The notes beneath the pieces are model-generated. The model did not search any database and was not told the DNA's origin. It saw nothing but the letters and a program-made list of their open reading frames with translations. From Sulfurimonas sp. (GTDB lineage Bacteria; Campylobacterota; Campylobacteria; Campylobacterales; Sulfurimonadaceae), in NCBI RefSeq assembly GCF_041583195.1, contig NZ_JBFHGL010000002.1:1-64000 (forward strand): a DNA stretch of 64,000 nt, read 5' to 3'. Positions within the stretch are counted from its first letter, which is position 1; the number at the start of each line of letters is the position of its first letter. Both the position numbers and the translations under genes were made by a program. Positions 1-64,000 of the stretch are shown in pieces.

Positions 1-141
1 AAGACCTGCCGGTGTCATTAATAGCACTAATGCTGCTGACATCATCATCCACGCTGTGTCACCTGTATCTAATGTTGGCGCATCCTCTGCCAATGCTAAT
101 GTCGGTAATAGCATCAATGCTATCTTTAACCACTTCTTCAT
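1..141 (-). CDS. amtB: Ammonium transporter, N-terminal fragment (runs off window start)
   Basis: The minus strand opens at an ATG (139-141) preceded by AAAGGA and codes 47 residues to the window edge. It begins with a cleavable-looking signal (MKKWLKIALMLLPTLALA) and continues with DTGDTAWMMMSAALVLLMTP, the first transmembrane segment of the Amt/Rh ammonium channel family. Amt proteins conduct ammonia/ammonium across the inner membrane. Only the first helix is present here, so the pore residues cannot be checked, but this N-terminal motif is very characteristic. It is divergent from the small plus-strand gene at 314. Confidence 0.85.
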   Translation of the reverse strand, partial: MKKWLKIALMLLPTLALAEDAPTLDTGDTAWMMMSAALVLLMTPAGL

Positions 142-313
142 ATTGAATCCTTTGTTTAAGTAAGTATGGAAGTATTATAGCAACTATTAAACAAAAAACT
201 ATACAACTAGTTGATTATTTTTTATACAGTTACATTTTTATGATAATTTTTGCTTTATTTATTAAATATAGAAACTGGTTATAATTATAAAAATTTTATA
301 AAAGGAATATGTA

Positions 314-418
314 TTGCCTGAAACTGACATATTAACACTAGTAATTCGTACGTTTGTATTATTGGGAGTGGTGGGGCTTTTTTTGTTTGTTCTAACTAGA
401 AAAAAAGAAGATAAATAA
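314..418 (+). CDS. Small single-span membrane protein (34 aa)
   Basis: A TTG-initiated reading frame with AAAGGA seven bases upstream and a TATAAT box at 280-285. The product has a polar start (MPETD), one hydrophobic span (about residues 7-27) and a basic/acidic tail ending RKKEDK. The family is not recognised. It lies between divergent amtB and the convergent chemoreceptor, and ends one base before a strong hairpin. The promoter-like box, ribosome site and terminator suggest a real small gene, but a chance frame cannot be excluded. Confidence 0.45.
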   Translation: MPETDILTLVIRTFVLLGVVGLFLFVLTRKKEDK

Positions 419-442
419 TGATATGGTTATTTAACCATATCA
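419..442. terminator. Bidirectional hairpin between convergent genes
   Basis: A perfect 11-bp inverted repeat (TGATATGGTTA / TAACCATATCA) with a 2-base centre. It overlaps the stop codon of the minus-strand chemoreceptor and follows the stop of the small plus-strand gene at once. The position between two convergent ends suits a shared terminator, although the T-tract is weak on both sides. Confidence 0.5.
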
Positions 443-2550
443 TCTAAAAGCATAAACAGCTCTTTTGAAGAATTTTCTGCCATTTTAAATAGTGCAATTA
501 TTTCATCAGTGTTTAAATTTTCCGAACCTTTAAAATTATTCATAGCTTTTAATATACTGTCATGTACGGATTTATGAGGCTTTTCTATATTTACAAACGA
601 TGGATGAGAACCGAATTCCTTTTTACCTTCATCTAGATACCATTTACCGAATCTACATGACGTATGGTCACTCAAAGATGCATTAATTTTATTTTCAAAA
701 GCAGCCGAATAAGCATTATTTTTAAATATCATATGATCTAACTTAGCTATATTTGCAAAAAATTCGTGTCCGATAGCAGAGTTATCTTTTTTGATCTCTT
801 CTGCGTTTGCTACCATCTCGTTTAGAGTCTCCTTAAACGTATCCAGTTTTGCATGTGATTCTTGAGTATATCTTTCTATTGTTTCACTGTTTTCACTCAT
901 ATTCATTGAGTTTTGCTTTAACACACTTATATTAGCTTCAACTTCACTTGTAGCTTTTTGCGTACGTTCAGCTAGTTTTCTAACTTCATCTGCAACAACA
1001 GCAAAACCACGTCCGTGTTCACCTGCACGAGCTGCTTCAATAGCTGCATTTAATGCCAGTAGATTTGTTTGATCTGAAATATCTTTAATAAGTGAAATAA
1101 CACTAAAGATCTCTTCAACATTCGTGTTTAGATGTTCAGATGACTGGCGTGATTCATTTGTCATCTGTGTAATATTCAATATAGCTTCAATTATATCGTT
1201 TGTAGACTCTGTTACTTTTTCAATTACTTCAGCGTTTGCCTCGTTTAACTTGTTTACATCGTTAACGCTTTTTATGTTGTCTTCCATAGATACTCTAAGA
1301 TTGTTTGCATTATTTATAGAACCGCCAATCATGCTTTCTGACAATGCAATATTTAAACGGTTTTTCTCTAAGTTTTTTTCTATCTCTTTTTTAGACTCTT
1401 TGGCATTTTTAGCTTGAGATTCTGCTTCTTCGGCAATTGATTCAACCTTATCTAAAAATGTATTAAAACTCTCACTTGCCTTACCTATCTCGTCTTTAGA
1501 TTTTACAGGTAATCTGCTTGATAGATCTGCTTCACCTTGTGATAATTCAGTAGCCATAGATTCTAAATCTTTCAGTGGTCTAGATACACCTTTTTGTATA
1601 ATAAAAATCAAGAATGCCAAGATAATCAAATCAACAACTAACATGATATATACCTGTCTAAGTAAAGACTCTTCACTTTTTTGAATAACATGTTCAACTT
1701 TTGATATTTTCTCACCTATTACGGCATAGCCTACTAATTTTTTAGAAAAATCTTTTATAGGTACCGATACTACGAAAAATTCATCTGTAAGCTGATGTTC
1801 TTTTACGTTTGATACATCGACATTTTTAAGGTCGTTAAAAAACTCTTTATCTATAACACTCTCTTTGATTGCTAAAGTATAATTAGCAGTTTTAGGTGCA
1901 TTAGCAAGTGCAGTAGCAGTTGATAAAAAATCATTTTTCATCAATATAGCTATCTCGTAACCGTTGTTTTTTCTAGCGGATTTTACTATAGAATTTAATC
2001 CCTGCATAAACTCTACTGATCCTAAGTATTCACCGTTATCTATAACAGGTGAGAGACCGCGAAGAACCAATCCTGCACGCCCTAGTTCAATATCAACTAA
2101 CGGTTTTTTTGTTTTTTGAACTTGAAGTACAGTATTTCTAAAGCCGCTTAAATCATCACCGAACTTTTTCGTATTCCAAGCTCTCAAAAAACTATGCACG
2201 TTTTTATCATGAATATGTACTTTTATATTTTTATAGTTTGTATAGTCTTTGAACTCTTTAGATAAAGAACTAATACCGTCTATAGCTATTTGCCTGTCAT
2301 TTTCTTTTAATGCGCGAATAACATTATAGTTTTTAGATATATTTATCGCATTTGTTAATCCGATATTATTTTTACCATCAATCAACTCTTGATAAACCAT
2401 TTTTAATGATTTATTTTGACTTTCATACACATCTTTTTTCATCTCTGCTATTGAAATGAAGTAGTTTATAATAATAATTACAAAACCTATTATTATTGAT
2501 AGTATTAACGGTATATGTATTTTTTTACTTATTGATAAGTTTGCAAACAT
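427..2550 (-). CDS. Methyl-accepting chemotaxis protein with Cache-like sensor and C-terminal CZB domain
   Basis: 707 aa. Order: N-terminal membrane span (about 10-30), a long periplasmic sensor of the Cache type (about 35-290, with the [13 protein letters not shown] segment common in epsilonproteobacterial receptors), a second span (about 298-318), HAMP, and the methyl-accepting signalling domain with its hairpin tip ([19 protein letters not shown], then [16 protein letters not shown]). The end carries a chemoreceptor zinc-binding domain: an early His in KLDHM, CRFGKWY, and two later His (SHPSF, KPHKSVH). It should feed CheA/CheW. CZB domains in other receptors bind zinc and can sense oxidants; the ligand of the outer sensor is unknown. 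A strong AGGAGGGG site precedes the ATG. Confidence 0.92.
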
Positions 2551-2683
2551 TTATAATTTCCCCTCCTAATTATAATTCTGAACTGTAACAGTATTTAGCA
2601 TAAATACTTTTTAATTGTATAGTTTATGTAAAAGGAACATCAACGTTTTGTAGTATAACAAACATACAGTCATGAATCAGTCA

Positions 2684-3175
2684 CTATATATAATTAGGTA
2701 TCAAGTTTTTTATTTTTTTATAGATCTTGTCAAAATCACTAGAATATACCCTATTTTGACCAATGGCTGTAATGAAATTTGTATCACGTTCCCATCTTGG
2801 AACCAAGTGCATATGAACGTGTTCAGCTATTCCAGCTCCACCTGCACGACCTAAATTCATACCAATATTTACACCTTGTGCACCAAAACCTTCTTTAAGA
2901 AGTCTAACACACTTTTGTGATAATGAACTCATATGAAGCCAAGTCTCCTCAGGCAAATCTTCTAATGTATCTGTATGCATATGTGGTATGATCATAAAGT
3001 GACCAGGTGTATATGGATAACGGTTCATAACTATAAAACAAAATTCGTCACGATGGAGTACATGAAGTTCTTCATCATCTTTTTCATGTGAGCTTATATG
3101 ACAAAAAACACAACCTTCTATATCTTTAGTTGTAACGTATTCTTCACGCCAAGGTGCATATAAAATATCTTCCAC
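2684..3175 (-). CDS. HIT-family nucleotide hydrolase/transferase
   Basis: 163 aa, starting at GTG with GGAGAA upstream. The histidine triad EHVHMHLVPRW near residue 117 is the catalytic signature of the HIT superfamily. An N-terminal CxxC (GCVFCHI) plus a later His may bind zinc, as in Fhit/Ap4A phosphorylase-like bacterial members. The likely activity is hydrolysis or phosphorolysis of dinucleoside polyphosphates or AMP-linked compounds. It is the last gene of the long minus-strand operon. The substrate cannot be told from sequence. Confidence 0.88.
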   Translation of the reverse strand: MEDILYAPWREEYVTTKDIEGCVFCHISSHEKDDEELHVLHRDEFCFIVMNRYPYTPGHFMIIPHMHTDTLEDLPEETWLHMSSLSQKCVRLLKEGFGAQGVNIGMNLGRAGGAGIAEHVHMHLVPRWERDTNFITAIGQNRVYSSDFDKIYKKIKNLIPNYI

Positions 3176-3202
3176 AGTTGTTTTCTCCTTTTACGGGACT
3201 AA

Positions 3203-4486
3203 TTAAATGAATGCGAAGACTAAATCCGGAAATATTATAACCAAACCTAACGCAAGTAATTGTAAAAGTATAAAAGGTATGATCCCTTTATATATCTGCA
3301 TAGTTTTTATCATATCCCCTGCCGCACCTTTTAAGAAAAAGAGTGAAAGTCCAAAAGGAGGTGTTAAAAAAGAGGTTTGTAAATTTAGTGCGATCAATAC
3401 GGCAAACCATATAGGGTCTATTCCAAAGGCTTCCATAACAGGAACTAGAATAGGAACCACTATAAAACTTATCTCTATAAAGTCTATAAAAAAACCAAGT
3501 ATAAATATGCTTATCATTGCTATTGCTATGAACGCCCACACGTCAGATATATCTTGTGTGAAAAACTCTAAAACCATATCTGTACCGCCAAGTTCGTTAA
3601 ACACAAGTGAAAAAGCTGTAGCACCTATTAGGATCATAAAGATCATACCGCTTAGTTTTACAGTTTCCAGTGAAGCATATTTAAGCATATCAAAATCAAG
3701 TGATTTGTTTAATTTTGCAAGTACTACTGCACCAAGTACTCCAAATGCAGCTGACTCAGTAGGAGATGCAACACCTGTAAATATACTTCCAAGAACAGCA
3801 AGCATCAAAAATAATGGTGGTAATATTGCTAAAAGTATCTCTTTTATACTTACATCTTGCACATCTTGATAAACAGGCGCTACTTCTGGTTTAAAGTATG
3901 AATATATTAAAATATAAACTATATAGATTCCAACTAATAGAAGTCCGGGAAGTAAGGCTCCCATAAATAATTCACCTACACTTACATTTATAACGTCACC
4001 AAGAATTATTAATATGATCGATGGAGGAATAATTAGACCTAATGTACCAGATGATGCAATAGTCCCAGAAGCAAGTGATTTGTCATAACCTGCTTTTATC
4101 ATTAAAGGAAGTGCTATTACACTCATCATAACAACACTAGCTGATGCTATTCCTGTTGAAGCGGCAAGCATAGCTCCTACTATTACTACACTTATAGCTA
4201 AACCGCCACGTACATTTTTAAAGAGTGCGCTCATAGAGATCAAAAGATTTTCTGCCATTTTTGATCTCTCAAGAACTAACCCCATAGCTATAAAAAGTGG
4301 AACTGCCATAAGTGTTGTATTGGACATTATTCCAAAAATTCTAAATGGTAAAACAGAAAAGACTTCAAGTCCTAAATCAGGTACAAAAAAAGCAAATAAA
4401 ATAGCTACCGTTCCAAAAACAAAAGCTACAGGTATACCGATAAGTAAAAATAGTAAAGCTGCCAAGAACATAAATATGGAGATCAT
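3203..4486 (-). CDS. dctM: TRAP transporter large permease (DctM-type)
   Basis: 427 aa from the ATG at 4486, which overlaps the DctQ stop as ATGA; a longer TTG start at 4501 is less likely. The protein is almost wholly hydrophobic, with about 12 spans, and has TRAP-T 12-TM subunit features, including TGIASASVVMMSVIALPLM and a GTLGLIIPPSI loop. It would form the Na+-driven channel for an organic anion delivered by a periplasmic DctP. No dctP lies in this operon, so the substrate is unknown. Confidence 0.92.
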   Translation of the reverse strand: MISIFMFLAALLFLLIGIPVAFVFGTVAILFAFFVPDLGLEVFSVLPFRIFGIMSNTTLMAVPLFIAMGLVLERSKMAENLLISMSALFKNVRGGLAISVVIVGAMLAASTGIASASVVMMSVIALPLMIKAGYDKSLASGTIASSGTLGLIIPPSIILIILGDVINVSVGELFMGALLPGLLLVGIYIVYILIYSYFKPEVAPVYQDVQDVSIKEILLAILPPLFLMLAVLGSIFTGVASPTESAAFGVLGAVVLAKLNKSLDFDMLKYASLETVKLSGMIFMILIGATAFSLVFNELGGTDMVLEFFTQDISDVWAFIAIAMISIFILGFFIDFIEISFIVVPILVPVMEAFGIDPIWFAVLIALNLQTSFLTPPFGLSLFFLKGAAGDMIKTMQIYKGIIPFILLQLLALGLVIIFPDLVFAFI

Positions 4487-4962
4487 GATTTTGACTTCCA
4501 ATCTAAGCTTAAGTGTGATATAGCCTGCAATATCAAGAATACAAACGATAGTGGAAGAAGTGATTTAACCAAAAATCTATATTCCAATCCACCTGGATTT
4601 GATGAAACTTCGTTTTGTTCGTAAGATAGTAAAACAAAATCTATACTAATATATATTATTAAAATGGAAAACGGAATTATAAAAAAAAGAGATGATATGA
4701 TATTTATCACTCTTTTTGTTTTTTCAGAAAAAGAGGTGTAAAAAACATCTACCCTTACATGTGAACTATGTTTTAACGTGTATGCAATTCCAAAGAGGAT
4801 AATAACATCAAAAAGATGCCATTCTAATTCTTGCAGAGCAATAGAACCTGATGAAAAAAAGTATCTTATAGTTGCATCATAAACAACAAGTAAAACTAAA
4901 ACAACTAATACCAAAGCTGTAAAATAACCTAAATATTTTGTTGTTTTATCAATTAACTGCAT
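4483..4962 (-). CDS. dctQ: TRAP transporter small permease (DctQ-type)
   Basis: 159 aa with four membrane spans, including the EWHLFDVIILFGIAYTLKH segment typical of DctQ, whose conserved Glu-Trp pair is present. It pairs with DctM, whose start overlaps its stop by four bases, to form the membrane part of a tripartite ATP-independent periplasmic transporter. It follows murF by seven bases, so it is co-transcribed with cell-wall genes, which is not a usual TRAP setting. Confidence 0.88.
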   Translation of the reverse strand: MQLIDKTTKYLGYFTALVLVVLVLLVVYDATIRYFFSSGSIALQELEWHLFDVIILFGIAYTLKHSSHVRVDVFYTSFSEKTKRVINIISSLFFIIPFSILIIYISIDFVLLSYEQNEVSSNPGGLEYRFLVKSLLPLSFVFLILQAISHLSLDWKSKS

Positions 4963-4969
4963 TTAAAAC

Positions 4970-6406
4970 CTATATAAAACTCGGTGCATCGTTTGCAAAA
5001 AGAATAATATCCCCACTTTTTGTTTGGGAAGCCAAAATATCAGTTAGTTTTGATTTATCGTGTAAAATCGTCTTTTGTCTAACATGAATGTTTTTATCAA
5101 ACAGTACAGAGTTTAGTTTTCCAGTCACTATAACGATGTCAAATACATTGTTAATTGCGTTGCATAATTGAAGATTTAACTCTTCACTACTTTCAATTAA
5201 TCCAGGTGTAACAATAACTTTATTTCCACCTTGGTGAAGTGAACACAGTCTGATTGATTCAAGCATACCATCAATGTTTCCGTTATAACCATCATCTAAT
5301 ATTATTTTACCGCCAGCATCTATACGCTCCAATCTATGATTGATCGGCTTAAGATCAGATATAGCTTTTTTAATCTCTTGATCATCCATACCAAACTCAT
5401 TAGCAACTTTCATAGCAGCTTCAATATTAATTACTTGAAATGCTCCTAGTACGTCTGTATGAAACTTTTCACCTTTATACTCAAAATCTATACCCTCAAG
5501 TGTAGCATCTATGTTTTGAATACTGTCTCCAAAAAACTCCACTTTTTCGTGTGTTTCGTTTGTTACATTTTTATATACAAATGCTTTTTTCAATCTTGAA
5601 GACTGAATTATTTCCAGTTTTGTACGTACGATATTTTCTAGAGTTTTAAAATACTCAATATGAGCGAGTCCTACTTTTCCTACAACAACAGTCTGTGGAT
5701 TTAAAAATGTTGTGATCTCATATATATCACCGCGCTCACGTGCCCCTGCTTCACATATGTATATCTCAGTATCTTCCGGAAGTGAGTTATTAACATCACC
5801 GATTATTCCACCAAGTGTATTTATGCTTCTTGGAGTTGAATAAACCTTGTACTTTTTAGATAGTATCTGAGTCATAAAGTTTTTCATACTTGTTTTACCA
5901 TAACTACCTGTTACAGCTATGATCTGTAAGTTACTCATAGAATCAAGTTTTGCTTTGGCTTGTTTTTTAAAAGCTAAAAACAGATACTTCTCTATTGCAT
6001 AACTACCAATATATGCAATAGCCAACGGCATAAAAACACCATAAACTTCACAAGCATCTTTTAGAGTACAAATTATGTTTTGAAACAGTGTTAAAAAGAT
6101 TAAAAGTATCAAAAAACGCTTTACACGCCAAGTAAGAACAAGTTTTTTGTCTAGTTTTTTATGCCATACAAATATGCTTGGCAGTACTGCAAAATAAAAG
6201 AATATAAGAAAGAACAGACCGGTAGTATAATACGCAATAAAAGGGATTATGAAGTAAAATATATGCCACTGCGGCTTATGGTGTTTAAGAACCACACGAG
6301 ATATTTTATAGTTATACCACTGCAGGTTTGTGATCAGATACCAACCAAGAGTTGTAACAAATAGTACATTTGTTACAAATAAAGCTAAAACCTCATATTC
6401 TTGCAT
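4970..6406 (-). CDS. murF: UDP-MurNAc-tripeptide-D-alanyl-D-alanine ligase with N-terminal membrane domain
   Basis: 478 aa. The first 150 residues hold several membrane spans. The Mur ligase part starts near residue 160 with the ATP loop TGSYGKTSMKN, followed by CEAGARERGDI, GKVGLAHIEYF and the C-terminal HRLERID and DDGYNGN motifs. MurF joins D-Ala-D-Ala to the UDP-MurNAc-tripeptide in peptidoglycan synthesis. A membrane-anchored MurF is common in Campylobacterota. It is adjacent to the hydrolase gene (stop TAG directly before this ATG) and shares an operon with ddl, which makes its dipeptide substrate. Confidence 0.94.
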   Translation of the reverse strand: MQEYEVLALFVTNVLFVTTLGWYLITNLQWYNYKISRVVLKHHKPQWHIFYFIIPFIAYYTTGLFFLIFFYFAVLPSIFVWHKKLDKKLVLTWRVKRFLILLIFLTLFQNIICTLKDACEVYGVFMPLAIAYIGSYAIEKYLFLAFKKQAKAKLDSMSNLQIIAVTGSYGKTSMKNFMTQILSKKYKVYSTPRSINTLGGIIGDVNNSLPEDTEIYICEAGARERGDIYEITTFLNPQTVVVGKVGLAHIEYFKTLENIVRTKLEIIQSSRLKKAFVYKNVTNETHEKVEFFGDSIQNIDATLEGIDFEYKGEKFHTDVLGAFQVINIEAAMKVANEFGMDDQEIKKAISDLKPINHRLERIDAGGKIILDDGYNGNIDGMLESIRLCSLHQGGNKVIVTPGLIESSEELNLQLCNAINNVFDIVIVTGKLNSVLFDKNIHVRQKTILHDKSKLTDILASQTKSGDIILFANDAPSFI

Positions 6407-7144
6407 CTACTTATGCTCCAACGTTTTTAAAAATGTATCTTCTATCTTTTTAGATATATCTTGTGCATGATCCATAAAGAAATAATGCTCACCACTATAT
6501 ACTTCTAGTTCACTATCTTTGATCAGTTGATCAATCTTTTTAGCAGACTTTAAAGGTGTGGCATTGTCGTTTTCTCCCCAACAAAGAAGTGCCTTACCTT
6601 CATAATTTTCAAACTCGTATGTGAAATCTTCATTAACAACATTTTTAAAAGTCTCATACATAGGTTCGCTTAACTCTTTTGCATCTTCTGCAACAAAGTG
6701 TTGACGAAGTTTTGATAAGCCTAAGTTTTTGAACATTTTAAACAGATATATTTTTGTTTTTACTTTTAATGATTTTGGCCAAATAATTCCTGCACTTGAG
6801 AGAAGAACTAATACAGATGGATTTAAAATAGTAGCTACTTTACCGCCAAAAGAGTGACCAACTATAATATCTTTTTGTGCATTTAGATGGATCATTAAAA
6901 GCTCAATTATACGGGCATAATCTGATGTTTGAAGAACTAAATTACATGTACTTCCTCCAAAACCGGGCATATCTATATAAATGTGGCGGAATCTGTCCAT
7001 ATAACTACCAAAAGACTTTTTCATTAAAGCCTTGTTACTCCCCCAGCCGTGAAGAATAATAATATCTACTTTTGCTTCAGGATTGACAATCTCATAGCTA
7101 ATATCTACAGTATGCTGTTTATATTGTATAGACTTAATTGCCAT
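6407..7144 (-). CDS. Alpha/beta-fold hydrolase
   Basis: 245 aa. It shows the oxyanion HGWGSN segment, the nucleophile elbow GHSFGG (Ser about residue 97), an acid in WGENDNATP and the catalytic His in SGEHYFFMDH, so the triad is complete. It lies between ddl and murF, overlapping ddl by one base. This placement inside the D-Ala-D-Ala pathway recurs in Campylobacterota, but the substrate is unknown; an esterase or amidase role in wall metabolism is only a guess. Confidence 0.88.
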   Translation of the reverse strand: MAIKSIQYKQHTVDISYEIVNPEAKVDIIILHGWGSNKALMKKSFGSYMDRFRHIYIDMPGFGGSTCNLVLQTSDYARIIELLMIHLNAQKDIIVGHSFGGKVATILNPSVLVLLSSAGIIWPKSLKVKTKIYLFKMFKNLGLSKLRQHFVAEDAKELSEPMYETFKNVVNEDFTYEFENYEGKALLCWGENDNATPLKSAKKIDQLIKDSELEVYSGEHYFFMDHAQDISKKIEDTFLKTLEHK

Positions 7145-8181
7145 TATTTCCCTTTTGCACTATTTATTGAATGTATATACTCGTAGTTTACTTTTGCTCT
7201 TTTTGAATGCGGAAGAGAGTTAGAAAGTTTTTCTATAGCAGTTTTAAAATCTTCAAAAAGATAGTTTGCCATACTTCCAGGGATTGGATTGATCTCATTT
7301 AAATACACTTCGTCATTAACAACAAAAAAGTCACATCTTATTAGGGCACCTTCAAACATACCTGTATAGATTTTCGTAAAACTCTGTTTTAGTTTATTTT
7401 CCAGATCACTTGAAATGTCTGCTTTTAATACTTGTGACGAGCGTGAAAAATCCATATATTTTTTTTCAAAATCTAAAAATTTGTTTTTTTGAGGCTCTTC
7501 AACTATAGAAAACTGAATCTCTCCATCTGCCATATAACCGGCAAGATTATACTCTTTTACATTCTCAATAAACGGCTCAATAATCAAGTTTTTATCAAAT
7601 TCATATGCAGTATCTAGCGCATAATCAAGTTCACTCTCTTCATTTACAATGCTGACACCAATAGAACTTCCAAGAGAAGCAGGTTTGATAATGATTGGAT
7701 ATGGAATTGTTATATCTTTTTGCTCACTTGAATTTAAAACTTCATACTTAACACTTTTTACGCCTATTGAATCACATAGATACTTTGTATATCTTTTATC
7801 GTAAGAAAACACACTCGCATTAATTCTAGGACCTATATACTTAATAGAATAAAAATCAAGTAATGCGGCAATAGTTCCATCTTCACCGTCTGCTCCGTGA
7901 ATTAGGTTTAAAACAATTCCGGTATGTTCTTTTGAACCAATCAGTTTCTTTTGTGTAAAACCACCATTAGTTAGGTTAACTATCGGCATTTTTTTATGAC
8001 TTGCACTTGAAAAAGTTTTAGCTTTCATATCTTTTTGATCAATTGCGTAAAAAGTGTGATCTTGGTCACAAAATATAAAGTTCAGATCAAAACCGCTTAG
8101 TTTTTCTTTTAATGATATTGCAGAAACGATACTAATTTCATGCTCAAAACTTGCACCGCCAAATAAAATTGTTAATTTCAA
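7144..8181 (-). CDS. ddl: D-alanine--D-alanine ligase
   Basis: 345 aa, ATP-grasp. FGGASFEHEISIVSA at the start is the Ddl N-terminal signature; ATP-grasp elements IIKPASLGSSIGVS and EVYLNEINPIPGSM (Mg-binding Glu/Asn) follow. It makes the D-Ala-D-Ala dipeptide used by MurF two genes downstream. The length matches the epsilonproteobacterial family. Confidence 0.96.
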   Translation of the reverse strand: MKLTILFGGASFEHEISIVSAISLKEKLSGFDLNFIFCDQDHTFYAIDQKDMKAKTFSSASHKKMPIVNLTNGGFTQKKLIGSKEHTGIVLNLIHGADGEDGTIAALLDFYSIKYIGPRINASVFSYDKRYTKYLCDSIGVKSVKYEVLNSSEQKDITIPYPIIIKPASLGSSIGVSIVNEESELDYALDTAYEFDKNLIIEPFIENVKEYNLAGYMADGEIQFSIVEEPQKNKFLDFEKKYMDFSRSSQVLKADISSDLENKLKQSFTKIYTGMFEGALIRCDFFVVNDEVYLNEINPIPGSMANYLFEDFKTAIEKLSNSLPHSKRAKVNYEYIHSINSAKGK

Positions 8182-8190
8182 ATACTTTCC

Positions 8191-8535
8191 TTATTTAGTA
8201 AAAATCTCTTTATATTCATCTTCATTCCAACCAACTAAAGCTGTGTTGTTATACTCTACTACAGGTCTTTTAAAAAGCATATTCTCTTTACAAAGCCATT
8301 CACGTTTTCCATCTGCATCTAAATTTAATTCTTTTAACTTAAGATTTCTGTATTTAGTCCCTTTTGAATTAAAAAGCTTATCTATCTCTACATGCTTTAG
8401 CCACTCATCAACTTTATCGCATCCGACTGCAGTTTTTCTAAAATCTATAAATTCTACTTCAATACCGTTGTCTTTAAAAAATTTTCTTGCATTTCTAACA
8501 CTGCCGCACGTAGTTATACCATATACTTTTATCAT
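8191..8535 (-). CDS. ArsC/Spx-family thioredoxin-fold protein (YffB-like)
   Basis: 114 aa from an ATG with GGAGAG upstream; an extra four residues from a TTG are less likely. The fold signature YGITTCGSVRNARKF has one Cys in the place of the CxxC of thioredoxins, and the C-terminal half has LFKRPVVEYNN, as in the ArsC/Spx/YffB superfamily. Function is uncertain: it may be a glutathione- or thiol-dependent reductase or a regulatory protein. No arsenic-resistance genes lie nearby, so arsenate reduction is not indicated. Confidence 0.85.
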   Translation of the reverse strand: MIKVYGITTCGSVRNARKFFKDNGIEVEFIDFRKTAVGCDKVDEWLKHVEIDKLFNSKGTKYRNLKLKELNLDADGKREWLCKENMLFKRPVVEYNNTALVGWNEDEYKEIFTK

Positions 8536-8585
8536 CCATCTCTCCAAAATTTTAAAAAGCTAATTATATCATTTTTAGTTTAGAG

Positions 8586-9155
8586 CTAAAGCGTTTGTAA
8601 TAACTTTAATGCTTCTTTGACAAGAGAAGCGGTATCATCACCACTGCAAGAGCTAAGTGCTTTTGAAATTTTATCTTTTTTAAATCCAAGTGCTTCAAGT
8701 GCTTCTGTTGCTTGTGAATATGATGCACTTTGCTGAGTTTGTGAAGTATTATTAAGTAGTTCTTCATCAAAACCGGCTAATTCTACCAGTATACGCCCTG
8801 CACTCTTTGGTCCAATTCCTGGTACTTTTTTTACACCATTTAAATCTTTATTATTTATAACAGTTGCAAACTGAGAAGGTGTGTATGTAGAACAAATTGC
8901 CATAGCTACCTTTGGTCCAACACCGTTTATTTTTATAAGTCTTTCAAAAAGTTTTTTCTCACTTTTATCTATAAAACCATAGAGCAGTTGTGCATCTTCA
9001 CGAACTATATGTGTAGTAAACAACTTGACATTATCACTACTTAGTGCTGAAAAACTCTGAAGAGAGATAAATACTTCATAAACTACTCCCTTCACATCTA
9101 CATGAACAAAACTCGGTTCCTTATACTCTATATTTCCACTTAATCCTACTATCAT
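8586..9155 (-). CDS. ruvA: Holliday junction DNA helicase subunit RuvA
   Basis: 189 aa. It starts MIVGLSGNIEYKEP, the typical RuvA OB fold, and carries two helix-hairpin-helix motifs (LIKINGVGPKVAMAI and VKKVPGIGPKSAGRI), then a short C-terminal domain III (ATEALEALGFKKDKI) that contacts RuvB. RuvA tetramers bind four-way junctions during recombination repair. It sits between fapA and the ArsC-like gene in one minus-strand operon. Confidence 0.96.
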   Translation of the reverse strand: MIVGLSGNIEYKEPSFVHVDVKGVVYEVFISLQSFSALSSDNVKLFTTHIVREDAQLLYGFIDKSEKKLFERLIKINGVGPKVAMAICSTYTPSQFATVINNKDLNGVKKVPGIGPKSAGRILVELAGFDEELLNNTSQTQQSASYSQATEALEALGFKKDKISKALSSCSGDDTASLVKEALKLLQTL

Positions 9156-9176
9156 TCTCTACTTTTCTTTAATTAA

Positions 9177-11087
9177 TTACATCTCTTTAAACGATTGAAT
9201 TTTATACTCACCATCATCATCTTGTACAATTCCAAATATTTTATCTTCTGAACCCTCTTTTGGTTCATATACTATCTCAATAGGCGGATCAACAAGTTTA
9301 AATACAAGTTTATTGTAATCTGTCCATCTATCATGATTTACTATTCTTGCATCCATAATAGAGTCCTGAAAAGACGCAGTTTGTGTAGTTAAAAGTCTAA
9401 GTTTATCTTGTTTTATTTTGAATTCACTTTCAATACTCTCAAGATGTTTTTCTATTTTTACAAACTGCTTATACTTTTCTACAAAAGAGTTTGGCATCTT
9501 AATTCCATTCTTTTTATAATGTATCAAACGTTTTTTAAGCTCTTTAAATGAAGCTGCATTTTTCTCAATTGTTTCTTTATACTTTTCTATCTCTTTACTT
9601 ATATCTCTAACTGAGATCTCTAACTCTTTGATTTCCTGATCATGTTTGTCTTTTCCCTGCTTTGTATCTTTTTTAAGTAAAGCATCGATCGTAAAAACAT
9701 TCTCTTTCCCTTGAAGTTTTTTGATCTCTATAAGTTTATGAGAGGTTGCCTTTACGTATGATCCACAGATCTCTATATGCACCTCTTTACCTCTTATATC
9801 ACCACCAACGGCTTGAGCAACTTCTACAATGTCTCCATCTACAGTACCATGTTCTAGTCTTGATATATGTATGTTTTTACCATATGCATTTCCCTTATGA
9901 ACATTTATATCAAGTTCATCTGCTCTAACTGTTGATGTTTTATGTGTTTGACCACCTATAGTTGCTTTTTTTGCATTTACCGTAGAGTTAGGACCTACAT
10001 TTCCGTCAATATCGATCTCTGTTACTTCAACTTCCATCCCTGCACCGACAGCATCTTTCTCAACATCTGTCTCTTTTACATTCATACTAACGTCTGAGTC
10101 AATTCCTGCCTGAATAGAACCTGTCGTTTTAAAATTGATCGACTCTACATCCACATCTGTTTTTATTGAATAAGTATTATCTTCAAAAGTGATGTAACCG
10201 TTCTCTTTAGCAATATATTTTATACTCTCTTTTTCATCTTTTTTCTCAATAGTATCATCTATATTAAAATCAGGCTCATTGTTAACCGTCGGTTCAGGAG
10301 CTTCTATAAATTCACCCCTGCAGTTTCGCCCAGGTGTTCCTTTTTTTGGTTTAATATATTCAATAAGCACATCATCTTTAAAAACGTTTTTTATAAACCC
10401 GCGTTTTTTATAGTCTGCTTTATCATGTTCACTTAATTCATTTTCTTCTTCGTAGCGTATTACAATTTCATCATCTATAGTTGGTATAGGTTCAATACTC
10501 TCAGCTACTAATACAGTGTCATTTTTGAAATACTCTAAAGTCTCTTCAACCTTAACTTTTGAAGAAAGTTTTGAAACTGTACCTTTAATCATTTCATCGA
10601 AAATATTTATAAGTATGCCTGCACGTACTTTTTTATTATTTATATGTGTGATTAACTCTTGTTCGAAACCTTTAAAATATTTCAGTTTAGAACCTGCTCT
10701 TATACTTAAATATACTTTACTTTTTGTAGCGTTGGCACCTATTGCTGTTTTAAAGTCTTTAAAATTATTATCATCTTCATTTTTTGAAAAGACCTCTATT
10801 TCATATACCTGCTTAATATGGAACTTTTCATTCATTAACTCACTGGCATCATCTAGTTCATATAGCTCATCGTTTGAGATCTCCTGCCAATCAGCTTCAC
10901 CCTTAGCATCGTCTTTTTTTGTGAATGTCTGCATATCTAAAATATTAAAATCTAAACTATTTGCATCTACACCGTTTGATTCTGCTAAGGACACTATCTC
11001 TTTAGCTACATTAGATGTTTTAACAACGGTAGTTCTGATTTTTTTTAGTTTACTTTTTTCGCTGGAGCTAGATCCGAAAAATGCCAT
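9177..11087 (-). CDS. fapA: FapA/DUF342 family polymer-binding protein
   Basis: 636 aa from the ATG at 11087, chosen because AGGTGA lies a few bases upstream; a frame five codons longer exists. The central part (about 245-425) has the parallel beta-helix of DUF342/FapA, rich in short repeats such as ITFEDNTYSI, IDGNVGPNS and GTVDGDIVEV. A coiled coil follows (about 480-580, highly charged). In Vibrio, FapA affects polar localisation of the flagellar regulator; here the gene is with ruvA and wall genes, so a flagellar role is not proven. Confidence 0.82.
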   Translation of the reverse strand: MAFFGSSSSEKSKLKKIRTTVVKTSNVAKEIVSLAESNGVDANSLDFNILDMQTFTKKDDAKGEADWQEISNDELYELDDASELMNEKFHIKQVYEIEVFSKNEDDNNFKDFKTAIGANATKSKVYLSIRAGSKLKYFKGFEQELITHINNKKVRAGILINIFDEMIKGTVSKLSSKVKVEETLEYFKNDTVLVAESIEPIPTIDDEIVIRYEEENELSEHDKADYKKRGFIKNVFKDDVLIEYIKPKKGTPGRNCRGEFIEAPEPTVNNEPDFNIDDTIEKKDEKESIKYIAKENGYITFEDNTYSIKTDVDVESINFKTTGSIQAGIDSDVSMNVKETDVEKDAVGAGMEVEVTEIDIDGNVGPNSTVNAKKATIGGQTHKTSTVRADELDINVHKGNAYGKNIHISRLEHGTVDGDIVEVAQAVGGDIRGKEVHIEICGSYVKATSHKLIEIKKLQGKENVFTIDALLKKDTKQGKDKHDQEIKELEISVRDISKEIEKYKETIEKNAASFKELKKRLIHYKKNGIKMPNSFVEKYKQFVKIEKHLESIESEFKIKQDKLRLLTTQTASFQDSIMDARIVNHDRWTDYNKLVFKLVDPPIEIVYEPKEGSEDKIFGIVQDDDGEYKIQSFKEM

Positions 11088-11209
11088 ATATTCACCTATC
11101 ACTAAATTGTTATAAAATTAAAATATTCATTTTAATCATAACTTTGTTAAAATATCGTAAAAATATTACTTTTTTTTAATAACTTTATATAAGAAGCAAC
11201 AATAATACC

Positions 11210-12616
11210 ATGTTTAAAGCAATTTTTACCAATAGTTTTGGAATTTTATTTTCAAGAATTTTAGGATTTTTAAGGGATCTACTTACTGCATCTGCTCTTG
11301 GAGCAAATGTATACAGCGATATATTTTTTATTGCTTTTAAGCTTCCCAACCTATTTCGCCGCATATTTGCAGAAGGTGCTTTTACACAAGTTTTTATCCC
11401 TGCTTTTGTTCGTTCTATGCATAAAGGAGTATTTTTAGTAAATATTTTCTTAGTATTTTTAAGTATCATACTCGTACTTACATTATTAGTGAACTTGCTT
11501 CCAAATATAGCTACAAAAGCTATCGCAGTCGGTTTTGATACACAGACAATAGACATAGCTGCTCCATATGTAGCTATAAATTTTTGGTATTTGCCCCTTA
11601 TATTTGCTGTTACTTTTTTAAGCACAATGCTGCAATACAAACACCATTTTGCGACTACGGCATTCTCAACAGCACTTCTTAACCTATCTCTCATAGGTGC
11701 ATTATTTTTATCAGAAGATAAAAGCAATGCTGAGATCGTATATTATTTAAGTTACGGTGTGGTTACAGGCGGACTATTACAACTTTTAGTACATATTTTT
11801 GCCATAAAAAAGCTTGGTCTGTTTCCACTTATATATGGTGGAGTTAAATATTTAAGAGTTAAAAGTAAAAAGATCACGCATGAGACTAAAAAGTTTAAAA
11901 AACAATTTGTCCCTGCTATTTGGGGAAATTCAACTCCACAAATATCTGCATTTTTAGATACTTTTCTAGCTTCGTTTTTAGTAACTGGCTCTATTAGTTA
12001 CCTATATTATGCCAATCGTATATTCCAACTCCCGCTTGCTCTTTTTGCAATAGCTACATCAATAGCCCTTTTTCCAAAAGTTGCAAGGTATTTAAAAAAT
12101 AAAGATGAAGAAAAAGCCAGAGAGTATATGCAAAAAGCATTTTGGTTTTTAGTTTCCATATTAACTGCCAGTGCTATATGTGGCTATATACTAGCACATG
12201 AGATCACTTGGCTTTTATTTGAGCGCGGTGCATTCAGTGCTGAAGACACTCAAAACACTACACTTGTACTTCAGATGTATATGATAGGTCTTTTACCATT
12301 TGGTCTTCAAAAACTGTTTTTGCTTTGGCTATATTCTAAAGAGATGCAAATGAGGGCTGCCAAAATAGCTACAGTATCTCTTGTTACATATATAGTATTT
12401 GCACTTAGTTTTATATCTGTACTTGGAGTGAGTGGACTGGCTCTTGCATCTACGCTGAGTGGCTTTGCAAGTTTTACACTAACCATAAAAGCATACGGTG
12501 TAAAAGAGTTTTTTGATATACTTCGATCAAAAAACACCCTATACCTTATTATAGGTATAGTAATATTTACTTTTTTACTTTTAATATTCAAGGATTTTAT
12601 CAGTGCTTATATTTGA
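11210..12616 (+). CDS. murJ: Lipid II flippase MurJ
   Basis: 468 aa, about 13-14 membrane spans of the MviN/MOP exporter family. FSRILGFLRDLLTA at the N-terminus and FRRIFAEGAFTQVFIPAF soon after are MurJ signatures; the latter holds Arg residues of the central cavity. It moves lipid II across the inner membrane for peptidoglycan synthesis. It is divergent from the fapA-ruvA-ddl-murF operon and overlaps cysS by 14 bases. Confidence 0.95.
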   Translation: MFKAIFTNSFGILFSRILGFLRDLLTASALGANVYSDIFFIAFKLPNLFRRIFAEGAFTQVFIPAFVRSMHKGVFLVNIFLVFLSIILVLTLLVNLLPNIATKAIAVGFDTQTIDIAAPYVAINFWYLPLIFAVTFLSTMLQYKHHFATTAFSTALLNLSLIGALFLSEDKSNAEIVYYLSYGVVTGGLLQLLVHIFAIKKLGLFPLIYGGVKYLRVKSKKITHETKKFKKQFVPAIWGNSTPQISAFLDTFLASFLVTGSISYLYYANRIFQLPLALFAIATSIALFPKVARYLKNKDEEKAREYMQKAFWFLVSILTASAICGYILAHEITWLLFERGAFSAEDTQNTTLVLQMYMIGLLPFGLQKLFLLWLYSKEMQMRAAKIATVSLVTYIVFALSFISVLGVSGLALASTLSGFASFTLTIKAYGVKEFFDILRSKNTLYLIIGIVIFTFLLLIFKDFISAYI

Positions 12617-14003
12617 TTCTGTACAAAAAACAAAACTGGAGTTTAAACCACAAACTGAAGGAAAAGCAAGTCTTTACGTATGTGGTCCGACTGTTTATGA
12701 TGATGCACATTTAGGTCATGCAAAATCAGCACTTGTGTTTGATCTGCTTTCACGTGTATTAAAAGCAAACGGATATGAAGTAACTTATGCGAGAAATATT
12801 ACTGATATTGATGACAAGATCATAAATAAAGCAAAAGAGCAAAACAAAGATATAAAAGAGATCACAGACTTTTATACAGAGGCTTTTCATAATGAGATGG
12901 CAGAGATCGGTGTTAAAAGACCTGATTTAGAACCAAAAGCGACTGAGAGTTTAGAAGCGATGTATGAGCTTATTCAAAAGCTTATCGATAAAGGTCACGC
13001 TTATGCTACAAAAGAAGGCGATGTATATTTTGACACATCAAGTGACAGTGAGTATCTAACGCTTTCAAAAAGAGTTCAAGATGATGAAGACAAGCAAAAT
13101 AGAGTTGAGAGTTCAGATCAGAAGAAAAACCCTGCCGACTTTGCACTTTGGAAAAGTGTAAAAGACGACTCAATAACATTTGAGAGCCCTTTTGGTGCTG
13201 GTCGCCCTGGTTGGCACTTAGAGTGTTCGGCTATGATTGAGAAGCATCTTGCAAATGAAAATGCTCAAGCTGCAGTTGATATTCACGGCGGTGGAGCTGA
13301 TCTGTTGTTCCCTCATCACGAAAACGAAGCAGCACAAACTAGATGTGCAACTAATCATAAACTAGCTAATTATTGGATGCACAACGGCTTTGTAAATATA
13401 GACGGTGAGAAGATGTCTAAGTCTTTGGGTAACAGCTTTTTTCTTAAAGATGCACTAAAAGAATATGACGGAGAGGTTTTACGCTTTTACCTTTTAAGCA
13501 CGCACTACAGAAGCAACTTCAACTTTAACACAGAAGATCTAAGTAGCTCTAAAAAAAGACTTGATAAGATCTACAGACTTAAAAAACGTCTTTTTGGTTT
13601 AGCTGGAAGTGATGATCAAACAGAGTTTAAAACTAAGCTACTTGAGGCTTTAAGTGATGATCTGAATATATCATCAGCTCTTGCACTGATTGATGAGATG
13701 ATTGCGCAAGCGAATGAAACACTAGACACTGCCGGAAAACATAAACAGCTAAAAAAAGACACACTCTCTAACCTTGCATATATTGAAGAAGTTCTTGGTT
13801 TTGGAGTTAAAAACCCGTATGAGTATTTTCAGTTTGGAATAGATGCAGATACAAAAGATAAAATAGATAATCTGATAGCACAAAGAGATGAAGCAAAAAA
13901 AGCTAAAGACTTTGAGACATCAGACAAGTTAAGAGATGAGATCTTGGCTTATGGCGTAAATATTATGGACACACCTCAAGGTACTTTTTGGGAAAAAATC
14001 TAA
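12603..14003 (+). CDS. cysS: Cysteinyl-tRNA synthetase
   Basis: 466 aa, GTG start inside the end of murJ. Class I motifs: CGPTVYDDAHLGHAKSAL (HIGH variant) near residue 27 and EKMSKSLGN (KMSKS) near 270. Zinc ligands are visible: Cys27 in YVCGPT, Cys in HLECSAM, and His in LFPHHENE. Length is normal for CysRS. The GTG start, set by the family N-terminus MLIFDSV, lies within murJ and so depends on translational coupling. Confidence 0.97.
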   Translation: MLIFDSVQKTKLEFKPQTEGKASLYVCGPTVYDDAHLGHAKSALVFDLLSRVLKANGYEVTYARNITDIDDKIINKAKEQNKDIKEITDFYTEAFHNEMAEIGVKRPDLEPKATESLEAMYELIQKLIDKGHAYATKEGDVYFDTSSDSEYLTLSKRVQDDEDKQNRVESSDQKKNPADFALWKSVKDDSITFESPFGAGRPGWHLECSAMIEKHLANENAQAAVDIHGGGADLLFPHHENEAAQTRCATNHKLANYWMHNGFVNIDGEKMSKSLGNSFFLKDALKEYDGEVLRFYLLSTHYRSNFNFNTEDLSSSKKRLDKIYRLKKRLFGLAGSDDQTEFKTKLLEALSDDLNISSALALIDEMIAQANETLDTAGKHKQLKKDTLSNLAYIEEVLGFGVKNPYEYFQFGIDADTKDKIDNLIAQRDEAKKAKDFETSDKLRDEILAYGVNIMDTPQGTFWEKI

Positions 14004-14016
14004 TCGGAGCTATACA

Positions 14017-14817
14017 ATGAAAAAAATCACATCACTTAGTCTTGGTTTTTCGTTTTTAATCATGAGTTATACTGGAATTATGCTCTACATAGTTCCACAA
14101 GGTAAAGTGGCTTACTGGTCTGACTGGCATCTGCTAGGACTTAGTAAAACTCAATACGGTGAACTTCACGTTACTTCGATGTTTACTATGCTTGTGTTTG
14201 GTTTTTTACATATCTACTATAACTGGAAGCCATTAATGAGTTATATAAAAGATGCAAGTAAGAAAGTGTCTTTTACTAAAAAAGAACTTCTGATCTCATT
14301 TGGAATAAACGCTTTTATAGTGGTAAGTACGTTATATATGATTCAACCTGTAAAATCGTTAATTGACTTAGAAGATAGTATCAAAAACTACTGGGCAAAA
14401 GAATACGGTGAACCACCTTACGGTCATGCTGAAGAGAGTAAGCTAAGCGTAATCTCTCAAAAGGAAAATATAGATCTAAACATAGCAAAAGAGAGACTAA
14501 ATGCTAAAAATATAGTTTATGAAGATGATGACACTATTTTAGCAATTGCCAGAAAAAATTCTTTAACTCCTAGTGGTGTTTATGCGATCATGAATCCAAG
14601 AGCTAAACATATAGACAAACCTGAAGGCACACCTACAAACTTAGGTAGAAGAACATTAGGTGAGTTAGATGAAATGGGCAAGATTGAGCTTGAAAAAGTT
14701 CTAAACTTCCTTAAAAAACAAAATATTGAAGCCTCTAAGGACACTAGAGTAAAACAGGTTGCTGACGAGCTTGATACTACTCCGTTAGAGATATATAAGA
14801 AGATAAGAAAAAAGTAG
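14017..14817 (+). CDS. DUF4405 domain membrane protein
   Basis: 266 aa. Residues 1-110 contain three membrane spans with paired His (ELHVTSMFTMLVFGFLHIYYNW), the layout of DUF4405 proteins, which resemble the b-type heme core of formate dehydrogenase gamma/cytochrome b proteins. The rest (about 130-266) is a soluble, charged region with two similar helical stretches (NSLTPSGVYAIM and DTTPLEIYKKI). The His pairs may bind heme, but this is inferred. It ends directly before the next ATG. Confidence 0.72.
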   Translation: MKKITSLSLGFSFLIMSYTGIMLYIVPQGKVAYWSDWHLLGLSKTQYGELHVTSMFTMLVFGFLHIYYNWKPLMSYIKDASKKVSFTKKELLISFGINAFIVVSTLYMIQPVKSLIDLEDSIKNYWAKEYGEPPYGHAEESKLSVISQKENIDLNIAKERLNAKNIVYEDDDTILAIARKNSLTPSGVYAIMNPRAKHIDKPEGTPTNLGRRTLGELDEMGKIELEKVLNFLKKQNIEASKDTRVKQVADELDTTPLEIYKKIRKK

Positions 14818-15729
14818 ATGGATATAGATAAAGTAAAAAGCGTATTAGAAGAAAACTCAAAAGATACAACAAATGAGTTTAAGAGAATTTTTCACGGACG
14901 AGGCGGGCTGTATGAAGGTTGGAAACATCTAACCGTTGATTCTATAGATAATATTTTAAATGTAGCCCTATACTTTGAAGAAGACAATGAAGCTGAACTT
15001 TTAAAGATGTTAGAGGAGTTTACTTATGCTTCTGGGTATGAAGTATTAGTTGTACAAAGACGCTATATAAAAGGTCATCCAAGTGAAGTTTTAATAGGGG
15101 AACTGCCTGAATTTGTTTATGCCATAGAAAACGGTATGAAATTTAGGCTAAATCTACTTTCAAACCGTAACAGCGGCTACTTTCCAGACATGAAAAACGG
15201 ACGCAAGTTTGTTATGGATAATGCGAAAGACAAATCTGTACTAAATCTATTCTCTTACACGTGTGCATTTAGTATAGCTGCAAAGATGGGCGGGGCTAAG
15301 AGTGTCAGCAATATAGATATGAGCAAAGGTGCACTTAGTACAGGACGTGCTAATCATCACCTCAACGACATAGAGACAAGAGGTGTAAGTTTTCTGCCTT
15401 ATAACATCTTAAAATCATTCTCTCGTATAAAGAAAAAAGGACCGTATGATCTGATCATCATAGATCCGCCTACTTTTCAAAAAGGGAGTTTTGAAGCTAC
15501 AAAAGATTATAGAAAAATAATTACAAAACTACCTCAGATCGCAAGTGAAAACTGCACTCTCTTAGCGTGTCTTAATTCTCCTGATCTGGATGAGAATTTT
15601 ATAAAAGACTTAATAACTGAACTTGCACCTAGTTTTAAATTTTCACATAGACTTGAGAATGTAGAAGAGTTTAAAAGCTTGGATGAGAGTAGAAGTTTAA
15701 AAAATTTAGTATTTGTTAGAGAGGTTTAA
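14818..15729 (+). CDS. Class I SAM-dependent RNA methyltransferase, RlmK-like
   Basis: 303 aa, ATG adjoining the stop of the upstream gene. The N-terminal third is a binding region; the catalytic Rossmann part has SNRNSGYFPDMKNGR, VLNLFSYTCAFSIAA (SAM motif I), the acidic VSNIDMSKGAL and DLIIIDPPTF, the DPPxF motif of the RlmI/RlmK rRNA methyltransferases. The likely action is base methylation of 23S rRNA; the exact site cannot be told. It ends in a hairpin shared with the convergent porin gene. Confidence 0.85.
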   Translation: MDIDKVKSVLEENSKDTTNEFKRIFHGRGGLYEGWKHLTVDSIDNILNVALYFEEDNEAELLKMLEEFTYASGYEVLVVQRRYIKGHPSEVLIGELPEFVYAIENGMKFRLNLLSNRNSGYFPDMKNGRKFVMDNAKDKSVLNLFSYTCAFSIAAKMGGAKSVSNIDMSKGALSTGRANHHLNDIETRGVSFLPYNILKSFSRIKKKGPYDLIIIDPPTFQKGSFEATKDYRKIITKLPQIASENCTLLACLNSPDLDENFIKDLITELAPSFKFSHRLENVEEFKSLDESRSLKNLVFVREV

Positions 15730-15740
15730 AACCTCTCTAA
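15716..15740. terminator. Bidirectional hairpin terminator
   Basis: A 12-bp perfect inverted repeat, TTAGAGAGGTTT / AAACCTCTCTAA, flanked by A and T runs, between the convergent methyltransferase and outer membrane protein genes. It includes the methyltransferase stop codon. Confidence 0.8.
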
Positions 15741-15744
15741 AATC

Positions 15745-16599
15745 TTAGAAATTGTAGATGTATCTAACAATTGTCTCTGTAGACGTATCGTTGTCTTTTT
15801 TAGCAAAAACTGATGATAGATTAAAAGAATCATCATCTCCCACTATACCTTTGAAAATAATATCAAAACCGTATATAGGAGCTATGTCAGCCATATAACC
15901 ATTTACTTCAGTATCGTAATCTGATGGATTTGTTTTATTTTCATAATCATTTATATCTAAAGCAAAAAAAGTACTTGCTCCCCCAAATATACTTATACCA
16001 AGATTGTCAATCGGGAAAAAAGTAGTATTTATTACCGTAGTAGGTTTTAGTCCAAAACCAAAACTTGTTTCATCGTAAGAGTATGCAAAACCTGTTTTTG
16101 TACCATCAACAGTAAAATCACCGTTTAGTGTATACAATATCATGTGAAGAGATGTTGCATTAGATACTCTAAACATATCACTCTCATAAAACGTAGTACT
16201 AAATGATGGTCTGTAACCTATATAAAAACCACTCTTGTCATACTTGTTATCATATGTATACGCACCATCAACAAAATGTTTTTTTTCAAGTTCTGAATCA
16301 ATTATACCTACAGTATATGACTCTTCAAACATTTCACCTATTATTGTCTTACTGTCTGCAGGTAATGTAATAATGATCCCTTTGTTGTCATAATTTACGT
16401 CACCTATCTTGTCTTCATAATATTCATCTTCCAACGACAGTTCAACATTGAACTGCATATAACCTATTCCAACCTGACCCTTTTTCATTTTAAACACATC
16501 TATAGGTTGAGACGAAGGCATATCTATTGCAGTATCTGCTGCTAACAATGGGATAGAAGCACAAAGTACAAGTGCTACATTTTTTATCTGTTTTATCAT
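15745..16599 (-). CDS. Outer membrane beta-barrel protein (unknown family)
   Basis: 284 aa, preceded by AAAGGAG. A signal peptide with AxA-like site (about residues 1-21, ending PLLAAD) is followed by alternating aromatic/polar strands such as SGFYIGYRPSFSTTFYE and a C-terminal ETIVRYIYNF ending in Phe, as expected for a BAM-inserted barrel. It is divergent from a histidine kinase/response regulator pair and probably controlled by it. The substrate is not apparent. Confidence 0.75.
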   Translation of the reverse strand: MIKQIKNVALVLCASIPLLAADTAIDMPSSQPIDVFKMKKGQVGIGYMQFNVELSLEDEYYEDKIGDVNYDNKGIIITLPADSKTIIGEMFEESYTVGIIDSELEKKHFVDGAYTYDNKYDKSGFYIGYRPSFSTTFYESDMFRVSNATSLHMILYTLNGDFTVDGTKTGFAYSYDETSFGFGLKPTTVINTTFFPIDNLGISIFGGASTFFALDINDYENKTNPSDYDTEVNGYMADIAPIYGFDIIFKGIVGDDDSFNLSSVFAKKDNDTSTETIVRYIYNF

Positions 16600-16615
16600 A
16601 TATTTCTCCTTTTAT

Positions 16616-16672
16616 ATATCACAAATTTTAACTTATAGTTGTCACAAAAATTGTCACATTGTATTTATCACA
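16616..16672. promoter_or_regulatory. Tandem TCACA repeats between outer membrane protein and kinase genes
   Basis: Four copies of an 8-base element ending TCACA lie in one orientation: ATATCACA (16616), TTGTCACA (16639), TTGTCACA (16651) and TTATCACA (16665). The two central copies are identical and 12 bp apart. OmpR/PhoB-type regulators bind tandem direct repeats, and such a regulator is encoded by the second gene downstream, so this is the best candidate for its operator. Confidence 0.5.
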
Positions 16673-16693
16673 TAATAAATGATACAATTTCAT

Positions 16694-18514
16694 ATGCTTA
16701 AAATCATTTATATACTATTTTCTCTTCTTGTCGCAACAAACCTATATGCAGTAAACATAGACAAATATTCTACTAATATAGATATCTTGTCAAAATCTAA
16801 AATATATATAAGTAACGATCTCTCTTCCAATAAAAATGTGATAAAAAATAAAAATTTTAAAGAAAATCAAAAAACTATACTAGGATTTGGTTTTATGCCA
16901 GAAAAAGCATTATGGATCAAGTTTAGTTTGAAAAACACTTCAAATAAAGTAATTGAAAAGACAATAGTTTACGAAAATCCTGAGACTGAGAATATACGAT
17001 TTTATGATGGAGAAAAAACAACTCTTGACGGTATGTGGAATATGCCAATAACAAGAGAAACAATATACCCTACTTTCAAAATCACTCTAAAACCTCAAGA
17101 GGAAAGAGAGTTCTATATACGTGCATATTCAAAGATAACAACTCTTATAGCAAAAGTAAAACTTTATGACAATAAAGATGCACTCAAAAAAGATTACCAA
17201 CATAAAACTTTTCTATTTATGTTTTTTGCGTCTATATCTATATTGCTTATATACAACACCATGCTTTTACTGTTTACTAAAGACAGGGCTTATTTCTACT
17301 ACACTATCTATCTAATAGCAGTTATATTATTTGAGTCAATATATCTTGGAGTGTCACAACTTTACTTTTTATCAAATGAGATATCAGAGGTAATGACAAA
17401 AGCAACGATTACATATATTTCTATGCTAGTTATACCTATAGTACTTTTTACACAAGAATTTTTAGATACCAGTAGATTTAAAACTCATAATAAAATATTC
17501 AAAACTTATCTCTACATGATACCTTTTTTATGTATACTAAGTTATGATGATATGGTTCTAGATCAAAACATAATGCTTATTTTCATCCCTCTGGGATTTG
17601 CTCTAATATCTGTAAGTATCATTGCATTATTTAGGGGTGTAAGACAAGCTAAGTTTTATGTACTTGGATGGAGTGTCGTGATCATATCTCTTCTTCTATC
17701 TGTTATCGAGTCGTACGGCTATATAAATATTAGTACAAATATCACATACATGAACGAATTTGCTTTTACATTAGAAGCCCTTTTATTTTCAATCGCTTTA
17801 GCACACAGAATAAAAATCTTAAATGAAGAAAAAAACATACTTGATGCGAAGCTAATAGCAATTCAAAAAGATGAAAAACAAAAACTTCAAGAGCTAGTAG
17901 ATGAAAAAACAAAAAACTTAAAAGATTCTCTTGATGAAAAAGAACTTCTTTACAGGGAACTAAACCACAGGGTAAAAAATAATTTGGCTATGACTTTATC
18001 TTTAATAAAACTACAAATTTCAAAGTCAAAAGATATTAATACAAAATATGAGTTAAGTACTACACAAAATAGAATCAGTTCTATTGCAAACCTTTATGAG
18101 AATCTAAATATTTCCAAAGTTGCCAGTAGTGAATCTACACAAGAATACTTTCATAACATAGAACATAATATACGTCTTAATTTTGATAAAAACATAAGTG
18201 TTCAATACGATATTAATACTAATCTTGATTCTCAAAAACTTATATACTGCGGTCTAATACTAAACGAACTTTTAACAAACTCTTTTAAATATGCATTTAA
18301 CGATCAACAAGAGGGTCATATCACTATATCTCTTACAAAAGAGGACTCATTCTTTATTTTAAAGGTTGCAGATAACGGCTCCGGTTTCAAGTATGAACAA
18401 AAAGATTCCCTTGGACTGACTATTGTAAAAACACTTGCAGAAAAACAACTTTTTGGGACAATGAATATAAACTCCGACAACGGTACGGAAGTAATAATAA
18501 AATGGGAAGATTAA
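16694..18514 (+). CDS. 7TMR-DISM sensor histidine kinase with HisKA_2 dimerisation domain
   Basis: 606 aa from the ATG at 16694, which starts a good signal peptide (ILFSLLVATNLYA); a start five codons earlier is also open and neither has a clear ribosome site. Order: periplasmic 7TMR-DISMED2 beta domain (about 25-165, with ALWIKFSLKN), seven membrane spans (about 175-375), a short coiled coil, HisKA_2 H-box ELNHRVKNNLAM (His about 426), and an HATPase with NELLTNSFKYAF (N box) and DNGSGF. It phosphorylates the regulator encoded three bases downstream. DISM sensors are thought to bind carbohydrates or other small ligands. Confidence 0.92.
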   Translation: MLKIIYILFSLLVATNLYAVNIDKYSTNIDILSKSKIYISNDLSSNKNVIKNKNFKENQKTILGFGFMPEKALWIKFSLKNTSNKVIEKTIVYENPETENIRFYDGEKTTLDGMWNMPITRETIYPTFKITLKPQEEREFYIRAYSKITTLIAKVKLYDNKDALKKDYQHKTFLFMFFASISILLIYNTMLLLFTKDRAYFYYTIYLIAVILFESIYLGVSQLYFLSNEISEVMTKATITYISMLVIPIVLFTQEFLDTSRFKTHNKIFKTYLYMIPFLCILSYDDMVLDQNIMLIFIPLGFALISVSIIALFRGVRQAKFYVLGWSVVIISLLLSVIESYGYINISTNITYMNEFAFTLEALLFSIALAHRIKILNEEKNILDAKLIAIQKDEKQKLQELVDEKTKNLKDSLDEKELLYRELNHRVKNNLAMTLSLIKLQISKSKDINTKYELSTTQNRISSIANLYENLNISKVASSESTQEYFHNIEHNIRLNFDKNISVQYDINTNLDSQKLIYCGLILNELLTNSFKYAFNDQQEGHITISLTKEDSFFILKVADNGSGFKYEQKDSLGLTIVKTLAEKQLFGTMNINSDNGTEVIIKWED

Positions 18515-18517
18515 AAA

Positions 18518-19198
18518 ATGGGTGATTTAAATATTTTAGTTGTTGACGATGAAAGCTTAGTAGCGATGGAGTTATCAAACACCGTGATGTCACTTGGGTA
18601 TAACGTAATAGATTATGCAACCAACTCAAAAATGACAAAAAGTTTTTTAAATAAATTTCCATCTATAAACTTAATAATGATGGATATTAATCTAAATGAA
18701 GAGATCGACGGTATAGATCTGTATAAAAGTATAAGTTCAGAAGCTGCCGTTATATATGTTACGGCTTATAAAGATGATACAAATATCTCTAGAGCCATAG
18801 AGACCGATCCTTTAGGCTACCTTGTAAAACCTTATGACGAAGCAGAGCTCAGTGCACTTTTAAAACTTGCATCATATAAACTAAGCAAAAAAAGTATAAA
18901 AATAGATCCAAGAACTTCTTTAACTGAAATTGGTGATGGATACTATTTCGATAAGAACAAAGATCAGCTTACATATAAACAGTTACCTATTAAGCTTACG
19001 AAAAAAGAGTTGCAGCTTTTAAAACTTCTTCTGCTTTCAAAGGATAATAAAGTTAGTTATGAAACTATAGAAAATGAAATATATGATTCAGAACCTGTAT
19101 CGTCCTCGGCGATAAGGACTTTAATATACAGATTAAGATGTAAATTAGAACATAAATTTATAGAAAATGAGTTCAGTTACGGTATAAAACTAAAATAG
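18518..19198 (+). CDS. OmpR/PhoB-type response regulator
   Basis: 226 aa. The receiver has the acidic pair DDE (about 9-11), the phosphoacceptor Asp in IMMDINLNEE, Thr in YVTAYKDD and Lys in YLVKPYDE. The C-terminal winged helix (about 150-226) has KLTKKELQLLKLLL and SSAIRTLIYRLRCKL, typical of Trans_reg_C. HisKA_2 kinases more often pair with non-OmpR regulators, but this pairing recurs in Campylobacterota. Likely target: the adjacent outer membrane protein gene and its own operon. Confidence 0.93.
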   Translation: MGDLNILVVDDESLVAMELSNTVMSLGYNVIDYATNSKMTKSFLNKFPSINLIMMDINLNEEIDGIDLYKSISSEAAVIYVTAYKDDTNISRAIETDPLGYLVKPYDEAELSALLKLASYKLSKKSIKIDPRTSLTEIGDGYYFDKNKDQLTYKQLPIKLTKKELQLLKLLLLSKDNKVSYETIENEIYDSEPVSSSAIRTLIYRLRCKLEHKFIENEFSYGIKLK

Positions 19199-19213
19199 CC
19201 AAGAGGCTATTTT
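19192..19213. terminator. Bidirectional hairpin terminator
   Basis: A 9-bp stem, AAAATAGCC / GGCTATTTT, with an AAGA loop lies between the convergent response regulator and DJ-1 genes. T-runs on both strands make it a plausible two-way intrinsic terminator. Confidence 0.85.
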
Positions 19214-19216
19214 ACT

Positions 19217-19774
19217 CTAACAAAAATCAGCTAAAAGTCCAGATTTTACTTGGTTGTAAGCTTCTTCACCCTCTAATTTTTTAACAATTTCTAGTGCAAA
19301 ACACATAGCAGTTCCTGGTCCGCGAGAAGTAATAACATTACCCTCTTCTACTACTTTTGCTTTATCACCCTGATAACCGTCTAGATCGATCTGCTCTTCT
19401 ACTGATGGATAACAAGTAAAGTTAGGTTTTAAAACTCCGGCTTTATTTAATGCAAATGGAGCTGCACAAATAGCACCGATTAGTTTACCTTTAGCATCCA
19501 TCTCTTTTAGAATTTTCTGTACATGTTCATCATCTGCAAGTGCATGTGTACCGCCCCAACCACCTGGAAGTACAACCATGTCAAATACATCAGAATCAAC
19601 GTTTTTCATATCTGAATCACTTACTAGAACAATACCGTTTGCACCTTCTACGTGGGCATGATCACCTATAGATGCCACAGTTACATCTACTCCACCACGT
19701 CTTAAAACATCTATAATTGTTACTGCTTCAATCTCTTCAAAACCTTTTGCAAGTGGAACTAATACATCAGCCAT
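19217..19774 (-). CDS. DJ-1/PfpI family protein
   Basis: 185 aa with AAGGAG before the ATG. The flavodoxin-like fold starts VLVPLAKGFEEIEAVTIID, has the conserved Glu16-type residue, and the nucleophile Cys in GAICAAPFAL with VLPGGWGGTHAL upstream, as in DJ-1/YajL/ThiJ. Family members act as protein or glyoxal-protecting enzymes or chaperones; the activity here is not settled. It stands alone, divergent from pyrD. Confidence 0.92.
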   Translation of the reverse strand: MADVLVPLAKGFEEIEAVTIIDVLRRGGVDVTVASIGDHAHVEGANGIVLVSDSDMKNVDSDVFDMVVLPGGWGGTHALADDEHVQKILKEMDAKGKLIGAICAAPFALNKAGVLKPNFTCYPSVEEQIDLDGYQGDKAKVVEEGNVITSRGPGTAMCFALEIVKKLEGEEAYNQVKSGLLADFC

Positions 19775-19890
19775 ATCAATCTCCTTAAATTTGTTTTATA
19801 TAGATAACTATACCAATATAAAACTTAATCATTATCTAGTCTTTACTTTATCTTTGTATAATAACACAATTTAAAATAAGAGACTAGATA

Positions 19891-20952
19891 ATGACGATAC
19901 CATACAATTCTATCAAACCTTACCTTTTCAAGTTTCAACCTGAGAATGCTCACCATATAGCAGAGTTTGTACTTAGACTTCCAAATTTTTGCCAACTTCC
20001 ATTTAACAGCTTTTTAGAATCTCACTTTATTACTGATGATGTTTTAAAACAAGAGCTTTTTGGACGTACTTTTTACAATCCTGTAGGACTTGGTGCAGGT
20101 TTTGATAAAAATGCAACTATGATCCGAGGTATGCAGATACTAGGGTTTGGTTTTACAGAGATTGGAACTGTTACACCAATACCACAATCGGGTAATCCAA
20201 AACCTAGAATGTGGCGCCATCCAGAAGAGGAGTCTATCCAAAATGCTATGGGCTTTAACAATGAAGGACTACTAAAGGTACAAAAAAGATTAAAAGAGCG
20301 TTATCCTTTCTCAACGCCTATCGGTGTAAATATAGGTAAAAATAAAGTTACACCTGAAGTGGAAGCTATAAATGACTATACAAAACTTATACAAACTCTA
20401 CATACACTTGGTGACTACCTTGTAATCAATATCTCTTCACCGAACACTCCAGGCTTAAGAGATCTTCAAAACGAAGAGTTCATTGCAAGACTTTTTGAAG
20501 AAGCTAAAAAAATAACTGACAAACCTATTCTTTTAAAAATAGCACCTGATATGACAAAAGAAGATGCAGTAGCACTAACTAAGATGGCAGTTGAAAAAGG
20601 GGCTGATGGTATCATCGCTACAAATACAACAATTGATTATTCTTTAGTTCCAAATCCTGCAGATGTAGGTGGGTTAAGCGGTGCAGTTTTAAAAGAGAAA
20701 AGTTTTGAGATCTTTGAAGCTATTGCAAAAGAACTTTACGGAAAAACTACACTGATCTCTGTCGGTGGAATAGACTCTGCAAAAGAGGCTTATAGACGTA
20801 TTCGTGCAGGAGCTAGTCTTGTTCAGATCCTAAGCGGACTTATATTTCACGGACCAGACATGATCATGAACATAAACAAAGAACTTATTGAGCTGATCAA
20901 AGCTGATGGTTTTAGCAACATTACAGAAGCTATCGGAGCGGATAGAAAATAA
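19891..20952 (+). CDS. pyrD: Dihydroorotate dehydrogenase (quinone), class 2
   Basis: 353 aa. The N-terminal helix region that docks to the membrane (about 1-45) is present, followed by NPVGLGAGFDKNA, MGFNNEG, the catalytic-base region NISSPNTPGLRDLQ with Ser, and the FMN phosphate loop ISVGGIDSAKEA. It oxidises dihydroorotate to orotate in pyrimidine synthesis and reduces quinone. It overlaps the M16 peptidase gene by one base. Confidence 0.97.
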   Translation: MTIPYNSIKPYLFKFQPENAHHIAEFVLRLPNFCQLPFNSFLESHFITDDVLKQELFGRTFYNPVGLGAGFDKNATMIRGMQILGFGFTEIGTVTPIPQSGNPKPRMWRHPEEESIQNAMGFNNEGLLKVQKRLKERYPFSTPIGVNIGKNKVTPEVEAINDYTKLIQTLHTLGDYLVINISSPNTPGLRDLQNEEFIARLFEEAKKITDKPILLKIAPDMTKEDAVALTKMAVEKGADGIIATNTTIDYSLVPNPADVGGLSGAVLKEKSFEIFEAIAKELYGKTTLISVGGIDSAKEAYRRIRAGASLVQILSGLIFHGPDMIMNINKELIELIKADGFSNITEAIGADRK

Positions 20953-22328
20953 TGAAATTTATTTTAGCGTTTATATTTTTGACTACATCTGCTTTTGCAC
21001 AGAACTCATTTATAAAATACGACGATAAAAAACAAACAAACGGAATAGATATGGCAAAAAAAAGAAAACTTCACAAAACACCGTCTCACTTACCAAACTA
21101 TGAGAGCATGACTCTTGATAACGGTCTTGAGATAGTTGTTATTCCACTAGAAAACAATTCAAACGTAATAAGCACTGATATCTTCTATAAAGTTGGAAGT
21201 AGAAACGAAGTACTTGGTAAAACAGGTATTGCACATATGCTTGAGCATATGAACTTCAAATCTACTAAAAATCTAGATGCCGGCGAATTTGACAAAGAGG
21301 TTAAAAGTATTGGTGGAGTTAACAACGCTTCAACTAGTTTTGACTATACACACTACTATATAAAATCATCATCTGAGAATTTAAACAAGTCACTAGACCT
21401 ATATGCAGAGCTTATGCAAAACCTAAACCTTAAAGATGAAGAGTTTCAACCTGAACGTGATGTTGTTGCAGAGGAACGTAGATGGCGTACTGAAAACTCA
21501 CCTATCGGATATCTTTACTTTGCTATGTTCAACAACTCTTATGTATACCATCCATACCATTGGACGCCGATCGGGTTTATGAATGATATTCAAACTTGGA
21601 CTATTGATGATATAAAAAATTTCCACGAGACATATTACCAACCAAACAATGCTATTTTAATGGTTACCGGTGATATAGAAGCCGACAAAGTTTTTGACTA
21701 TGCTAAAAAAGCATTTGGGAGTATAAAAAACAAAGTAATAGTTCCAGAAGTTCAAGCAATTGAACCTACGCAAGACGGTGCTAAACGTGTTATGATCAAA
21801 AAGGACAGTGAAGTTGAGATCGTAGCTATTACTTTTCATATACCTGATTTTAAACATGAAGATCAACCAACACTCAGCACTATAAGTGAGATACTTTACT
21901 CTGGAAAAAGCTCACGTCTTTATAAAGAACTGGTTGAGAAAAAACGCCTTGTAAATCAAGTATATGCTTATAACATGGAAAATATAGATCCGGGTCTGTT
22001 TATATTTTTAGCTTCGTGTAATCCAGGTGTAAAAGCCGAAGATGTTGAAGCTGAACTTATTAAACAAATAGAGCTTATGAAGAGCACAAAAGTTACAAAA
22101 GCTGAGCTTGAAAAAGTTAAGATCAACACTAAAGCAGACTTTATCTATTCGTTAGAGTCTTCAAGCTCTGTTGCAAACTTATATGGTAGTTATTTAGTTC
22201 GTGGAGACTTAACTCCTCTTCTTACTTATGAAGATGATATCAAAGCGATAACACCGAAAAAAGTTCAAGATGCAGCTAAAAAGTACTTTGATTTTGACAA
22301 ATCAACAACACTGATACTTAAAAAATAA
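20952..22328 (+). CDS. M16 family zinc metallopeptidase, exported
   Basis: 458 aa. A signal peptide (FILAFIFLTTSAFAQ) is followed by the M16 inverted zinc motif HMLEHMNF (HxxEH, about residue 97) and a downstream Glu in DVVAEERRWR, so the active site is complete. The second, inactive-type M16 domain fills the C-terminal half. It is probably a periplasmic peptidase acting on small peptides, as YmxG/PqqL relatives do. Translationally coupled to pyrD, but with no known functional link. Confidence 0.92.
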   Translation: MKFILAFIFLTTSAFAQNSFIKYDDKKQTNGIDMAKKRKLHKTPSHLPNYESMTLDNGLEIVVIPLENNSNVISTDIFYKVGSRNEVLGKTGIAHMLEHMNFKSTKNLDAGEFDKEVKSIGGVNNASTSFDYTHYYIKSSSENLNKSLDLYAELMQNLNLKDEEFQPERDVVAEERRWRTENSPIGYLYFAMFNNSYVYHPYHWTPIGFMNDIQTWTIDDIKNFHETYYQPNNAILMVTGDIEADKVFDYAKKAFGSIKNKVIVPEVQAIEPTQDGAKRVMIKKDSEVEIVAITFHIPDFKHEDQPTLSTISEILYSGKSSRLYKELVEKKRLVNQVYAYNMENIDPGLFIFLASCNPGVKAEDVEAELIKQIELMKSTKVTKAELEKVKINTKADFIYSLESSSSVANLYGSYLVRGDLTPLLTYEDDIKAITPKKVQDAAKKYFDFDKSTTLILKK

Positions 22329-22343
22329 AATTAAGGAATTAAC

Positions 22344-22550
22344 ATGGACGTTCAAAAACACGATGAAATAATGTCATTCATAATGAAAAAACTTGAAGAG
22401 GAAAAACTTGATGTAGGATCAGCTATACAGATCTGGCACTCTATGGGGCTTTTTATATTTTCTCAACTAGATACTGAGGAGAAAGATGTTTCTAAAATCT
22501 ATGAAGCAATCAGAGAGTATCTAACAGAGATGGAGAAACTAAAAGTTTAA
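22344..22550 (+). CDS. Small conserved-type helical protein (68 aa)
   Basis: A strong AAGGAAT site precedes the ATG. The 68 residues are mostly helix-forming, charged and soluble (for example IMKKLEEEKLDVGSAI and EAIREYLTEMEKLKV), with no signal or membrane span. The family is not recognised. It follows the peptidase gene by 15 bases and ends just before a hairpin, so it is the last gene of the pyrD operon. Confidence 0.7.
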   Translation: MDVQKHDEIMSFIMKKLEEEKLDVGSAIQIWHSMGLFIFSQLDTEEKDVSKIYEAIREYLTEMEKLKV

Positions 22551-22552
22551 AG

Positions 22553-22577
22553 TATAAAGGACATAAAGTCCTTTATA
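22553..22577 (+). terminator. Hairpin after the pyrD operon
   Basis: A perfect 10-bp inverted repeat, TATAAAGGAC / GTCCTTTATA, with an ATAAA loop starts three bases after the stop codon of the 68-aa gene. The T-tract is short, so termination is likely but not proven. The next 170 bases up to the globin gene are very AT-rich, with no gene visible. Confidence 0.65.
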
Positions 22578-22749
22578 TCTACTAATTACATCACTTTCCA
22601 ACCTACTTTCTAAAAATCCAAAACTAATACAAATATAATACTTAATAATAATATTAACTACTGTAACATGCAACTCTTATATAATATTTTTTTATACTAT
22701 TTTATATTTTAACATCATTGTCTATATTAGAAAAAAGAGGGGAATAGAC

Positions 22750-23121
22750 ATGCCAAATACACTTTATAACCAACTTGGCGGGACTAAAGGAATTACACGA
22801 ATAGTAGAGTATGCAATAGATGCACACCGTGAAAACCCTATTTTTACGACTAGGTTTGAAAACGCATTAGATATTGAACGTGCGAAAAAGAAGTCTATAG
22901 AGTTTTTTTGTGCCGGTGTATTATGCCCTAAGACCTGCAGGGACTTGGCAAATAAAGCGGTAGTAAGAAGTATATCAGAACAAGAGTTTATTGATGTTGT
23001 GGATGACATTATATGTGCACTGGATGACAATAAAATAGACTCTAGTACAAAAAAAGATGTACTTACCATATTTATATTCGTTAAAAGAGAATATTACAAC
23101 AGTCTGCTAAAAATATTTTAG
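22750..23121 (+). CDS. Truncated-hemoglobin-like protein lacking recognisable heme ligands
   Basis: 123 aa. The frame LYNQLGGTKGITRIVEYA, the ENPIFTTRF segment, and SISEQEFIDVVDDIICAL align by eye with group 1 truncated hemoglobins. In the usual D-M-x-x-A-H-x-G-x-x-I motif that carries the proximal His, this protein has DLANKAVVRSIS, putting Ala at the His position; the Tyr at B10 also appears to be Ile. It has Cys in CAGVLCPKTC not usual in the family. It may be a heme-free sensor or a decayed paralogue. Single gene with its own leader region and a terminator. Confidence 0.7.
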   Translation: MPNTLYNQLGGTKGITRIVEYAIDAHRENPIFTTRFENALDIERAKKKSIEFFCAGVLCPKTCRDLANKAVVRSISEQEFIDVVDDIICALDDNKIDSSTKKDVLTIFIFVKREYYNSLLKIF

Positions 23122-23138
23122 AAAGGTTGAAGTTAATA

Positions 23139-23159
23139 TTCCACGCAAAGTGCGTGGAA
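23139..23159. terminator. Bidirectional hairpin terminator
   Basis: A GC-rich 9-bp stem, TTCCACGCA / TGCGTGGAA, with a 3-base loop stands between the convergent globin-like and adenylate kinase genes. Confidence 0.8.
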
Positions 23160-23172
23160 GTAGGAAGTTTAA

Positions 23173-23829
<657 letters not shown>

Positions 23830-23924
23830 CTAAATATTTTGATTTCGCAATTTTACTACACCAAGGCTAAAATATAGATAATTCATATATAATGTTAGTA
23901 AGACAATTTACTATTAGGGTTAAA

Positions 23925-24542
23925 ATGGAAACGTTAAAAGAACACTGGAACAGCATATTTTCTAAAACTAATGACACTGATTTGGGTTGGTATGAAGAAG
24001 ATATTTCTCAGACATTAAAGTTTCTTAGAGAAATCCCACACAGTGAATCTAAAACAGTTTTCTTACCAGGTTCTGGAACTTCAACACTAGTCGATGCACT
24101 TCTAAATCAAGGGCATCAACTTATTTTAAATGACATCAGTAACGAAGCTTTAAATAAACTAAAAAATAGACTTAGAAATGATGAAAACACAACATATCTT
24201 CATCATGATATATCTAAACCTTTACCACTAAAAAGTCCAAAAGTAGATCTTTGGATCGACCGTGCTGTTTTACACTTTTTACTCAACGAGCTTGATATTG
24301 AGACATACTTTAATAACCTTTGCTCTAGTGTTAAACCAGGCGGCTTTGTTTTACTTGCAGAGTTTTCAACTATAGGTGCTCTAAAATGTGCAGGACTAGA
24401 TGTACACCGCTACTCTGTTTCAGAGATAAATGATCGTATTGGAAATGAGTTTAAGCTTATTAAAGATGAAGAATATAAATATATAAACCCATCTGGCAAT
24501 GAGAGACCATATATTTATGCACTTTATAAGAGAGAGGGCTAA
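23925..24542 (+). CDS. SAM-dependent methyltransferase (TPMT-like)
   Basis: 205 aa from the ATG at 23925; an upstream extension of 11 codons lacks family similarity. It starts METLKEHWNSIFSK, has SAM-binding FLPGSGTSTLVDALL, acidic NDISNEAL, and DLWIDRAVLHFLL, as in thiopurine methyltransferase-like and tellurite-resistance methyltransferases. The substrate is unknown. It is followed two bases later by a membrane methyltransferase gene, suggesting a shared pathway. Confidence 0.85.
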   Translation: METLKEHWNSIFSKTNDTDLGWYEEDISQTLKFLREIPHSESKTVFLPGSGTSTLVDALLNQGHQLILNDISNEALNKLKNRLRNDENTTYLHHDISKPLPLKSPKVDLWIDRAVLHFLLNELDIETYFNNLCSSVKPGGFVLLAEFSTIGALKCAGLDVHRYSVSEINDRIGNEFKLIKDEEYKYINPSGNERPYIYALYKREG

Positions 24543-24544
24543 AA

Positions 24545-25225
24545 ATGACTTTTTTACAGTGGATTCGTTTAGTTATAGTCTACCTTCTAATCCCGATTAT
24601 GCTCTTCATCTCAGCAGGTGATCTTGGGTGGTGGCAGGCGTGGGTTTATTCCGTTCTAATTATGGTAGCAGGAGTCGGCGGGCGTATATTGACAGAGATC
24701 TATAACCCTGGATTACTAGCTGAACGCATTGATGTTGAAAAACTAAAAGGTGCAAAATCTTGGGATAAGATCTTGGCTCCGCTTATGGCTATCAGCTTGT
24801 CCTATCCACTCGTTATTGTAGCTGGATTGGATCATATGTTTAGCGCCTCTCCTATTTTGCCTGTATGGCTTTCAATAGTTGGTTTGGTATTGGTTGCAGT
24901 TGGATACTCCTTTGCTACATGGGCGTTAATTGAGAATAAATTTTTCTCAAGCGTAGTGCGTATTCAAAAAGAGAGAGGTCATAAGGTATGTGACACAGGT
25001 CCGTACAAAATCGTGCGTCATCCAGGTTATGCAGGTAATCTTCTGGCACTTCCGGGAATGGCATTAGCCCTAAACTCTATATGGCTGATCATTCCATCTC
25101 TAATAGCACTTATAATTGCCATTATAAGAACCTCTCTAGAAGATAAGATACTTCAAGAAGAATTGTCAGGATATAAAGAATATACACAGCGTGTACGATA
25201 CCGTTTAATACCGTGGATCTACTAG
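24545..25225 (+). CDS. Membrane methyltransferase of the isoprenylcysteine carboxyl methyltransferase/PEMT family
   Basis: 226 aa with about six membrane spans. The C-terminal SAM-binding motif is clear: GPYKIVRHPGYAGNLL (His-Pro) and EDKILQEELSGYKEYTQRV (Glu-Glu), as in ICMT-like bacterial proteins. Bacterial members methylate lipids, quinone-like compounds or small thiols; the substrate is unknown. Part of a short run with the upstream methyltransferase and the flavoprotein downstream. Confidence 0.88.
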   Translation: MTFLQWIRLVIVYLLIPIMLFISAGDLGWWQAWVYSVLIMVAGVGGRILTEIYNPGLLAERIDVEKLKGAKSWDKILAPLMAISLSYPLVIVAGLDHMFSASPILPVWLSIVGLVLVAVGYSFATWALIENKFFSSVVRIQKERGHKVCDTGPYKIVRHPGYAGNLLALPGMALALNSIWLIIPSLIALIIAIIRTSLEDKILQEELSGYKEYTQRVRYRLIPWIY

Positions 25226-25249
25226 AGTTCAACATTAAAGGATAAAAAG

Positions 25250-25789
25250 ATGAAAAACATTTTAATAGTAGTTGCAAATCCAAAAGAAGACAGCTTCTCA
25301 TTTGCAATGGCAAATAAATACAAAAACAAATGTAAAGAGAAAAACTATGATGTAGAGTTCTTAGATCTATATAGAGATGAAAACCAACAACCTTTTTTTA
25401 CAAATGAACAAGTTACTACAAAAGAGATGAAATACTATCAGGAAAAGATCTCAAAAGCGGATGAGATCACTTTTGTATTTCCTTACTGGTGGGGAAGCAT
25501 GCCTGCTATTTTAAAAAACTTTATAGACTGGAACTTTTCTAATGGCTTTGCATTTGAGTATGTAAACTCAAGACCACATGGATTATTAAAAGGAAAAAGT
25601 GTAAAAGTTTTTACTACAACTGGTGCACCATACTTATTTTACATGTTAACAGGAGCGCACAGGAGACTAAGAAGTATGCTAAAAGAGCAGATCATAGAGT
25701 TTTGCGGCATGAAGTTTGAAGAGTTTAATATCTTTGGCGGAGTAGATACAAGCAAAAAGAAGATGCAAAAAATACTTGATAAAATATAA
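25250..25789 (+). CDS. NAD(P)H quinone reductase-like flavodoxin-fold protein
   Basis: 179 aa. It begins KNILIVVANPKEDSFSFAMA, the FMN/FAD phosphate-binding start of the NQO1/KefF/MdaB family, and has FVFPYWWGSMPAILKNFIDW and TTTGAP motifs. It probably transfers two electrons from NAD(P)H to quinones. Its stop is seven bases before a TATAAT box that seems to serve the next gene. Confidence 0.88.
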   Translation: MKNILIVVANPKEDSFSFAMANKYKNKCKEKNYDVEFLDLYRDENQQPFFTNEQVTTKEMKYYQEKISKADEITFVFPYWWGSMPAILKNFIDWNFSNGFAFEYVNSRPHGLLKGKSVKVFTTTGAPYLFYMLTGAHRRLRSMLKEQIIEFCGMKFEEFNIFGGVDTSKKKMQKILDKI

Positions 25790-25795
25790 ATTTGA

Positions 25796-25801
25796 TATAA
25801 T
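25796..25801 (+). promoter_or_regulatory. -10 box for the ABC-F gene
   Basis: TATAAT just after the flavoprotein stop. No good -35 is visible at the usual distance (TTGATA at 25776 is close at 14 bp). Transcription from here would give a 5' leader of about 105 bases before the ABC-F start. Confidence 0.45.
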
Positions 25802-25828
25802 TACAGAAACAAAAAAAGGGATATTGCT

Positions 25829-25846
25829 ATGTGGATATTAAACTAA
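25829..25846 (+). CDS. Possible leader peptide (MWILN) upstream of ABC-F
   Basis: A five-codon frame, ATG TGG ATA TTA AAC TAA, preceded by AAAAAAAGGG at eight bases. It lies 69 bases before the ABC-F start and directly before three segments able to pair with one another. Short leader peptides of this kind control many antibiotic-resistance ABC-F and erm genes, which is the reason to note it. Very short frames occur by chance, so confidence is low to moderate. Confidence 0.4.
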   Translation: MWILN

Positions 25847-25852
25847 CGGTAC

Positions 25853-25908
25853 TCGAGGAAATTTTTTAACTTCAATCCTTGACTACTTCTTCTAACCGAT
25901 TCAAGGAT
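25853..25908 (+). promoter_or_regulatory. Alternative hairpins covering the ABC-F ribosome binding site
   Basis: Three segments: S1 TCGAGGA (25853-25859), S2 ATCCTTGA (25875-25882), S3 TCAAGGAT (25901-25908). S2 and S3 are perfect 8-base complements, and S3 contains the AAGGA ribosome site of ABC-F. S1 can also pair with TCCTTGA of S2 (seven pairs, one G-U), so S1:S2 and S2:S3 exclude each other. This is the layout of a translation attenuator, although which state is induced cannot be told. Confidence 0.5.
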
Positions 25909-25914
25909 ACACAT

Positions 25915-27396
25915 ATGCAATCTTTACAACTAAACAACATATATTTTAAATACCCTGCTTCGGCAGACTACATATTCGAAGACTTAAACCTTGAGCTCTA
26001 CCCTGGCTGGAGTGCACTTGTAGGTGCAAACGGTGCAGGAAAGAGCACTCTTTTAAAACTCATTACAAAAGAGCTCTCTCCTGAGAGCGGTAGCGTTATA
26101 AACAATCTTGTCACGGCTTATTGTCCACAGTCAACAGAAAATCTGCCTGAAAATGCCGAAGAGTTTTTTAGCTCATATGAGGGTAATACTTTTAGACTAA
26201 AAGAGCTTTTAGAGATACAAGAAGACTGGCTTTACAGATGGGATACTCTTAGCCATGGCGAGAGAAAACGCATCCAAATAGCAGCTGCTCTTTTTTTAGA
26301 GCCTGATGTACTCATAGTAGATGAGCCTACAAACCATCTTGACATGCAGACTAAAGAGAAACTCTTTAGAGCGTTAGAGTCTTACGATGGCATAGGCATT
26401 TTGGTAAGTCATGACAGAGAACTTTTAGATTTGTTATGTACCAAGACATTTGTTATAAAAAACGGCTCGCTTACAAAGATAAAGTCAAACTTCTCTACTG
26501 CCATAAAAGAGCTTGACACAATAAAGAACTTTCAAAGACAGCAAAAATCTCAGCACTCAAAAGAGCTTAAAAAGGTAGACAAGCAGATCCAAAGTGCAAA
26601 AGAGAGTGTCTCAAGTTCTAAAAGCAGACTCTCACTTAAAAACGTGGACAACAAAGACAGTGACGCAAAAGCAAAAGTCTACCTTGCAAAGATCACCTCT
26701 AAAAACAAGTACGAAGGGCAAGCCGTAAAAACCGCCACTTCAAAAAAAGAGCATCTGTTAAAAGAAGATATAAGCATTGATAAAGAGTATGAGAAAGGGA
26801 TAATGTTTGAGCAAAGCATAGACAACAGAGCCTTCCCTTTTGTTATAGAGAAAACGACTGAAACTATAAACGGTTTTACGTTTAACATACCAAGACTGGT
26901 TATAGAAAAAGGTGATAAGGTCTGGATACAAGGTGACAATGGTAGCGGTAAGAGTACATTTATAAACTATGTACTTTCAACTTTAAAAACAAGCGATTAC
27001 CTCTACATTCCACAAGAGATAAGTGAAGAGGATTCACAGAAACTTTTTAAAGAGATAAAAGAGTTAAGTGATGATAAACAAGGTGAGATTTTTACTACTA
27101 TTACTAGGCTATCTTCCGACCCAAAAGCACTGTTGCAGAGTAAAACTCCAAGTCCGGGAGAGATTCGAAAACTTTTAATAGCAAAAGATTTGTCAAACAA
27201 CCCTCCCCTTATCATCTTGGATGAGCCGACAAATCATATGGATATAGATTCAATTATGAGTATTGAAAAAGCTTTAACAGAGTTTCAAGGTGCGGTTATT
27301 TTCATTAGTCATGATATGACCTTTTGTAAAAGCTTGGCAAATAAAACTTGGAGGGTTGAAAAAGATAAAAAACTTGTTCATATAGTTGAAAAATAA
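25915..27396 (+). CDS. ABC-F family ATPase (two nucleotide-binding domains)
   Basis: 493 aa from the ATG at 25915, which has AAGGA seven bases upstream; a TTG frame 12 codons longer crosses the hairpin and is rejected. NBD1: Walker A GANGAGKSTLL, signature LSHGERKRI, Walker B VLIVDEPTNHLD. A charged linker (about 200-270) joins NBD2 with GDNGSGKST, a degenerate signature SPGEIRKLL and LIILDEPTNHMD. No membrane domain. Such proteins act on the ribosome, as translation factors or antibiotic protectors. The subtype is not settled. It directly precedes the cassette array. Confidence 0.9.
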   Translation: MQSLQLNNIYFKYPASADYIFEDLNLELYPGWSALVGANGAGKSTLLKLITKELSPESGSVINNLVTAYCPQSTENLPENAEEFFSSYEGNTFRLKELLEIQEDWLYRWDTLSHGERKRIQIAAALFLEPDVLIVDEPTNHLDMQTKEKLFRALESYDGIGILVSHDRELLDLLCTKTFVIKNGSLTKIKSNFSTAIKELDTIKNFQRQQKSQHSKELKKVDKQIQSAKESVSSSKSRLSLKNVDNKDSDAKAKVYLAKITSKNKYEGQAVKTATSKKEHLLKEDISIDKEYEKGIMFEQSIDNRAFPFVIEKTTETINGFTFNIPRLVIEKGDKVWIQGDNGSGKSTFINYVLSTLKTSDYLYIPQEISEEDSQKLFKEIKELSDDKQGEIFTTITRLSSDPKALLQSKTPSPGEIRKLLIAKDLSNNPPLIILDEPTNHMDIDSIMSIEKALTEFQGAVIFISHDMTFCKSLANKTWRVEKDKKLVHIVEK

Positions 27397-27441
27397 TATT
27401 TTTAGTGTTTACTTATTTAGCTAGTTTCAAGATTGACTATA

Positions 27442-27458
27442 TATAATGTTCGTTGAAT
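27442..27458 (+). promoter_or_regulatory. Possible array promoter -10 and GTT recombination border
   Basis: TATAAT (27442-27447) is followed at 27452 by GTTGAAT, which fits the integron core G^TTRRRY. This is where the left edge of the first cassette would be expected, 35 bases before its gene. There is no visible attC upstream, so it could be an attI-type or old cassette border. A single 7-base match is weak evidence. Confidence 0.3.
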
Positions 27459-27486
27459 AAATAGTTATATATCAGGAGAAATAGCA

Positions 27487-27879
27487 ATGAGTTTGATTAT
27501 GAGCATAATATTTCTACTCATTCCTTTTGATGTTTTAAGCGTAAACCACTTACTACTATCAAATAAGTTAGGTAAAACTTTGGTTTCAGCTATATCTGCA
27601 ACGTTAGTTTATGTCATTATTGTAGGTAGTGTAATGTACACAAACTATAAACTTGATACTGAACTAGCTGCATTCGACTTAAATGCAGACGGCTTGTTTT
27701 CTGGTGATGAAATTACACCAGAACAAGAAATCGCAATGGATCGCGTAGTTAACGATGCAGGAAGAAATTTTGCCCCAATCACAGGTGCTATTTTCTCATT
27801 TATCTATTTTTTATGCCTCTGGTCAATATTGTCTATCTCATCTTGGGTAAAGAGAATGTATGTCAGTAAAAACATATAA
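27487..27879 (+). CDS. Cassette protein 1: two- to three-span membrane protein with EF-hand-like loop
   Basis: 130 aa with AGGAG before the ATG. Spans at about 2-20, 32-52 and 98-118 flank an outer or inner loop containing DLNADGLFSGDE, which matches the 12-residue calcium-binding EF-hand pattern (D-x-N-x-D-G-x-x-S-x-x-E). The family is not recognised. Its stop codon TAA lies inside the R'' box of the first attC, the tight gene-to-attC packing expected of a cassette. Confidence 0.75.
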   Translation: MSLIMSIIFLLIPFDVLSVNHLLLSNKLGKTLVSAISATLVYVIIVGSVMYTNYKLDTELAAFDLNADGLFSGDEITPEQEIAMDRVVNDAGRNFAPITGAIFSFIYFLCLWSILSISSWVKRMYVSKNI

Positions 27880-27942
27880 CAAATCATTGGAGAGAAACAT
27901 TTGATCCTGCGGCTAAAATATTTCTCAACTCAAACGTTAGAC
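27874..27942 (+). repeat. attC site 1
   Basis: R'' ATATAAC (27874-27880) and R' GTTAGAC (27936-27942). The arms pair as GAGAAACATTTGA with TAAAATATTTCTC (two mismatches) around a small tcctgcggc loop. Most of the sequence is shared with sites 2 and 3 (TTGGAGAGAAA, TTTCTCAACTCAAACGTTA). Confidence 0.88.
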
Positions 27943-27958
27943 TCACATAGGAAAGTAT

Positions 27959-29002
27959 ATGAAAATTTTAGGATTTGTTTCATTTTATACCTCAGTACCT
28001 TTTTGGGCTAATAATTTTATTTCAAGTGAAGAACTTGAAAAAATTGAAGAAGAACAATTAAAAAATAAACTTGAAGAAGTTGTTTTCAGTAAAGATAATG
28101 ATGATTTTTCAATTAAAATTGCTCAAGACGGTATGATTATACTTCGTGTCTACAAATTAGAAAACAATATGGTTCCGTGGAGTGATAGACTAAATAATCC
28201 TGATTATACAATATCAAATGATATTAAAAATTGGAATGATTATATAGAGTATCTAAATGCATTTTATCTCATATTAGATTCATCATTATTTGAATTAGAA
28301 AAAGAAACTTTTTTAGAAATTAATCAATTAACAAAAAAAGATGTTATGAGAGCTTATTTTGCATATTTTGATTCACTTGAAAAATTTCAAGGATGTCAAT
28401 CTGCTAGTCATAATCAAGAGCCAATTGAAATTTATAAAAAAAATAGATTACCTGATAGTAATTACCACTTAATAAAAAGTAAAAATAATAGATTTATCAC
28501 TAAAAAAGTTTTAGAACATACAGTTGAAAATTTTGAATATGCTTGTAAAGACTATAATTTGATAAAAATATTATCAACATTGCTGAGAAGTATCTCAGAG
28601 TATAAAGAAGGCAATAATCAAACTTCAATTTTATTTTCATGGTTTATAATTGAAAGCATTATCATACAAATATGGGAAAAACATATCAACTCTCTAAATA
28701 ATTCATTTGATGATGGAAGTAAAAGAATCAATAAAGCTAGAAAAAAACATTTAGAAAACTTAAGCATAAGTGTAATTATTAATTTACTGGAACTAATGAA
28801 TTTAATTCCATATAAACTATACATTGAAATTGATAAAATTAGATTATGCCGAAACAAAATTGTTCATATAGACCAAGATTATATATCTACGAATAATGAT
28901 GCTAAAGAATCTATACTATGTACAAAGAATTTAATTAAGCTAAATTATAATTTAGATATTTTTCCAAATTTAGGTTTAATAATATCACCTATTACTATAT
29001 AA
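27959..29002 (+). CDS. Cassette protein 2: HEPN-like protein, possible RNase/defence factor
   Basis: 347 aa, AGGAAAG before the ATG; strikingly AT-rich with many Asn, Ile and Lys codons. No signal peptide is convincing. The N-terminal 200 residues are not recognised. The C-terminal part (about 215-345) is helical and has LFSWFIIESIIIQIWEKHI, then IDKIRLCRNKIVHI; R-N-K-I-V-H fits the Rx4-6H active-site motif of HEPN RNases, and the layout resembles Apea-like HEPN proteins. HEPN proteins often act in toxin-antitoxin or phage defence systems, so such a role is inferred only. Complete cassette, gene plus attC 2. Confidence 0.65.
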   Translation: MKILGFVSFYTSVPFWANNFISSEELEKIEEEQLKNKLEEVVFSKDNDDFSIKIAQDGMIILRVYKLENNMVPWSDRLNNPDYTISNDIKNWNDYIEYLNAFYLILDSSLFELEKETFLEINQLTKKDVMRAYFAYFDSLEKFQGCQSASHNQEPIEIYKKNRLPDSNYHLIKSKNNRFITKKVLEHTVENFEYACKDYNLIKILSTLLRSISEYKEGNNQTSILFSWFIIESIIIQIWEKHINSLNNSFDDGSKRINKARKKHLENLSISVIINLLELMNLIPYKLYIEIDKIRLCRNKIVHIDQDYISTNNDAKESILCTKNLIKLNYNLDIFPNLGLIISPITI

Positions 29003-29016
29003 ATGATATTATTAAA

Positions 29017-29087
29017 GTCTAACAAAACCTTGGAGAGAAATAGTTTACCCTAGCGGGCACAACTATTTCTCAACTCAAACGTTACAC
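29017..29087 (+). repeat. attC site 2
   Basis: R'' GTCTAAC (perfect RYYYAAC) and R' GTTACAC (one mismatch to GTTRRRY). The arms GAGAAATAGTT and AACTATTTCTC are perfect 11-base complements around a 15-base loop. It ends cassette 2. Confidence 0.9.
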
Positions 29088-29109
29088 TCAAAAATTAAAA
29101 GGAAATTAA

Positions 29110-29364
29110 ATGTTTAAATATCTTATTACTACGTTTCGTACACCCCAGTTCGACCCATCAGTCATTGACGCACACTATGCTTTTCTCGATGATCTAAAGC
29201 AGCGAGGACACCTTGAACTTGCCGGTCCGTTTACGGACAAGACTGGCGGTGCATACTTGATTAAAGCTGATAATCTTGAAGAAGCCAAGGCTATAGCGTT
29301 CAGTGATCCTGTACATACTTCGAAGTCATCAATCGTCACCGTTTACGAATGGAACGCAAAATGA
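29110..29364 (+). CDS. Cassette protein 3: YCII-related protein
   Basis: 84 aa, AAAAGGAAAT before the ATG. The YCII ferredoxin-like fold is seen: an N-terminal YLITTFRTP strand, an R-x-x-H helix region (HYAFLDDLKQRGHLELAGPF), and the DPVHTSKSS segment with the conserved Asp-Pro. Family function is unclear, with some members having peroxidase-like or dehalogenase-related roles. Its codons use more G and C than the neighbouring genes, pointing to a different donor. A 7-base R''-like box touches its stop codon. Confidence 0.85.
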   Translation: MFKYLITTFRTPQFDPSVIDAHYAFLDDLKQRGHLELAGPFTDKTGGAYLIKADNLEEAKAIAFSDPVHTSKSSIVTVYEWNAK

Positions 29365-29371
29365 GCATAAC
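29365..29371 (+). repeat. R''-box remnant of a lost attC
   Basis: GCATAAC directly follows the YCII stop and is followed by AAAT. The ATAACAAAT stretch is identical to the start of attC 1. There is no R' or arm after it; a normal ribosome site and the VOC gene come next. This suggests the attC once ending the YCII cassette was deleted down to its R'' box. Confidence 0.45.
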
Positions 29372-29391
29372 AAATTAGAGGAAAATATAAA

Positions 29392-29832
29392 ATGCGATTT
29401 GCACACACAAATATAGCGGCAAGAGATTGGAAAAAATTATCAGACTTTTATATAAAAGTTTTTGAATGTAAAATTAAACCTCCGCAGAGAGATTTAAAAG
29501 GTGAGTGGCTTGATAAAGCAATCGGTATAAAAAATGCTAGACAAACGGGTGTGCATTTATCTCTTCCAGGATATGAAAACCCACCGACATTAGAAATATT
29601 TAGTTACGAAAAATTTATAGATACAAATCCAATTATGGCTAATCAAATTGGTTTTACCCATATTGCATTTGAAGTGGATGATGTAGATGCAATACTAACA
29701 AAAGCTTTAAAATATGGAGCTACAACATTAGGTGAAGTGATCGAAAATGAAGTTAAAGGTGTCGGTATGTTAAAATTTACATATTTACGAGATATAGAAG
29801 GAAATATTATAGAAATTCAATCTTGGAATTAA
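29392..29832 (+). CDS. Cassette protein 4: VOC/glyoxalase-fold protein
   Basis: 146 aa. Paired beta-alpha-beta-beta-beta modules: FAHTNIAARDWKKLSDFYIKVF at the start and GFTHIAFEVDDVDAI in the middle, with metal-ligand candidates His (FAHTN), His (FTHIA), and Glu (GNIIEIQSW). It could be a glyoxalase, dioxygenase or fosfomycin/bleomycin-type resistance protein; sequence alone does not decide. It shares a cassette with the YCII gene (no full attC between them). Confidence 0.85.
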   Translation: MRFAHTNIAARDWKKLSDFYIKVFECKIKPPQRDLKGEWLDKAIGIKNARQTGVHLSLPGYENPPTLEIFSYEKFIDTNPIMANQIGFTHIAFEVDDVDAILTKALKYGATTLGEVIENEVKGVGMLKFTYLRDIEGNIIEIQSWN

Positions 29833-29850
29833 GCTTTTAAATGTTAGTAG

Positions 29851-29919
29851 CTCTAACAAAACCTTGGAGAGAAATATTTGACCCTGCGGCTCAAATATTT
29901 CTCAACTCAAACGTTAAAC
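29851..29919 (+). repeat. attC site 3
   Basis: R'' CTCTAAC (first base off consensus) and R' GTTAAAC (perfect). The arms GAGAAATATTTGA and TCAAATATTTCTC are perfect 13-base complements around ccctgcggc, the same loop as site 1 apart from one base. Confidence 0.9.
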
Positions 29920-29934
29920 CACAAAGGAAACATC

Positions 29935-30252
29935 ATGAAAAAAATCTATCTTCTCCTGGCTATTTTAGGGTTCATCTTGCCGCTTTCACAGTTCATTTCA
30001 TGGCTTTTTGACTATGGAATCGATGTGCCGCTCATGTTCAGGAGTGTCGCAGAAGATAAATTGAGCTTATTTGCTTGGTTGGACGTGATCGTGTCGGCGC
30101 TTGTTTTAATCGTTTTTATCGTTTATGAGGGCAAGAAAAAGTCGATGCCGAGATTATGGGTACCTATCGCAGGTACATTGTGCGTCGGTGTCTCTTTTGG
30201 GCTTCCGTTATTTTTGCTGTTGAGAGAAATGCATCTTGAGAAAAATGCGTAA
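29935..30252 (+). CDS. Cassette protein 5: DUF2834 membrane protein
   Basis: 105 aa from the ATG at 29935, with AAAGGAAA upstream; a longer TTG frame would begin inside attC 3 and is rejected. Three membrane spans (about 3-24, 44-61, 74-95) with LPLSQFISWLFDYGID and VGVSFGLPLFLLLREMHL, the DUF2834 pattern. Function is unknown in the family. Codon use is richer in G and C than the chromosome around it. Complete cassette with attC 4. Confidence 0.82.
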   Translation: MKKIYLLLAILGFILPLSQFISWLFDYGIDVPLMFRSVAEDKLSLFAWLDVIVSALVLIVFIVYEGKKKSMPRLWVPIAGTLCVGVSFGLPLFLLLREMHLEKNA

Positions 30253-30310
30253 AGAGTCGGGGATGTATTATACGACGACAAGAAACAGGTTTTCTCTTGA
30301 GTCAGATTAA

Positions 30311-30381
30311 ATCTAACAAAGTAGTGGGGCCAATCAAAAACCCGAGGACGGCTTTTTGATTGCTCATTTTAAACGTTAGGC
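30311..30381 (+). repeat. attC site 4
   Basis: R'' ATCTAAC and R' GTTAGGC, both matching consensus. The arms CAATCAAAAA and TTTTTGATTG are perfect 10-base complements around cccgaggacggc. It differs from sites 1-3 in arm sequence, so it came with its cassette from another source. The gene-free 58 bases before it hold nothing recognised. Confidence 0.9.
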
Positions 30382-30407
30382 TTTAAAATTTAATAAAGGA
30401 ATTTTAA

Positions 30408-31298
30408 TTGAAATCACTGAAATTTAAAAAGATAGACGCCTTTGCATCTTTCAACTCTAGCGGTAATCCTGCCGGAGTTATTTACTTAGATAACTGTAAT
30501 GACTTATCTGCCGAAGAGATGCAACAGATTGCCAAAGAACTAAAAGGTTTTGTAAGTGAAGTTGGATACATCTGGGAAAACGAAGACGGAAGTTTTGGGT
30601 TACGTTATTATTCAAGCGAGAGAGAAGTCGAGTTTTGCGGTCATGCGACTATTGCCATTATGTACAACATCATAAAAAGTAGATCAGATCTTTTGGCAAA
30701 AAGTGAACTCACTATTCATACGAAAAACGACACTTTGGTAGTTGAAAACCATATCCCGCAAAATGATTCGGTTTTTATTACCGCACCTGCTCCAAAATTT
30801 ATAATGAAAGATATTAATCAAGAGGATATTGCGTCCTCTTTAAAGATAGATGCAAACATGATAGATGACCGTTTTGATATCGCCATTGTTAATGCAGGAC
30901 TTGAAACACTCATTGTCCCCGTAAAAAATCTTGAGGCGACTTTGAATGTTAATCCCGATCTGGTAGAGTTAAACGTGTTTTGCAAAAGCATAGGAGTTGA
31001 CATTATTATCTTGTTTACGGATGAGTGTTTTAGTGAAAAAAGCAGTTATCGTACAAGAGTGTTTGCCGCGACGTTCGGTTACCTTGAAGACCCTGCGACG
31101 GGCTCTGGAAACAGTGCTTTTGGAAACTATCTTCTTCAAAGAAACATATGGGATGGCGAACTGATGAACATTGAGCAAAATGCTCTGAAAGAGAACTTTA
31201 ATACGGTAAAACTTACTACAAAAAAAGAAGAAAGTATCAAGCACGTGCTTTTTGGCGGTAGTGCAAAAGTTAAAATCGATGGAAATTATTTACTTTAA
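30408..31298 (+). CDS. Cassette protein 6: PhzF-family isomerase-like protein
   Basis: 296 aa, TTG start with AAAGGA. It begins KKIDAFASFNSSGNPAGVIYL, the PhzF signature, and has the catalytic Glu in REVEFCGHATIAI (about residue 74-81) and EDPATGSGNSAFGNYL in the second half. PhzF-fold proteins catalyse proton shifts/isomerisation, best known in phenazine synthesis, but no other phz genes are here and the substrate is unknown. It shares a cassette with the downstream GNAT gene, 11 bases away. Confidence 0.9.
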   Translation: MKSLKFKKIDAFASFNSSGNPAGVIYLDNCNDLSAEEMQQIAKELKGFVSEVGYIWENEDGSFGLRYYSSEREVEFCGHATIAIMYNIIKSRSDLLAKSELTIHTKNDTLVVENHIPQNDSVFITAPAPKFIMKDINQEDIASSLKIDANMIDDRFDIAIVNAGLETLIVPVKNLEATLNVNPDLVELNVFCKSIGVDIIILFTDECFSEKSSYRTRVFAATFGYLEDPATGSGNSAFGNYLLQRNIWDGELMNIEQNALKENFNTVKLTTKKEESIKHVLFGGSAKVKIDGNYLL

Positions 31299-31309
31299 AA
31301 GGGAAATGG

Positions 31310-31867
31310 ATGCAGTTAAAAGTAGCAGAACTTTCAGATATAGACAAAGTGTTAGAACTTCACTATAAATATCAGATTGAATCAATAGCTGAAGAAGATA
31401 AAAAAGACGGATTTGTTACAACGCCGTTTACAAAAGAGCAGTTGACAGACCTTATAGATAAAGAACAAGGTCTGTTTATAGCGATAAAAGACAACAGTGT
31501 TGTTGCTTATGTTATGGCGGCATCTTGGCAATTTTGGTCAAAATGGCCCATGTTTGAACACATGATAAAAGATTTGCATAACTTGGAATACTTGGGTCAA
31601 AAGTTGAGCGTGGACAATTCCTATCAGTACGGGCCGATCTGCATAGACAAAAGTGTTCGAGGAAGCGGTGTATTGGAAAAAATATTTGATTTTTCAAGAG
31701 AACATATGTCCAAAAGATACCAGATATTAGTAACCTTTATCAATAAAATCAATCCAAGATCTTACGAAGCCCATGTAAGAAAACTCGGTCTTGAAGTTAT
31801 ACAAGAGTTTTCTTATAACAACAACAACTATTACGAACTGGTTTATGACACATCAAAAAAAGTCTAA
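31310..31867 (+). CDS. Cassette protein 7: GNAT-family acetyltransferase
   Basis: 185 aa, AAAAGGGAAATGG before the ATG. GNAT motif A is YGPICIDKSVRGSGVLEKIF, with the V-R-G-S-G-V acetyl-CoA loop, and motif B near INPRSYEAHVRKLG. The N-terminus LKVAELSDIDKVLELH is typical. The acceptor may be an antibiotic, amino acid or protein; undetermined. Its stop codon TAA lies within an R''-like box, as in cassette 1. Confidence 0.87.
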   Translation: MQLKVAELSDIDKVLELHYKYQIESIAEEDKKDGFVTTPFTKEQLTDLIDKEQGLFIAIKDNSVVAYVMAASWQFWSKWPMFEHMIKDLHNLEYLGQKLSVDNSYQYGPICIDKSVRGSGVLEKIFDFSREHMSKRYQILVTFINKINPRSYEAHVRKLGLEVIQEFSYNNNNYYELVYDTSKKV

Positions 31868-31868
31868 C
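31862..31868 (+). repeat. R'' box of a truncated attC at the right edge of the array
   Basis: GTCTAAC, followed by AAA, is identical to the start of attC 2, and TCTAACAAA is shared with sites 2-4. The sequence then passes at once into the 3' end of the minus-strand rbsK-like gene (stop at 31875), so the rest of this attC is missing. Confidence 0.6.
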
Positions 31869-31874
31869 AAACTG

Positions 31875-32741
31875 TCACACCAATAATCTAGGGATAGAAT
31901 CAGCAGCCCCTTTTCTTGTTACACAGATACTTGAAGCTTTTATAGCTGCTTCTAGACATTTTTCTATTGTCATTCCGCGTGAAAACTCGGCTAAAAAGTA
32001 ACCTATAAAAGTATCGCCCGCTCCGGTGGTATCTACAGCTTTTACTTTTAGAGCATCTACACTTATAACTTTTTTGCCCTTTGCATAGATCACACCTTTT
32101 TTGCCAAGTGTTAAAACAACGGAACTTTTTGGGTAAAGTTTACCCATAGCTTTTATGATCTTCTCAGGCTTTTTCTCGCCGCTAAGTGCTTCACCTTCGG
32201 TCTCGTTTATTATAAAAATATCTACAAGTTCAAGTGGGTAGTCTTTAACAGCGTCACTCATCGGTGCAGGGTTAAAAACTACTTTTAGACCTTTGCTTTT
32301 TGTTTGTTTTATTATTTTATCGACATCATTTATCTCATTTTGTAAAAGTACTATATCCTCTGTTTTTGCAGTTTTTAGTACTTTTTCTATATCAGAAGAT
32401 TTGTAAGTAAGATTAGCCCCGCCGTGGATAATTATGGCATTCTCACCCTCTTTGTTTACCTGTATAACTGCATGTCCAGTAGGTGCTTTAACTGTATTTA
32501 CAAAAGATGTATCTATACCCTCTTTTTCCATCTTCTCTTTTAGCCAAATACCGTCTTTGCCAACCTTACCTACATGGACTACATCTGCATTTGCACGAGC
32601 TAAGGCTATAGACTGGTTAGCCCCTTTACCACCGCTAAAAACTGCGTAGCTATTACTGCTTAGCGTTTCACCTGGACGTACAAAATGATCTACACTATAC
32701 ACATGGTCTATATTTATAGATCCGAAATTAATTATCTTCAC
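31875..32741 (-). CDS. rbsK: Ribokinase/PfkB family carbohydrate kinase
   Basis: 288 aa from a GTG at 32741 that fits the family start (KIINFGSINIDHVY); an ATG five codons earlier (32756) is also possible. PfkB features: GGKGANQSIALARA, and the catalytic AVDTTGAGDTFIGYFLAEF with Asp as base. It phosphorylates a sugar, by family ribose, or a related substrate. Its start lies within the end of the upstream gene. Its 3' end is the junction with the cassette array. Confidence 0.87.
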   Translation of the reverse strand: MKIINFGSINIDHVYSVDHFVRPGETLSSNSYAVFSGGKGANQSIALARANADVVHVGKVGKDGIWLKEKMEKEGIDTSFVNTVKAPTGHAVIQVNKEGENAIIIHGGANLTYKSSDIEKVLKTAKTEDIVLLQNEINDVDKIIKQTKSKGLKVVFNPAPMSDAVKDYPLELVDIFIINETEGEALSGEKKPEKIIKAMGKLYPKSSVVLTLGKKGVIYAKGKKVISVDALKVKAVDTTGAGDTFIGYFLAEFSRGMTIEKCLEAAIKASSICVTRKGAADSIPRLLV

Positions 32742-33198
32742 GGTAAGGGCTTTCATGACGTGATGCTTTAAATCCATGTTTAACAAATGCATGCAGTGTT
32801 TCATCGTGCAGTTTGATCAGCTCACTGACTTTTTCATCATCTGAAGTAAGTGTGACTTTTATACCATCATCAAGCATTTCATAGTTCATATTTATCTGTT
32901 CTCTGTGATCAAAAAGCTCTATAAACAAAGGATCCCATGAACGAATGGCGCGGTTGCCGTCAAACCTCTTTTTCATACCAAGTGCGTGGTCTTGAAGTAT
33001 TTTTATAAGCTCTTGATCTTTGGATGTAACACGAGTGATCGTCTCAATGCCAGACTCTGTCTCTTTTGTAATACGTTCTATCTCTTCATGGCGTACTAAA
33101 AGTTCATGGTAAAGTTTTGAATCCGCAATATGCTGTGGATCACTACCGCCACGACCACGCTTGAAAACTTTTGCTTTTTTAAAGTTTGTAAAATCCAC
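32728..33198 (-). CDS. Conserved-type hypothetical protein, helical
   Basis: 156 aa, soluble and charged, with no signal peptide. It is rich in His, Asp, Glu and Lys. Visible features are a basic N-terminus (KVFKRGRGGSDP), a GIETITRVTSKDQELIKILQ helix and the segment HALGMKKRFDGNRAIRSWDP, then HDETLHAFVKHGFKAS near the end. The His-rich helices might bind a metal or heme, but no known motif is complete. It overlaps the start of the kinase gene by 14 bases. Confidence 0.7.
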   Translation of the reverse strand: MDFTNFKKAKVFKRGRGGSDPQHIADSKLYHELLVRHEEIERITKETESGIETITRVTSKDQELIKILQDHALGMKKRFDGNRAIRSWDPLFIELFDHREQINMNYEMLDDGIKVTLTSDDEKVSELIKLHDETLHAFVKHGFKASRHESPYREDN

Positions 33199-33318
33199 AT
33201 ACTTTCCTTTTTTTGCATTAAATCATTTTATTGTAAGAGTGATTAAAAACTTATAAGCTCCATTTCGCTAAAATATCGTCCTTATAAAAAAGTATTCATT
33301 TTCAAAGGTTTAAAAAGT

Positions 33319-35568
33319 ATGAGTGAGCATAAAGATTTTTTACGTACAATCGTAGAGGAAGATTTAAAGTCGGGCAAATATAAAGAGGTCATTACAAGGT
33401 TTCCTCCGGAGCCAAACGGCTTCCCTCACATTGGGCATGCTAAATCTATCGCTATTAACTTCGGGATCGCACGTGACTACAACGGCTATTGTAACCTTAG
33501 AATGGACGACACAAACCCTACAACAGAAGACACTGCATACGTTGAAGCTCTTAAAGATGCAGTCGAGTGGCTTGGCTTTAAATGGAAAGACGATGTACGT
33601 TATACGTCTGATTATTTTCACCAATTATATACATGGGCACAAGAGCTTGTAAAAATCGGTAAGGCTTATGTAGATTCTTTAGATGAAGAGACTATGCGTG
33701 AGTACCGCGGTACTGTAACTGAACCTGGTAAGCGTAGCAAGTATGCAGAACGCACGGTAGAAGAAAACCTAGACCTTTTAGAGAGAATGAAACAAGGTGA
33801 ATTTAAAGACGGTGAACATGTTCTTCGTGCAAAAATCGACATGAGTGCGGCAAATATGAAGATGCGTGACCCTCTTCTGTATCGTATACGTCATGCTCAC
33901 CACTACAGAGCAGGAAATGAGTGGGCAATCTACCCTATGTACGACTTTGGTCACTGTCTATCTGACTACATTGAGGGTGTAACTCACTCTATCTGTACGC
34001 TTGAGTTTGAAAACAACCGTGAGATCTATGACTGGGTTATCGACACACTTGGGCTTGAACCTCCACGTCCATATCAGCATGAGTTTGCACGTCTAGGGAT
34101 CAACTACACAGTTATGAGTAAAAGAAAGCTTTTAGAGCTTGTAAACGGCAACTATGTAAATGGTTGGGATGATCCACGTATGCCGACTATAGCAGGTTTA
34201 AGAAGACGCGGTTACACACCTGAGTCGATCCTAAACTTCTGTGACTCTATAGGTATTGCAAAAGCAAACTCTACTGTAGATGTTGCACAACTTGAGTTTG
34301 CGATCCGTGATGATCTAAACACAAAAGTACCGCGTGTTATGTGTGTACTTGATCCTTTAAAAGTGACAATTGAGAACTACGAAGGTAGCGAAGAGTTTGA
34401 TGCTCCATACTACCCTGAAGATATTCCAAAAGAGGGTTCAAGAAAGGTGCCATTTTCAAAAGAGATCTACATTGAGCGTGAAGACTTTAGTGAAAACCCG
34501 CCTAAGGGTTACTACCGCCTAACTCCTGATCAGGCAGTTCGTCTTAGGTCAGGTTATATCATAACTTGTAAAGAGGTAATCAAAGACGCTAACGGAGAGA
34601 TCACTGAGATCATAGCCGAGTATAATCCAGATTCAAAAAGTGGATCAGACACAAGCGGGATCAAAGTAAAAAGTGCGATCCAGTGGGTAGATGCTTCTAA
34701 AGCTAAAAAAGTTGAAGTTAGACTTTACGACAGACTTTACAAATGTGAAGCACCTGAAAATTTAGAAGATCTAAACCCTGACTCACTAAAGATCATTAAA
34801 GATGCACTTATTGAGCCTGCCGTGATCACAGACAAACCAGATGAGCGTTTCCAGTTTGAAAGACAAGGTTACTTCTATGCTGATCCTGACTATACAGATG
34901 AGAATCCTGTGTTTAACAAGATCGTAGGTCTTAAAGACTCTTATGCTAAGAAAGAAAAAGCACCAAGAGCTGAACGTAAGCCACAAGAGAAAAAAGTTCA
35001 AATAGACGGTGAAGTTGAACCTATGACTGAAGCCCAGCTCGCTCTGTTTGACAAGTACACAGTTGAGTTAAAACTAAACAATATGGTTGCGGACATTTTA
35101 GCTCGTGATGAGAAACTATCATCTTTTTACGCTGACGCTCTGGCAGTTAACAACTCACCAGTGACTATCGCTAACTTAGTTGCAAATGAAGTTGCAAGAG
35201 AGCTAAAAGAAAAAGAGATCATTGATCTTAAATTTAACGCTAAACAAATAGCTGAACTTGTCAAAATGGTTGATGATGAGACTATCTCAAATAAAATCGC
35301 AAAACAAGTATTTGAAGAGATGCAAAAATCTGGAGAAAACCCGGCTAAGATTGTTGAGGACAAAGGGCTTGTTCAGATCAGCGATCCTGGAGTAATAGAG
35401 CCTATCATTGATGAGATCATCGCTAAAAACCCTGACAATGTAGAGAAATTCAAAGCGGGTAACAACAAACTGCTTGGTTTCTTTGTAGGTCAAACACTAA
35501 AAGCTACAGGCGGCAAAGCAAACCCTCAAGTTGTAAATCAACTGGTAGCTAAAAAGTTAGCACAATAA
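33319..35568 (+). CDS. glnS: Glutaminyl-tRNA synthetase with C-terminal YqeY/GatB-like domain
   Basis: 749 aa. GlnRS core about 1-555: FPPEPNGFPHIGHAKSIAI (HIGH), MDDTNPTTED, and VMSKRKLLEL (KMSKS variant), then the beta-barrel anticodon region with HPYERFQFERQGYF-like KPDERFQFERQGYF. After a basic linker (KKEKAPRAERKPQEKK) the last 185 residues are a helical GatB/YqeY-type domain (MTEAQLALFDKYT to QVVNQLVAKKLAQ). The same fusion is known in Deinococcus. Many relatives in this phylum lack GlnRS and use GatCAB; gatC is also in this window at 60254. Confidence 0.95.
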   Translation: MSEHKDFLRTIVEEDLKSGKYKEVITRFPPEPNGFPHIGHAKSIAINFGIARDYNGYCNLRMDDTNPTTEDTAYVEALKDAVEWLGFKWKDDVRYTSDYFHQLYTWAQELVKIGKAYVDSLDEETMREYRGTVTEPGKRSKYAERTVEENLDLLERMKQGEFKDGEHVLRAKIDMSAANMKMRDPLLYRIRHAHHYRAGNEWAIYPMYDFGHCLSDYIEGVTHSICTLEFENNREIYDWVIDTLGLEPPRPYQHEFARLGINYTVMSKRKLLELVNGNYVNGWDDPRMPTIAGLRRRGYTPESILNFCDSIGIAKANSTVDVAQLEFAIRDDLNTKVPRVMCVLDPLKVTIENYEGSEEFDAPYYPEDIPKEGSRKVPFSKEIYIEREDFSENPPKGYYRLTPDQAVRLRSGYIITCKEVIKDANGEITEIIAEYNPDSKSGSDTSGIKVKSAIQWVDASKAKKVEVRLYDRLYKCEAPENLEDLNPDSLKIIKDALIEPAVITDKPDERFQFERQGYFYADPDYTDENPVFNKIVGLKDSYAKKEKAPRAERKPQEKKVQIDGEVEPMTEAQLALFDKYTVELKLNNMVADILARDEKLSSFYADALAVNNSPVTIANLVANEVARELKEKEIIDLKFNAKQIAELVKMVDDETISNKIAKQVFEEMQKSGENPAKIVEDKGLVQISDPGVIEPIIDEIIAKNPDNVEKFKAGNNKLLGFFVGQTLKATGGKANPQVVNQLVAKKLAQ

Positions 35569-35591
35569 CTTAAAAACATCACAAACCATAC

Positions 35592-35618
35592 TATACTCTA
35601 GCAGTTTACTAGAGTATA
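35592..35618 (+). terminator. Hairpin downstream of glnS
   Basis: A perfect 10-bp inverted repeat, TATACTCTAG / CTAGAGTATA, with a 7-base loop, 24 bases after the glnS stop. It lacks a T-tract, so it may be a stabilising 3' structure instead. The remaining bases to 35750 are very AT-rich, with no gene visible. Confidence 0.5.
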
Positions 35619-35750
35619 AAACAAAACCCCATTTTATATAAAACTTCCAACAAACCCCAAAACAAAGCTATTTTTATATATACCAAGCATTTAAATATAT
35701 TAATTTTTTTTATAAATATTACAAATACCATACTATCTCTATAGATTTAC

Positions 35751-35780
35751 TTGACAATAAATAACTATTCAGTTAGTATT
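35751..35780 (+). promoter_or_regulatory. Promoter and imperfect palindrome before the Rrf2 operon
   Basis: TTGACA (35751-35756), a 17-base spacer, and TAGTAT (35774-35779). Between them, AATAACTA (35760-35767) and TTAGTATT (35773-35780) form an imperfect inverted repeat over the spacer and -10 box. That is where an autoregulating Rrf2 repressor would bind. Confidence 0.6.
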
Positions 35781-35821
35781 CTCTCATGCATTAATTAATT
35801 AGCATTATTTAAAGGTTTAAA

Positions 35822-36232
35822 ATGGCAATTATTTCAACAAAAGGCTCTTATGGTTTAACTGCAGTAGTTATTCTTGCACAAGGCGATAACCAACTTCTGC
35901 AAATAAAAGATATCGCTTCTAAAGGTGATATTCCTCAAAACTACTTGGAGCAGATACTTGTTCTTCTAAAGAAAGCTGGTTTGGTTGAAAGTATTAGAGG
36001 TGCTAACGGTGGGTATAAACTTGCAAAAGACAAGTCTCTTATTACAGTGTATGAAGTCTTAGATGCTTTAGAATGTTGTCTTTCAGAAAGTGACAGCAAC
36101 ACTAAACAAGGTTTATTGGAACCATTTTGGAGTTATACTCAAAAGCAAATTAAAGGTATTTTTTTATTGTCTATAAAAGAATTAGAAGAGTTTTTAGAAG
36201 AAAACTCTGAACACATTATGTTTCATATATAA
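35822..36232 (+). CDS. Rrf2-family transcriptional regulator
   Basis: 136 aa. Winged-helix start ISTKGSYGLTAVVILAQ, recognition region IPQNYLEQILVLLKKAGLVESIRGANGGYKLAK, the Rrf2 signature. The central part has only CC (LECCLSES) rather than the three-Cys iron-sulfur site of IscR, so it resembles CymR-type regulators of cysteine metabolism. The adjoining cysK supports such a role: CymR works with CysK in Bacillus. Likely regulates its own operon. Confidence 0.9.
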   Translation: MAIISTKGSYGLTAVVILAQGDNQLLQIKDIASKGDIPQNYLEQILVLLKKAGLVESIRGANGGYKLAKDKSLITVYEVLDALECCLSESDSNTKQGLLEPFWSYTQKQIKGIFLLSIKELEEFLEENSEHIMFHI

Positions 36233-36242
36233 AGGTGGAAAA

Positions 36243-37163
36243 ATGAAAATAGCAAATGATGCAACGGAGTTAGTTGGAAATACTCCATTGGTAAGATTAA
36301 ACAGCATATCTAACGATACAAATACTACAGTTTTAGGTAAGTGTGAATTCATGAATCCTACAAGTTCTGTAAAAGACAGAATAGCATTGTCTATGATTCA
36401 AGCAGCAATTGACGATGGAAGTATAAAAGAAGATACACTTGTTATAGAACCGACAAGTGGTAATACTGGTATAGGTCTCGCAATGGTATGTGCAGCAAAA
36501 GGTATAAAACTTACACTTACTATGCCTGAGAGTATGAGTCTTGAAAGACGTCAACTACTAAGTGCACTTGGTGCAAACATAGAATTAACACCTGCTTCAC
36601 TTGGTATGAAAGGTGCGATTGACAAGGCTCAAGAAATGCATGAAGAGATAGAAAACAGCTTTTTACCTCAGCAGTTCAATAATCCAAACAACCCAAAAGC
36701 ACATAAAGGCTCTACTGCTTTAGAGATTATAAATGATACTGATAATACAGTTGATATCTTGGTAGCTGCAGTGGGTACAGGTGGTTCTATAACTGGTATT
36801 GGTGAGGTTTTAAAAGAACATAATCCAAATATCAAGGTTATAGCTGTAGAGCCAACAGCTTCACCAGTGATATCTGGTGGAAAACCTGGTCCACATAAAA
36901 TTCAAGGAATTGGTGCGGGATTTATTCCGGGAGTTTTAAATGTTGGACTTATAGATGAAGTGATCCAAGTTGAAAATGATGATGCATTTAAGACATCTAA
37001 AGAGATTGCAAAAACTGATGGACTGCTAGTTGGTATATCAGCAGGTGCAAATCTGTATGCAGCAAAACAAATAGCGTCTAGAGAAGAAAATAAAGGTAAA
37101 ACTATAGTAACAATCCTGTGTGATACAGGAGAAAGATACCTTAGTACAGACCTCTATTCATAA
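36243..37163 (+). CDS. cysK: Cysteine synthase A
   Basis: 306 aa. PLP lysine in NPTSSVKDRIAL (about residue 43), phosphate loop EPTSGNTGIGLA, and the GTGGSITGIGEVL motif, all hallmarks of O-acetylserine sulfhydrylase. It makes cysteine from O-acetylserine and sulfide. It follows the Rrf2 gene by 10 bases and precedes a cysteine desulfurase-like gene. Confidence 0.95.
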   Translation: MKIANDATELVGNTPLVRLNSISNDTNTTVLGKCEFMNPTSSVKDRIALSMIQAAIDDGSIKEDTLVIEPTSGNTGIGLAMVCAAKGIKLTLTMPESMSLERRQLLSALGANIELTPASLGMKGAIDKAQEMHEEIENSFLPQQFNNPNNPKAHKGSTALEIINDTDNTVDILVAAVGTGGSITGIGEVLKEHNPNIKVIAVEPTASPVISGGKPGPHKIQGIGAGFIPGVLNVGLIDEVIQVENDDAFKTSKEIAKTDGLLVGISAGANLYAAKQIASREENKGKTIVTILCDTGERYLSTDLYS

Positions 37164-37174
37164 AAAGGTAAAGA

Positions 37175-38503
37175 ATGAAAACAAACAAGGATATATTTAG
37201 GCCCTTTGTAGGCAGCGATGCCGCATTTAGTGAGATCACAAGCGGTATAATAGGTCAAAACAGAGACAACTATTTTGACTACACCGCATCTGGATTAGCA
37301 TATGCACCAATTGAGCAAAGGGTGCAAGAGGTTTTAAACACTTACGCAAATACACATTCAGAATTTGCAAGTGATGCCAAAACTACCTCTTTTTATTATG
37401 ACATTGCTAGGGAAAACTTAAAAAAGCATCTTGAACTTAGTAAAGATTTTGTACTTCTTCCATGTGGTACAGGTGCTACTGGTGCTATAAAGAAATTCCA
37501 AGAACTTTTAGGACTATACATACCTCCTGCAACAAAAGCAAGATTCAATATAAATATGAATGAGATAGAAAAACCGCTTATTGTAATAGGTCCTTTTGAG
37601 CATCATTCAAATGAGATTAGTTACCGAGAAGCTATATGTGACACGATAAGAATACCATTAAATGAAAGCGGTAATGTTGATTTAGAAGCTTTAAGAAACA
37701 CTCTTGAACAAAATAAAAAACGTCAGATCATAGGTGCTTTTTCAACAGCTTCAAACGTTACAGGTATAGTACCTCCATATAAGGAGATCTCAAAAATACT
37801 TAGAGAGTATAATGCAATTATAGCGTTTGACAGTGCGGCTTCTTCACCTTGTTTAAATGTTGATTCTAACCTTTATGACGCTCTATTTTTATCACCCCAT
37901 AAACTACTTGGTGGTCCTGGAACATGTGGCTTGTTGGCTATAAGAAAAAAGCTAATTAATGAAGATTCACCTCCTACTTTTGCAGGTGGTGGTACAGTAG
38001 CTTATGTTTCAGCAGAAGAGCACATATTTAATTCAAATATTGAAATACGTGAAGATGCCGGTACACCTGCTATTTTACAGTTGATAAAAACATCTTTTGT
38101 TTATCAACTTAGAAATGAGATAGGTATAAAAAGAATTCAAGAAAGAAAAGTAGAACTTTTTAAAATACTGCATGATGGTCTTAAAGAAATTGATAACTAC
38201 ACAATTTATGGACCAAGTGAAGGAAGTAGCAGTATAGGAATACTTTCTATAAATTTTCACGGTGTTACACCTTTTGAGCTATGCGAAAAACTATCTCAAG
38301 AATACGGAATTCAAACTCGTGCGGGATGCAGCTGTGCCGGACCATATGGTCATGATCTTTTTGGAATTTCCAAAGTGGATTCCCATAATGAAAAGCCTAG
38401 TTGGCTTAGGATTAGCGTTAACTATACACATAGTATAGATAGCATTAACAACCTTATTTTTGCACTAAAAAAATCTGTTCAGGGATTGAGAGAAAGTTCC
38501 TAA
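37175..38503 (+). CDS. Class V aminotransferase, cysteine desulfurase-like
   Basis: 442 aa. PLP-binding Lys in LFLSPHKLLGGPGTCG, substrate-side FEHHSNEISYRE, and a Cys-rich loop RAGCSCAGPYGHD that places Cys where SufS/NifS-type enzymes carry the sulfur. It is longer than typical NifS and distinct from IscS. In an Rrf2-cysK operon it may release sulfur from cysteine or process a sulfur amino acid; the exact reaction is not known. Confidence 0.85.
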   Translation: MKTNKDIFRPFVGSDAAFSEITSGIIGQNRDNYFDYTASGLAYAPIEQRVQEVLNTYANTHSEFASDAKTTSFYYDIARENLKKHLELSKDFVLLPCGTGATGAIKKFQELLGLYIPPATKARFNINMNEIEKPLIVIGPFEHHSNEISYREAICDTIRIPLNESGNVDLEALRNTLEQNKKRQIIGAFSTASNVTGIVPPYKEISKILREYNAIIAFDSAASSPCLNVDSNLYDALFLSPHKLLGGPGTCGLLAIRKKLINEDSPPTFAGGGTVAYVSAEEHIFNSNIEIREDAGTPAILQLIKTSFVYQLRNEIGIKRIQERKVELFKILHDGLKEIDNYTIYGPSEGSSSIGILSINFHGVTPFELCEKLSQEYGIQTRAGCSCAGPYGHDLFGISKVDSHNEKPSWLRISVNYTHSIDSINNLIFALKKSVQGLRESS

Positions 38504-38574
38504 CTTATTGAGTTTTAAAACTTTTTTGATATAATTGCCACTAATTTAATATATATGAAATTAAGGGTGATTCA

Positions 38575-39468
38575 ATGGATATTGTAACCGGTTCAAGTAC
38601 TGCACTGATAACTCCGTTTAGAAACGGTGAATTAGATGAGCAGTCTTTTGCAAAACTAATACAAAGACAGATAGACAACGGTATAGATGCAGTTTGTCCA
38701 GTAGGTACTACTGGTGAGAGTGCTACACTTACAGCAGATGAAGACATAAGATGTATGGAGATAGCTGTAGAAGTTTGTAAAGGTACAAACACTAAGGTTC
38801 TGGCAGGTGCCGGGAGCAACTCAACTAACGAAGCTATCAATACTGCTAAACGTGCACTAGAGTGTGGCGTAGATGCTATCTTTTCTGTTAGTCCATACTA
38901 CAATAAACCAAGCCAAGAGGGTCTCTACCTTCACTATAAAACTATTGCAGATTCTGTACCTGAACTTCCTTTCATGCTTTACAATGTTCCAGGTCGTACT
39001 GGTGTAGACATTACAGCAGATACTGTAGAGAGACTTTACAACGACTGTAAAAACATCTACGGAATAAAAGAAGCTACAGGAAGCTTAGAGCGTACAGTTG
39101 AACTACTAAGCCGTATGCCTGAGCTAAAAGTATTCTCAGGCGATGATGCGATTGACTACCCTATTCTAGCTAACGGTGGAGCAGGTATCACTTCTGTTAC
39201 ATCAAACCTAATGCCTGATCTAAAAAGTGAACTTGTGAGACGTGCATTAAGCGGTGACTTTGCAGGTGCTAAAGAGATCAATGACAAACTTTACCCTCTA
39301 AACAGTATCATGTTCTGTGAATCAAACCCTATCCCAATTAAAGCGGCTATGTATATTGCAGGCTTAATTGACACTTTAGAGTATAGACTTCCATTGACGC
39401 CTCCAAGTGCTGCAAACATGAAAGCTATTGAAGAAGTTATGAAAAATTATGAGATTAAAGGACTATAG
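38575..39468 (+). CDS. dapA: 4-hydroxy-tetrahydrodipicolinate synthase
   Basis: 297 aa TIM barrel. VCPVGTTGESATLT near residue 40, the catalytic Tyr in PFMLYNVPGRTGVDI (about 133) and the Schiff-base Lys in YGIKEATGSLE (about 161) are present. It condenses pyruvate and aspartate semialdehyde in lysine/diaminopimelate synthesis. The stop directly adjoins the TTG start of the next gene; the pairing is seen in other Campylobacterota. Confidence 0.97.
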   Translation: MDIVTGSSTALITPFRNGELDEQSFAKLIQRQIDNGIDAVCPVGTTGESATLTADEDIRCMEIAVEVCKGTNTKVLAGAGSNSTNEAINTAKRALECGVDAIFSVSPYYNKPSQEGLYLHYKTIADSVPELPFMLYNVPGRTGVDITADTVERLYNDCKNIYGIKEATGSLERTVELLSRMPELKVFSGDDAIDYPILANGGAGITSVTSNLMPDLKSELVRRALSGDFAGAKEINDKLYPLNSIMFCESNPIPIKAAMYIAGLIDTLEYRLPLTPPSAANMKAIEEVMKNYEIKGL

Positions 39469-40236
39469 TTGAAAGATAAAGTATTATTTGTAAGTGGTGG
39501 AACTCGTGGAATCGGAAAAGCTATCGTTTATGCATTTGCTGAGCGTGGATGTAATGTAGCGTTTACTTATGCATCTAATGCAGATACTGCAAATGAGATC
39601 ATTGCTGATGTTGAAGCAAAATACGGTGTAAAAGCTCGTGCATATAAACTAGACATCCTAGAGCCGTTAACTTACAAAGATGTTTATAAAGAGTTTGATG
39701 AGGATTTTGACAGACTTGACTTCTTTATATCAAATGCAATCATCTCAGGTCGTGCAGTTGTTGGTGGTTTTGCTCCGTTTATGAGACTTAAACCAAAAGG
39801 TCTTGGAAATATCTGGACTGCTACTGTTGAAGCTTTTGTTGTAGGTGCTCAAGAAGCTGCACGTAGAATGGAGAAAACTGGCGGTGGTTCTATCATAAGC
39901 ATGAGTTCAACTGGTAACCTTGTTTACACTCCAAACTATGCAGGTCACGGTACAAATAAAGCTGCTGTTGAGACTATGGTTAAATATGCTGCTACTGAGC
40001 TTGGGGATATGAATATTCGTGTAAATGCTGTAAGCGGCGGTCCTATCGATACAGATGCACTTAAAGCATTCCCTAACTATGAAGAGGTTAAGGCTGAAGT
40101 TGTTAAACGTTCACCGCTTAACCGTATGGGAGAAGCTACAGACTTAACTGGAGCTTGTCTTTTCTTATGCCAAAACGATGCTTCTTGGCTAACAGGTCAG
40201 ACAATTGTAGTTGATGGTGGTACTTCTTTTCAATAA
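39469..40236 (+). CDS. SDR-type enoyl-ACP reductase, FabL-like
   Basis: 255 aa, TTG start touching the dapA stop. NADPH loop VSGGTRGIGKAI (TGxxxGIG variant), the FISNAI segment, and Tyr and Lys in NYAGHGTNKAAVE. The Y-x6-K spacing marks the enoyl-ACP reductase FabI/FabL branch, not classical SDRs with Y-x3-K; the TRGIG loop favours FabL. It would complete fatty-acid elongation. Whether the strain also has FabI cannot be seen here. Confidence 0.85.
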   Translation: MKDKVLFVSGGTRGIGKAIVYAFAERGCNVAFTYASNADTANEIIADVEAKYGVKARAYKLDILEPLTYKDVYKEFDEDFDRLDFFISNAIISGRAVVGGFAPFMRLKPKGLGNIWTATVEAFVVGAQEAARRMEKTGGGSIISMSSTGNLVYTPNYAGHGTNKAAVETMVKYAATELGDMNIRVNAVSGGPIDTDALKAFPNYEEVKAEVVKRSPLNRMGEATDLTGACLFLCQNDASWLTGQTIVVDGGTSFQ

Positions 40237-40251
40237 GAAGTAAACCCCACC

Positions 40252-40404
40252 CTACTCTTTATCAAACTTGTCATGTGCTTTTTCGGCAGCCTTATTAGCT
40301 CTGTCGTAATAGCCATCATCACTATTTTTCTGAACTTTCGCTCCACATGCGCTTAAACTAAAAGCCAATATAAATAAAGATATACTCAAAAATAAATTTT
40401 TCAT
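40252..40404 (-). CDS. Small lipoprotein (50 aa)
   Basis: Start chosen at the ATG at 40404 (AGGAGAA upstream), 15 codons inside a longer frame. The product begins MKNLFLSISLFILAFSLSAC, a lipobox (LSAC) at Cys20 followed by Gly, then a short charged tail with KAAEKAHDKFDKE. Function unknown. It is divergent from the FIST-HD-GYP gene and convergent with the FabL gene. Confidence 0.7.
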   Translation of the reverse strand: MKNLFLSISLFILAFSLSACGAKVQKNSDDGYYDRANKAAEKAHDKFDKE

Positions 40405-40531
40405 ATTTTCTCCTTTGCTATATTCTACACAATATTTTCTTAATATCAAAATAGTAAAAAAGCTATGTTTAATACTATTTTGATATTATTAAAGGTTTTA
40501 ATAATTAATAACATCCGTGGGGAAACATTAG

Positions 40532-43174
40532 ATGCGCTTACTAAATCTAAAGTATCAAAATATAGATGAGCTTAGAGTTTTTTTAGACAAATATATGGTC
40601 AAAGATTCTAACTCTGTTTTAATACAAGTATACAGTTCACATAAAAATTCAGGCGACTTATCTAAAGTAAAAAGTGAGCTAAAATCACTACTACCTTCAA
40701 CATCTATAATAGCAACATCTACTGCCGGTATAGTTTCTGATGGAAAAATTTTAGATGATGAGATAATAATTTCTTTTTCAATTTTTGAAAAATCTATTGT
40801 GAAATCAAAAAGCTTTTTAAATATGAGTACCACAGAGATTTTAGATAAACTCTACAGTGAAGTTATCACAGATAAAACAAAACTGCTTATATGTTACGGA
40901 AATACTTTTAAAATAGACTCTGAAGCTCTAATTAAAGCTATAACAACAAAATTCCCAAATATAAAAATAGCAGGTGGAAACTCTGCGGATGATTTTAAGT
41001 TTGAAAACTGTAGTATATTTTCAGATCTATGTTCAAACTCATGTAACGAATGTGACATAGCATTTGCAGCTATAGACTCAGATGTCTTAAAAGTTGAAAC
41101 AAAATATCTTTTAAACTGGCAGACCATTGGTAAAGAACTCACAGTTACGAAATCTGATGGTTCAAGAGTATATGAGATCAACAATAAAAATATATCAGAT
41201 ATCTATGAACACTATCTAGGACGTGAGATTAGAGATGAGATACTTTCAAAAGGTATAGAATTTCCTCTTATTTGTGAAGAGAATGGTGTTGAAGTTGCAC
41301 GTGCTCCTGTAGGTGTAAATGATGATGGTTCTATCGTATTTGCAGGAGATTTATTAGATGGAACAAAGGTAAAATTCGGTTATGCAAATATAGGTTTCAT
41401 AGAAGATTACAACCATAAAAATTTGCTAGATGAATTTGAGCATAAAAGCGAAGCAGTTTATATATACACATGTGCAGCTAGAAGAAGTATGCTTGATAAG
41501 TATTTGGATGATGAAGTATCAATCATAAACGAAGTTGGTCCAACTAGCGGTTTCGTAACGTATGGAGAGTATTTCCACGATGCAAAATCATGTTCTAACC
41601 ATCTTTTAAATATTACTACTACTTACGTTTTACTAAATGAATCTGAAGAGAATAAAGAACCTATTAACAAGTCTTCTTATCATACAAAAGAAAAAGACTC
41701 TAAAGACATGACACTAAAAGCTCTTACAACTTTGGTTTCAAGAACCAGTGAAGAGTTGGACCAAAACATATACTATTTAGAGCAGTTCCAAAAAGCGGTA
41801 GATGAAGTAGCGGTAACTTCAATAACAGATGAAAAAGGGATAATTACCCATGTTAATAAAAACTTTGCAAACATATCGGGATATACGGAAGATGAACTGA
41901 TTGGAAAACCGCATAATATAGTAAGACATGAAGATATGCCAAAAGAAGCCTTCAAAGACATGTGGGATACTATTCAAAGCGGTAAAATCTGGAAAGGTCT
42001 TGTAAAGAACAAAAGAAAAGACGGTAAGCCTTACCATGTATTGTCTGAGATAAGCCCTATATATAATAAAGACGGTTCGTTTAAAGAGTATGTAGGGATT
42101 AGGAATGATGTTACAGAGCTTGAAGAGTATAAGCAGATCCTTAAAAATGAACTTGATACAACAAGCCAAAACTTAGAAGATAGTATAAACTATGCTAGAC
42201 AATATGAACATGCGATAAATACAACGACCGCAATTTTAAAAACAGATACAAATAACATAATCAAGTACGCAAATGAAAAATTTTGTGAACTTAGCGGATA
42301 CACTTTAGATGAACTAATAGGTCGTGATTGTAGTGAGCTAAGACATGAAAGACACAGACGTGAGAAAAAATGTGAATATATTCAAAAACAATTAGCTAAA
42401 GGTAAAATAGTACAGGAAACGCTTACAAATATTTCTAAAAATGACAAAGAGTATACGATCAACAACCTGTTTTATCCTGTAAAAGATTTAGATAATAATG
42501 TAGTTGAGCATCTGCAGATTATGTATGATATTACTGAGATACTTGATCTTAACCAAGAGATCGTAGATACTCAAAAAGAAGTTGTTCAAACTATGGGTGC
42601 TATAGGTGAAACTAGAAGTAAAGAGACAGGTCTTCATGTTAGACGTGTAGCTAAATACTCTTATCTTTTAGCAAAACTTGCTGGTTTAAGTGAAGAAGAT
42701 GCGAGTCTGTTAAAACAAGGCTCACCAATGCATGATATTGGTAAAGTAGGTATTCCAGATAACATTCTAAACAAGCCTGGTAAACTGACTTATGAAGAGT
42801 TTGAGATAATGAAAACTCATGCCGAGATTGGTTATGAGATGCTTAAACATTCTGAGAGACCTATTTTAAAAGCTTCAGCTACTATTGCATTAACACACCA
42901 TGAAAAATACAACGGTAAAGGTTATCCAAAAGGTTTGTCTGGAGCAGATATACACATATTTGGTCGTATTACTGCTATTGCAGATGTATTTGATGCCTTG
43001 GGACACGATAGAGTTTATAAAAAAGCTTGGCCACTTGAAGATATTTTAGAGCTGTTTAAAAAAGAAAGAGGTGAACACTTTGATCCAAATCTTGTAGATC
43101 TGTTCTTTGATAATCTTGATCAATTCCTAGAAATTAGGGACAAAATGCAAGATCATCTAGTAGATAAGCTTTAA
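40532..43174 (+). CDS. FIST-PAS-PAS-HD-GYP c-di-GMP phosphodiesterase
   Basis: 880 aa, no membrane spans. FIST_N/FIST_C about 1-370, a short coiled coil, PAS 1 (about 435-530, TDEKGIITHVNKNFANISGY), PAS 2 (about 560-665, NNIIKYANEKFCELSGY), then HD-GYP (about 685-880) with HVRRVAKYSYLLA, MHDIGKVGIPDNIL and HHEKYNGKGYPKGL. All HD-GYP catalytic motifs are intact, so c-di-GMP hydrolysis is expected. FIST domains are thought to sense small ligands such as amino acids; PAS domains may bind flavin or heme. Confidence 0.93.
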   Translation: MRLLNLKYQNIDELRVFLDKYMVKDSNSVLIQVYSSHKNSGDLSKVKSELKSLLPSTSIIATSTAGIVSDGKILDDEIIISFSIFEKSIVKSKSFLNMSTTEILDKLYSEVITDKTKLLICYGNTFKIDSEALIKAITTKFPNIKIAGGNSADDFKFENCSIFSDLCSNSCNECDIAFAAIDSDVLKVETKYLLNWQTIGKELTVTKSDGSRVYEINNKNISDIYEHYLGREIRDEILSKGIEFPLICEENGVEVARAPVGVNDDGSIVFAGDLLDGTKVKFGYANIGFIEDYNHKNLLDEFEHKSEAVYIYTCAARRSMLDKYLDDEVSIINEVGPTSGFVTYGEYFHDAKSCSNHLLNITTTYVLLNESEENKEPINKSSYHTKEKDSKDMTLKALTTLVSRTSEELDQNIYYLEQFQKAVDEVAVTSITDEKGIITHVNKNFANISGYTEDELIGKPHNIVRHEDMPKEAFKDMWDTIQSGKIWKGLVKNKRKDGKPYHVLSEISPIYNKDGSFKEYVGIRNDVTELEEYKQILKNELDTTSQNLEDSINYARQYEHAINTTTAILKTDTNNIIKYANEKFCELSGYTLDELIGRDCSELRHERHRREKKCEYIQKQLAKGKIVQETLTNISKNDKEYTINNLFYPVKDLDNNVVEHLQIMYDITEILDLNQEIVDTQKEVVQTMGAIGETRSKETGLHVRRVAKYSYLLAKLAGLSEEDASLLKQGSPMHDIGKVGIPDNILNKPGKLTYEEFEIMKTHAEIGYEMLKHSERPILKASATIALTHHEKYNGKGYPKGLSGADIHIFGRITAIADVFDALGHDRVYKKAWPLEDILELFKKERGEHFDPNLVDLFFDNLDQFLEIRDKMQDHLVDKL

Positions 43175-43184
43175 GGGAGAGTGT

Positions 43185-43505
43185 ATGAGTGTATTACTAG
43201 AGTTTTCAATGTTTCCTACTTCAGATGATTGTCGTGAGGGTGCATCGGTATCTAAGCAGGTTAGTAAAATAATCGATGCCATAGACAAAAGCGGTGTAAA
43301 CTATCAGCTTACACCGATGGGTACTGTTATAGAAACCCAAACGATGAGAGAAGCTTTAGATATAGTAGAGATGGCTTATGATCAGCTTGATTGTGAAAGA
43401 ATATATTCTTGTCTAAAATTTGATATAAGAAAAAACTCAAAAGATAGACTAAAAAATAAAATCAAGTCTGTTGAAAAAGTGCTTAACAGAGAAGTAAACA
43501 CTTAA
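43185..43505 (+). CDS. MTH1187/YqgV-family thiamine-binding-type protein
   Basis: 106 aa with AAGGGAG upstream. FSMFPTSDDCREGASVSKQV and LTPMGTVIETQTMREAL are signatures of this ferredoxin-like family, some members of which bind thiamine or similar ligands. No thiamine riboswitch is visible. It lies 10 bases after the HD-GYP gene, in the same operon. Confidence 0.87.
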   Translation: MSVLLEFSMFPTSDDCREGASVSKQVSKIIDAIDKSGVNYQLTPMGTVIETQTMREALDIVEMAYDQLDCERIYSCLKFDIRKNSKDRLKNKIKSVEKVLNREVNT

Positions 43506-43566
43506 TAAAAAGTATATATTAAGAGCCAAAAAGATAGAATTCTAATATATAAATATAAGGATTGTT

Positions 43567-44118
43567 TTGCTCAATTTACCAAATTTTTTAGCATCTATTA
43601 GAATATTTTTAGCACCACTACTATTTTGGGTTATATTAAATCCACAAGCATTTACTGACAACGGTTACCACATTACATGGAACTACTACACTGCAGCACT
43701 TATTTTTGTACTTGCATCAGTTACAGACTTTTTTGACGGTTATATAGCAAGAGAATGGAACCAGATGACACTTCTTGGCGGTATTATAGATCCGCTTGCA
43801 GATAAGATGCTTACACTTGCAGGTTTTTTAGGTCTTATGATGGTAGGTGAGGCTTCGGCTTGGGCTATATACATCATAATCATTCGTGAGCTTTTTATTA
43901 CAGGTGTACGTACAGTTGCCGTAAGTGAGGGGCTTGATGTAAAAGCAAGCTGGGCAGGAAAAGTAAAGACAGTAGTTCAAATGTTTGCTATTGGATTTTT
44001 AATCATGCACTGGGAATTTGGAGAAGAGATATTGTGGTTGGCAGTTATTTTAACAGTATACTCTGGACTTGAATATCTATACGGATTTAGAAAAGCACTT
44101 TTAAAGGATGAACTGTAA
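43567..44118 (+). CDS. pgsA: CDP-diacylglycerol--glycerol-3-phosphate 3-phosphatidyltransferase
   Basis: 183 aa, TTG start (LNLPNFLASIRIFLAPLLF). The CDP-alcohol phosphotransferase motif is DFFDGYIAREWNQMTLLGGIIDPLADKM, with all Asp and Gly residues. Four to six membrane spans. It makes phosphatidylglycerol phosphate, the first step to acidic phospholipids. It is followed one base later by rseP. Confidence 0.95.
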   Translation: MLNLPNFLASIRIFLAPLLFWVILNPQAFTDNGYHITWNYYTAALIFVLASVTDFFDGYIAREWNQMTLLGGIIDPLADKMLTLAGFLGLMMVGEASAWAIYIIIIRELFITGVRTVAVSEGLDVKASWAGKVKTVVQMFAIGFLIMHWEFGEEILWLAVILTVYSGLEYLYGFRKALLKDEL

Positions 44119-44119
44119 G

Positions 44120-45172
44120 ATGAGCTGGTTAGTTTCACTTCTTGTACTCTCTGCACTTATATTTTTTCATGAACTTGGTCACTACTTGGCTGCAAGAGCT
44201 ATGGGTGTATATGTTGAAGTTTTCAGTATAGGTTTTGGTAAAAAAGTATTCTCATTTAAAAAGTGGGGAACTGAGTGGGCTATAGCTACAATCCCTCTTG
44301 GCGGATATGTAAAGATGAAGGGTCAAGACGATACTGATCCTACTAAAAAAAGCTATGATGAAGACAGCTATAACTCAAAAACTCCTCTTCAAAGAACATT
44401 TATACTTTTTGCAGGACCTTTAGCTAACTTCCTACTTGCATTTTTTCTATACTTTTTTATAGCACTTGGCGGACCTCAAATACTATCTCCTGTTATTGGC
44501 CAAGTTGTTAAAGACTCTCCTGCAGAGCTCGCTGGACTTAAAACTAATGACATCATCAAAGAGATCAACGGTGTAGAGATAAAAACTTGGAAAGAGATGG
44601 CTAAGATCATTGAAACTTCTGAAGGATCACTAAGTCTTAAAATAGAGCGTAATGGATTTTTAGAGTTTAAAACATTGACTCCAAAAATAACTGAAACTGA
44701 AAATATGTTCAAAGAAAAAGTGCAAAAGAAGATGATCGGAATCGGTGCAGCAGGTGTGTCACATTCATTAGAATTATCTGTAAGTGAAACTCTATCTTAT
44801 GCAACTGAGCAAACTATATTTGCCTCAACTATGATCTTTACTGGTCTTCAAAAGCTTATAACTGGTGATGTCCCGGCGAAAGAGTTAGGTGGTGTAATAA
44901 GTATAGTAAAACTAACAAGTGATGCTACAGACGCAGGTTGGATGAGTGTACTGTTTTTTGCAGCTTTAATATCTGTAAACCTTGGTGTTTTAAACCTACT
45001 TCCAATACCTGCACTTGATGGCGGACATATTATGTTTAATCTGTATGAGATGATCACAAGACATACACCTAGTGAAGCAGTTTTAATAAAGCTTACTATT
45101 GCAGGATGGGTTGTACTTTTTGGAATTATGGGTTTAGGACTCTTTAACGATATTAATAGATTGATGGGCTAA
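44120..45172 (+). CDS. rseP: Site-2 protease RseP
   Basis: 350 aa from the ATG at 44120; an ATG four codons earlier overlaps pgsA and has its AAAGG too close. The zinc motif HELGH is in IFFHELGHYLAA, a single PDZ (about 125-190, DSPAELAGLKTNDIIKEING) follows, and LNLLPIPALDGGHI supplies the third ligand. It cleaves membrane-bound anti-sigma factors or signal peptides. One PDZ instead of two is usual in this phylum. Confidence 0.94.
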   Translation: MSWLVSLLVLSALIFFHELGHYLAARAMGVYVEVFSIGFGKKVFSFKKWGTEWAIATIPLGGYVKMKGQDDTDPTKKSYDEDSYNSKTPLQRTFILFAGPLANFLLAFFLYFFIALGGPQILSPVIGQVVKDSPAELAGLKTNDIIKEINGVEIKTWKEMAKIIETSEGSLSLKIERNGFLEFKTLTPKITETENMFKEKVQKKMIGIGAAGVSHSLELSVSETLSYATEQTIFASTMIFTGLQKLITGDVPAKELGGVISIVKLTSDATDAGWMSVLFFAALISVNLGVLNLLPIPALDGGHIMFNLYEMITRHTPSEAVLIKLTIAGWVVLFGIMGLGLFNDINRLMG

Positions 45173-45257
45173 GTCCTAAAAATCTCTTTGACGAGCAAAT
45201 ATTATGGAATAATATTTAGCCGAAAAAGAAATAGATTTATTGGGAAAGTCCTAAAAA
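45171..45257 (+). repeat. Direct repeat flanking a small palindrome, between rseP and yggS
   Basis: AAGTCCTAAAAA occurs at 45171-45182, overlapping the rseP stop, and again at 45246-45257. ATAGATTT is also doubled nearby (45231 and 45262). Between lies the perfect 9-bp palindrome AAATATTAT / ATAATATTT (45197-45217). It may be a processed mRNA structure, a regulator site or the scar of a small duplication; there is no gene here. Confidence 0.5.
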
Positions 45258-45270
45258 GAAAGGAATAGAT

Positions 45271-45945
45271 TTGAATCATACAGAATACAAAATATATATT
45301 GACAACATAATAAGACGTGTAGAAGCTGCTAGACTTAAAGTTAATGATCACCATATAGTAAAGATTGTTGCTATTAGCAAATATTCAAAGTCTGATGAAA
45401 TCGAAAAGCTATACCAAATAGGTCAACGTGCCTTTGGTGAGAACAAAGTTCAAGATTTAAAATCAAAAGCTAATGAACTAGACGATCTACCACTAGAGTG
45501 GCATTTTGTAGGGAACCTTCAAAAAAATAAGATCAATAATCTTCTAGATCTTAAACCTGCCCTATTTCATGCTCTTGATTCACTTGAGCTCGCCCAAGAA
45601 ATTCAAAAAAAATGTGAAGCTAAAAATACTACTCTAAGTGCACTGCTTCAGATAAACTCTGCAAAAGAAGAATCAAAACACGGTGTTATGCCAGAAGATG
45701 CACTTTCTATTTACAAACAAATTCAAAGCGAGTGTCCAAATATAAAATTAAAAGGTGTGATGAGCATCGGTGCACATAGTGATGATGAAGATATTATTCG
45801 TAAAAGTTTTGAAATCACTCACGAAATCTATAAACAATGTGATGGTGCAACAATTTGTTCTATGGGAATGAGCGGGGATTTTGAGCTGGCTATTGAGTGC
45901 GGCTCAAATATGTTAAGACTTGGTTCGATAATGTTTAATAAATAG
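45271..45945 (+). CDS. YggS/PLPBP-family pyridoxal phosphate homeostasis protein
   Basis: 224 aa, TTG start with AAAGGAATAG. The N-terminus contains VAISKYSKSDEI with the PLP Lys, GENKVQDLKSK and EWHFVGNLQKNKI (about 70-80), then MGMSGDFELAIECGSNMLRLGS, all COG0325 signatures. It binds PLP without enzyme activity and keeps vitamin B6 and amino-acid pools in balance. Ends in a bidirectional terminator. Confidence 0.94.
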   Translation: MNHTEYKIYIDNIIRRVEAARLKVNDHHIVKIVAISKYSKSDEIEKLYQIGQRAFGENKVQDLKSKANELDDLPLEWHFVGNLQKNKINNLLDLKPALFHALDSLELAQEIQKKCEAKNTTLSALLQINSAKEESKHGVMPEDALSIYKQIQSECPNIKLKGVMSIGAHSDDEDIIRKSFEITHEIYKQCDGATICSMGMSGDFELAIECGSNMLRLGSIMFNK

Positions 45946-45967
45946 TTTCACTTTTGTGAAACTATTT
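45940..45967. terminator. Bidirectional hairpin terminator
   Basis: A perfect 12-bp stem, AAATAGTTTCAC / GTGAAACTATTT, with a TTTT loop, between the convergent yggS and cytochrome genes, overlapping the yggS stop. Confidence 0.88.
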
Positions 45968-45975
45968 AAGAGGAA

Positions 45976-46365
45976 TTACCAACCTCTAATGATTGTGTGA
46001 CAAGCGATACAGTTGCTAGTTACTTTACCGTAGTATGTTGTAGCTTCAGTATAGTTTTCAGCTTTGATAGCTTTTTTGAATGCTGCTAAGTTATCAGCAA
46101 GATTATTATTAATGTTTTTAGTTACTTGAACTTTGTTATTGTGTTTAATGAAAGTAGTTACATCAACTTTACTAAAAATTGCATTTGCATTTTCTAAAAC
46201 TTCAATCCCGTTTTTTACATCCTCTTTGTTTGAATATAAAAATCCAGTTTGAATCTGGTTCATACCTTGAGTCATTAAACTCATTGTAGCATTTATAGTT
46301 TTCTCATCTGCACTAGCAAATGTAAACATAGAACTTACAGCTAAAGCTAAAAGTGCTTTTTTCAT
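45976..46365 (-). CDS. Periplasmic c-type heme protein, cytochrome c'-like
   Basis: 129 aa with GGAGAC before the ATG. A signal peptide (about 1-19, ending TFASADE) is followed by helical sequence and a single heme motif CIACH at residues 121-125, five residues from the end. A C-terminal CxxCH after four helices is the cytochrome c' architecture. Members bind NO or act as small electron carriers; the function here is not fixed. Single gene. Confidence 0.82.
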   Translation of the reverse strand: MKKALLALAVSSMFTFASADEKTINATMSLMTQGMNQIQTGFLYSNKEDVKNGIEVLENANAIFSKVDVTTFIKHNNKVQVTKNINNNLADNLAAFKKAIKAENYTEATTYYGKVTSNCIACHTIIRGW

Positions 46366-46442
46366 AATATATGTCTCCGTTATAGTTTTTATTGCTTTTT
46401 ACAATATCTTAGCGTCATATTACAGTTTTATATATTAAATAT

Positions 46443-47114
46443 TTATAAATCTTTTTTAAGACTAGAACTTTTTGGCTTGTATCTGACAGAATTACTGAGA
46501 GGATTTGATATTAGTCTTTTCTGATACTCAATCATCTCCAAAAACGGATTTAAAAATGCGTTCAGCTTTGATTGCTGGGTATCTTCTATATTCCAACTAT
46601 TGAGCAACTCTACAACATAATGGGTTGATTCGATTGTTGATAGGTAATTGGATTCAGGCTGGACTTTGATCTGGTATTGTGAAGTTTTGGTTGTTGTAAA
46701 ACTAAGATGCTTCAAACTCTTTAAATTTTCACTTTTTTCAAAAATCTGTTTTGCACAACTCCAAGTAGAATCTATTATAAATATTGCCATGTTTTTATCA
46801 GATCCTTTGCTTGGATCGTCTACACTAAGATCTATCGCACCTTCGCTAGGATAAAGAATAAAACTGTTGTGTGTCTTTATGATCTCATTTACACGGTTAT
46901 GTTCACTAAAATCTATACCTATGAATACTTCTGAATTTTTTAAAGTTAGATGGGTAAAAAAACCTGTATTGTTTTTTACTTTTTTAAACTCTTTTGGATG
47001 CATCAATATTACAAACTTTGTATTTGTATCAAAAGGTTCAATATAGCTGCACATACATGAACTTTTAGGTCTGTAACACTTATAACATTTTTCTCTATCG
47101 CCGTATATGGTCAT
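46443..47114 (-). CDS. DTW domain protein (tRNA acp3U transferase-like)
   Basis: 223 aa. N-terminal zinc-type Cys cluster (CYKCYRPKSSCMC) and the motif IIDSTWSCAKQIF, in which DSTW takes the place of DTW, as in some family members. LYPSEGAIDL matches the conserved mid-region. DTW/TapT proteins add an aminocarboxypropyl group from SAM to uridine in tRNA. Divergent from the peptidase gene. Confidence 0.85.
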   Translation of the reverse strand: MTIYGDREKCYKCYRPKSSCMCSYIEPFDTNTKFVILMHPKEFKKVKNNTGFFTHLTLKNSEVFIGIDFSEHNRVNEIIKTHNSFILYPSEGAIDLSVDDPSKGSDKNMAIFIIDSTWSCAKQIFEKSENLKSLKHLSFTTTKTSQYQIKVQPESNYLSTIESTHYVVELLNSWNIEDTQQSKLNAFLNPFLEMIEYQKRLISNPLSNSVRYKPKSSSLKKDL

Positions 47115-47203
47115 TAATTATTCAACTTTTTTCTTGCTAAAATTTTTTTGCTAATTATATAAAAAGATGCTACATATAGAGATTAATTGGTTAAAATTTC
47201 ACT

Positions 47204-48235
47204 ATGGAACAATTTTACGATATCTTAAAACAGCTTATCCGTATACCAAGTGTGGTCGGTGCTGAACACCCTTTTTTTCTGTTTGTCAAACGTGAGCTTG
47301 AAGAGCTAGGAGTAAGTGTAGAATATTATGATGGGGTACTCGTAGCTAAAGGCGATAAACCTGAGAGTGGATATATCTCTTCACATGCCGACAGACACGG
47401 TCTTATATGCACAGGACACAATGAGTTTCAGTATGCTGCATTTATCGCTAAAAACAGAGCCGATCTAACAGGTACATCGAACTCTGAACAGATACTGCAT
47501 AACTTTACTATGCGTTTTGTTGATGAGAAAGTTCAAGCATATGAGCCTTGGTCTGGTACATATCTGGGTATGGGTGTTATTAAAGAAGCTTTTTTATGTG
47601 AAAGACGTAACAATATCATCTTTAAAGTTGATGGATTTGATTATCTTTTTCCTGGTACTCCTATTGCATTTATGGATAAACTAGAGTTTCAAGATGATCT
47701 TATTTCAGCACAACTAGACAATGTAATCTCAACAGCAATAATCATATATATGTATCAAATTGGTTATAAAGGGACTGCATTTTTCACAGCTTCTGAAGAA
47801 GCCGGAAAAAGCTGGAGGTTTTTACTCGAATACTTTAAACGTTTTAACATATCTACAAATGAACTATTAGTACTTGATACAAGTCCTTACCCATCTTTGG
47901 AGGATATGCAAAACCTAGATATTGTGTTAAGACACAGAGATCAAAATGCTGTCTTTAAATCACCTCTTAAAAACATAATCAAAAAAATAGCTATAGAGAA
48001 TGATATAAAATACCATTTCAAAGATGCTTATCTAAAAAATATTATGAAACAAAACAATACTAAAGGATCACTCGGTACTACGGAGCTAGGTCGTATCATA
48101 CATGCTACAAAAGGTGAAATTCAAGGTACTACCCTTCAAATTCCTACTATCGGATACCACACAGTAAATGAGACATGTAGCATTAAATCTGTCGATAGTA
48201 TGATAACGATACTAAGTGAATTGTATCTAAGATGA
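47204..48235 (+). CDS. M42/M28-type zinc aminopeptidase-like protein
   Basis: 343 aa. SSHADRHGL (first metal His/Asp), AQLDNVISTAIII (bridging Asp), ASEEAGKSW (catalytic Glu pair) and LDTSPYPS (metal Asp), with a final His in TIGYHTVNE, form a dinuclear-zinc site like that of M42 glutamyl aminopeptidases. No signal peptide, so cytoplasmic. It overlaps the deacetylase gene by four bases. Confidence 0.87.
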   Translation: MEQFYDILKQLIRIPSVVGAEHPFFLFVKRELEELGVSVEYYDGVLVAKGDKPESGYISSHADRHGLICTGHNEFQYAAFIAKNRADLTGTSNSEQILHNFTMRFVDEKVQAYEPWSGTYLGMGVIKEAFLCERRNNIIFKVDGFDYLFPGTPIAFMDKLEFQDDLISAQLDNVISTAIIIYMYQIGYKGTAFFTASEEAGKSWRFLLEYFKRFNISTNELLVLDTSPYPSLEDMQNLDIVLRHRDQNAVFKSPLKNIIKKIAIENDIKYHFKDAYLKNIMKQNNTKGSLGTTELGRIIHATKGEIQGTTLQIPTIGYHTVNETCSIKSVDSMITILSELYLR

Positions 48236-49260
48236 AGTTTGTTTTTTTATTTTTAACTTTTCTTATTTTTGTACAGAGTATCTATGCAAACTCTTCTGCT
48301 GTCGTATTTATATACCACCGTTTTGGAGAGAGCAAATACCCATCAACAAATATCCGCATGGAGCAGTTTAAAGAACATCTAGAGTATCTGAAAAAGAACA
48401 ACTTTAATGTCTGGCCGCTCTCACAAATAATTAAACATATACAAGAGAAAAAAGATATCCCGCCAAAGACCGTAGCCATAACTATGGATGATGCATATAA
48501 AAGCGTATACACAAAAGCCTACCCTCTTCTTAGAGAGATGAACTACCCATTTACTGTTTTTGTACACACATCTGCGATAAGCAAGGCATCTAACAGCTAT
48601 ATGGACTGGGAAGATATGAAAGAGATGCTCAAAGACGGTGCAGAGTTCTCTAGCCACTCCTATACACACGACTATATATTGCCTCTTAAAAATGAGACAA
48701 AAAATGAGTGGCAAAAACGTATAAAAAATGAGCTTACAAATGCACAAAAAGAGCTTCAAAAAGAGCTTGGAGAAGATACAAATACAGATCCTAAAATGAT
48801 AGCATACCCATACGGTGAATACACACAAGAAAGTGCCAAATATATTAGGTCTCTTGGCTATGTCGGTATTGCTCAAACATCAGGGGCTATAAGCTTTGAG
48901 AGTGACCTAAAAGCTATACCAAGGTTTCCAATGTCAGAGATCTTTGGGGAGATAAAAAGCTTTGCCCTAAAAGCAAATACTTTAGCTCTACCTGTAGTAT
49001 CAGAGTACCCAAATAATACCATAGCAGACAACATTGAAGCTCCGAGACTAAGAATAAAACTCACAGAAGACATAAGAGGTATGAACTGTTTCACGGCGGA
49101 CGGAGAGGCAATTGATATTAAATGGTTATCAAAACTTGAAGCACGAATAAGTGCGAAAAAACCACTAAATACACCAAGAGACAGATACACCTGTACAGCT
49201 AGACACAGCAGTGGTAGATGGTATTGGTATAGTCATCTATGGATTGTAAAAGATGACTAA
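48232..49260 (+). CDS. Polysaccharide deacetylase family protein, exported
   Basis: 342 aa. Signal peptide (FLFLTFLIFVQSIYA), then the NodB domain: ITMDDAYKSV (motif 1 Asp pair), SSHSYTHDY (His-x3-His), and IAYPYGEYTQES. The metal and base residues are present. The last 110 residues form an extra beta-rich part. It probably removes acetyl groups from peptidoglycan or an exopolysaccharide in the periplasm. It overlaps both neighbours, so it belongs to the 47204-50500 operon. Confidence 0.9.
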   Translation: MKFVFLFLTFLIFVQSIYANSSAVVFIYHRFGESKYPSTNIRMEQFKEHLEYLKKNNFNVWPLSQIIKHIQEKKDIPPKTVAITMDDAYKSVYTKAYPLLREMNYPFTVFVHTSAISKASNSYMDWEDMKEMLKDGAEFSSHSYTHDYILPLKNETKNEWQKRIKNELTNAQKELQKELGEDTNTDPKMIAYPYGEYTQESAKYIRSLGYVGIAQTSGAISFESDLKAIPRFPMSEIFGEIKSFALKANTLALPVVSEYPNNTIADNIEAPRLRIKLTEDIRGMNCFTADGEAIDIKWLSKLEARISAKKPLNTPRDRYTCTARHSSGRWYWYSHLWIVKDD

Positions 49261-50500
49261 TAAAGATAGTGACTATGATCTTATAGTTATCGGTGCAGGG
49301 GCTGCAGGAATGATATCCGCTATTACTGCTGCAAAAGATAACAAAAAAGTTCTTTTACTTGAAAAACTACCTCAAATAGGCGCAAAACTAAAAGCTACAG
49401 GCGGAGGTAGATGTAACCTTAGCAATACACTTTCCCAAGATGAATTTATGTCAAAGTTTGGACGTGACGGACGTTTTATGCAAGATGCTCTTAACTCTTT
49501 TTCTCGTGAAGATATGCAGAGCTTTTTCGATTCAATCGGTGTTGAGACACATGCGCCTGACGGATTTAGAATATTTCCAACGTCTCATTCATCTTCTACG
49601 ATATTAGATGCACTTAAAACAACTATGGATAATTTAGGAGTAGTTGTATTAACATCCAAAAAAGTTGAAAACATTTTAGAAAAAGACTTGCAAGTTATTG
49701 GTGTTAAAACAGGCACAGATATATATAAAAGTGAGCATGTCATACTAGCTACAGGCGGCTTGGGCTATCCTACTCTTGGAGCTGAGGGGGATGGATTTGA
49801 GATTAGTAAAGAGCTTGGTCATACTACAACAAAACTCTATCCTGCCATGATGCCGCTACGTACAAAAGAGGATTGGGTCTCAAACTGCAGAGCTGATACA
49901 ATTGCAAAAGTTACTATGAAAGTAGATATGAAAAAACATAAAAAACTAACAGCTTATGGTGATCTGATTTTTACCAAAAATGGAATTAGAGGTCCTGTTG
50001 TTTTAGACTTTGCAAGAGAGATTACACCTCTTATAGATAAGTACTCTGAAGTACCTACTTTAATAAATTTGACAAAGGGAAAAAATGAAGATGAACTTTT
50101 AAAAGATCTTAAAAGTGCCCAAAGTTCAAATCCTGATGCAAATATATTGGAGCTTATCCAAACGTTACTTCCTGCTGCTTTATCAGAGGAGATACTAAAG
50201 TTATGCAATATAGAAAAAAATATAAAATTTAAAGAGATTGACGGTATCAAAAAGGAAAAACTCTTAAAAACTCTGGCTTGGACTCCACTTACTATAAACG
50301 GGCACGATGGATTTAAAATGGCTATGATAACCAGAGGTGGAATTAAACTAAACGAGATAGATCCAAAAACAATGCAAAGTAAACTAATAAAGGGGCTTTA
50401 TTTTTGTGGGGAGATTGTAAATATAGACGGACCATGCGGAGGATACAATCTCCAGTGGAGCTTTTCAAGCGGATATTTAGCTGCAAAATCTTTAGACTAA
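49253..50500 (+). CDS. HI0933/BaiN-family FAD-dependent oxidoreductase
   Basis: 415 aa. Rossmann motif LIVIGAGAAGMISAITAA, then KATGGGRCNLSNT, ILATGGLGYPTLGAEGDGF and FCGEIVNIDGPCGGYNLQW, the complete signature of the HI0933-like (YhiN/BaiN) flavoproteins. The substrate is unknown in most members. It shares four bases (CTAA) with the convergent GGDEF gene. Confidence 0.92.
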   Translation: MTNKDSDYDLIVIGAGAAGMISAITAAKDNKKVLLLEKLPQIGAKLKATGGGRCNLSNTLSQDEFMSKFGRDGRFMQDALNSFSREDMQSFFDSIGVETHAPDGFRIFPTSHSSSTILDALKTTMDNLGVVVLTSKKVENILEKDLQVIGVKTGTDIYKSEHVILATGGLGYPTLGAEGDGFEISKELGHTTTKLYPAMMPLRTKEDWVSNCRADTIAKVTMKVDMKKHKKLTAYGDLIFTKNGIRGPVVLDFAREITPLIDKYSEVPTLINLTKGKNEDELLKDLKSAQSSNPDANILELIQTLLPAALSEEILKLCNIEKNIKFKEIDGIKKEKLLKTLAWTPLTINGHDGFKMAMITRGGIKLNEIDPKTMQSKLIKGLYFCGEIVNIDGPCGGYNLQWSFSSGYLAAKSLD

Positions 50501-51936
50501 GCTTTTACAATCTTGTCTTTTCCTGATTTTTTTGCAGCATATAATGCAGAATCTACCTTGCTGATCAGTGCATCAATAGATTCATTTTGTCCAAGTGCTC
50601 CAACACCGAAACTTGAAGTTATGTTACCTTGTATAAGATCATATAAAACCTCATCTTTACTAATAGCTATACGTATCTTTTGAAAAAGTTCCAATATGTC
50701 TTCTTCTGAGATATCTACTAAAAGAATGGAAAACTCCTCACCACCCCATCTGGCTATATAGTTACTGACTTGTATGTTCTCTTTTAAAATTTCTGCAAAT
50801 CTTACTAGTACTTTATCACCTACTAGGTGTCCGTAAGTATCGTTTATTTTTTTAAAATCATCTATGTCAAGAATAACCAATGTTAAAGATTTTATATGTC
50901 TTCTGTAAAACTCTTCAAACATGGATTCTATGTCATGATTAAACTTTCTTCTGTTATCAAGACCTGTCAGTGCATCTTCATGTGCTATCTTTTCTAGTCT
51001 TGCCTGATAGATGTTTATAAAATGAATAATAATATATACAATCACTAAAGTTATTAGCACCGATAACAATAAGTTTATGTAAAATCTTTGACTTATATCA
51101 CTTACATATTTATCTTTATCTACTTCTACAAAAAGGTATAGGTTCAACTCTTTAATGTATTTTGTATGAAGCATATATGTAGAATCTTTATATTCATACT
51201 CGTATTTATCACCGCTGTTTTCTCTGATCTTTTTCTCAAGCCTTTTAAGATCACCTATTTTAGATATATTTCCGCGTTTGTTTAGATCACTTGTATGAAG
51301 TATTATCTCCCCGTTATTATCAACAAAATATACATCATACTTATACTTTTTTTTGAATGAATCAAGCATATCAACTATATTTATCAGTTTAATTCCAACA
51401 CCGGTAGTTGCTATAATTTTTTGATTATAGTCTTGAACTTTATAATTTATAAACATAATAAGTGAATCACTAAAGTTCGTATTTATATCTAAATTTACTT
51501 CATATAGTTCATCTTTGGAATTAAACTCAAAATACCATTTGTCAGCTTCATTGTTTTCTTTTACAACATCAACAAGACCTCTTTGATGGTAATAATTTTT
51601 TGTAATATCCGATACTAAAAACGATGTAAATGCATTATATTTATCTTGAATCTCTTTTAAATACTTCTGAATAGACTTTATATCTTTTTCACCCTCTACT
51701 AGTATCCAGTCTCTAACAAAGGTATCACTTGCCATCATTGATGATACTATAAGGGGTTTTATCATATGTTGCTGAACTTCTGTGTATATATTATCTATTG
51801 AGAGTGGTAGAGATACATTTTTTAATTGTGCTTGTGCACCTTCTACATCTTTTACATAGTTTATGTAAGTAGTGATCACAGACACACTAAGCAATAAGCT
51901 TGCTATCATAGATATTATTTTTAATTTTAAATTCAT
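50497..51936 (-). CDS. Membrane diguanylate cyclase with Cache sensor
   Basis: 479 aa. A membrane span (about 7-27), a periplasmic Cache-like region (about 35-275), a second span (about 285-308), and a GGDEF domain (about 320-479) with RWGGEEFSILL as active site and DALTGLDNRRKFNHD at its start. An RxxD inhibitory site is not obvious. Makes c-di-GMP, the opposite activity to the HD-GYP protein at 40532. Confidence 0.94.
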   Translation of the reverse strand: MNLKLKIISMIASLLLSVSVITTYINYVKDVEGAQAQLKNVSLPLSIDNIYTEVQQHMIKPLIVSSMMASDTFVRDWILVEGEKDIKSIQKYLKEIQDKYNAFTSFLVSDITKNYYHQRGLVDVVKENNEADKWYFEFNSKDELYEVNLDINTNFSDSLIMFINYKVQDYNQKIIATTGVGIKLINIVDMLDSFKKKYKYDVYFVDNNGEIILHTSDLNKRGNISKIGDLKRLEKKIRENSGDKYEYEYKDSTYMLHTKYIKELNLYLFVEVDKDKYVSDISQRFYINLLLSVLITLVIVYIIIHFINIYQARLEKIAHEDALTGLDNRRKFNHDIESMFEEFYRRHIKSLTLVILDIDDFKKINDTYGHLVGDKVLVRFAEILKENIQVSNYIARWGGEEFSILLVDISEEDILELFQKIRIAISKDEVLYDLIQGNITSSFGVGALGQNESIDALISKVDSALYAAKKSGKDKIVKA

Positions 51937-51948
51937 TCTTCTTATCCC

Positions 51949-52467
51949 CTATTCGAAGTATCTAATAGATGCAAAACCGTACACACCTGTATCTTTAATT
52001 TTATCTATCTCTTTTTGACTTGTGATTCCCCCTAGTGCGAATACTTTTATATCAACACATTCAACAAGCACTTTAAGATCATCTACACCCTTAGGCTCAC
52101 CCTTATTGGGTGTATTAAAGACAGGACTGTATGTAACCGCATCTGCACCTAAAATTTCAGCTTTTTGCACCTCTTCCAAAGAGTGTGTACTTATAATAAC
52201 TTCTAAATTTTTTGACTTTGCGTACTCTACCTTATCTAACTGCAAAGATGTTAAATGAACACCATTGGCACCTAGCTTTTTAGCTAAATCAGCATCTTGA
52301 TGTAAAAAAGACTTTACACCTTTAAACCTGCGACAAACATCTACAAACTTTGATGCGTCATCTGCATAGTTTTGGTTCGTTTTATCTCTGTATAAAACAT
52401 AATCGGGCATATGCTTTTTTATATGCTCACTAGATAAGGCATCTGAAGTGATCATATAAGATTTCAT
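51949..52467 (-). CDS. Thiamine phosphate synthase/TenI-like protein
   Basis: 172 aa, shorter than usual ThiE (about 200). It has LYRDKTN, DADLAKKLGANGVHLTS, STHSLEEVQKAEILGADAVTYSPVF, and FALGGITSQKEI, giving the TIM-barrel phosphate loops. The HMP pyrophosphate site cannot be confirmed, so it may be TenI-type. It overlaps polA by one base in a minus-strand operon. Confidence 0.82.
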   Translation of the reverse strand: MKSYMITSDALSSEHIKKHMPDYVLYRDKTNQNYADDASKFVDVCRRFKGVKSFLHQDADLAKKLGANGVHLTSLQLDKVEYAKSKNLEVIISTHSLEEVQKAEILGADAVTYSPVFNTPNKGEPKGVDDLKVLVECVDIKVFALGGITSQKEIDKIKDTGVYGFASIRYFE

Positions 52468-55190
52468 TACTTCAAATCACCCCAGTTATCACCTATATTT
52501 ACACTTACCTTTAGAGGGATATTCAATTCCATAATCGACTCCATAATCCCTTTAAACTTATCTGCTAAAACTTCAGCTTCGTTTTCATCTACTTCAAAAA
52601 TCAACTCATCGTGTATTTGTAAAAGCATTTTTGCATTTAGAGAGTGTTCTTTAATTTCATGATGTATCTTATTCATAGAAAGTTTAATAAGATCACTTGC
52701 AGTACCTTGAAAAAGTGTATTTACACTCTCACGCTCATATGCAGCCTTAAACATAGGTTTTGCATTTTCAAAATCAAAGTAGCGTCTGCGTCCAAGTATA
52801 GTCTCTACATACCCTCTCTCTTTTGCACTATCTACTATACCTCTAAAGTAACTTTTTACAGACGGGAAACTCTCAAAATATCTGTCAATGATCTCTTTTG
52901 CTTCTTTTGTAGATATATCCAGAGTTTGTGAAAGTTTCTTTTGACCCATACCGTATAAAAGTCCAAAGTTTACAGTCTTGGCAATAGAGCGTTTTGAATC
53001 AGCCTCTTCTTCACCAAAAAGTGCTACCGCAGTTTGACGGTGTATATCTTTGTCATTTCTAAACGCATCTAAAAGTATCTTATCCTCTGAGTAGTGAGCA
53101 AGCAGTCTTAACTCTATTTGAGAATAATCAATTCCCACAAGCTTTTTACCCTTTGAAGCCACAAATGCACGTCTAACTTCAGCACCAAGCTTTGTACGGG
53201 TCGGTATATTTTGCAGGTTTGGATTTTTTGAGCTAAGTCTTCCAGTTGCAGTACCTGTTTGAACAAATGAAGTATGAATTCTAGAGTCTTCATTTTCACG
53301 ACTAAGTTTTAAAAGAGGTTCTATATAAGTTGAAAATAGTTTATAAACCTCACGGTACTCTAAAAGTAATGGAATAATCGAGTGTGAATCAACTAATGAA
53401 CTTAAAACTTGCTCATTTGTAGAGTAACCTGTTTTTGTTTTTTTACCTACAGGCAGTCCTAAATGCTCAAACAGAACAACGCCAAGCTGCTTAGTTGAGT
53501 TTATGTTAAACTCGCTTCCTGCTAACTCATGGATCTTGTTTGTAAGATCATAAAGAGTTGATTTTACCTTATGTAAGAACATATCTAAGAATTCGCTATC
53601 AACCTTTATACCCTCTTTTTCCATACCCATAAGCGTTTTAATAAACGGAAACTCTATATTTTGAGCCTCACCTATTAAGTGCTCTGCATTTTGCAGTTTT
53701 AACTTCTCTAAAAACAGATTGTAAAGCTTAAAAGTTATTAGTGCATCTTCGGCTGCGTATTTACAAGCAGTCTCAAGCTCCACACTTGCAAAAGTCTCAC
53801 CCTTTTTGATCGTGTCTTTAAAAGAGATCATCTCATGGTTTAGTAACGCTGAGGATAGTTTATCAAGTGCTAGTGCTGATTCAGGGTTTATAAGCCATGC
53901 AAGGATCATACTATCACCAAAAATGTTCAGATCTTCACCTAAAAACTTTGTAACAAAGTGAAGATCGAACTTTATATTATGACCAACTACCTTGCTTTGA
54001 AAAATCTTTCTCATTGCATCTTTTGCAACACTCTCATCAACCTGATCGCCTATACCTAAGTAATAATGCCCAAATGGAACATAGTAAGCTTCAGACTCAT
54101 TAAATGCAAAAGAGAAACCAACCAGCTTATCCTTGTCATATTCTAGTCCTGTAGTCTCCGTATCAAATGCTACAAGAGTATCTTTTGTTAAAGTGCTTAG
54201 AACATTGTTTAGCTGATCTGAACTTGTAATGAGTGTAGTTTTAAATTCAAGTTTGCCAAGAGATACTTCACTGTCATTATTTACTTTTTGAACTACGCTG
54301 TTGTGATGTTCTTCACTCACTTGATTTTTTGCTTTTAAGACTCTTAGTATTGCATTTTGCTCATACTTTACAAGCTCGTCATATATATTTAAAAAAGGAT
54401 GTTCTACATCCATCTTATAATCTTCAAAATCAAACTCTAATTCATCTAAAACATCATCTCTAAGAGTTACAAGTTTTTTTGACATATATGCATTATCACG
54501 AGATTCTATAAGTTTCTTTTGATTTGCACCCTTTATAGTAGCTAGATTCTCATAAATGCTATCAAGAGTTCCATACTCTTTTAAAAGTTTTTCCGCACCT
54601 ACTTTTCCAATACCTTTAACACCAGGAACATTATCGGCACTATCACCAAGTATCGATTGATAATCTATAAACTGCTTTGGAGTAACACCGTACTTTTCAT
54701 AACAGCATTCTTCATCCATAACTTTTTTCTTGATAGCATCAACTACTACAACTTTACCATCATCGATCAGCTGGTAAAGGTCTTTATCGTGTGATACTAC
54801 GCGTACGTTATAGCCCTTCTCTTTTGCATGCTTTACAACAGAAGCTATCATATCATCGGCTTCAAAACCACTCATTCCAAGAGTTTTATAACCCATCTTG
54901 TCTATCCACTCAATAGCAACTGGTAGTTGCATGCTTAACTCTTCAGGAGGTGCTTGACGGTTTGCTTTATAGTTAGGGTCTATCTCATTTCTAAATGTAT
55001 CACCTTTAGAATCAACCGCAAAAACTATATAGTCGCTGTCATGTTCTTTTTGAAGAGTTGCTATGAAGTTTGTAAATCCGGTTAATAGTCCTGTCGGGAA
55101 GCCGTCTTTATTTTTTAAGTGTTGCGGGAGTGCATAAAATGCACGAAAGAAAAACCCGAAGGTATCGATAATAGTTACGGTTTTTGCCAT
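52467..55190 (-). CDS. polA: DNA polymerase I
   Basis: 907 aa with three domains: 5'-3' exonuclease (about 1-290, including FAVDSKGDTFR and YQSILGDSADNVPGVKGIG), 3'-5' exonuclease (about 310-490, active DTETTGLEYD and HNIKFDLHFV), and polymerase (about 520-907, with DYSQIELR, RSIAKTVNFGLLYG and QIHDELIFEV). All catalytic acids are present, including the proofreading pair that some bacteria have lost. Used in repair and Okazaki fragment processing. Confidence 0.97.
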   Translation of the reverse strand: MAKTVTIIDTFGFFFRAFYALPQHLKNKDGFPTGLLTGFTNFIATLQKEHDSDYIVFAVDSKGDTFRNEIDPNYKANRQAPPEELSMQLPVAIEWIDKMGYKTLGMSGFEADDMIASVVKHAKEKGYNVRVVSHDKDLYQLIDDGKVVVVDAIKKKVMDEECCYEKYGVTPKQFIDYQSILGDSADNVPGVKGIGKVGAEKLLKEYGTLDSIYENLATIKGANQKKLIESRDNAYMSKKLVTLRDDVLDELEFDFEDYKMDVEHPFLNIYDELVKYEQNAILRVLKAKNQVSEEHHNSVVQKVNNDSEVSLGKLEFKTTLITSSDQLNNVLSTLTKDTLVAFDTETTGLEYDKDKLVGFSFAFNESEAYYVPFGHYYLGIGDQVDESVAKDAMRKIFQSKVVGHNIKFDLHFVTKFLGEDLNIFGDSMILAWLINPESALALDKLSSALLNHEMISFKDTIKKGETFASVELETACKYAAEDALITFKLYNLFLEKLKLQNAEHLIGEAQNIEFPFIKTLMGMEKEGIKVDSEFLDMFLHKVKSTLYDLTNKIHELAGSEFNINSTKQLGVVLFEHLGLPVGKKTKTGYSTNEQVLSSLVDSHSIIPLLLEYREVYKLFSTYIEPLLKLSRENEDSRIHTSFVQTGTATGRLSSKNPNLQNIPTRTKLGAEVRRAFVASKGKKLVGIDYSQIELRLLAHYSEDKILLDAFRNDKDIHRQTAVALFGEEEADSKRSIAKTVNFGLLYGMGQKKLSQTLDISTKEAKEIIDRYFESFPSVKSYFRGIVDSAKERGYVETILGRRRYFDFENAKPMFKAAYERESVNTLFQGTASDLIKLSMNKIHHEIKEHSLNAKMLLQIHDELIFEVDENEAEVLADKFKGIMESIMELNIPLKVSVNIGDNWGDLK

Positions 55191-56000
55191 CTACACAAAT
55201 TCCGAAACAATATCTATAGCTGATTTTAATGGAGCTGTATCAAATCCTGCATCTTCAGCTTTTTTTAGTCCAAAGTTTATAGCTTGTTCAGAGAAAGGCT
55301 TGTTAACAGGTATTATTGTTTTTATAATATTTAGTATATTTGCCGCTTCTTTTAAATTATCTGGTGCGTTTTGAGGTTCATCTGCATATTTAATAATTTC
55401 TATAATCTCTTCATCGAAGTTCCAGTGCTCAAATACTAAAGCTGTTACATCGGCAGTAGTCATACCTACATATGATTTTTCAAGCTGTGCAAGATTATTT
55501 GAAGTCTCAGCATCAGACTTGAAACTGATTGTTTCATCGTTTTGGATAATATCACTGGCAATTAAAATTTTACCTGTTTCTTGTAAAAATACCGGCAAAA
55601 AAAGTTTTTGAGCTGCTGCTCTGTCTATTTTGTTATACCAAGTTGAGAGTAGTACTGCTTGAAGTGATGATATATTTGCAAATTGATCACTACTGATTCC
55701 ATATGGTTCCAAATCTACGTTTAAAAGTTTTCTAACTGAGTTACCAATAGCAATAGAACGTGTCATACTCATACCAAATAGACTAACTGCCTGAGATGCA
55801 TTTTTTATCTCTCTTGAAAAGCCGTATAATGGTGAAGCTGCAGCTTTTAATAGGTTTGCAACGATCATAGGATCACCCTCAATAGCTTTAGCCATATCGG
55901 CTACTGATCCTTCAGGGTCTGCATGAATTCTATTTATATCCGCTATCGTTTTTGATAATGGCGGAAGCGCTTTTATACTATCAACTATTGAATTTTCCAT
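55191..56000 (-). CDS. HDOD domain protein
   Basis: 269 aa with AAGGAG before the ATG. The HDOD domain (about 10-205) begins LPPLSKTIADINRI and includes LLKAAASPLYGF and VSLFGMSMTRSIA, without intact HD catalytic pairs. HDOD proteins act as non-catalytic signalling modules, often linked to c-di-GMP or motility. Its stop adjoins polA. Confidence 0.9.
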   Translation of the reverse strand: MENSIVDSIKALPPLSKTIADINRIHADPEGSVADMAKAIEGDPMIVANLLKAAASPLYGFSREIKNASQAVSLFGMSMTRSIAIGNSVRKLLNVDLEPYGISSDQFANISSLQAVLLSTWYNKIDRAAAQKLFLPVFLQETGKILIASDIIQNDETISFKSDAETSNNLAQLEKSYVGMTTADVTALVFEHWNFDEEIIEIIKYADEPQNAPDNLKEAANILNIIKTIIPVNKPFSEQAINFGLKKAEDAGFDTAPLKSAIDIVSEFV

Positions 56001-56009
56001 ATTAACTCC

Positions 56010-56717
56010 TTAATGACAATCACGTAATGTTTTTTCTGGATTTGAAATATATTCATATCCGCTATATATTGTAAATACACCGTAAAATAATACGGCTATA
56101 GATGCTAAAGACACTAACATATTTCTAAAATTTGTCGCTAAATTTAAACTGCTTAGAGTTCCAAGACCAAACATAGCTGGTATTGTACTCAAACCAAATA
56201 TAAACATAACTAAAGCTCCGTAAATTGGATTTGCAGTACTTGCCGCTGTAATTGCAAAAAAGTACACAAAACCACATGGTAATAAGCCGTTTAACATACC
56301 TAAAAGATAAAAACTCATATTTGATTTTGAGTTCATTATCTTTGTAAAACTGCTTTTATAAAATTTTGTATCGCTTAATGATTTACCGCCGATGCTAAGT
56401 GATTTCATCTTACCCATAAGAGATAAGCCCGCTAGTATCATAGCTACTCCGGCTACTATTAAAAGTATACCATTTGCATTATTTGAAAAAACTACAACAC
56501 CGCCCAAATAGCCAAAAAGTGCTCCTAAAACAGTATATGTAGTTATACGCCCAAAAGAATATAAAAGGTGTGCAACACTTTTTGACACTTTAGAAGAGAG
56601 TGGATCAATTTTGATATTTGAATATGCCATAACTATACCGCCGCACATACCTATACAATGCCCAAACGATCCTAAAAATGCAATGGATAAAATAGTTAAT
56701 ATATTTACACTCTCCAT
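56010..56717 (-). CDS. TauE/SafE-family sulfite exporter-like membrane protein
   Basis: 235 aa with six membrane spans. It begins with LGSFGHCIGMCGGIVMAYS, the Cys-containing loop of the heavy-metal/sulfite branch seen near cytochrome oxidase and copper genes, and has GLLPCGFVYFFAI. It directly follows the NosL-like gene (no gap), suggesting a shared role in copper or sulfur compound handling. Confidence 0.85.
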   Translation of the reverse strand: MESVNILTILSIAFLGSFGHCIGMCGGIVMAYSNIKIDPLSSKVSKSVAHLLYSFGRITTYTVLGALFGYLGGVVVFSNNANGILLIVAGVAMILAGLSLMGKMKSLSIGGKSLSDTKFYKSSFTKIMNSKSNMSFYLLGMLNGLLPCGFVYFFAITAASTANPIYGALVMFIFGLSTIPAMFGLGTLSSLNLATNFRNMLVSLASIAVLFYGVFTIYSGYEYISNPEKTLRDCH

Positions 56718-57215
56718 TTAGTTATTCCCTTGCAGTTTTTTTCTTATCAGTGGATTATTCATAGTCTCTCCACGAAGCATCTTAAGTTGCATCTCATCAA
56801 AATCTATAAAGCCATCTTGTTTGTTCTCATATGCTCCAAAACCATACCCCATAGGAGTCTCATCGTTAGATGAGTAATAAGCTTTTTTTGCATCTATATA
56901 TTTTTTAGTATCTACACTCATGACCCATATTTTAGCATCATTTTCAAATTCTTTATCTTTAAGCCACTTTGCCATACCGCCGTGATCATGAAAAAAGTAT
57001 GTCTTACCGCTAGGAGATACAACCTGTGATGCAAAAGAGAGATCATCTATAACCATTCCGCAGTCGCTGTCTTGGAAATGGCCAAGCTTTATTTCTAAAG
57101 GCAGTTTTTTTAGATTGCCCTCTTTTACGACAACCATACCACCGCTTGCTCCAAGCATTAAAAATACACTTACAATCACTGCAATTATAATAACTACGAC
57201 TAAAATATTTTTCAT
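56718..57215 (-). CDS. NosL-like lipoprotein-type or membrane-anchored protein
   Basis: 165 aa. An N-terminal membrane anchor (about 3-24) has no Cys lipobox. SDCGMVIDDLSFASQVVSP and ETPMGYGFGAYE match the NosL family (Cu(I)-binding CGM and the TPMGxG segment), whose members supply copper to nitrous oxide reductase. No nos cluster is visible here. It overlaps the HD gene upstream by four bases. Confidence 0.78.
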   Translation of the reverse strand: MKNILVVVIIIAVIVSVFLMLGASGGMVVVKEGNLKKLPLEIKLGHFQDSDCGMVIDDLSFASQVVSPSGKTYFFHDHGGMAKWLKDKEFENDAKIWVMSVDTKKYIDAKKAYYSSNDETPMGYGFGAYENKQDGFIDFDEMQLKMLRGETMNNPLIRKKLQGNN

Positions 57216-57685
57216 CTTCTCTTTTTACCCTTGCCAAGATCATCACAGATCAAAAACTCAGCCAAATCTTCTTTTGTTTCATCATCTAAAGTATCCCAAA
57301 TAGCTACCTTTTGTGCATATCTTTTTAGGTCTTCTTTTTTTGACTTTTCTATATCTCTAATTAAGTAGTGATAGCGTACCATATTTTTTGTATATTTACT
57401 TACAAAAGGCCAGTTTTTTATGATCTGATAAGATCGTTCTTCATGATCTGTGAAACTGTATTCATTAAACTCACGATCCTCATCATCTTTAATAAAGGCG
57501 GTAAAAGGTTTACCAATATCGTGTAAAACTGCAGCAGCTAAAAGCTTATAGTGACCTTTTTTTAAAATGTGGTAAACTACACGTAAAGTATGCACTAATA
57601 CTCCATGTTGATGCCACTTATTTTGAGTAAAAAAAAGTGATTTTAAAAAAGGTTTTGAAAGAAAAAAATTGTTGGTCTCATTCAT
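57212..57685 (-). CDS. HD-domain phosphohydrolase
   Basis: 157 aa. HGVLVHTLRVVYHI (His of the HD motif), AAVLHDIGKPFT (His-Asp), and FTDHEERSYQII supply the metal ligands of an HD hydrolase. It resembles the HD domain of CCA tRNA nucleotidyltransferase-like or 2',3'-phosphodiesterase proteins. The substrate is unknown. It overlaps the NosL-like gene. Confidence 0.85.
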   Translation of the reverse strand: MNETNNFFLSKPFLKSLFFTQNKWHQHGVLVHTLRVVYHILKKGHYKLLAAAVLHDIGKPFTAFIKDDEDREFNEYSFTDHEERSYQIIKNWPFVSKYTKNMVRYHYLIRDIEKSKKEDLKRYAQKVAIWDTLDDETKEDLAEFLICDDLGKGKKRR

Positions 57686-57727
57686 GAAAATTATTTTACA
57701 TTATTCGTGCTATTTTTAAGCTTATTT

Positions 57728-58564
57728 CTAAATATTTGAAAATGGGTGACATACATCTACAGTCTCACTCAAATGCTGTTTTTGAATATGTGTATATACT
57801 TGGGTTGTTATAAGAGAAGCATGACCTAAAAGCTCTTGAACAACTCTTAGATCAGCCCCTCCTGTTATAAGTGCAGTTGCGTATGAATGGCGAAGTACGT
57901 GTGGAGATACGCCTAAATATTTTTGAGTTATCTTAAAAGCAGATACCCTGCTTAATCTATCACCCTTATAATTACACCATAAAAAATCTTTTTCATACGG
58001 CATGGCATCTAAATACCTTTTTAGCGCATCTAATGCCACTTTTGCAACCGGTACCAAACGTTCTTTATCACCCTTAGCGTGACGCACAAGAAGCCATTCT
58101 CCATCCATATCTTCTTTGGTAAGGCTCAAACACTCGCTGATCCTCACACCTGAAGCATATAAAAAGTATAAAAGTGCCGCATCACGCAGACCGAGCCAGT
58201 TAGTAGTATCACATAGTTTTATACCGGCACTTAGCTGATCAAGTGAGAGAAACTTTGGTAAAAGTTTTGGTATCTTTGCACTTTTTAATTTTGTTTTTTC
58301 CTGCACAAAATTACTACTGTAACAAAAATCGAAAAATGCATTTACAGATGAGAGTTTACGGTTTAGCGTGCGTTTGTTTTCATACTTTGAGAGTAGGTTT
58401 AAAAGTTTGTCTGAATCTATGTTAATTAAAGGTGAGTCTAGTTCTGCCTCTATGGATGAGAGATCACCCATATAAGCCTCAATTGATTTTTTGTTTAGTG
58501 CTTTTGTTACACTTATATATTCTAAAAAAGCTTCTAACTCTTTACTGAACTGAGATGTACTCAT
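57728..58564 (-). CDS. Tyrosine recombinase, XerC/XerD-type
   Basis: 278 aa. N-terminal core-binding domain about 1-95; catalytic domain with Arg in LYASGVRISECLSL, Lys in HAKGDKERLVP, His-Arg in SPHVLRHSYATAL, His in LGHASLITTQ and Tyr in VYTHI: all residues of the active site. The integron-specific insertion between the second and third patches is not visible, so it is not IntI. It is probably the chromosome dimer resolvase. It overlaps the lipoprotein gene by 23 bases. Confidence 0.93.
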   Translation of the reverse strand: MSTSQFSKELEAFLEYISVTKALNKKSIEAYMGDLSSIEAELDSPLINIDSDKLLNLLSKYENKRTLNRKLSSVNAFFDFCYSSNFVQEKTKLKSAKIPKLLPKFLSLDQLSAGIKLCDTTNWLGLRDAALLYFLYASGVRISECLSLTKEDMDGEWLLVRHAKGDKERLVPVAKVALDALKRYLDAMPYEKDFLWCNYKGDRLSRVSAFKITQKYLGVSPHVLRHSYATALITGGADLRVVQELLGHASLITTQVYTHIQKQHLSETVDVCHPFSNI

Positions 58565-59537
58565 CTTCTATATAAAAAGTCTTATCGTTTACATGGATGT
58601 AGCCCTCTTCTACATCAACTTCATATACATCATACTCTAACAAATCCTTACTGAACTCTATTAAATATCCCTCTTTTTCCAGTGCATAAATTTTATCACC
58701 TGTAGCTATAAGAGCTAAAAAATGGGCAAAAGGGAATTTTACTTTTTCATTAACTCCAAGTTCAGAGTTTAAAGAGACAATATCCCCCTGCTTAGTTGCT
58801 ACATATATATTGTTGCCATCAGTAATGATAGATCTCGCTTCATACTCTACCCTTACCTCTTTTTGACCAAAAGAGAGTATCTTAGTACCTGTTGCTGCTA
58901 TGAATTTATCATTAACTATGTTAAAGTAAATAATATTATTGAAGTTATCTTCACTTGATACAATAATACTTCTTAGTTTTTTGTTTTGAGTAGAACTTAT
59001 GATAACTACTTTTCCATCCAACGTTAGAAAAAGTACCAAGTCATTCATAAAATATGGTTTTACAACTTTTGAGTTTATAATAATAGGTGGATTTCCCTGC
59101 TCTTTTAAAATAGGTTTTTTACTAGATATAGAATAAAGTGCCATCTCATTATCTGCAAAAAGTACGGCTAAAGTATCATTTTTTACACTAGCAGTAGCTA
59201 CTGATTTCTCTAAATCAAAATTGTGAATCATACTAGGGTCTGATTCATAAGCAAGTGTCATATTTCCATCTAAAGATGCACTTATAACCCAACCGTCACT
59301 GTAAGATAAAAAGTATTTATCTTCATCTATAGTAATATTGCTAACCTTTCCCTCTACAAAAACACGTCTGTCTTCTAAAAGAGCACCATCTTGATTAGTT
59401 TCTACTATGCTTTGGTTCATATCACCGTAGATTTCCCAATCATCTTTTACTGACTTTGGTTCATATACCTTTTTTGAACTACAGCCACTAAAAACCAGTA
59501 CAAGAACTGTTAAAAATGTTAAAAATATTTTATGCAA
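58542..59537 (-). CDS. BamB-like beta-propeller lipoprotein
   Basis: 331 aa. Lipobox VLVFSGCSS with Cys about 19. The rest is beta-propeller-like, with blades of about 40 residues such as LAVLFADNEMALYSIS, LVLFLTLDGKVVIIS and IYVATKQGDIVSLNSE. It follows a YfgM-like gene by three bases, the same order as yfgM-bamB in Enterobacteria, so it is a likely BamB counterpart at the outer membrane assembly machine. Sequence similarity is only structural. Confidence 0.75.
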   Translation of the reverse strand: MHKIFLTFLTVLVLVFSGCSSKKVYEPKSVKDDWEIYGDMNQSIVETNQDGALLEDRRVFVEGKVSNITIDEDKYFLSYSDGWVISASLDGNMTLAYESDPSMIHNFDLEKSVATASVKNDTLAVLFADNEMALYSISSKKPILKEQGNPPIIINSKVVKPYFMNDLVLFLTLDGKVVIISSTQNKKLRSIIVSSEDNFNNIIYFNIVNDKFIAATGTKILSFGQKEVRVEYEARSIITDGNNIYVATKQGDIVSLNSELGVNEKVKFPFAHFLALIATGDKIYALEKEGYLIEFSKDLLEYDVYEVDVEEGYIHVNDKTFYIEDEYISVQ

Positions 59538-59540
59538 TTT

Positions 59541-60137
59541 TTATTTCACTCCATAATGAAGTAAAGCTAAGACAACTTTGTTTAAACTTGAACTTTGAGG
59601 AACTTTTTTTAATTCTTGATGCGCTTTTTCAATCTCATTTTTATTAATAAATAAAATAGCGTTTTGCACAAGTGCCAAATCTTTATAGATTGAATTTTGT
59701 TTCATAGAGTATTTTGATAAAGCATCTTGATCAGCACTGCTAGAAGCTAGTTCATAACTGGCAAGATCAGCGACAACAAAAGTTTTAGATGAGCTTAACT
59801 CTTTTAAAGCCTTCATATCATTATTTGCTATAGCTTGAGAGTAACTCCACACATCAAAAAGCTCTTTACTTAATGACTCTAGCTCTGACTTTGCATCTAC
59901 ATTAGTAGGATCTTGGTTTAATGCAGATAATGCTACATTTGCCTCTTCTATACTAGCACTCTTATTAGCTTCGTAAATTAAATTTCCCATTACTAATAAA
60001 ACTACTGCAATAACTGCACCAATCATTACGTTTTTATATTTTTTAACAAACTTTTCAGTTATTACCGCTTTTTCAAAAAACTTCTCTTCTGAGTTAAGCT
60101 CGTCTTTAACCATATTTATGTTTTCTTTTAAACTCAA
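59541..60137 (-). CDS. YfgM-like TPR membrane-anchored protein
   Basis: 198 aa. A single membrane span (about 37-57, NVMIGAVIAVVLLVMGNLIY) after a charged cytoplasmic start, then a helical TPR-like region rich in Ala and Ser (about 75-190). YfgM associates with the SecYEG translocon and periplasmic chaperones. Gene order with the BamB-like gene supports this. Divergent from gatC. Confidence 0.78.
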   Translation of the reverse strand: MSLKENINMVKDELNSEEKFFEKAVITEKFVKKYKNVMIGAVIAVVLLVMGNLIYEANKSASIEEANVALSALNQDPTNVDAKSELESLSKELFDVWSYSQAIANNDMKALKELSSSKTFVVADLASYELASSSADQDALSKYSMKQNSIYKDLALVQNAILFINKNEIEKAHQELKKVPQSSSLNKVVLALLHYGVK

Positions 60138-60253
60138 AAAAAATCCTTATATTTTAAGTAGTGCGTAATATTACCTAATAGTTTGTTAAATTTTTATCAA
60201 ATAAATAACTTTTTTTAGCTACAATAATACAAATTTACATAGTAGGAACTTAT

Positions 60254-60544
60254 ATGCAAGTAGATGACACTCTTTTAAAAAAGCTTGAAAAACTATCTTA
60301 TTTAGAGGTAGATGAGAGTAAAAGAGAAGAGATAAAAGAACAATTATCTGAGATTGTATCTTTTGTAGATAACTTAAGTGAATTAAATACTGATGGTGTA
60401 GATGACAAGTTTGCAATGGATGACAGAGCTACATTTACAAGAGACGATATACCATCATGCGATACTCATATAAACGATGAAATATTAAAAAATTCACCAA
60501 ACAGTGCAGACCACTTTTTTGTAGTACCAAAAATCATAGAATAA
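60254..60544 (+). CDS. gatC: Aspartyl/glutamyl-tRNA amidotransferase subunit C
   Basis: 96 aa. MQVDDTLLKKLEKLSYLEVDES and LSEIVSFVDNLSELNT are GatC signatures; the tail has DDIPSCDTHINDEILKNSPN. GatC stabilises the GatAB amidotransferase that makes Gln-tRNA and/or Asn-tRNA. A glutaminyl-tRNA synthetase also lies in this window, so here GatCAB may serve mainly Asn-tRNA(Asn). Followed by pilT after 15 bases. Confidence 0.92.
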   Translation: MQVDDTLLKKLEKLSYLEVDESKREEIKEQLSEIVSFVDNLSELNTDGVDDKFAMDDRATFTRDDIPSCDTHINDEILKNSPNSADHFFVVPKIIE

Positions 60545-60559
60545 AATTCAAGGATCAAT

Positions 60560-61654
60560 ATGGCAGAAGAGACAGAACAAACAGAGGGAAAAACAATTGA
60601 CGTTAGAAAACTTTTAAAAAGTACTCTAGCACTTGGTTCATCTGACTTACACCTTGTTGTTGGTAGTGAACCTCAAATCCGTATAGATAAAGAGTTAAAA
60701 CCATTAAAGTTACCAAAGCTTACATCTAAAGATGTTGATGCTATGGCGAACTCTTTAATCAAAGAGAAACAAAAGAAAGAGTTTGAAGAATATAACGAAC
60801 TTGACTTCTCTTTTGAGATAGAAAATGTTGGACGTTTCCGTGCGAACTACTATAAAACAATCGGTGGAACTGCTTGTGCCTTTCGTATGATTCCTATTGA
60901 GATCCCTTCACTTGATTCATTTGATTCTCCACCAATCTTTAAAGAGCTTGTAAAAAGAGAAAAAGGTCTTATTCTAGTTACAGGTCCTACAGGTTCAGGT
61001 AAGTCTACTACACTTGCTGCTATGCTTAACGAGATCAACTTAACTGAGCGTAAACATATAATTACGGTTGAGGATCCGGTGGAGTTTGTTCATAAAAACA
61101 ATAAATCTCTTTTTTCTCAGCGTGATGTTGGTAGTTCTACACGTTCTTTCGCTGCAGCACTTAAATACTCACTTAGACAAGACCCGGACATAATCCTAAT
61201 CGGGGAGATGCGTGATGCTGAAACAATCGGTGCAGCACTAACGGCAGCAGAAACAGGTCACCTTGTTTTTGGAACACTTCACACAAACTCTGCAGCAGGT
61301 ACGATCAACCGTATTATCGACGTTTTTGATTCTGAACAACAAGGGCAAATACGTGCACAACTTGCTTCATCTTTAGTAGCAGTTATCTCGCAGATGCTTA
61401 TTCCAAGAATCGGTGGCGGTAAAGTTGCAACACAAGAGATCATGATTACAAATCCTGCTATTTCGAACCTTATTCGTGAAGATAAAGTTCACCAGCTGTA
61501 CTCACAAATGCAGTTAAATCAGGGTGAAACGCAAATGAAAACTCAAACTCAAGAAATTATGGAACTTCTTCAAAAGAAAACTATATCTAAAGAGAATGCT
61601 CTTAAAAACTCTAACAGACCTGAAGAGCTGTTAAAGATTATAGACAATTTATAA
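60560..61654 (+). CDS. pilT: Type IV pilus retraction ATPase PilT-like
   Basis: 364 aa. N-terminal PAS-like domain (about 15-105), Walker A in TGPTGSGKSTTL (about 140), Asp box DPDIILIGEMRD, His box TGHLVFGTLHTNSA and AISNLIREDKVHQ close to the AIRNLIRE retraction motif. It powers pilus retraction or related assembly systems. Campylobacterota species with type IV pili are not all proven; pilT without other pil genes in this window. Confidence 0.93.
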   Translation: MAEETEQTEGKTIDVRKLLKSTLALGSSDLHLVVGSEPQIRIDKELKPLKLPKLTSKDVDAMANSLIKEKQKKEFEEYNELDFSFEIENVGRFRANYYKTIGGTACAFRMIPIEIPSLDSFDSPPIFKELVKREKGLILVTGPTGSGKSTTLAAMLNEINLTERKHIITVEDPVEFVHKNNKSLFSQRDVGSSTRSFAAALKYSLRQDPDIILIGEMRDAETIGAALTAAETGHLVFGTLHTNSAAGTINRIIDVFDSEQQGQIRAQLASSLVAVISQMLIPRIGGGKVATQEIMITNPAISNLIREDKVHQLYSQMQLNQGETQMKTQTQEIMELLQKKTISKENALKNSNRPEELLKIIDNL

Positions 61655-61668
61655 GCAATTTTACTAAT

Positions 61669-61690
61669 GTTTTAGGATTTTTCCTAAAAC
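61669..61690 (+). terminator. Hairpin after pilT
   Basis: A perfect 9-bp inverted repeat, GTTTTAGGA / TCCTAAAAC, with a TTTT loop, 15 bases after the pilT stop; a weak T-rich tail follows. Confidence 0.65.
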
Positions 61691-61716
61691 TTCTTCATAA
61701 TCAAATATTCCAAAAA

Positions 61717-61773
61717 TGTTACATTATATTTTATAACTTTTTATTGTTAATTTTATTTAACACTAATGTAACA
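61717..61773 (+). promoter_or_regulatory. Widely spaced inverted repeat before the TonB receptor
   Basis: TGTTACATTA (61717-61726) and TAATGTAACA (61764-61773) are exact 10-base complements separated by 37 bases. A smaller GTTAA/TTAAC repeat (61745-61760) lies between them. A TATACT box at 61783 follows. It may be a regulator operator for an iron or nutrient-responsive receptor; it does not look like a Fur box. Confidence 0.45.
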
Positions 61774-61819
61774 CTTTAAAAATATACTTACACCAATTAT
61801 TTAAAGTTTAGGAAAGTAT

Positions 61820-64000
61820 ATGAAAAAAATAACAGCTATATCAGCCGTATGTGCACTTGCTATTAGCGCATATGCATCAGACTTGGGAACGATTAAAGTA
61901 GAGTCATCAACAATTGATGATAAATTTGAGAATAAAAAAAGTGAAGTTTCAAGTACAACTACAATTAGTGGAGAAAGAGTTGATAAAGAACATGTTGAAA
62001 ATCTTCAACAAATTCTACAGTCAATTCCTGGTATAACTACTGAATCATCTACTGGTGATACTTTAAAAATACACTTAAGAGGTGTAGAAAACCAAATGTA
62101 TATGGGTGAAAAACCGGGTGTTGCAGTTGTAATTGACGGTGTACCTGTTTTTGAGAGAACTGGTAAAGTAAATATAGACCTTGACAATATTGAAAGCGTA
62201 AAAGTTATAAAAGGTGGAGCATCTTATCTATTTGGTGATGACGCATTATCTGGTGCCGTGATTATTACAACAAAAAGAGGTGCAAAATATAACCACAACT
62301 ATGGTGCAGTTGAAGTCGGAAGTGATGGATATAAAAAAGCTGTTGCAAGAACAGGATATGCAAATGATGATTTAAGTTTTCACGTTCAAGCGAGTACAAG
62401 ATCTGCTGATGGATATCATGAAGATTCAGACTATGATACAAAATATCTAAATGGTAAATTACAATACTATATAGATGATAGTTCTGATATCAACCTTGGT
62501 GTAGAGTATTCTGAGAGAGAAAAAGACTCACACGGTACTGTTGGCGGTGGTCTTGAAGCTTTAACAAACCCTGAATCTATTTACCTTGGTGATCAGCAAA
62601 GTCGTGACTATACAAGAGGATATGATGTTGAACTATTAAAAGCATTCTTAACATATTCAAAAGACTTTGACCATGGTGCGAATCTTTTGGTAAATACTTA
62701 CATCTATACAGACACTACAGAGTTTATGTCTGCTCCTCAGACTAAAGACTCTAGTGGTAATACAGATCTTACATTAACAGATGACAATTACGTATATGAC
62801 AACCACTATGAACAAACTCAAAAAGGTGTAAAAGGTGAGTATAGAGATTCATTTAACAGTTCAGCTGCACTAGTTGGTGTTGATTTACGTGCAAATGAGT
62901 ATGAAAATAAAACTACATTTAGAGCTGCTCAAGCATTAGTAGTTTACGGCGGACCTATGGCTGGTGTATATCCTGACTATTATCAACCTGGTGACTTTAA
63001 AAGCAACAATAAAACTGATGAAAACGTATATGCAGTGTATGGAGAATATAAATATGCATTTACTAACTCTTTTAGTGCTACTGCAAACTTAAGATATGAC
63101 AAGATAAAACTTGACTATACTGATTCAGAAGCAAATGATTTAAATAAAGATTTTTCAGTGTATTCATACAGACTTGGTCTTAACTACCAAATGAGTGATA
63201 ACTCTACACTATTTGCAAACTATTCTACAGGTTTTCGCGCACCTACAATCTCTCAACTTTTTGCAGGTGATGTAAGTACATGGGGTTCAACTATAAATAA
63301 TCCGAATCTAAAACCGGAAGAATCACTCAACTATGAAATCGGTGTAAGAGCATTAGCAAACAATATCAAATACGAAGCTTCAATCTTCCAGCTAGATAGA
63401 AAAGACTTTATTATGAGAACTTCTGGAAACTATGGTGATACTGATACTACAGATATGTGGGATAATGTAGGTGGAGCTAGACATAGAGGTTTAGAGCTAT
63501 CAACTATGGGAGAGATTACCGATTCTTTATCTTTTAATATGGCATATACTTATTTAAGAGCTAAATATACTAACTATAGAAACTTTGGTATCACATTGGG
63601 TTCAGATGTATACTTCCCTGTTTTTACACCTGCACCTGTAATGACTTATGATGTAACTGGAAATACAATCCCTAGAACATCTAAACATACTGTAAACCTA
63701 ATTATGGACTACAAAGCTACAAAAGAGCTTTCTTTTATGACTGAAGTAAATGCAAAAAGCAAATATTATGCAGATGATCTAAACCAAATTGAGATTGGTG
63801 GTCATGCTACACTAAACCTTATGGCTACGTATAATAGTAAACTTGGTATGTTTGATACTAGCTTCTTTGTAAGAGCTGACAATGTTTTAGATAAACAATA
63901 TTACACTTCAGCAAGAAGTAGTTCTGATAGAAATGAAGACGGTTTATTTAATTCTGAAGATTTATCTATTACGGTTAATCCTGGAAGAGTATTAACTGCC
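61820..64000 (+). CDS. TonB-dependent outer membrane receptor, C-terminus beyond window
   Basis: The first 727 codons in frame to the window end, ATG with AGGAAAG. Signal peptide (about 1-19, ISAYASD), a plug domain (about 45-155) with LQQILQSIPGITTE, IDGVPVFERTG and IESVKVIKGGASYLFGDDALSGAVII, then many barrel strands such as LFANYSTGFRAPTISQLF. A TonB box (KVESST-like) follows the signal. Ligand (siderophore, vitamin B12, metal) is not determined; some siderophore receptor features are present. Incomplete at the 3' end. Confidence 0.92.
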   Translation, partial: MKKITAISAVCALAISAYASDLGTIKVESSTIDDKFENKKSEVSSTTTISGERVDKEHVENLQQILQSIPGITTESSTGDTLKIHLRGVENQMYMGEKPGVAVVIDGVPVFERTGKVNIDLDNIESVKVIKGGASYLFGDDALSGAVIITTKRGAKYNHNYGAVEVGSDGYKKAVARTGYANDDLSFHVQASTRSADGYHEDSDYDTKYLNGKLQYYIDDSSDINLGVEYSEREKDSHGTVGGGLEALTNPESIYLGDQQSRDYTRGYDVELLKAFLTYSKDFDHGANLLVNTYIYTDTTEFMSAPQTKDSSGNTDLTLTDDNYVYDNHYEQTQKGVKGEYRDSFNSSAALVGVDLRANEYENKTTFRAAQALVVYGGPMAGVYPDYYQPGDFKSNNKTDENVYAVYGEYKYAFTNSFSATANLRYDKIKLDYTDSEANDLNKDFSVYSYRLGLNYQMSDNSTLFANYSTGFRAPTISQLFAGDVSTWGSTINNPNLKPEESLNYEIGVRALANNIKYEASIFQLDRKDFIMRTSGNYGDTDTTDMWDNVGGARHRGLELSTMGEITDSLSFNMAYTYLRAKYTNYRNFGITLGSDVYFPVFTPAPVMTYDVTGNTIPRTSKHTVNLIMDYKATKELSFMTEVNAKSKYYADDLNQIEIGGHATLNLMATYNSKLGMFDTSFFVRADNVLDKQYYTSARSSSDRNEDGLFNSEDLSITVNPGRVLTA

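Follow-up and report, generated by a model that had tools for sequence, protein, structure and literature searches.

The presence of an integron cassette array without an integrase gene in a Sulfurimonas chromosome raises the question of how such arrays originate. The origin of CALINs (the IntegronFinder class with at least two attC sites and no IntI nearby) is debated between loss of the integrase and insertion at stray sites, since attI has seldom been identified in integrons other than class 1; CALINs have been widely proposed to be degraded integrons (PMC9024848). The window, that is the whole stretch of 64,000 nucleotides analyzed here, covers the initial 64 kb of contig 2 in a draft genome of 2.38 Mb (22 contigs, 99.9% complete). 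Seven plus-strand ORFs and four attC sites are located between an ABC-F gene and an rbsK-like kinase gene, and the analysis has confirmed that they form a real integron cassette array in which attI is kept and the integrase gene is gone. In all probability this array was a complete chromosomal integron (intI-attI-cassettes) that lost intI together with the promoter region of that gene by deletion and kept attI with its putative embedded promoter, four mobile cassettes and an immobilized one.

A regular-expression scan for R'' and R' boxes combined with folding was dropped as an attC finder since it gave many false attC sites, and covariance models were therefore built from other genomes. The model R1 comprises 26 attC sites from intI-adjacent arrays and contains no sequence of the genome under study. 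A search of the 64-kb window with R1 revealed exactly four attC sites, all on the plus strand (63-68 bits, E 9e-12 to 1.1e-10), which are the four co-oriented sites claimed in a preliminary description of this DNA, and no further attC up to E=10. The length of 69-71 bases assigned to them there takes in flanking bases, the cores from R'' to R' being 64-66 nt. As previously claimed, the first three sites are near copies and the fourth is different; both attC types co-occur within single IntI-bearing arrays of congeners, and therefore the difference of site 4 is no sign of mixed origin. The bottom strands of attC2-4 folded far better than shuffled sequences, and the fold of attC1 was weaker because of mismatches in its arm. 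With sequence-only HMMs, no match of at least 20 bits was found for the attC and attI models in reversed sequences, against 243 in the forward set, which is enriched by construction. No match was obtained in an Rfam scan of the array region.

The attI site was located with R2, a sequence-only model of 17 attI sites, all adjacent to intI. The features of the locus are the following:

25879-27396, plus strand: ABC-F type ATPase gene, upstream flank, whose last codons run into the attI flank (82.5% nucleotide identity to relative G463).
27389-27468, plus strand: attI, with putative promoter Pc and crossover (R2 38 bits, E 2.5e-10; alignment; homology of relatives stops at the crossover).
27465-27936, plus strand: cassette 1, between attI and attC1, encoding a membrane protein of 130 aa that includes an EF-hand-like DLNADGLFSGDE stretch (ORF 27487-27879).
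27876-27939, plus strand: attC1 (R1 63.7 bits, E 8.3e-11; fold z -1.8).
27937-29081, plus strand: cassette 2, encoding a 347-aa protein with no family assigned (ORF 27959-29002) and a relative of 28% identity on a Paraburkholderia replicon.
29019-29084, plus strand: attC2 (R1 66.4 bits; DNA fold z -4.9).
29082-29913, plus strand: cassette 3, encoding a YCII-domain protein (29110-29364; Pfam YCII 3.4e-12) and a VOC/glyoxalase protein (29392-29832; Pfam Glyoxalase 4.6e-7).
29853-29916, plus strand: attC3 (R1 68.4 bits, E 9e-12; z -5.7).
29914-30375, plus strand: cassette 4, encoding a DUF2834 membrane protein (29935-30252; Pfam DUF2834 1.2e-29).
30313-30378, plus strand: attC4, of the second attC type (R1 63.2 bits; z -4.8).
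30376-31876, plus strand: cassette 5, probably immobilized, encoding a PhzF-family isomerase (30408-31298; PhzC-PhzF 4e-43, TIGR00654 155 bits) and a weak GNAT-like protein (31310-31867).
31862-31871, plus strand: truncated attC5, recognized by sequence as an R'' half-site only (GTCTAACAAA); in relatives this position next to rbsK is occupied by an attC or by remnants.
31875-32804, minus strand: rbsK-like PfkB kinase gene, conserved 3' flank of the locus (orthologs of 68-85% in genomes G282, G326, G143 and G467).

The attI and the truncated attC5 had no place in the preliminary description. Several co-oriented attC sites with conserved R'' and R' boxes and an imperfect palindrome thus delimit cassettes that are bounded by G/TT (the stroke marking the crossover) and that mostly carry one or two co-oriented ORFs each. 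None of the cassette proteins matched a defence system in PADLOC, and no relatives of them were found within the fetched loci.

The attI of the window is the same site as the attI beside intI in IntI-bearing Campylobacterota loci, with homology across about 80 bp. At such loci in several families of the order (e.g. L023, L025, L028, L029, L031-L035), attI lies about 250 bp from a divergent intI and ends in AATAAATAG/TTA. The invariant columns of the alignment include ATAAATAG and a TATAAT-like -10 box, which in the window is found at 27442-27447 and may be the cassette promoter Pc. The crossover G/TT is located at 27464/27465.

The absence of IntI from the window, already claimed, extends to the whole genome, in which the best TIGR02249 score was 59.5 bits per stretch and 97.6 for a whole protein (cut-off 265), the protein in question being XerD-like; an IntI in an assembly gap is conceivable for a draft of 22 contigs. 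The tyrosine recombinase encoded at 57728-58564, the nearest TIGR02249 match, was rejected as IntI, since it scored 223 bits as XerD and 98 as integron integrase, below the same cut-off. No intI remnant was detected near three of the genome's own arrays by tblastn with 18 congener IntI proteins. With at least two attC sites and no integron integrase nearby or elsewhere in the draft, the array is a CALIN, as had been proposed. Of a complete integron, the window retains attI, and an adjoining intI with the patch III insertion is missing from the genome; with four or five cassettes and no intI, the locus also differs from a sedentary chromosomal integron, which has a large, vertically inherited array, highly similar attC sites and a functional intI.

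The loss of intI is indicated by locus L121 of genome G463, which is orthologous on both flanks, sharing ABC-F on the upstream side and rbsK/glnS on the other. In G463, the 23 terminal codons of intI (293-315, 91% identical) persist between ABC-F and attI, fused to the start region of the gene and to a portion of the spacer that separates intI from attI. These approximately 236 bp are missing in the window, where ABC-F runs directly into attI. Since attI is shared and the G463 stub lies between ABC-F and attI, the window probably holds a complete integron minus a deleted intI, and the suggestion of a deletion remnant stands by virtue of this ortholog. Similar stubs were found at five other intI-less attI sites (the last 16 codons at L129, the first 36 at L147, the first 28 at L175; at L144 and L153 the stubs are short fragments), and remnants of the spacer at about 25 orphan attI sites, including that on contig 6 of the same genome. 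At four further loci, intI is present in one species and absent from the ortholog in another: G479 versus G343/G319, G420 versus G439/G333, G328 versus G463, and G405/G469/G129 versus G009. Movement of attI as a free unit was rejected, because the stubs and spacer remnants beside many orphan attI sites favour deletion.

At the opposite end, the same rbsK-like gene terminates the array in five genomes. Before this gene, G326 has an intact last attC and G282 a degenerate one; in the window and in G143 the site is truncated. As only the R'' half of attC5 is left, the last cassette (PhzF and GNAT-like) would be immobile.

The same pattern was found throughout the genus. Among 120 Sulfurimonas genomes, IntI scored over the cut-off in 47 and was detectable in 60, 13 of which hold sub-threshold pieces only; attI was present in 101 and attC in 96. 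Both attI and attC occurred without IntI in 37 of the 120, a figure inflated by gaps in MAGs, and therefore 18 better assemblies (11 of them single-contig) were mapped. They contain 70 attI sites, only 11 of them beside intI. Of the 59 intI-less sites, 32 are followed by attC on the same strand within 6 kb downstream (chance expectation for all 70 sites, 0.41), and 27 of the 70 have neither intI nor attC. For 130 of the 137 attC sites, an attI lies at most 30 kb upstream in the same strand, and nearly all arrays of the genus are thus located at attI. Together with the orthologous loci, this shows that intI was lost by deletion at one locus after another. The complete genomes G326, G333 and G343 carry four, four and eight attI sites, respectively, and no IntI. 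In the genome of the window, five attI sites were found at the mapping threshold, four of them followed by attC (contigs 2, 4, 5 and 6), so that it carries at least four attI-headed arrays without intI.

Once intI is lost locally, cassettes at that site can change only through an IntI from elsewhere. A fixed layout with no cassette variation, which would have spoken against the reading of the preliminary description, was not observed: the cassettes at the rbsK-side attI differ in every relative examined. From the window to G282 and G463, identity falls from 84-89% to 47-51% at the crossover. The clearest pair is formed by L120 (G282) and L122 (G326), both without intI and without the spacer, whose alignment of 94% identity starts 3.5 kb upstream and reaches the attI crossover without a break (3.6 kb). 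Up to the crossover the two loci are 96-100% identical; behind it identity falls to 57%, the background level (median 57%, 95th percentile 62%), and the flanks are again 96% identical further downstream. The pairs L126/L178, L118/L128 and L129/L140 behave alike, less cleanly. Some satellite inserts (in G326 and G282) contain no detectable attC, and therefore not every insert is a proven cassette. Excision and insertion would both depend on IntI, and the drop in identity at orthologous intI-less attI sites is good, if indirect, evidence that IntI acted in trans after the local gene was lost.

In the proposed mechanism, IntI would insert cassettes as circles at attI, the newest adjoining attI and being transcribed from the TATAAT promoter within it. 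After local loss of intI, attI would stay a valid target for IntI made elsewhere in the cell, and an orphan attI would serve as satellite to another integron for as long as any integrase remains. The array of the window would now be frozen, because no IntI is left in the genome.

Insertion of cassettes by IntI at a random secondary (attG-like) site that never had its own attI or intI has been proposed as one origin of CALINs (reviewed in PMC8618304), and the window itself shows no trace of intI. Such an origin is nevertheless very improbable here and is largely refuted by the full attI that precedes cassette 1, homologous to intI-linked sites, and by the G463 stub at the same place; the position of most attC sites of the genus sample downstream of attI also argues against it. 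The 80-bp leader could instead be a conserved promoter travelling with the first cassettes, as its invariant -10 box might suggest. This too is highly unlikely, given that the leader adjoins intI and is followed there by unrelated first cassettes, and that homology stops at G/TT in pair after pair, with cassettes beginning at TT. Another suggestion was that the window contains the distal stretch of a longer array; the intI-proximal portion would then lie elsewhere after rearrangement. Rearrangement did occur at this locus, since the upstream gene is gltX-like instead of ABC-F in other relatives. A distal position is hardly credible, however, because attI heads the array and the rbsK-like gene marks a fixed 3' end of it in relatives, too; as arrays grow from attI, and attI lies directly 5' of cassette 1, nothing proximal is missing except intI.

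A more serious alternative, which we still consider unlikely, is that each orphan attI lost its intI after the last cassette change, independently in each lineage, the arrays being decayed integrons with no action in trans. It is compatible with the several loci at which one species has intI and its counterpart a deletion, as well as with the common decay of intI in the genus. It would, however, require identical independent deletions in G282 and G326, which share a continuous intI-less junction and differ from the crossover on, and the three less clean pairs point the same way. Deletion of intI followed by cassette change in trans is thus the reading that was retained. Several attI sites would then seem to have been served simultaneously by one integrase located elsewhere. 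As a tentative extension, which may or may not hold and for which the odds are somewhat against us, many scattered attI sites, most of them without intI, could be kept as promoter-bearing landing pads around a hub, where one integrase that itself comes and goes by transfer and loss would insert and remove cassettes in trans, CALINs then being working outposts and not only ruins.

These results define attI across a phylum and suggest that cassettes at some sites kept changing after the local intI was lost, so that CALINs, so far a class for bookkeeping, lead to a testable model in which several attI sites share one integrase in trans, in hosts that are abundant sulfur-oxidizing bacteria of vents, aquifers and sediments. 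CALINs and integrons in Campylobacterota are already known, so that their description as little reported in this phylum was only partly right: excerpts of PMC2426708 cite integrons in epsilonproteobacteria by 2007-2008 and give about one third of intI genes as predicted non-functional, Campylobacterota are listed among integron phyla in PMC8618304, and an excerpt of PMC10295459 tabulates an In0 and a CALIN for Sulfurimonas autotrophica, of the same genus, as a table entry without attI or intI-loss analysis. The attI search of IntegronFinder is limited to class 1 (PMC9024848), and therefore this program would class the array of the window simply as a CALIN. A literature search confined to open-access papers revealed no account of many dispersed, trans-served attI sites per chromosome.

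The array of the window thus belongs to a known kind, the CALIN derived by decay of an integron, and shows the unusual traits that attI is kept, that several attI sites occur per chromosome and that they were apparently served in trans. It resembles other members of the CALIN class in having at least two attC sites and no IntI nearby, and differs in that attI is kept and identified, that the loss of intI is seen at orthologous loci and that almost all arrays of the genus are headed by attI. The Vibrio superintegron, a sedentary chromosomal integron with one large array and a functional IntI, is similar in its chromosomal place, related attC sites and captured accessory genes, whereas short arrays at several attI sites are found here. 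There is also a likeness to the integrons of the ilvD locus in Xanthomonas, described in excerpts of PMC12444791 as an ancestral chromosomal integron whose intI is in many cases truncated, inactivated or deleted, with CALINs located at conserved loci; there, according to the same excerpts, intI resides at one locus (ilvD), whereas Sulfurimonas carries up to about eight attI sites per chromosome at unrelated loci, with zero to two intI genes.

The reading frame of the ABC-F gene that flanks the window attI (integron insertion site) ends (window 27380-27396) inside sequence that corresponds to the intergenic attI flank in the relative G282, and its last codons and stop thus derive from the fusion. 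Further attI sites were located in the same genome (G000):

contig 6:53136-53214, + strand, attI L136/L042, followed by one attC
contig 4:187952-188034, + strand, attI L132, followed by one attC
contig 5:119564-119648, - strand, attI L134 (contig 5 array in locus L041), between typA and msrA
contig 5:30635-30716, + strand, attI L161, the fifth and a weaker one (30.6 bits)

The intI-attI spacer is partly retained at the contig 6 site, and the contig 5 site L161 is followed by a single 231-aa ORF, with no attC detectable downstream. The typA-msrA interval holds a second attI-headed array without intI. The crossover of its attI carries a G to A mutation (AATAAATAATTA), from which a dead site is predicted.

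Three identical GC-rich attC-like sites of 79 nt (13491, 14379 and 14939, - strand) are present in the congener array L044, and this type was also found in loci L043, L045, L047 and L048. Loci L114 (G282) and L171 (G326, another relative) have orthologous flanks (93%) and attI sequences of different types, as if the entire integron had been swapped at one site.

The XerD-like recombinase of the window (57728-58564, - strand) scored 98 bits against the integron integrase model (cut-off 265) and is a trap for cut-off-free IntI searches.

The cassette 2 protein (window 27959-29002) was unrecognised by any family library, and for this reason its putative HEPN-like nature is only a lead, suggested by an R-x4-H stretch (RNKIVH) close to the C-terminal end that resembles HEPN proteins.
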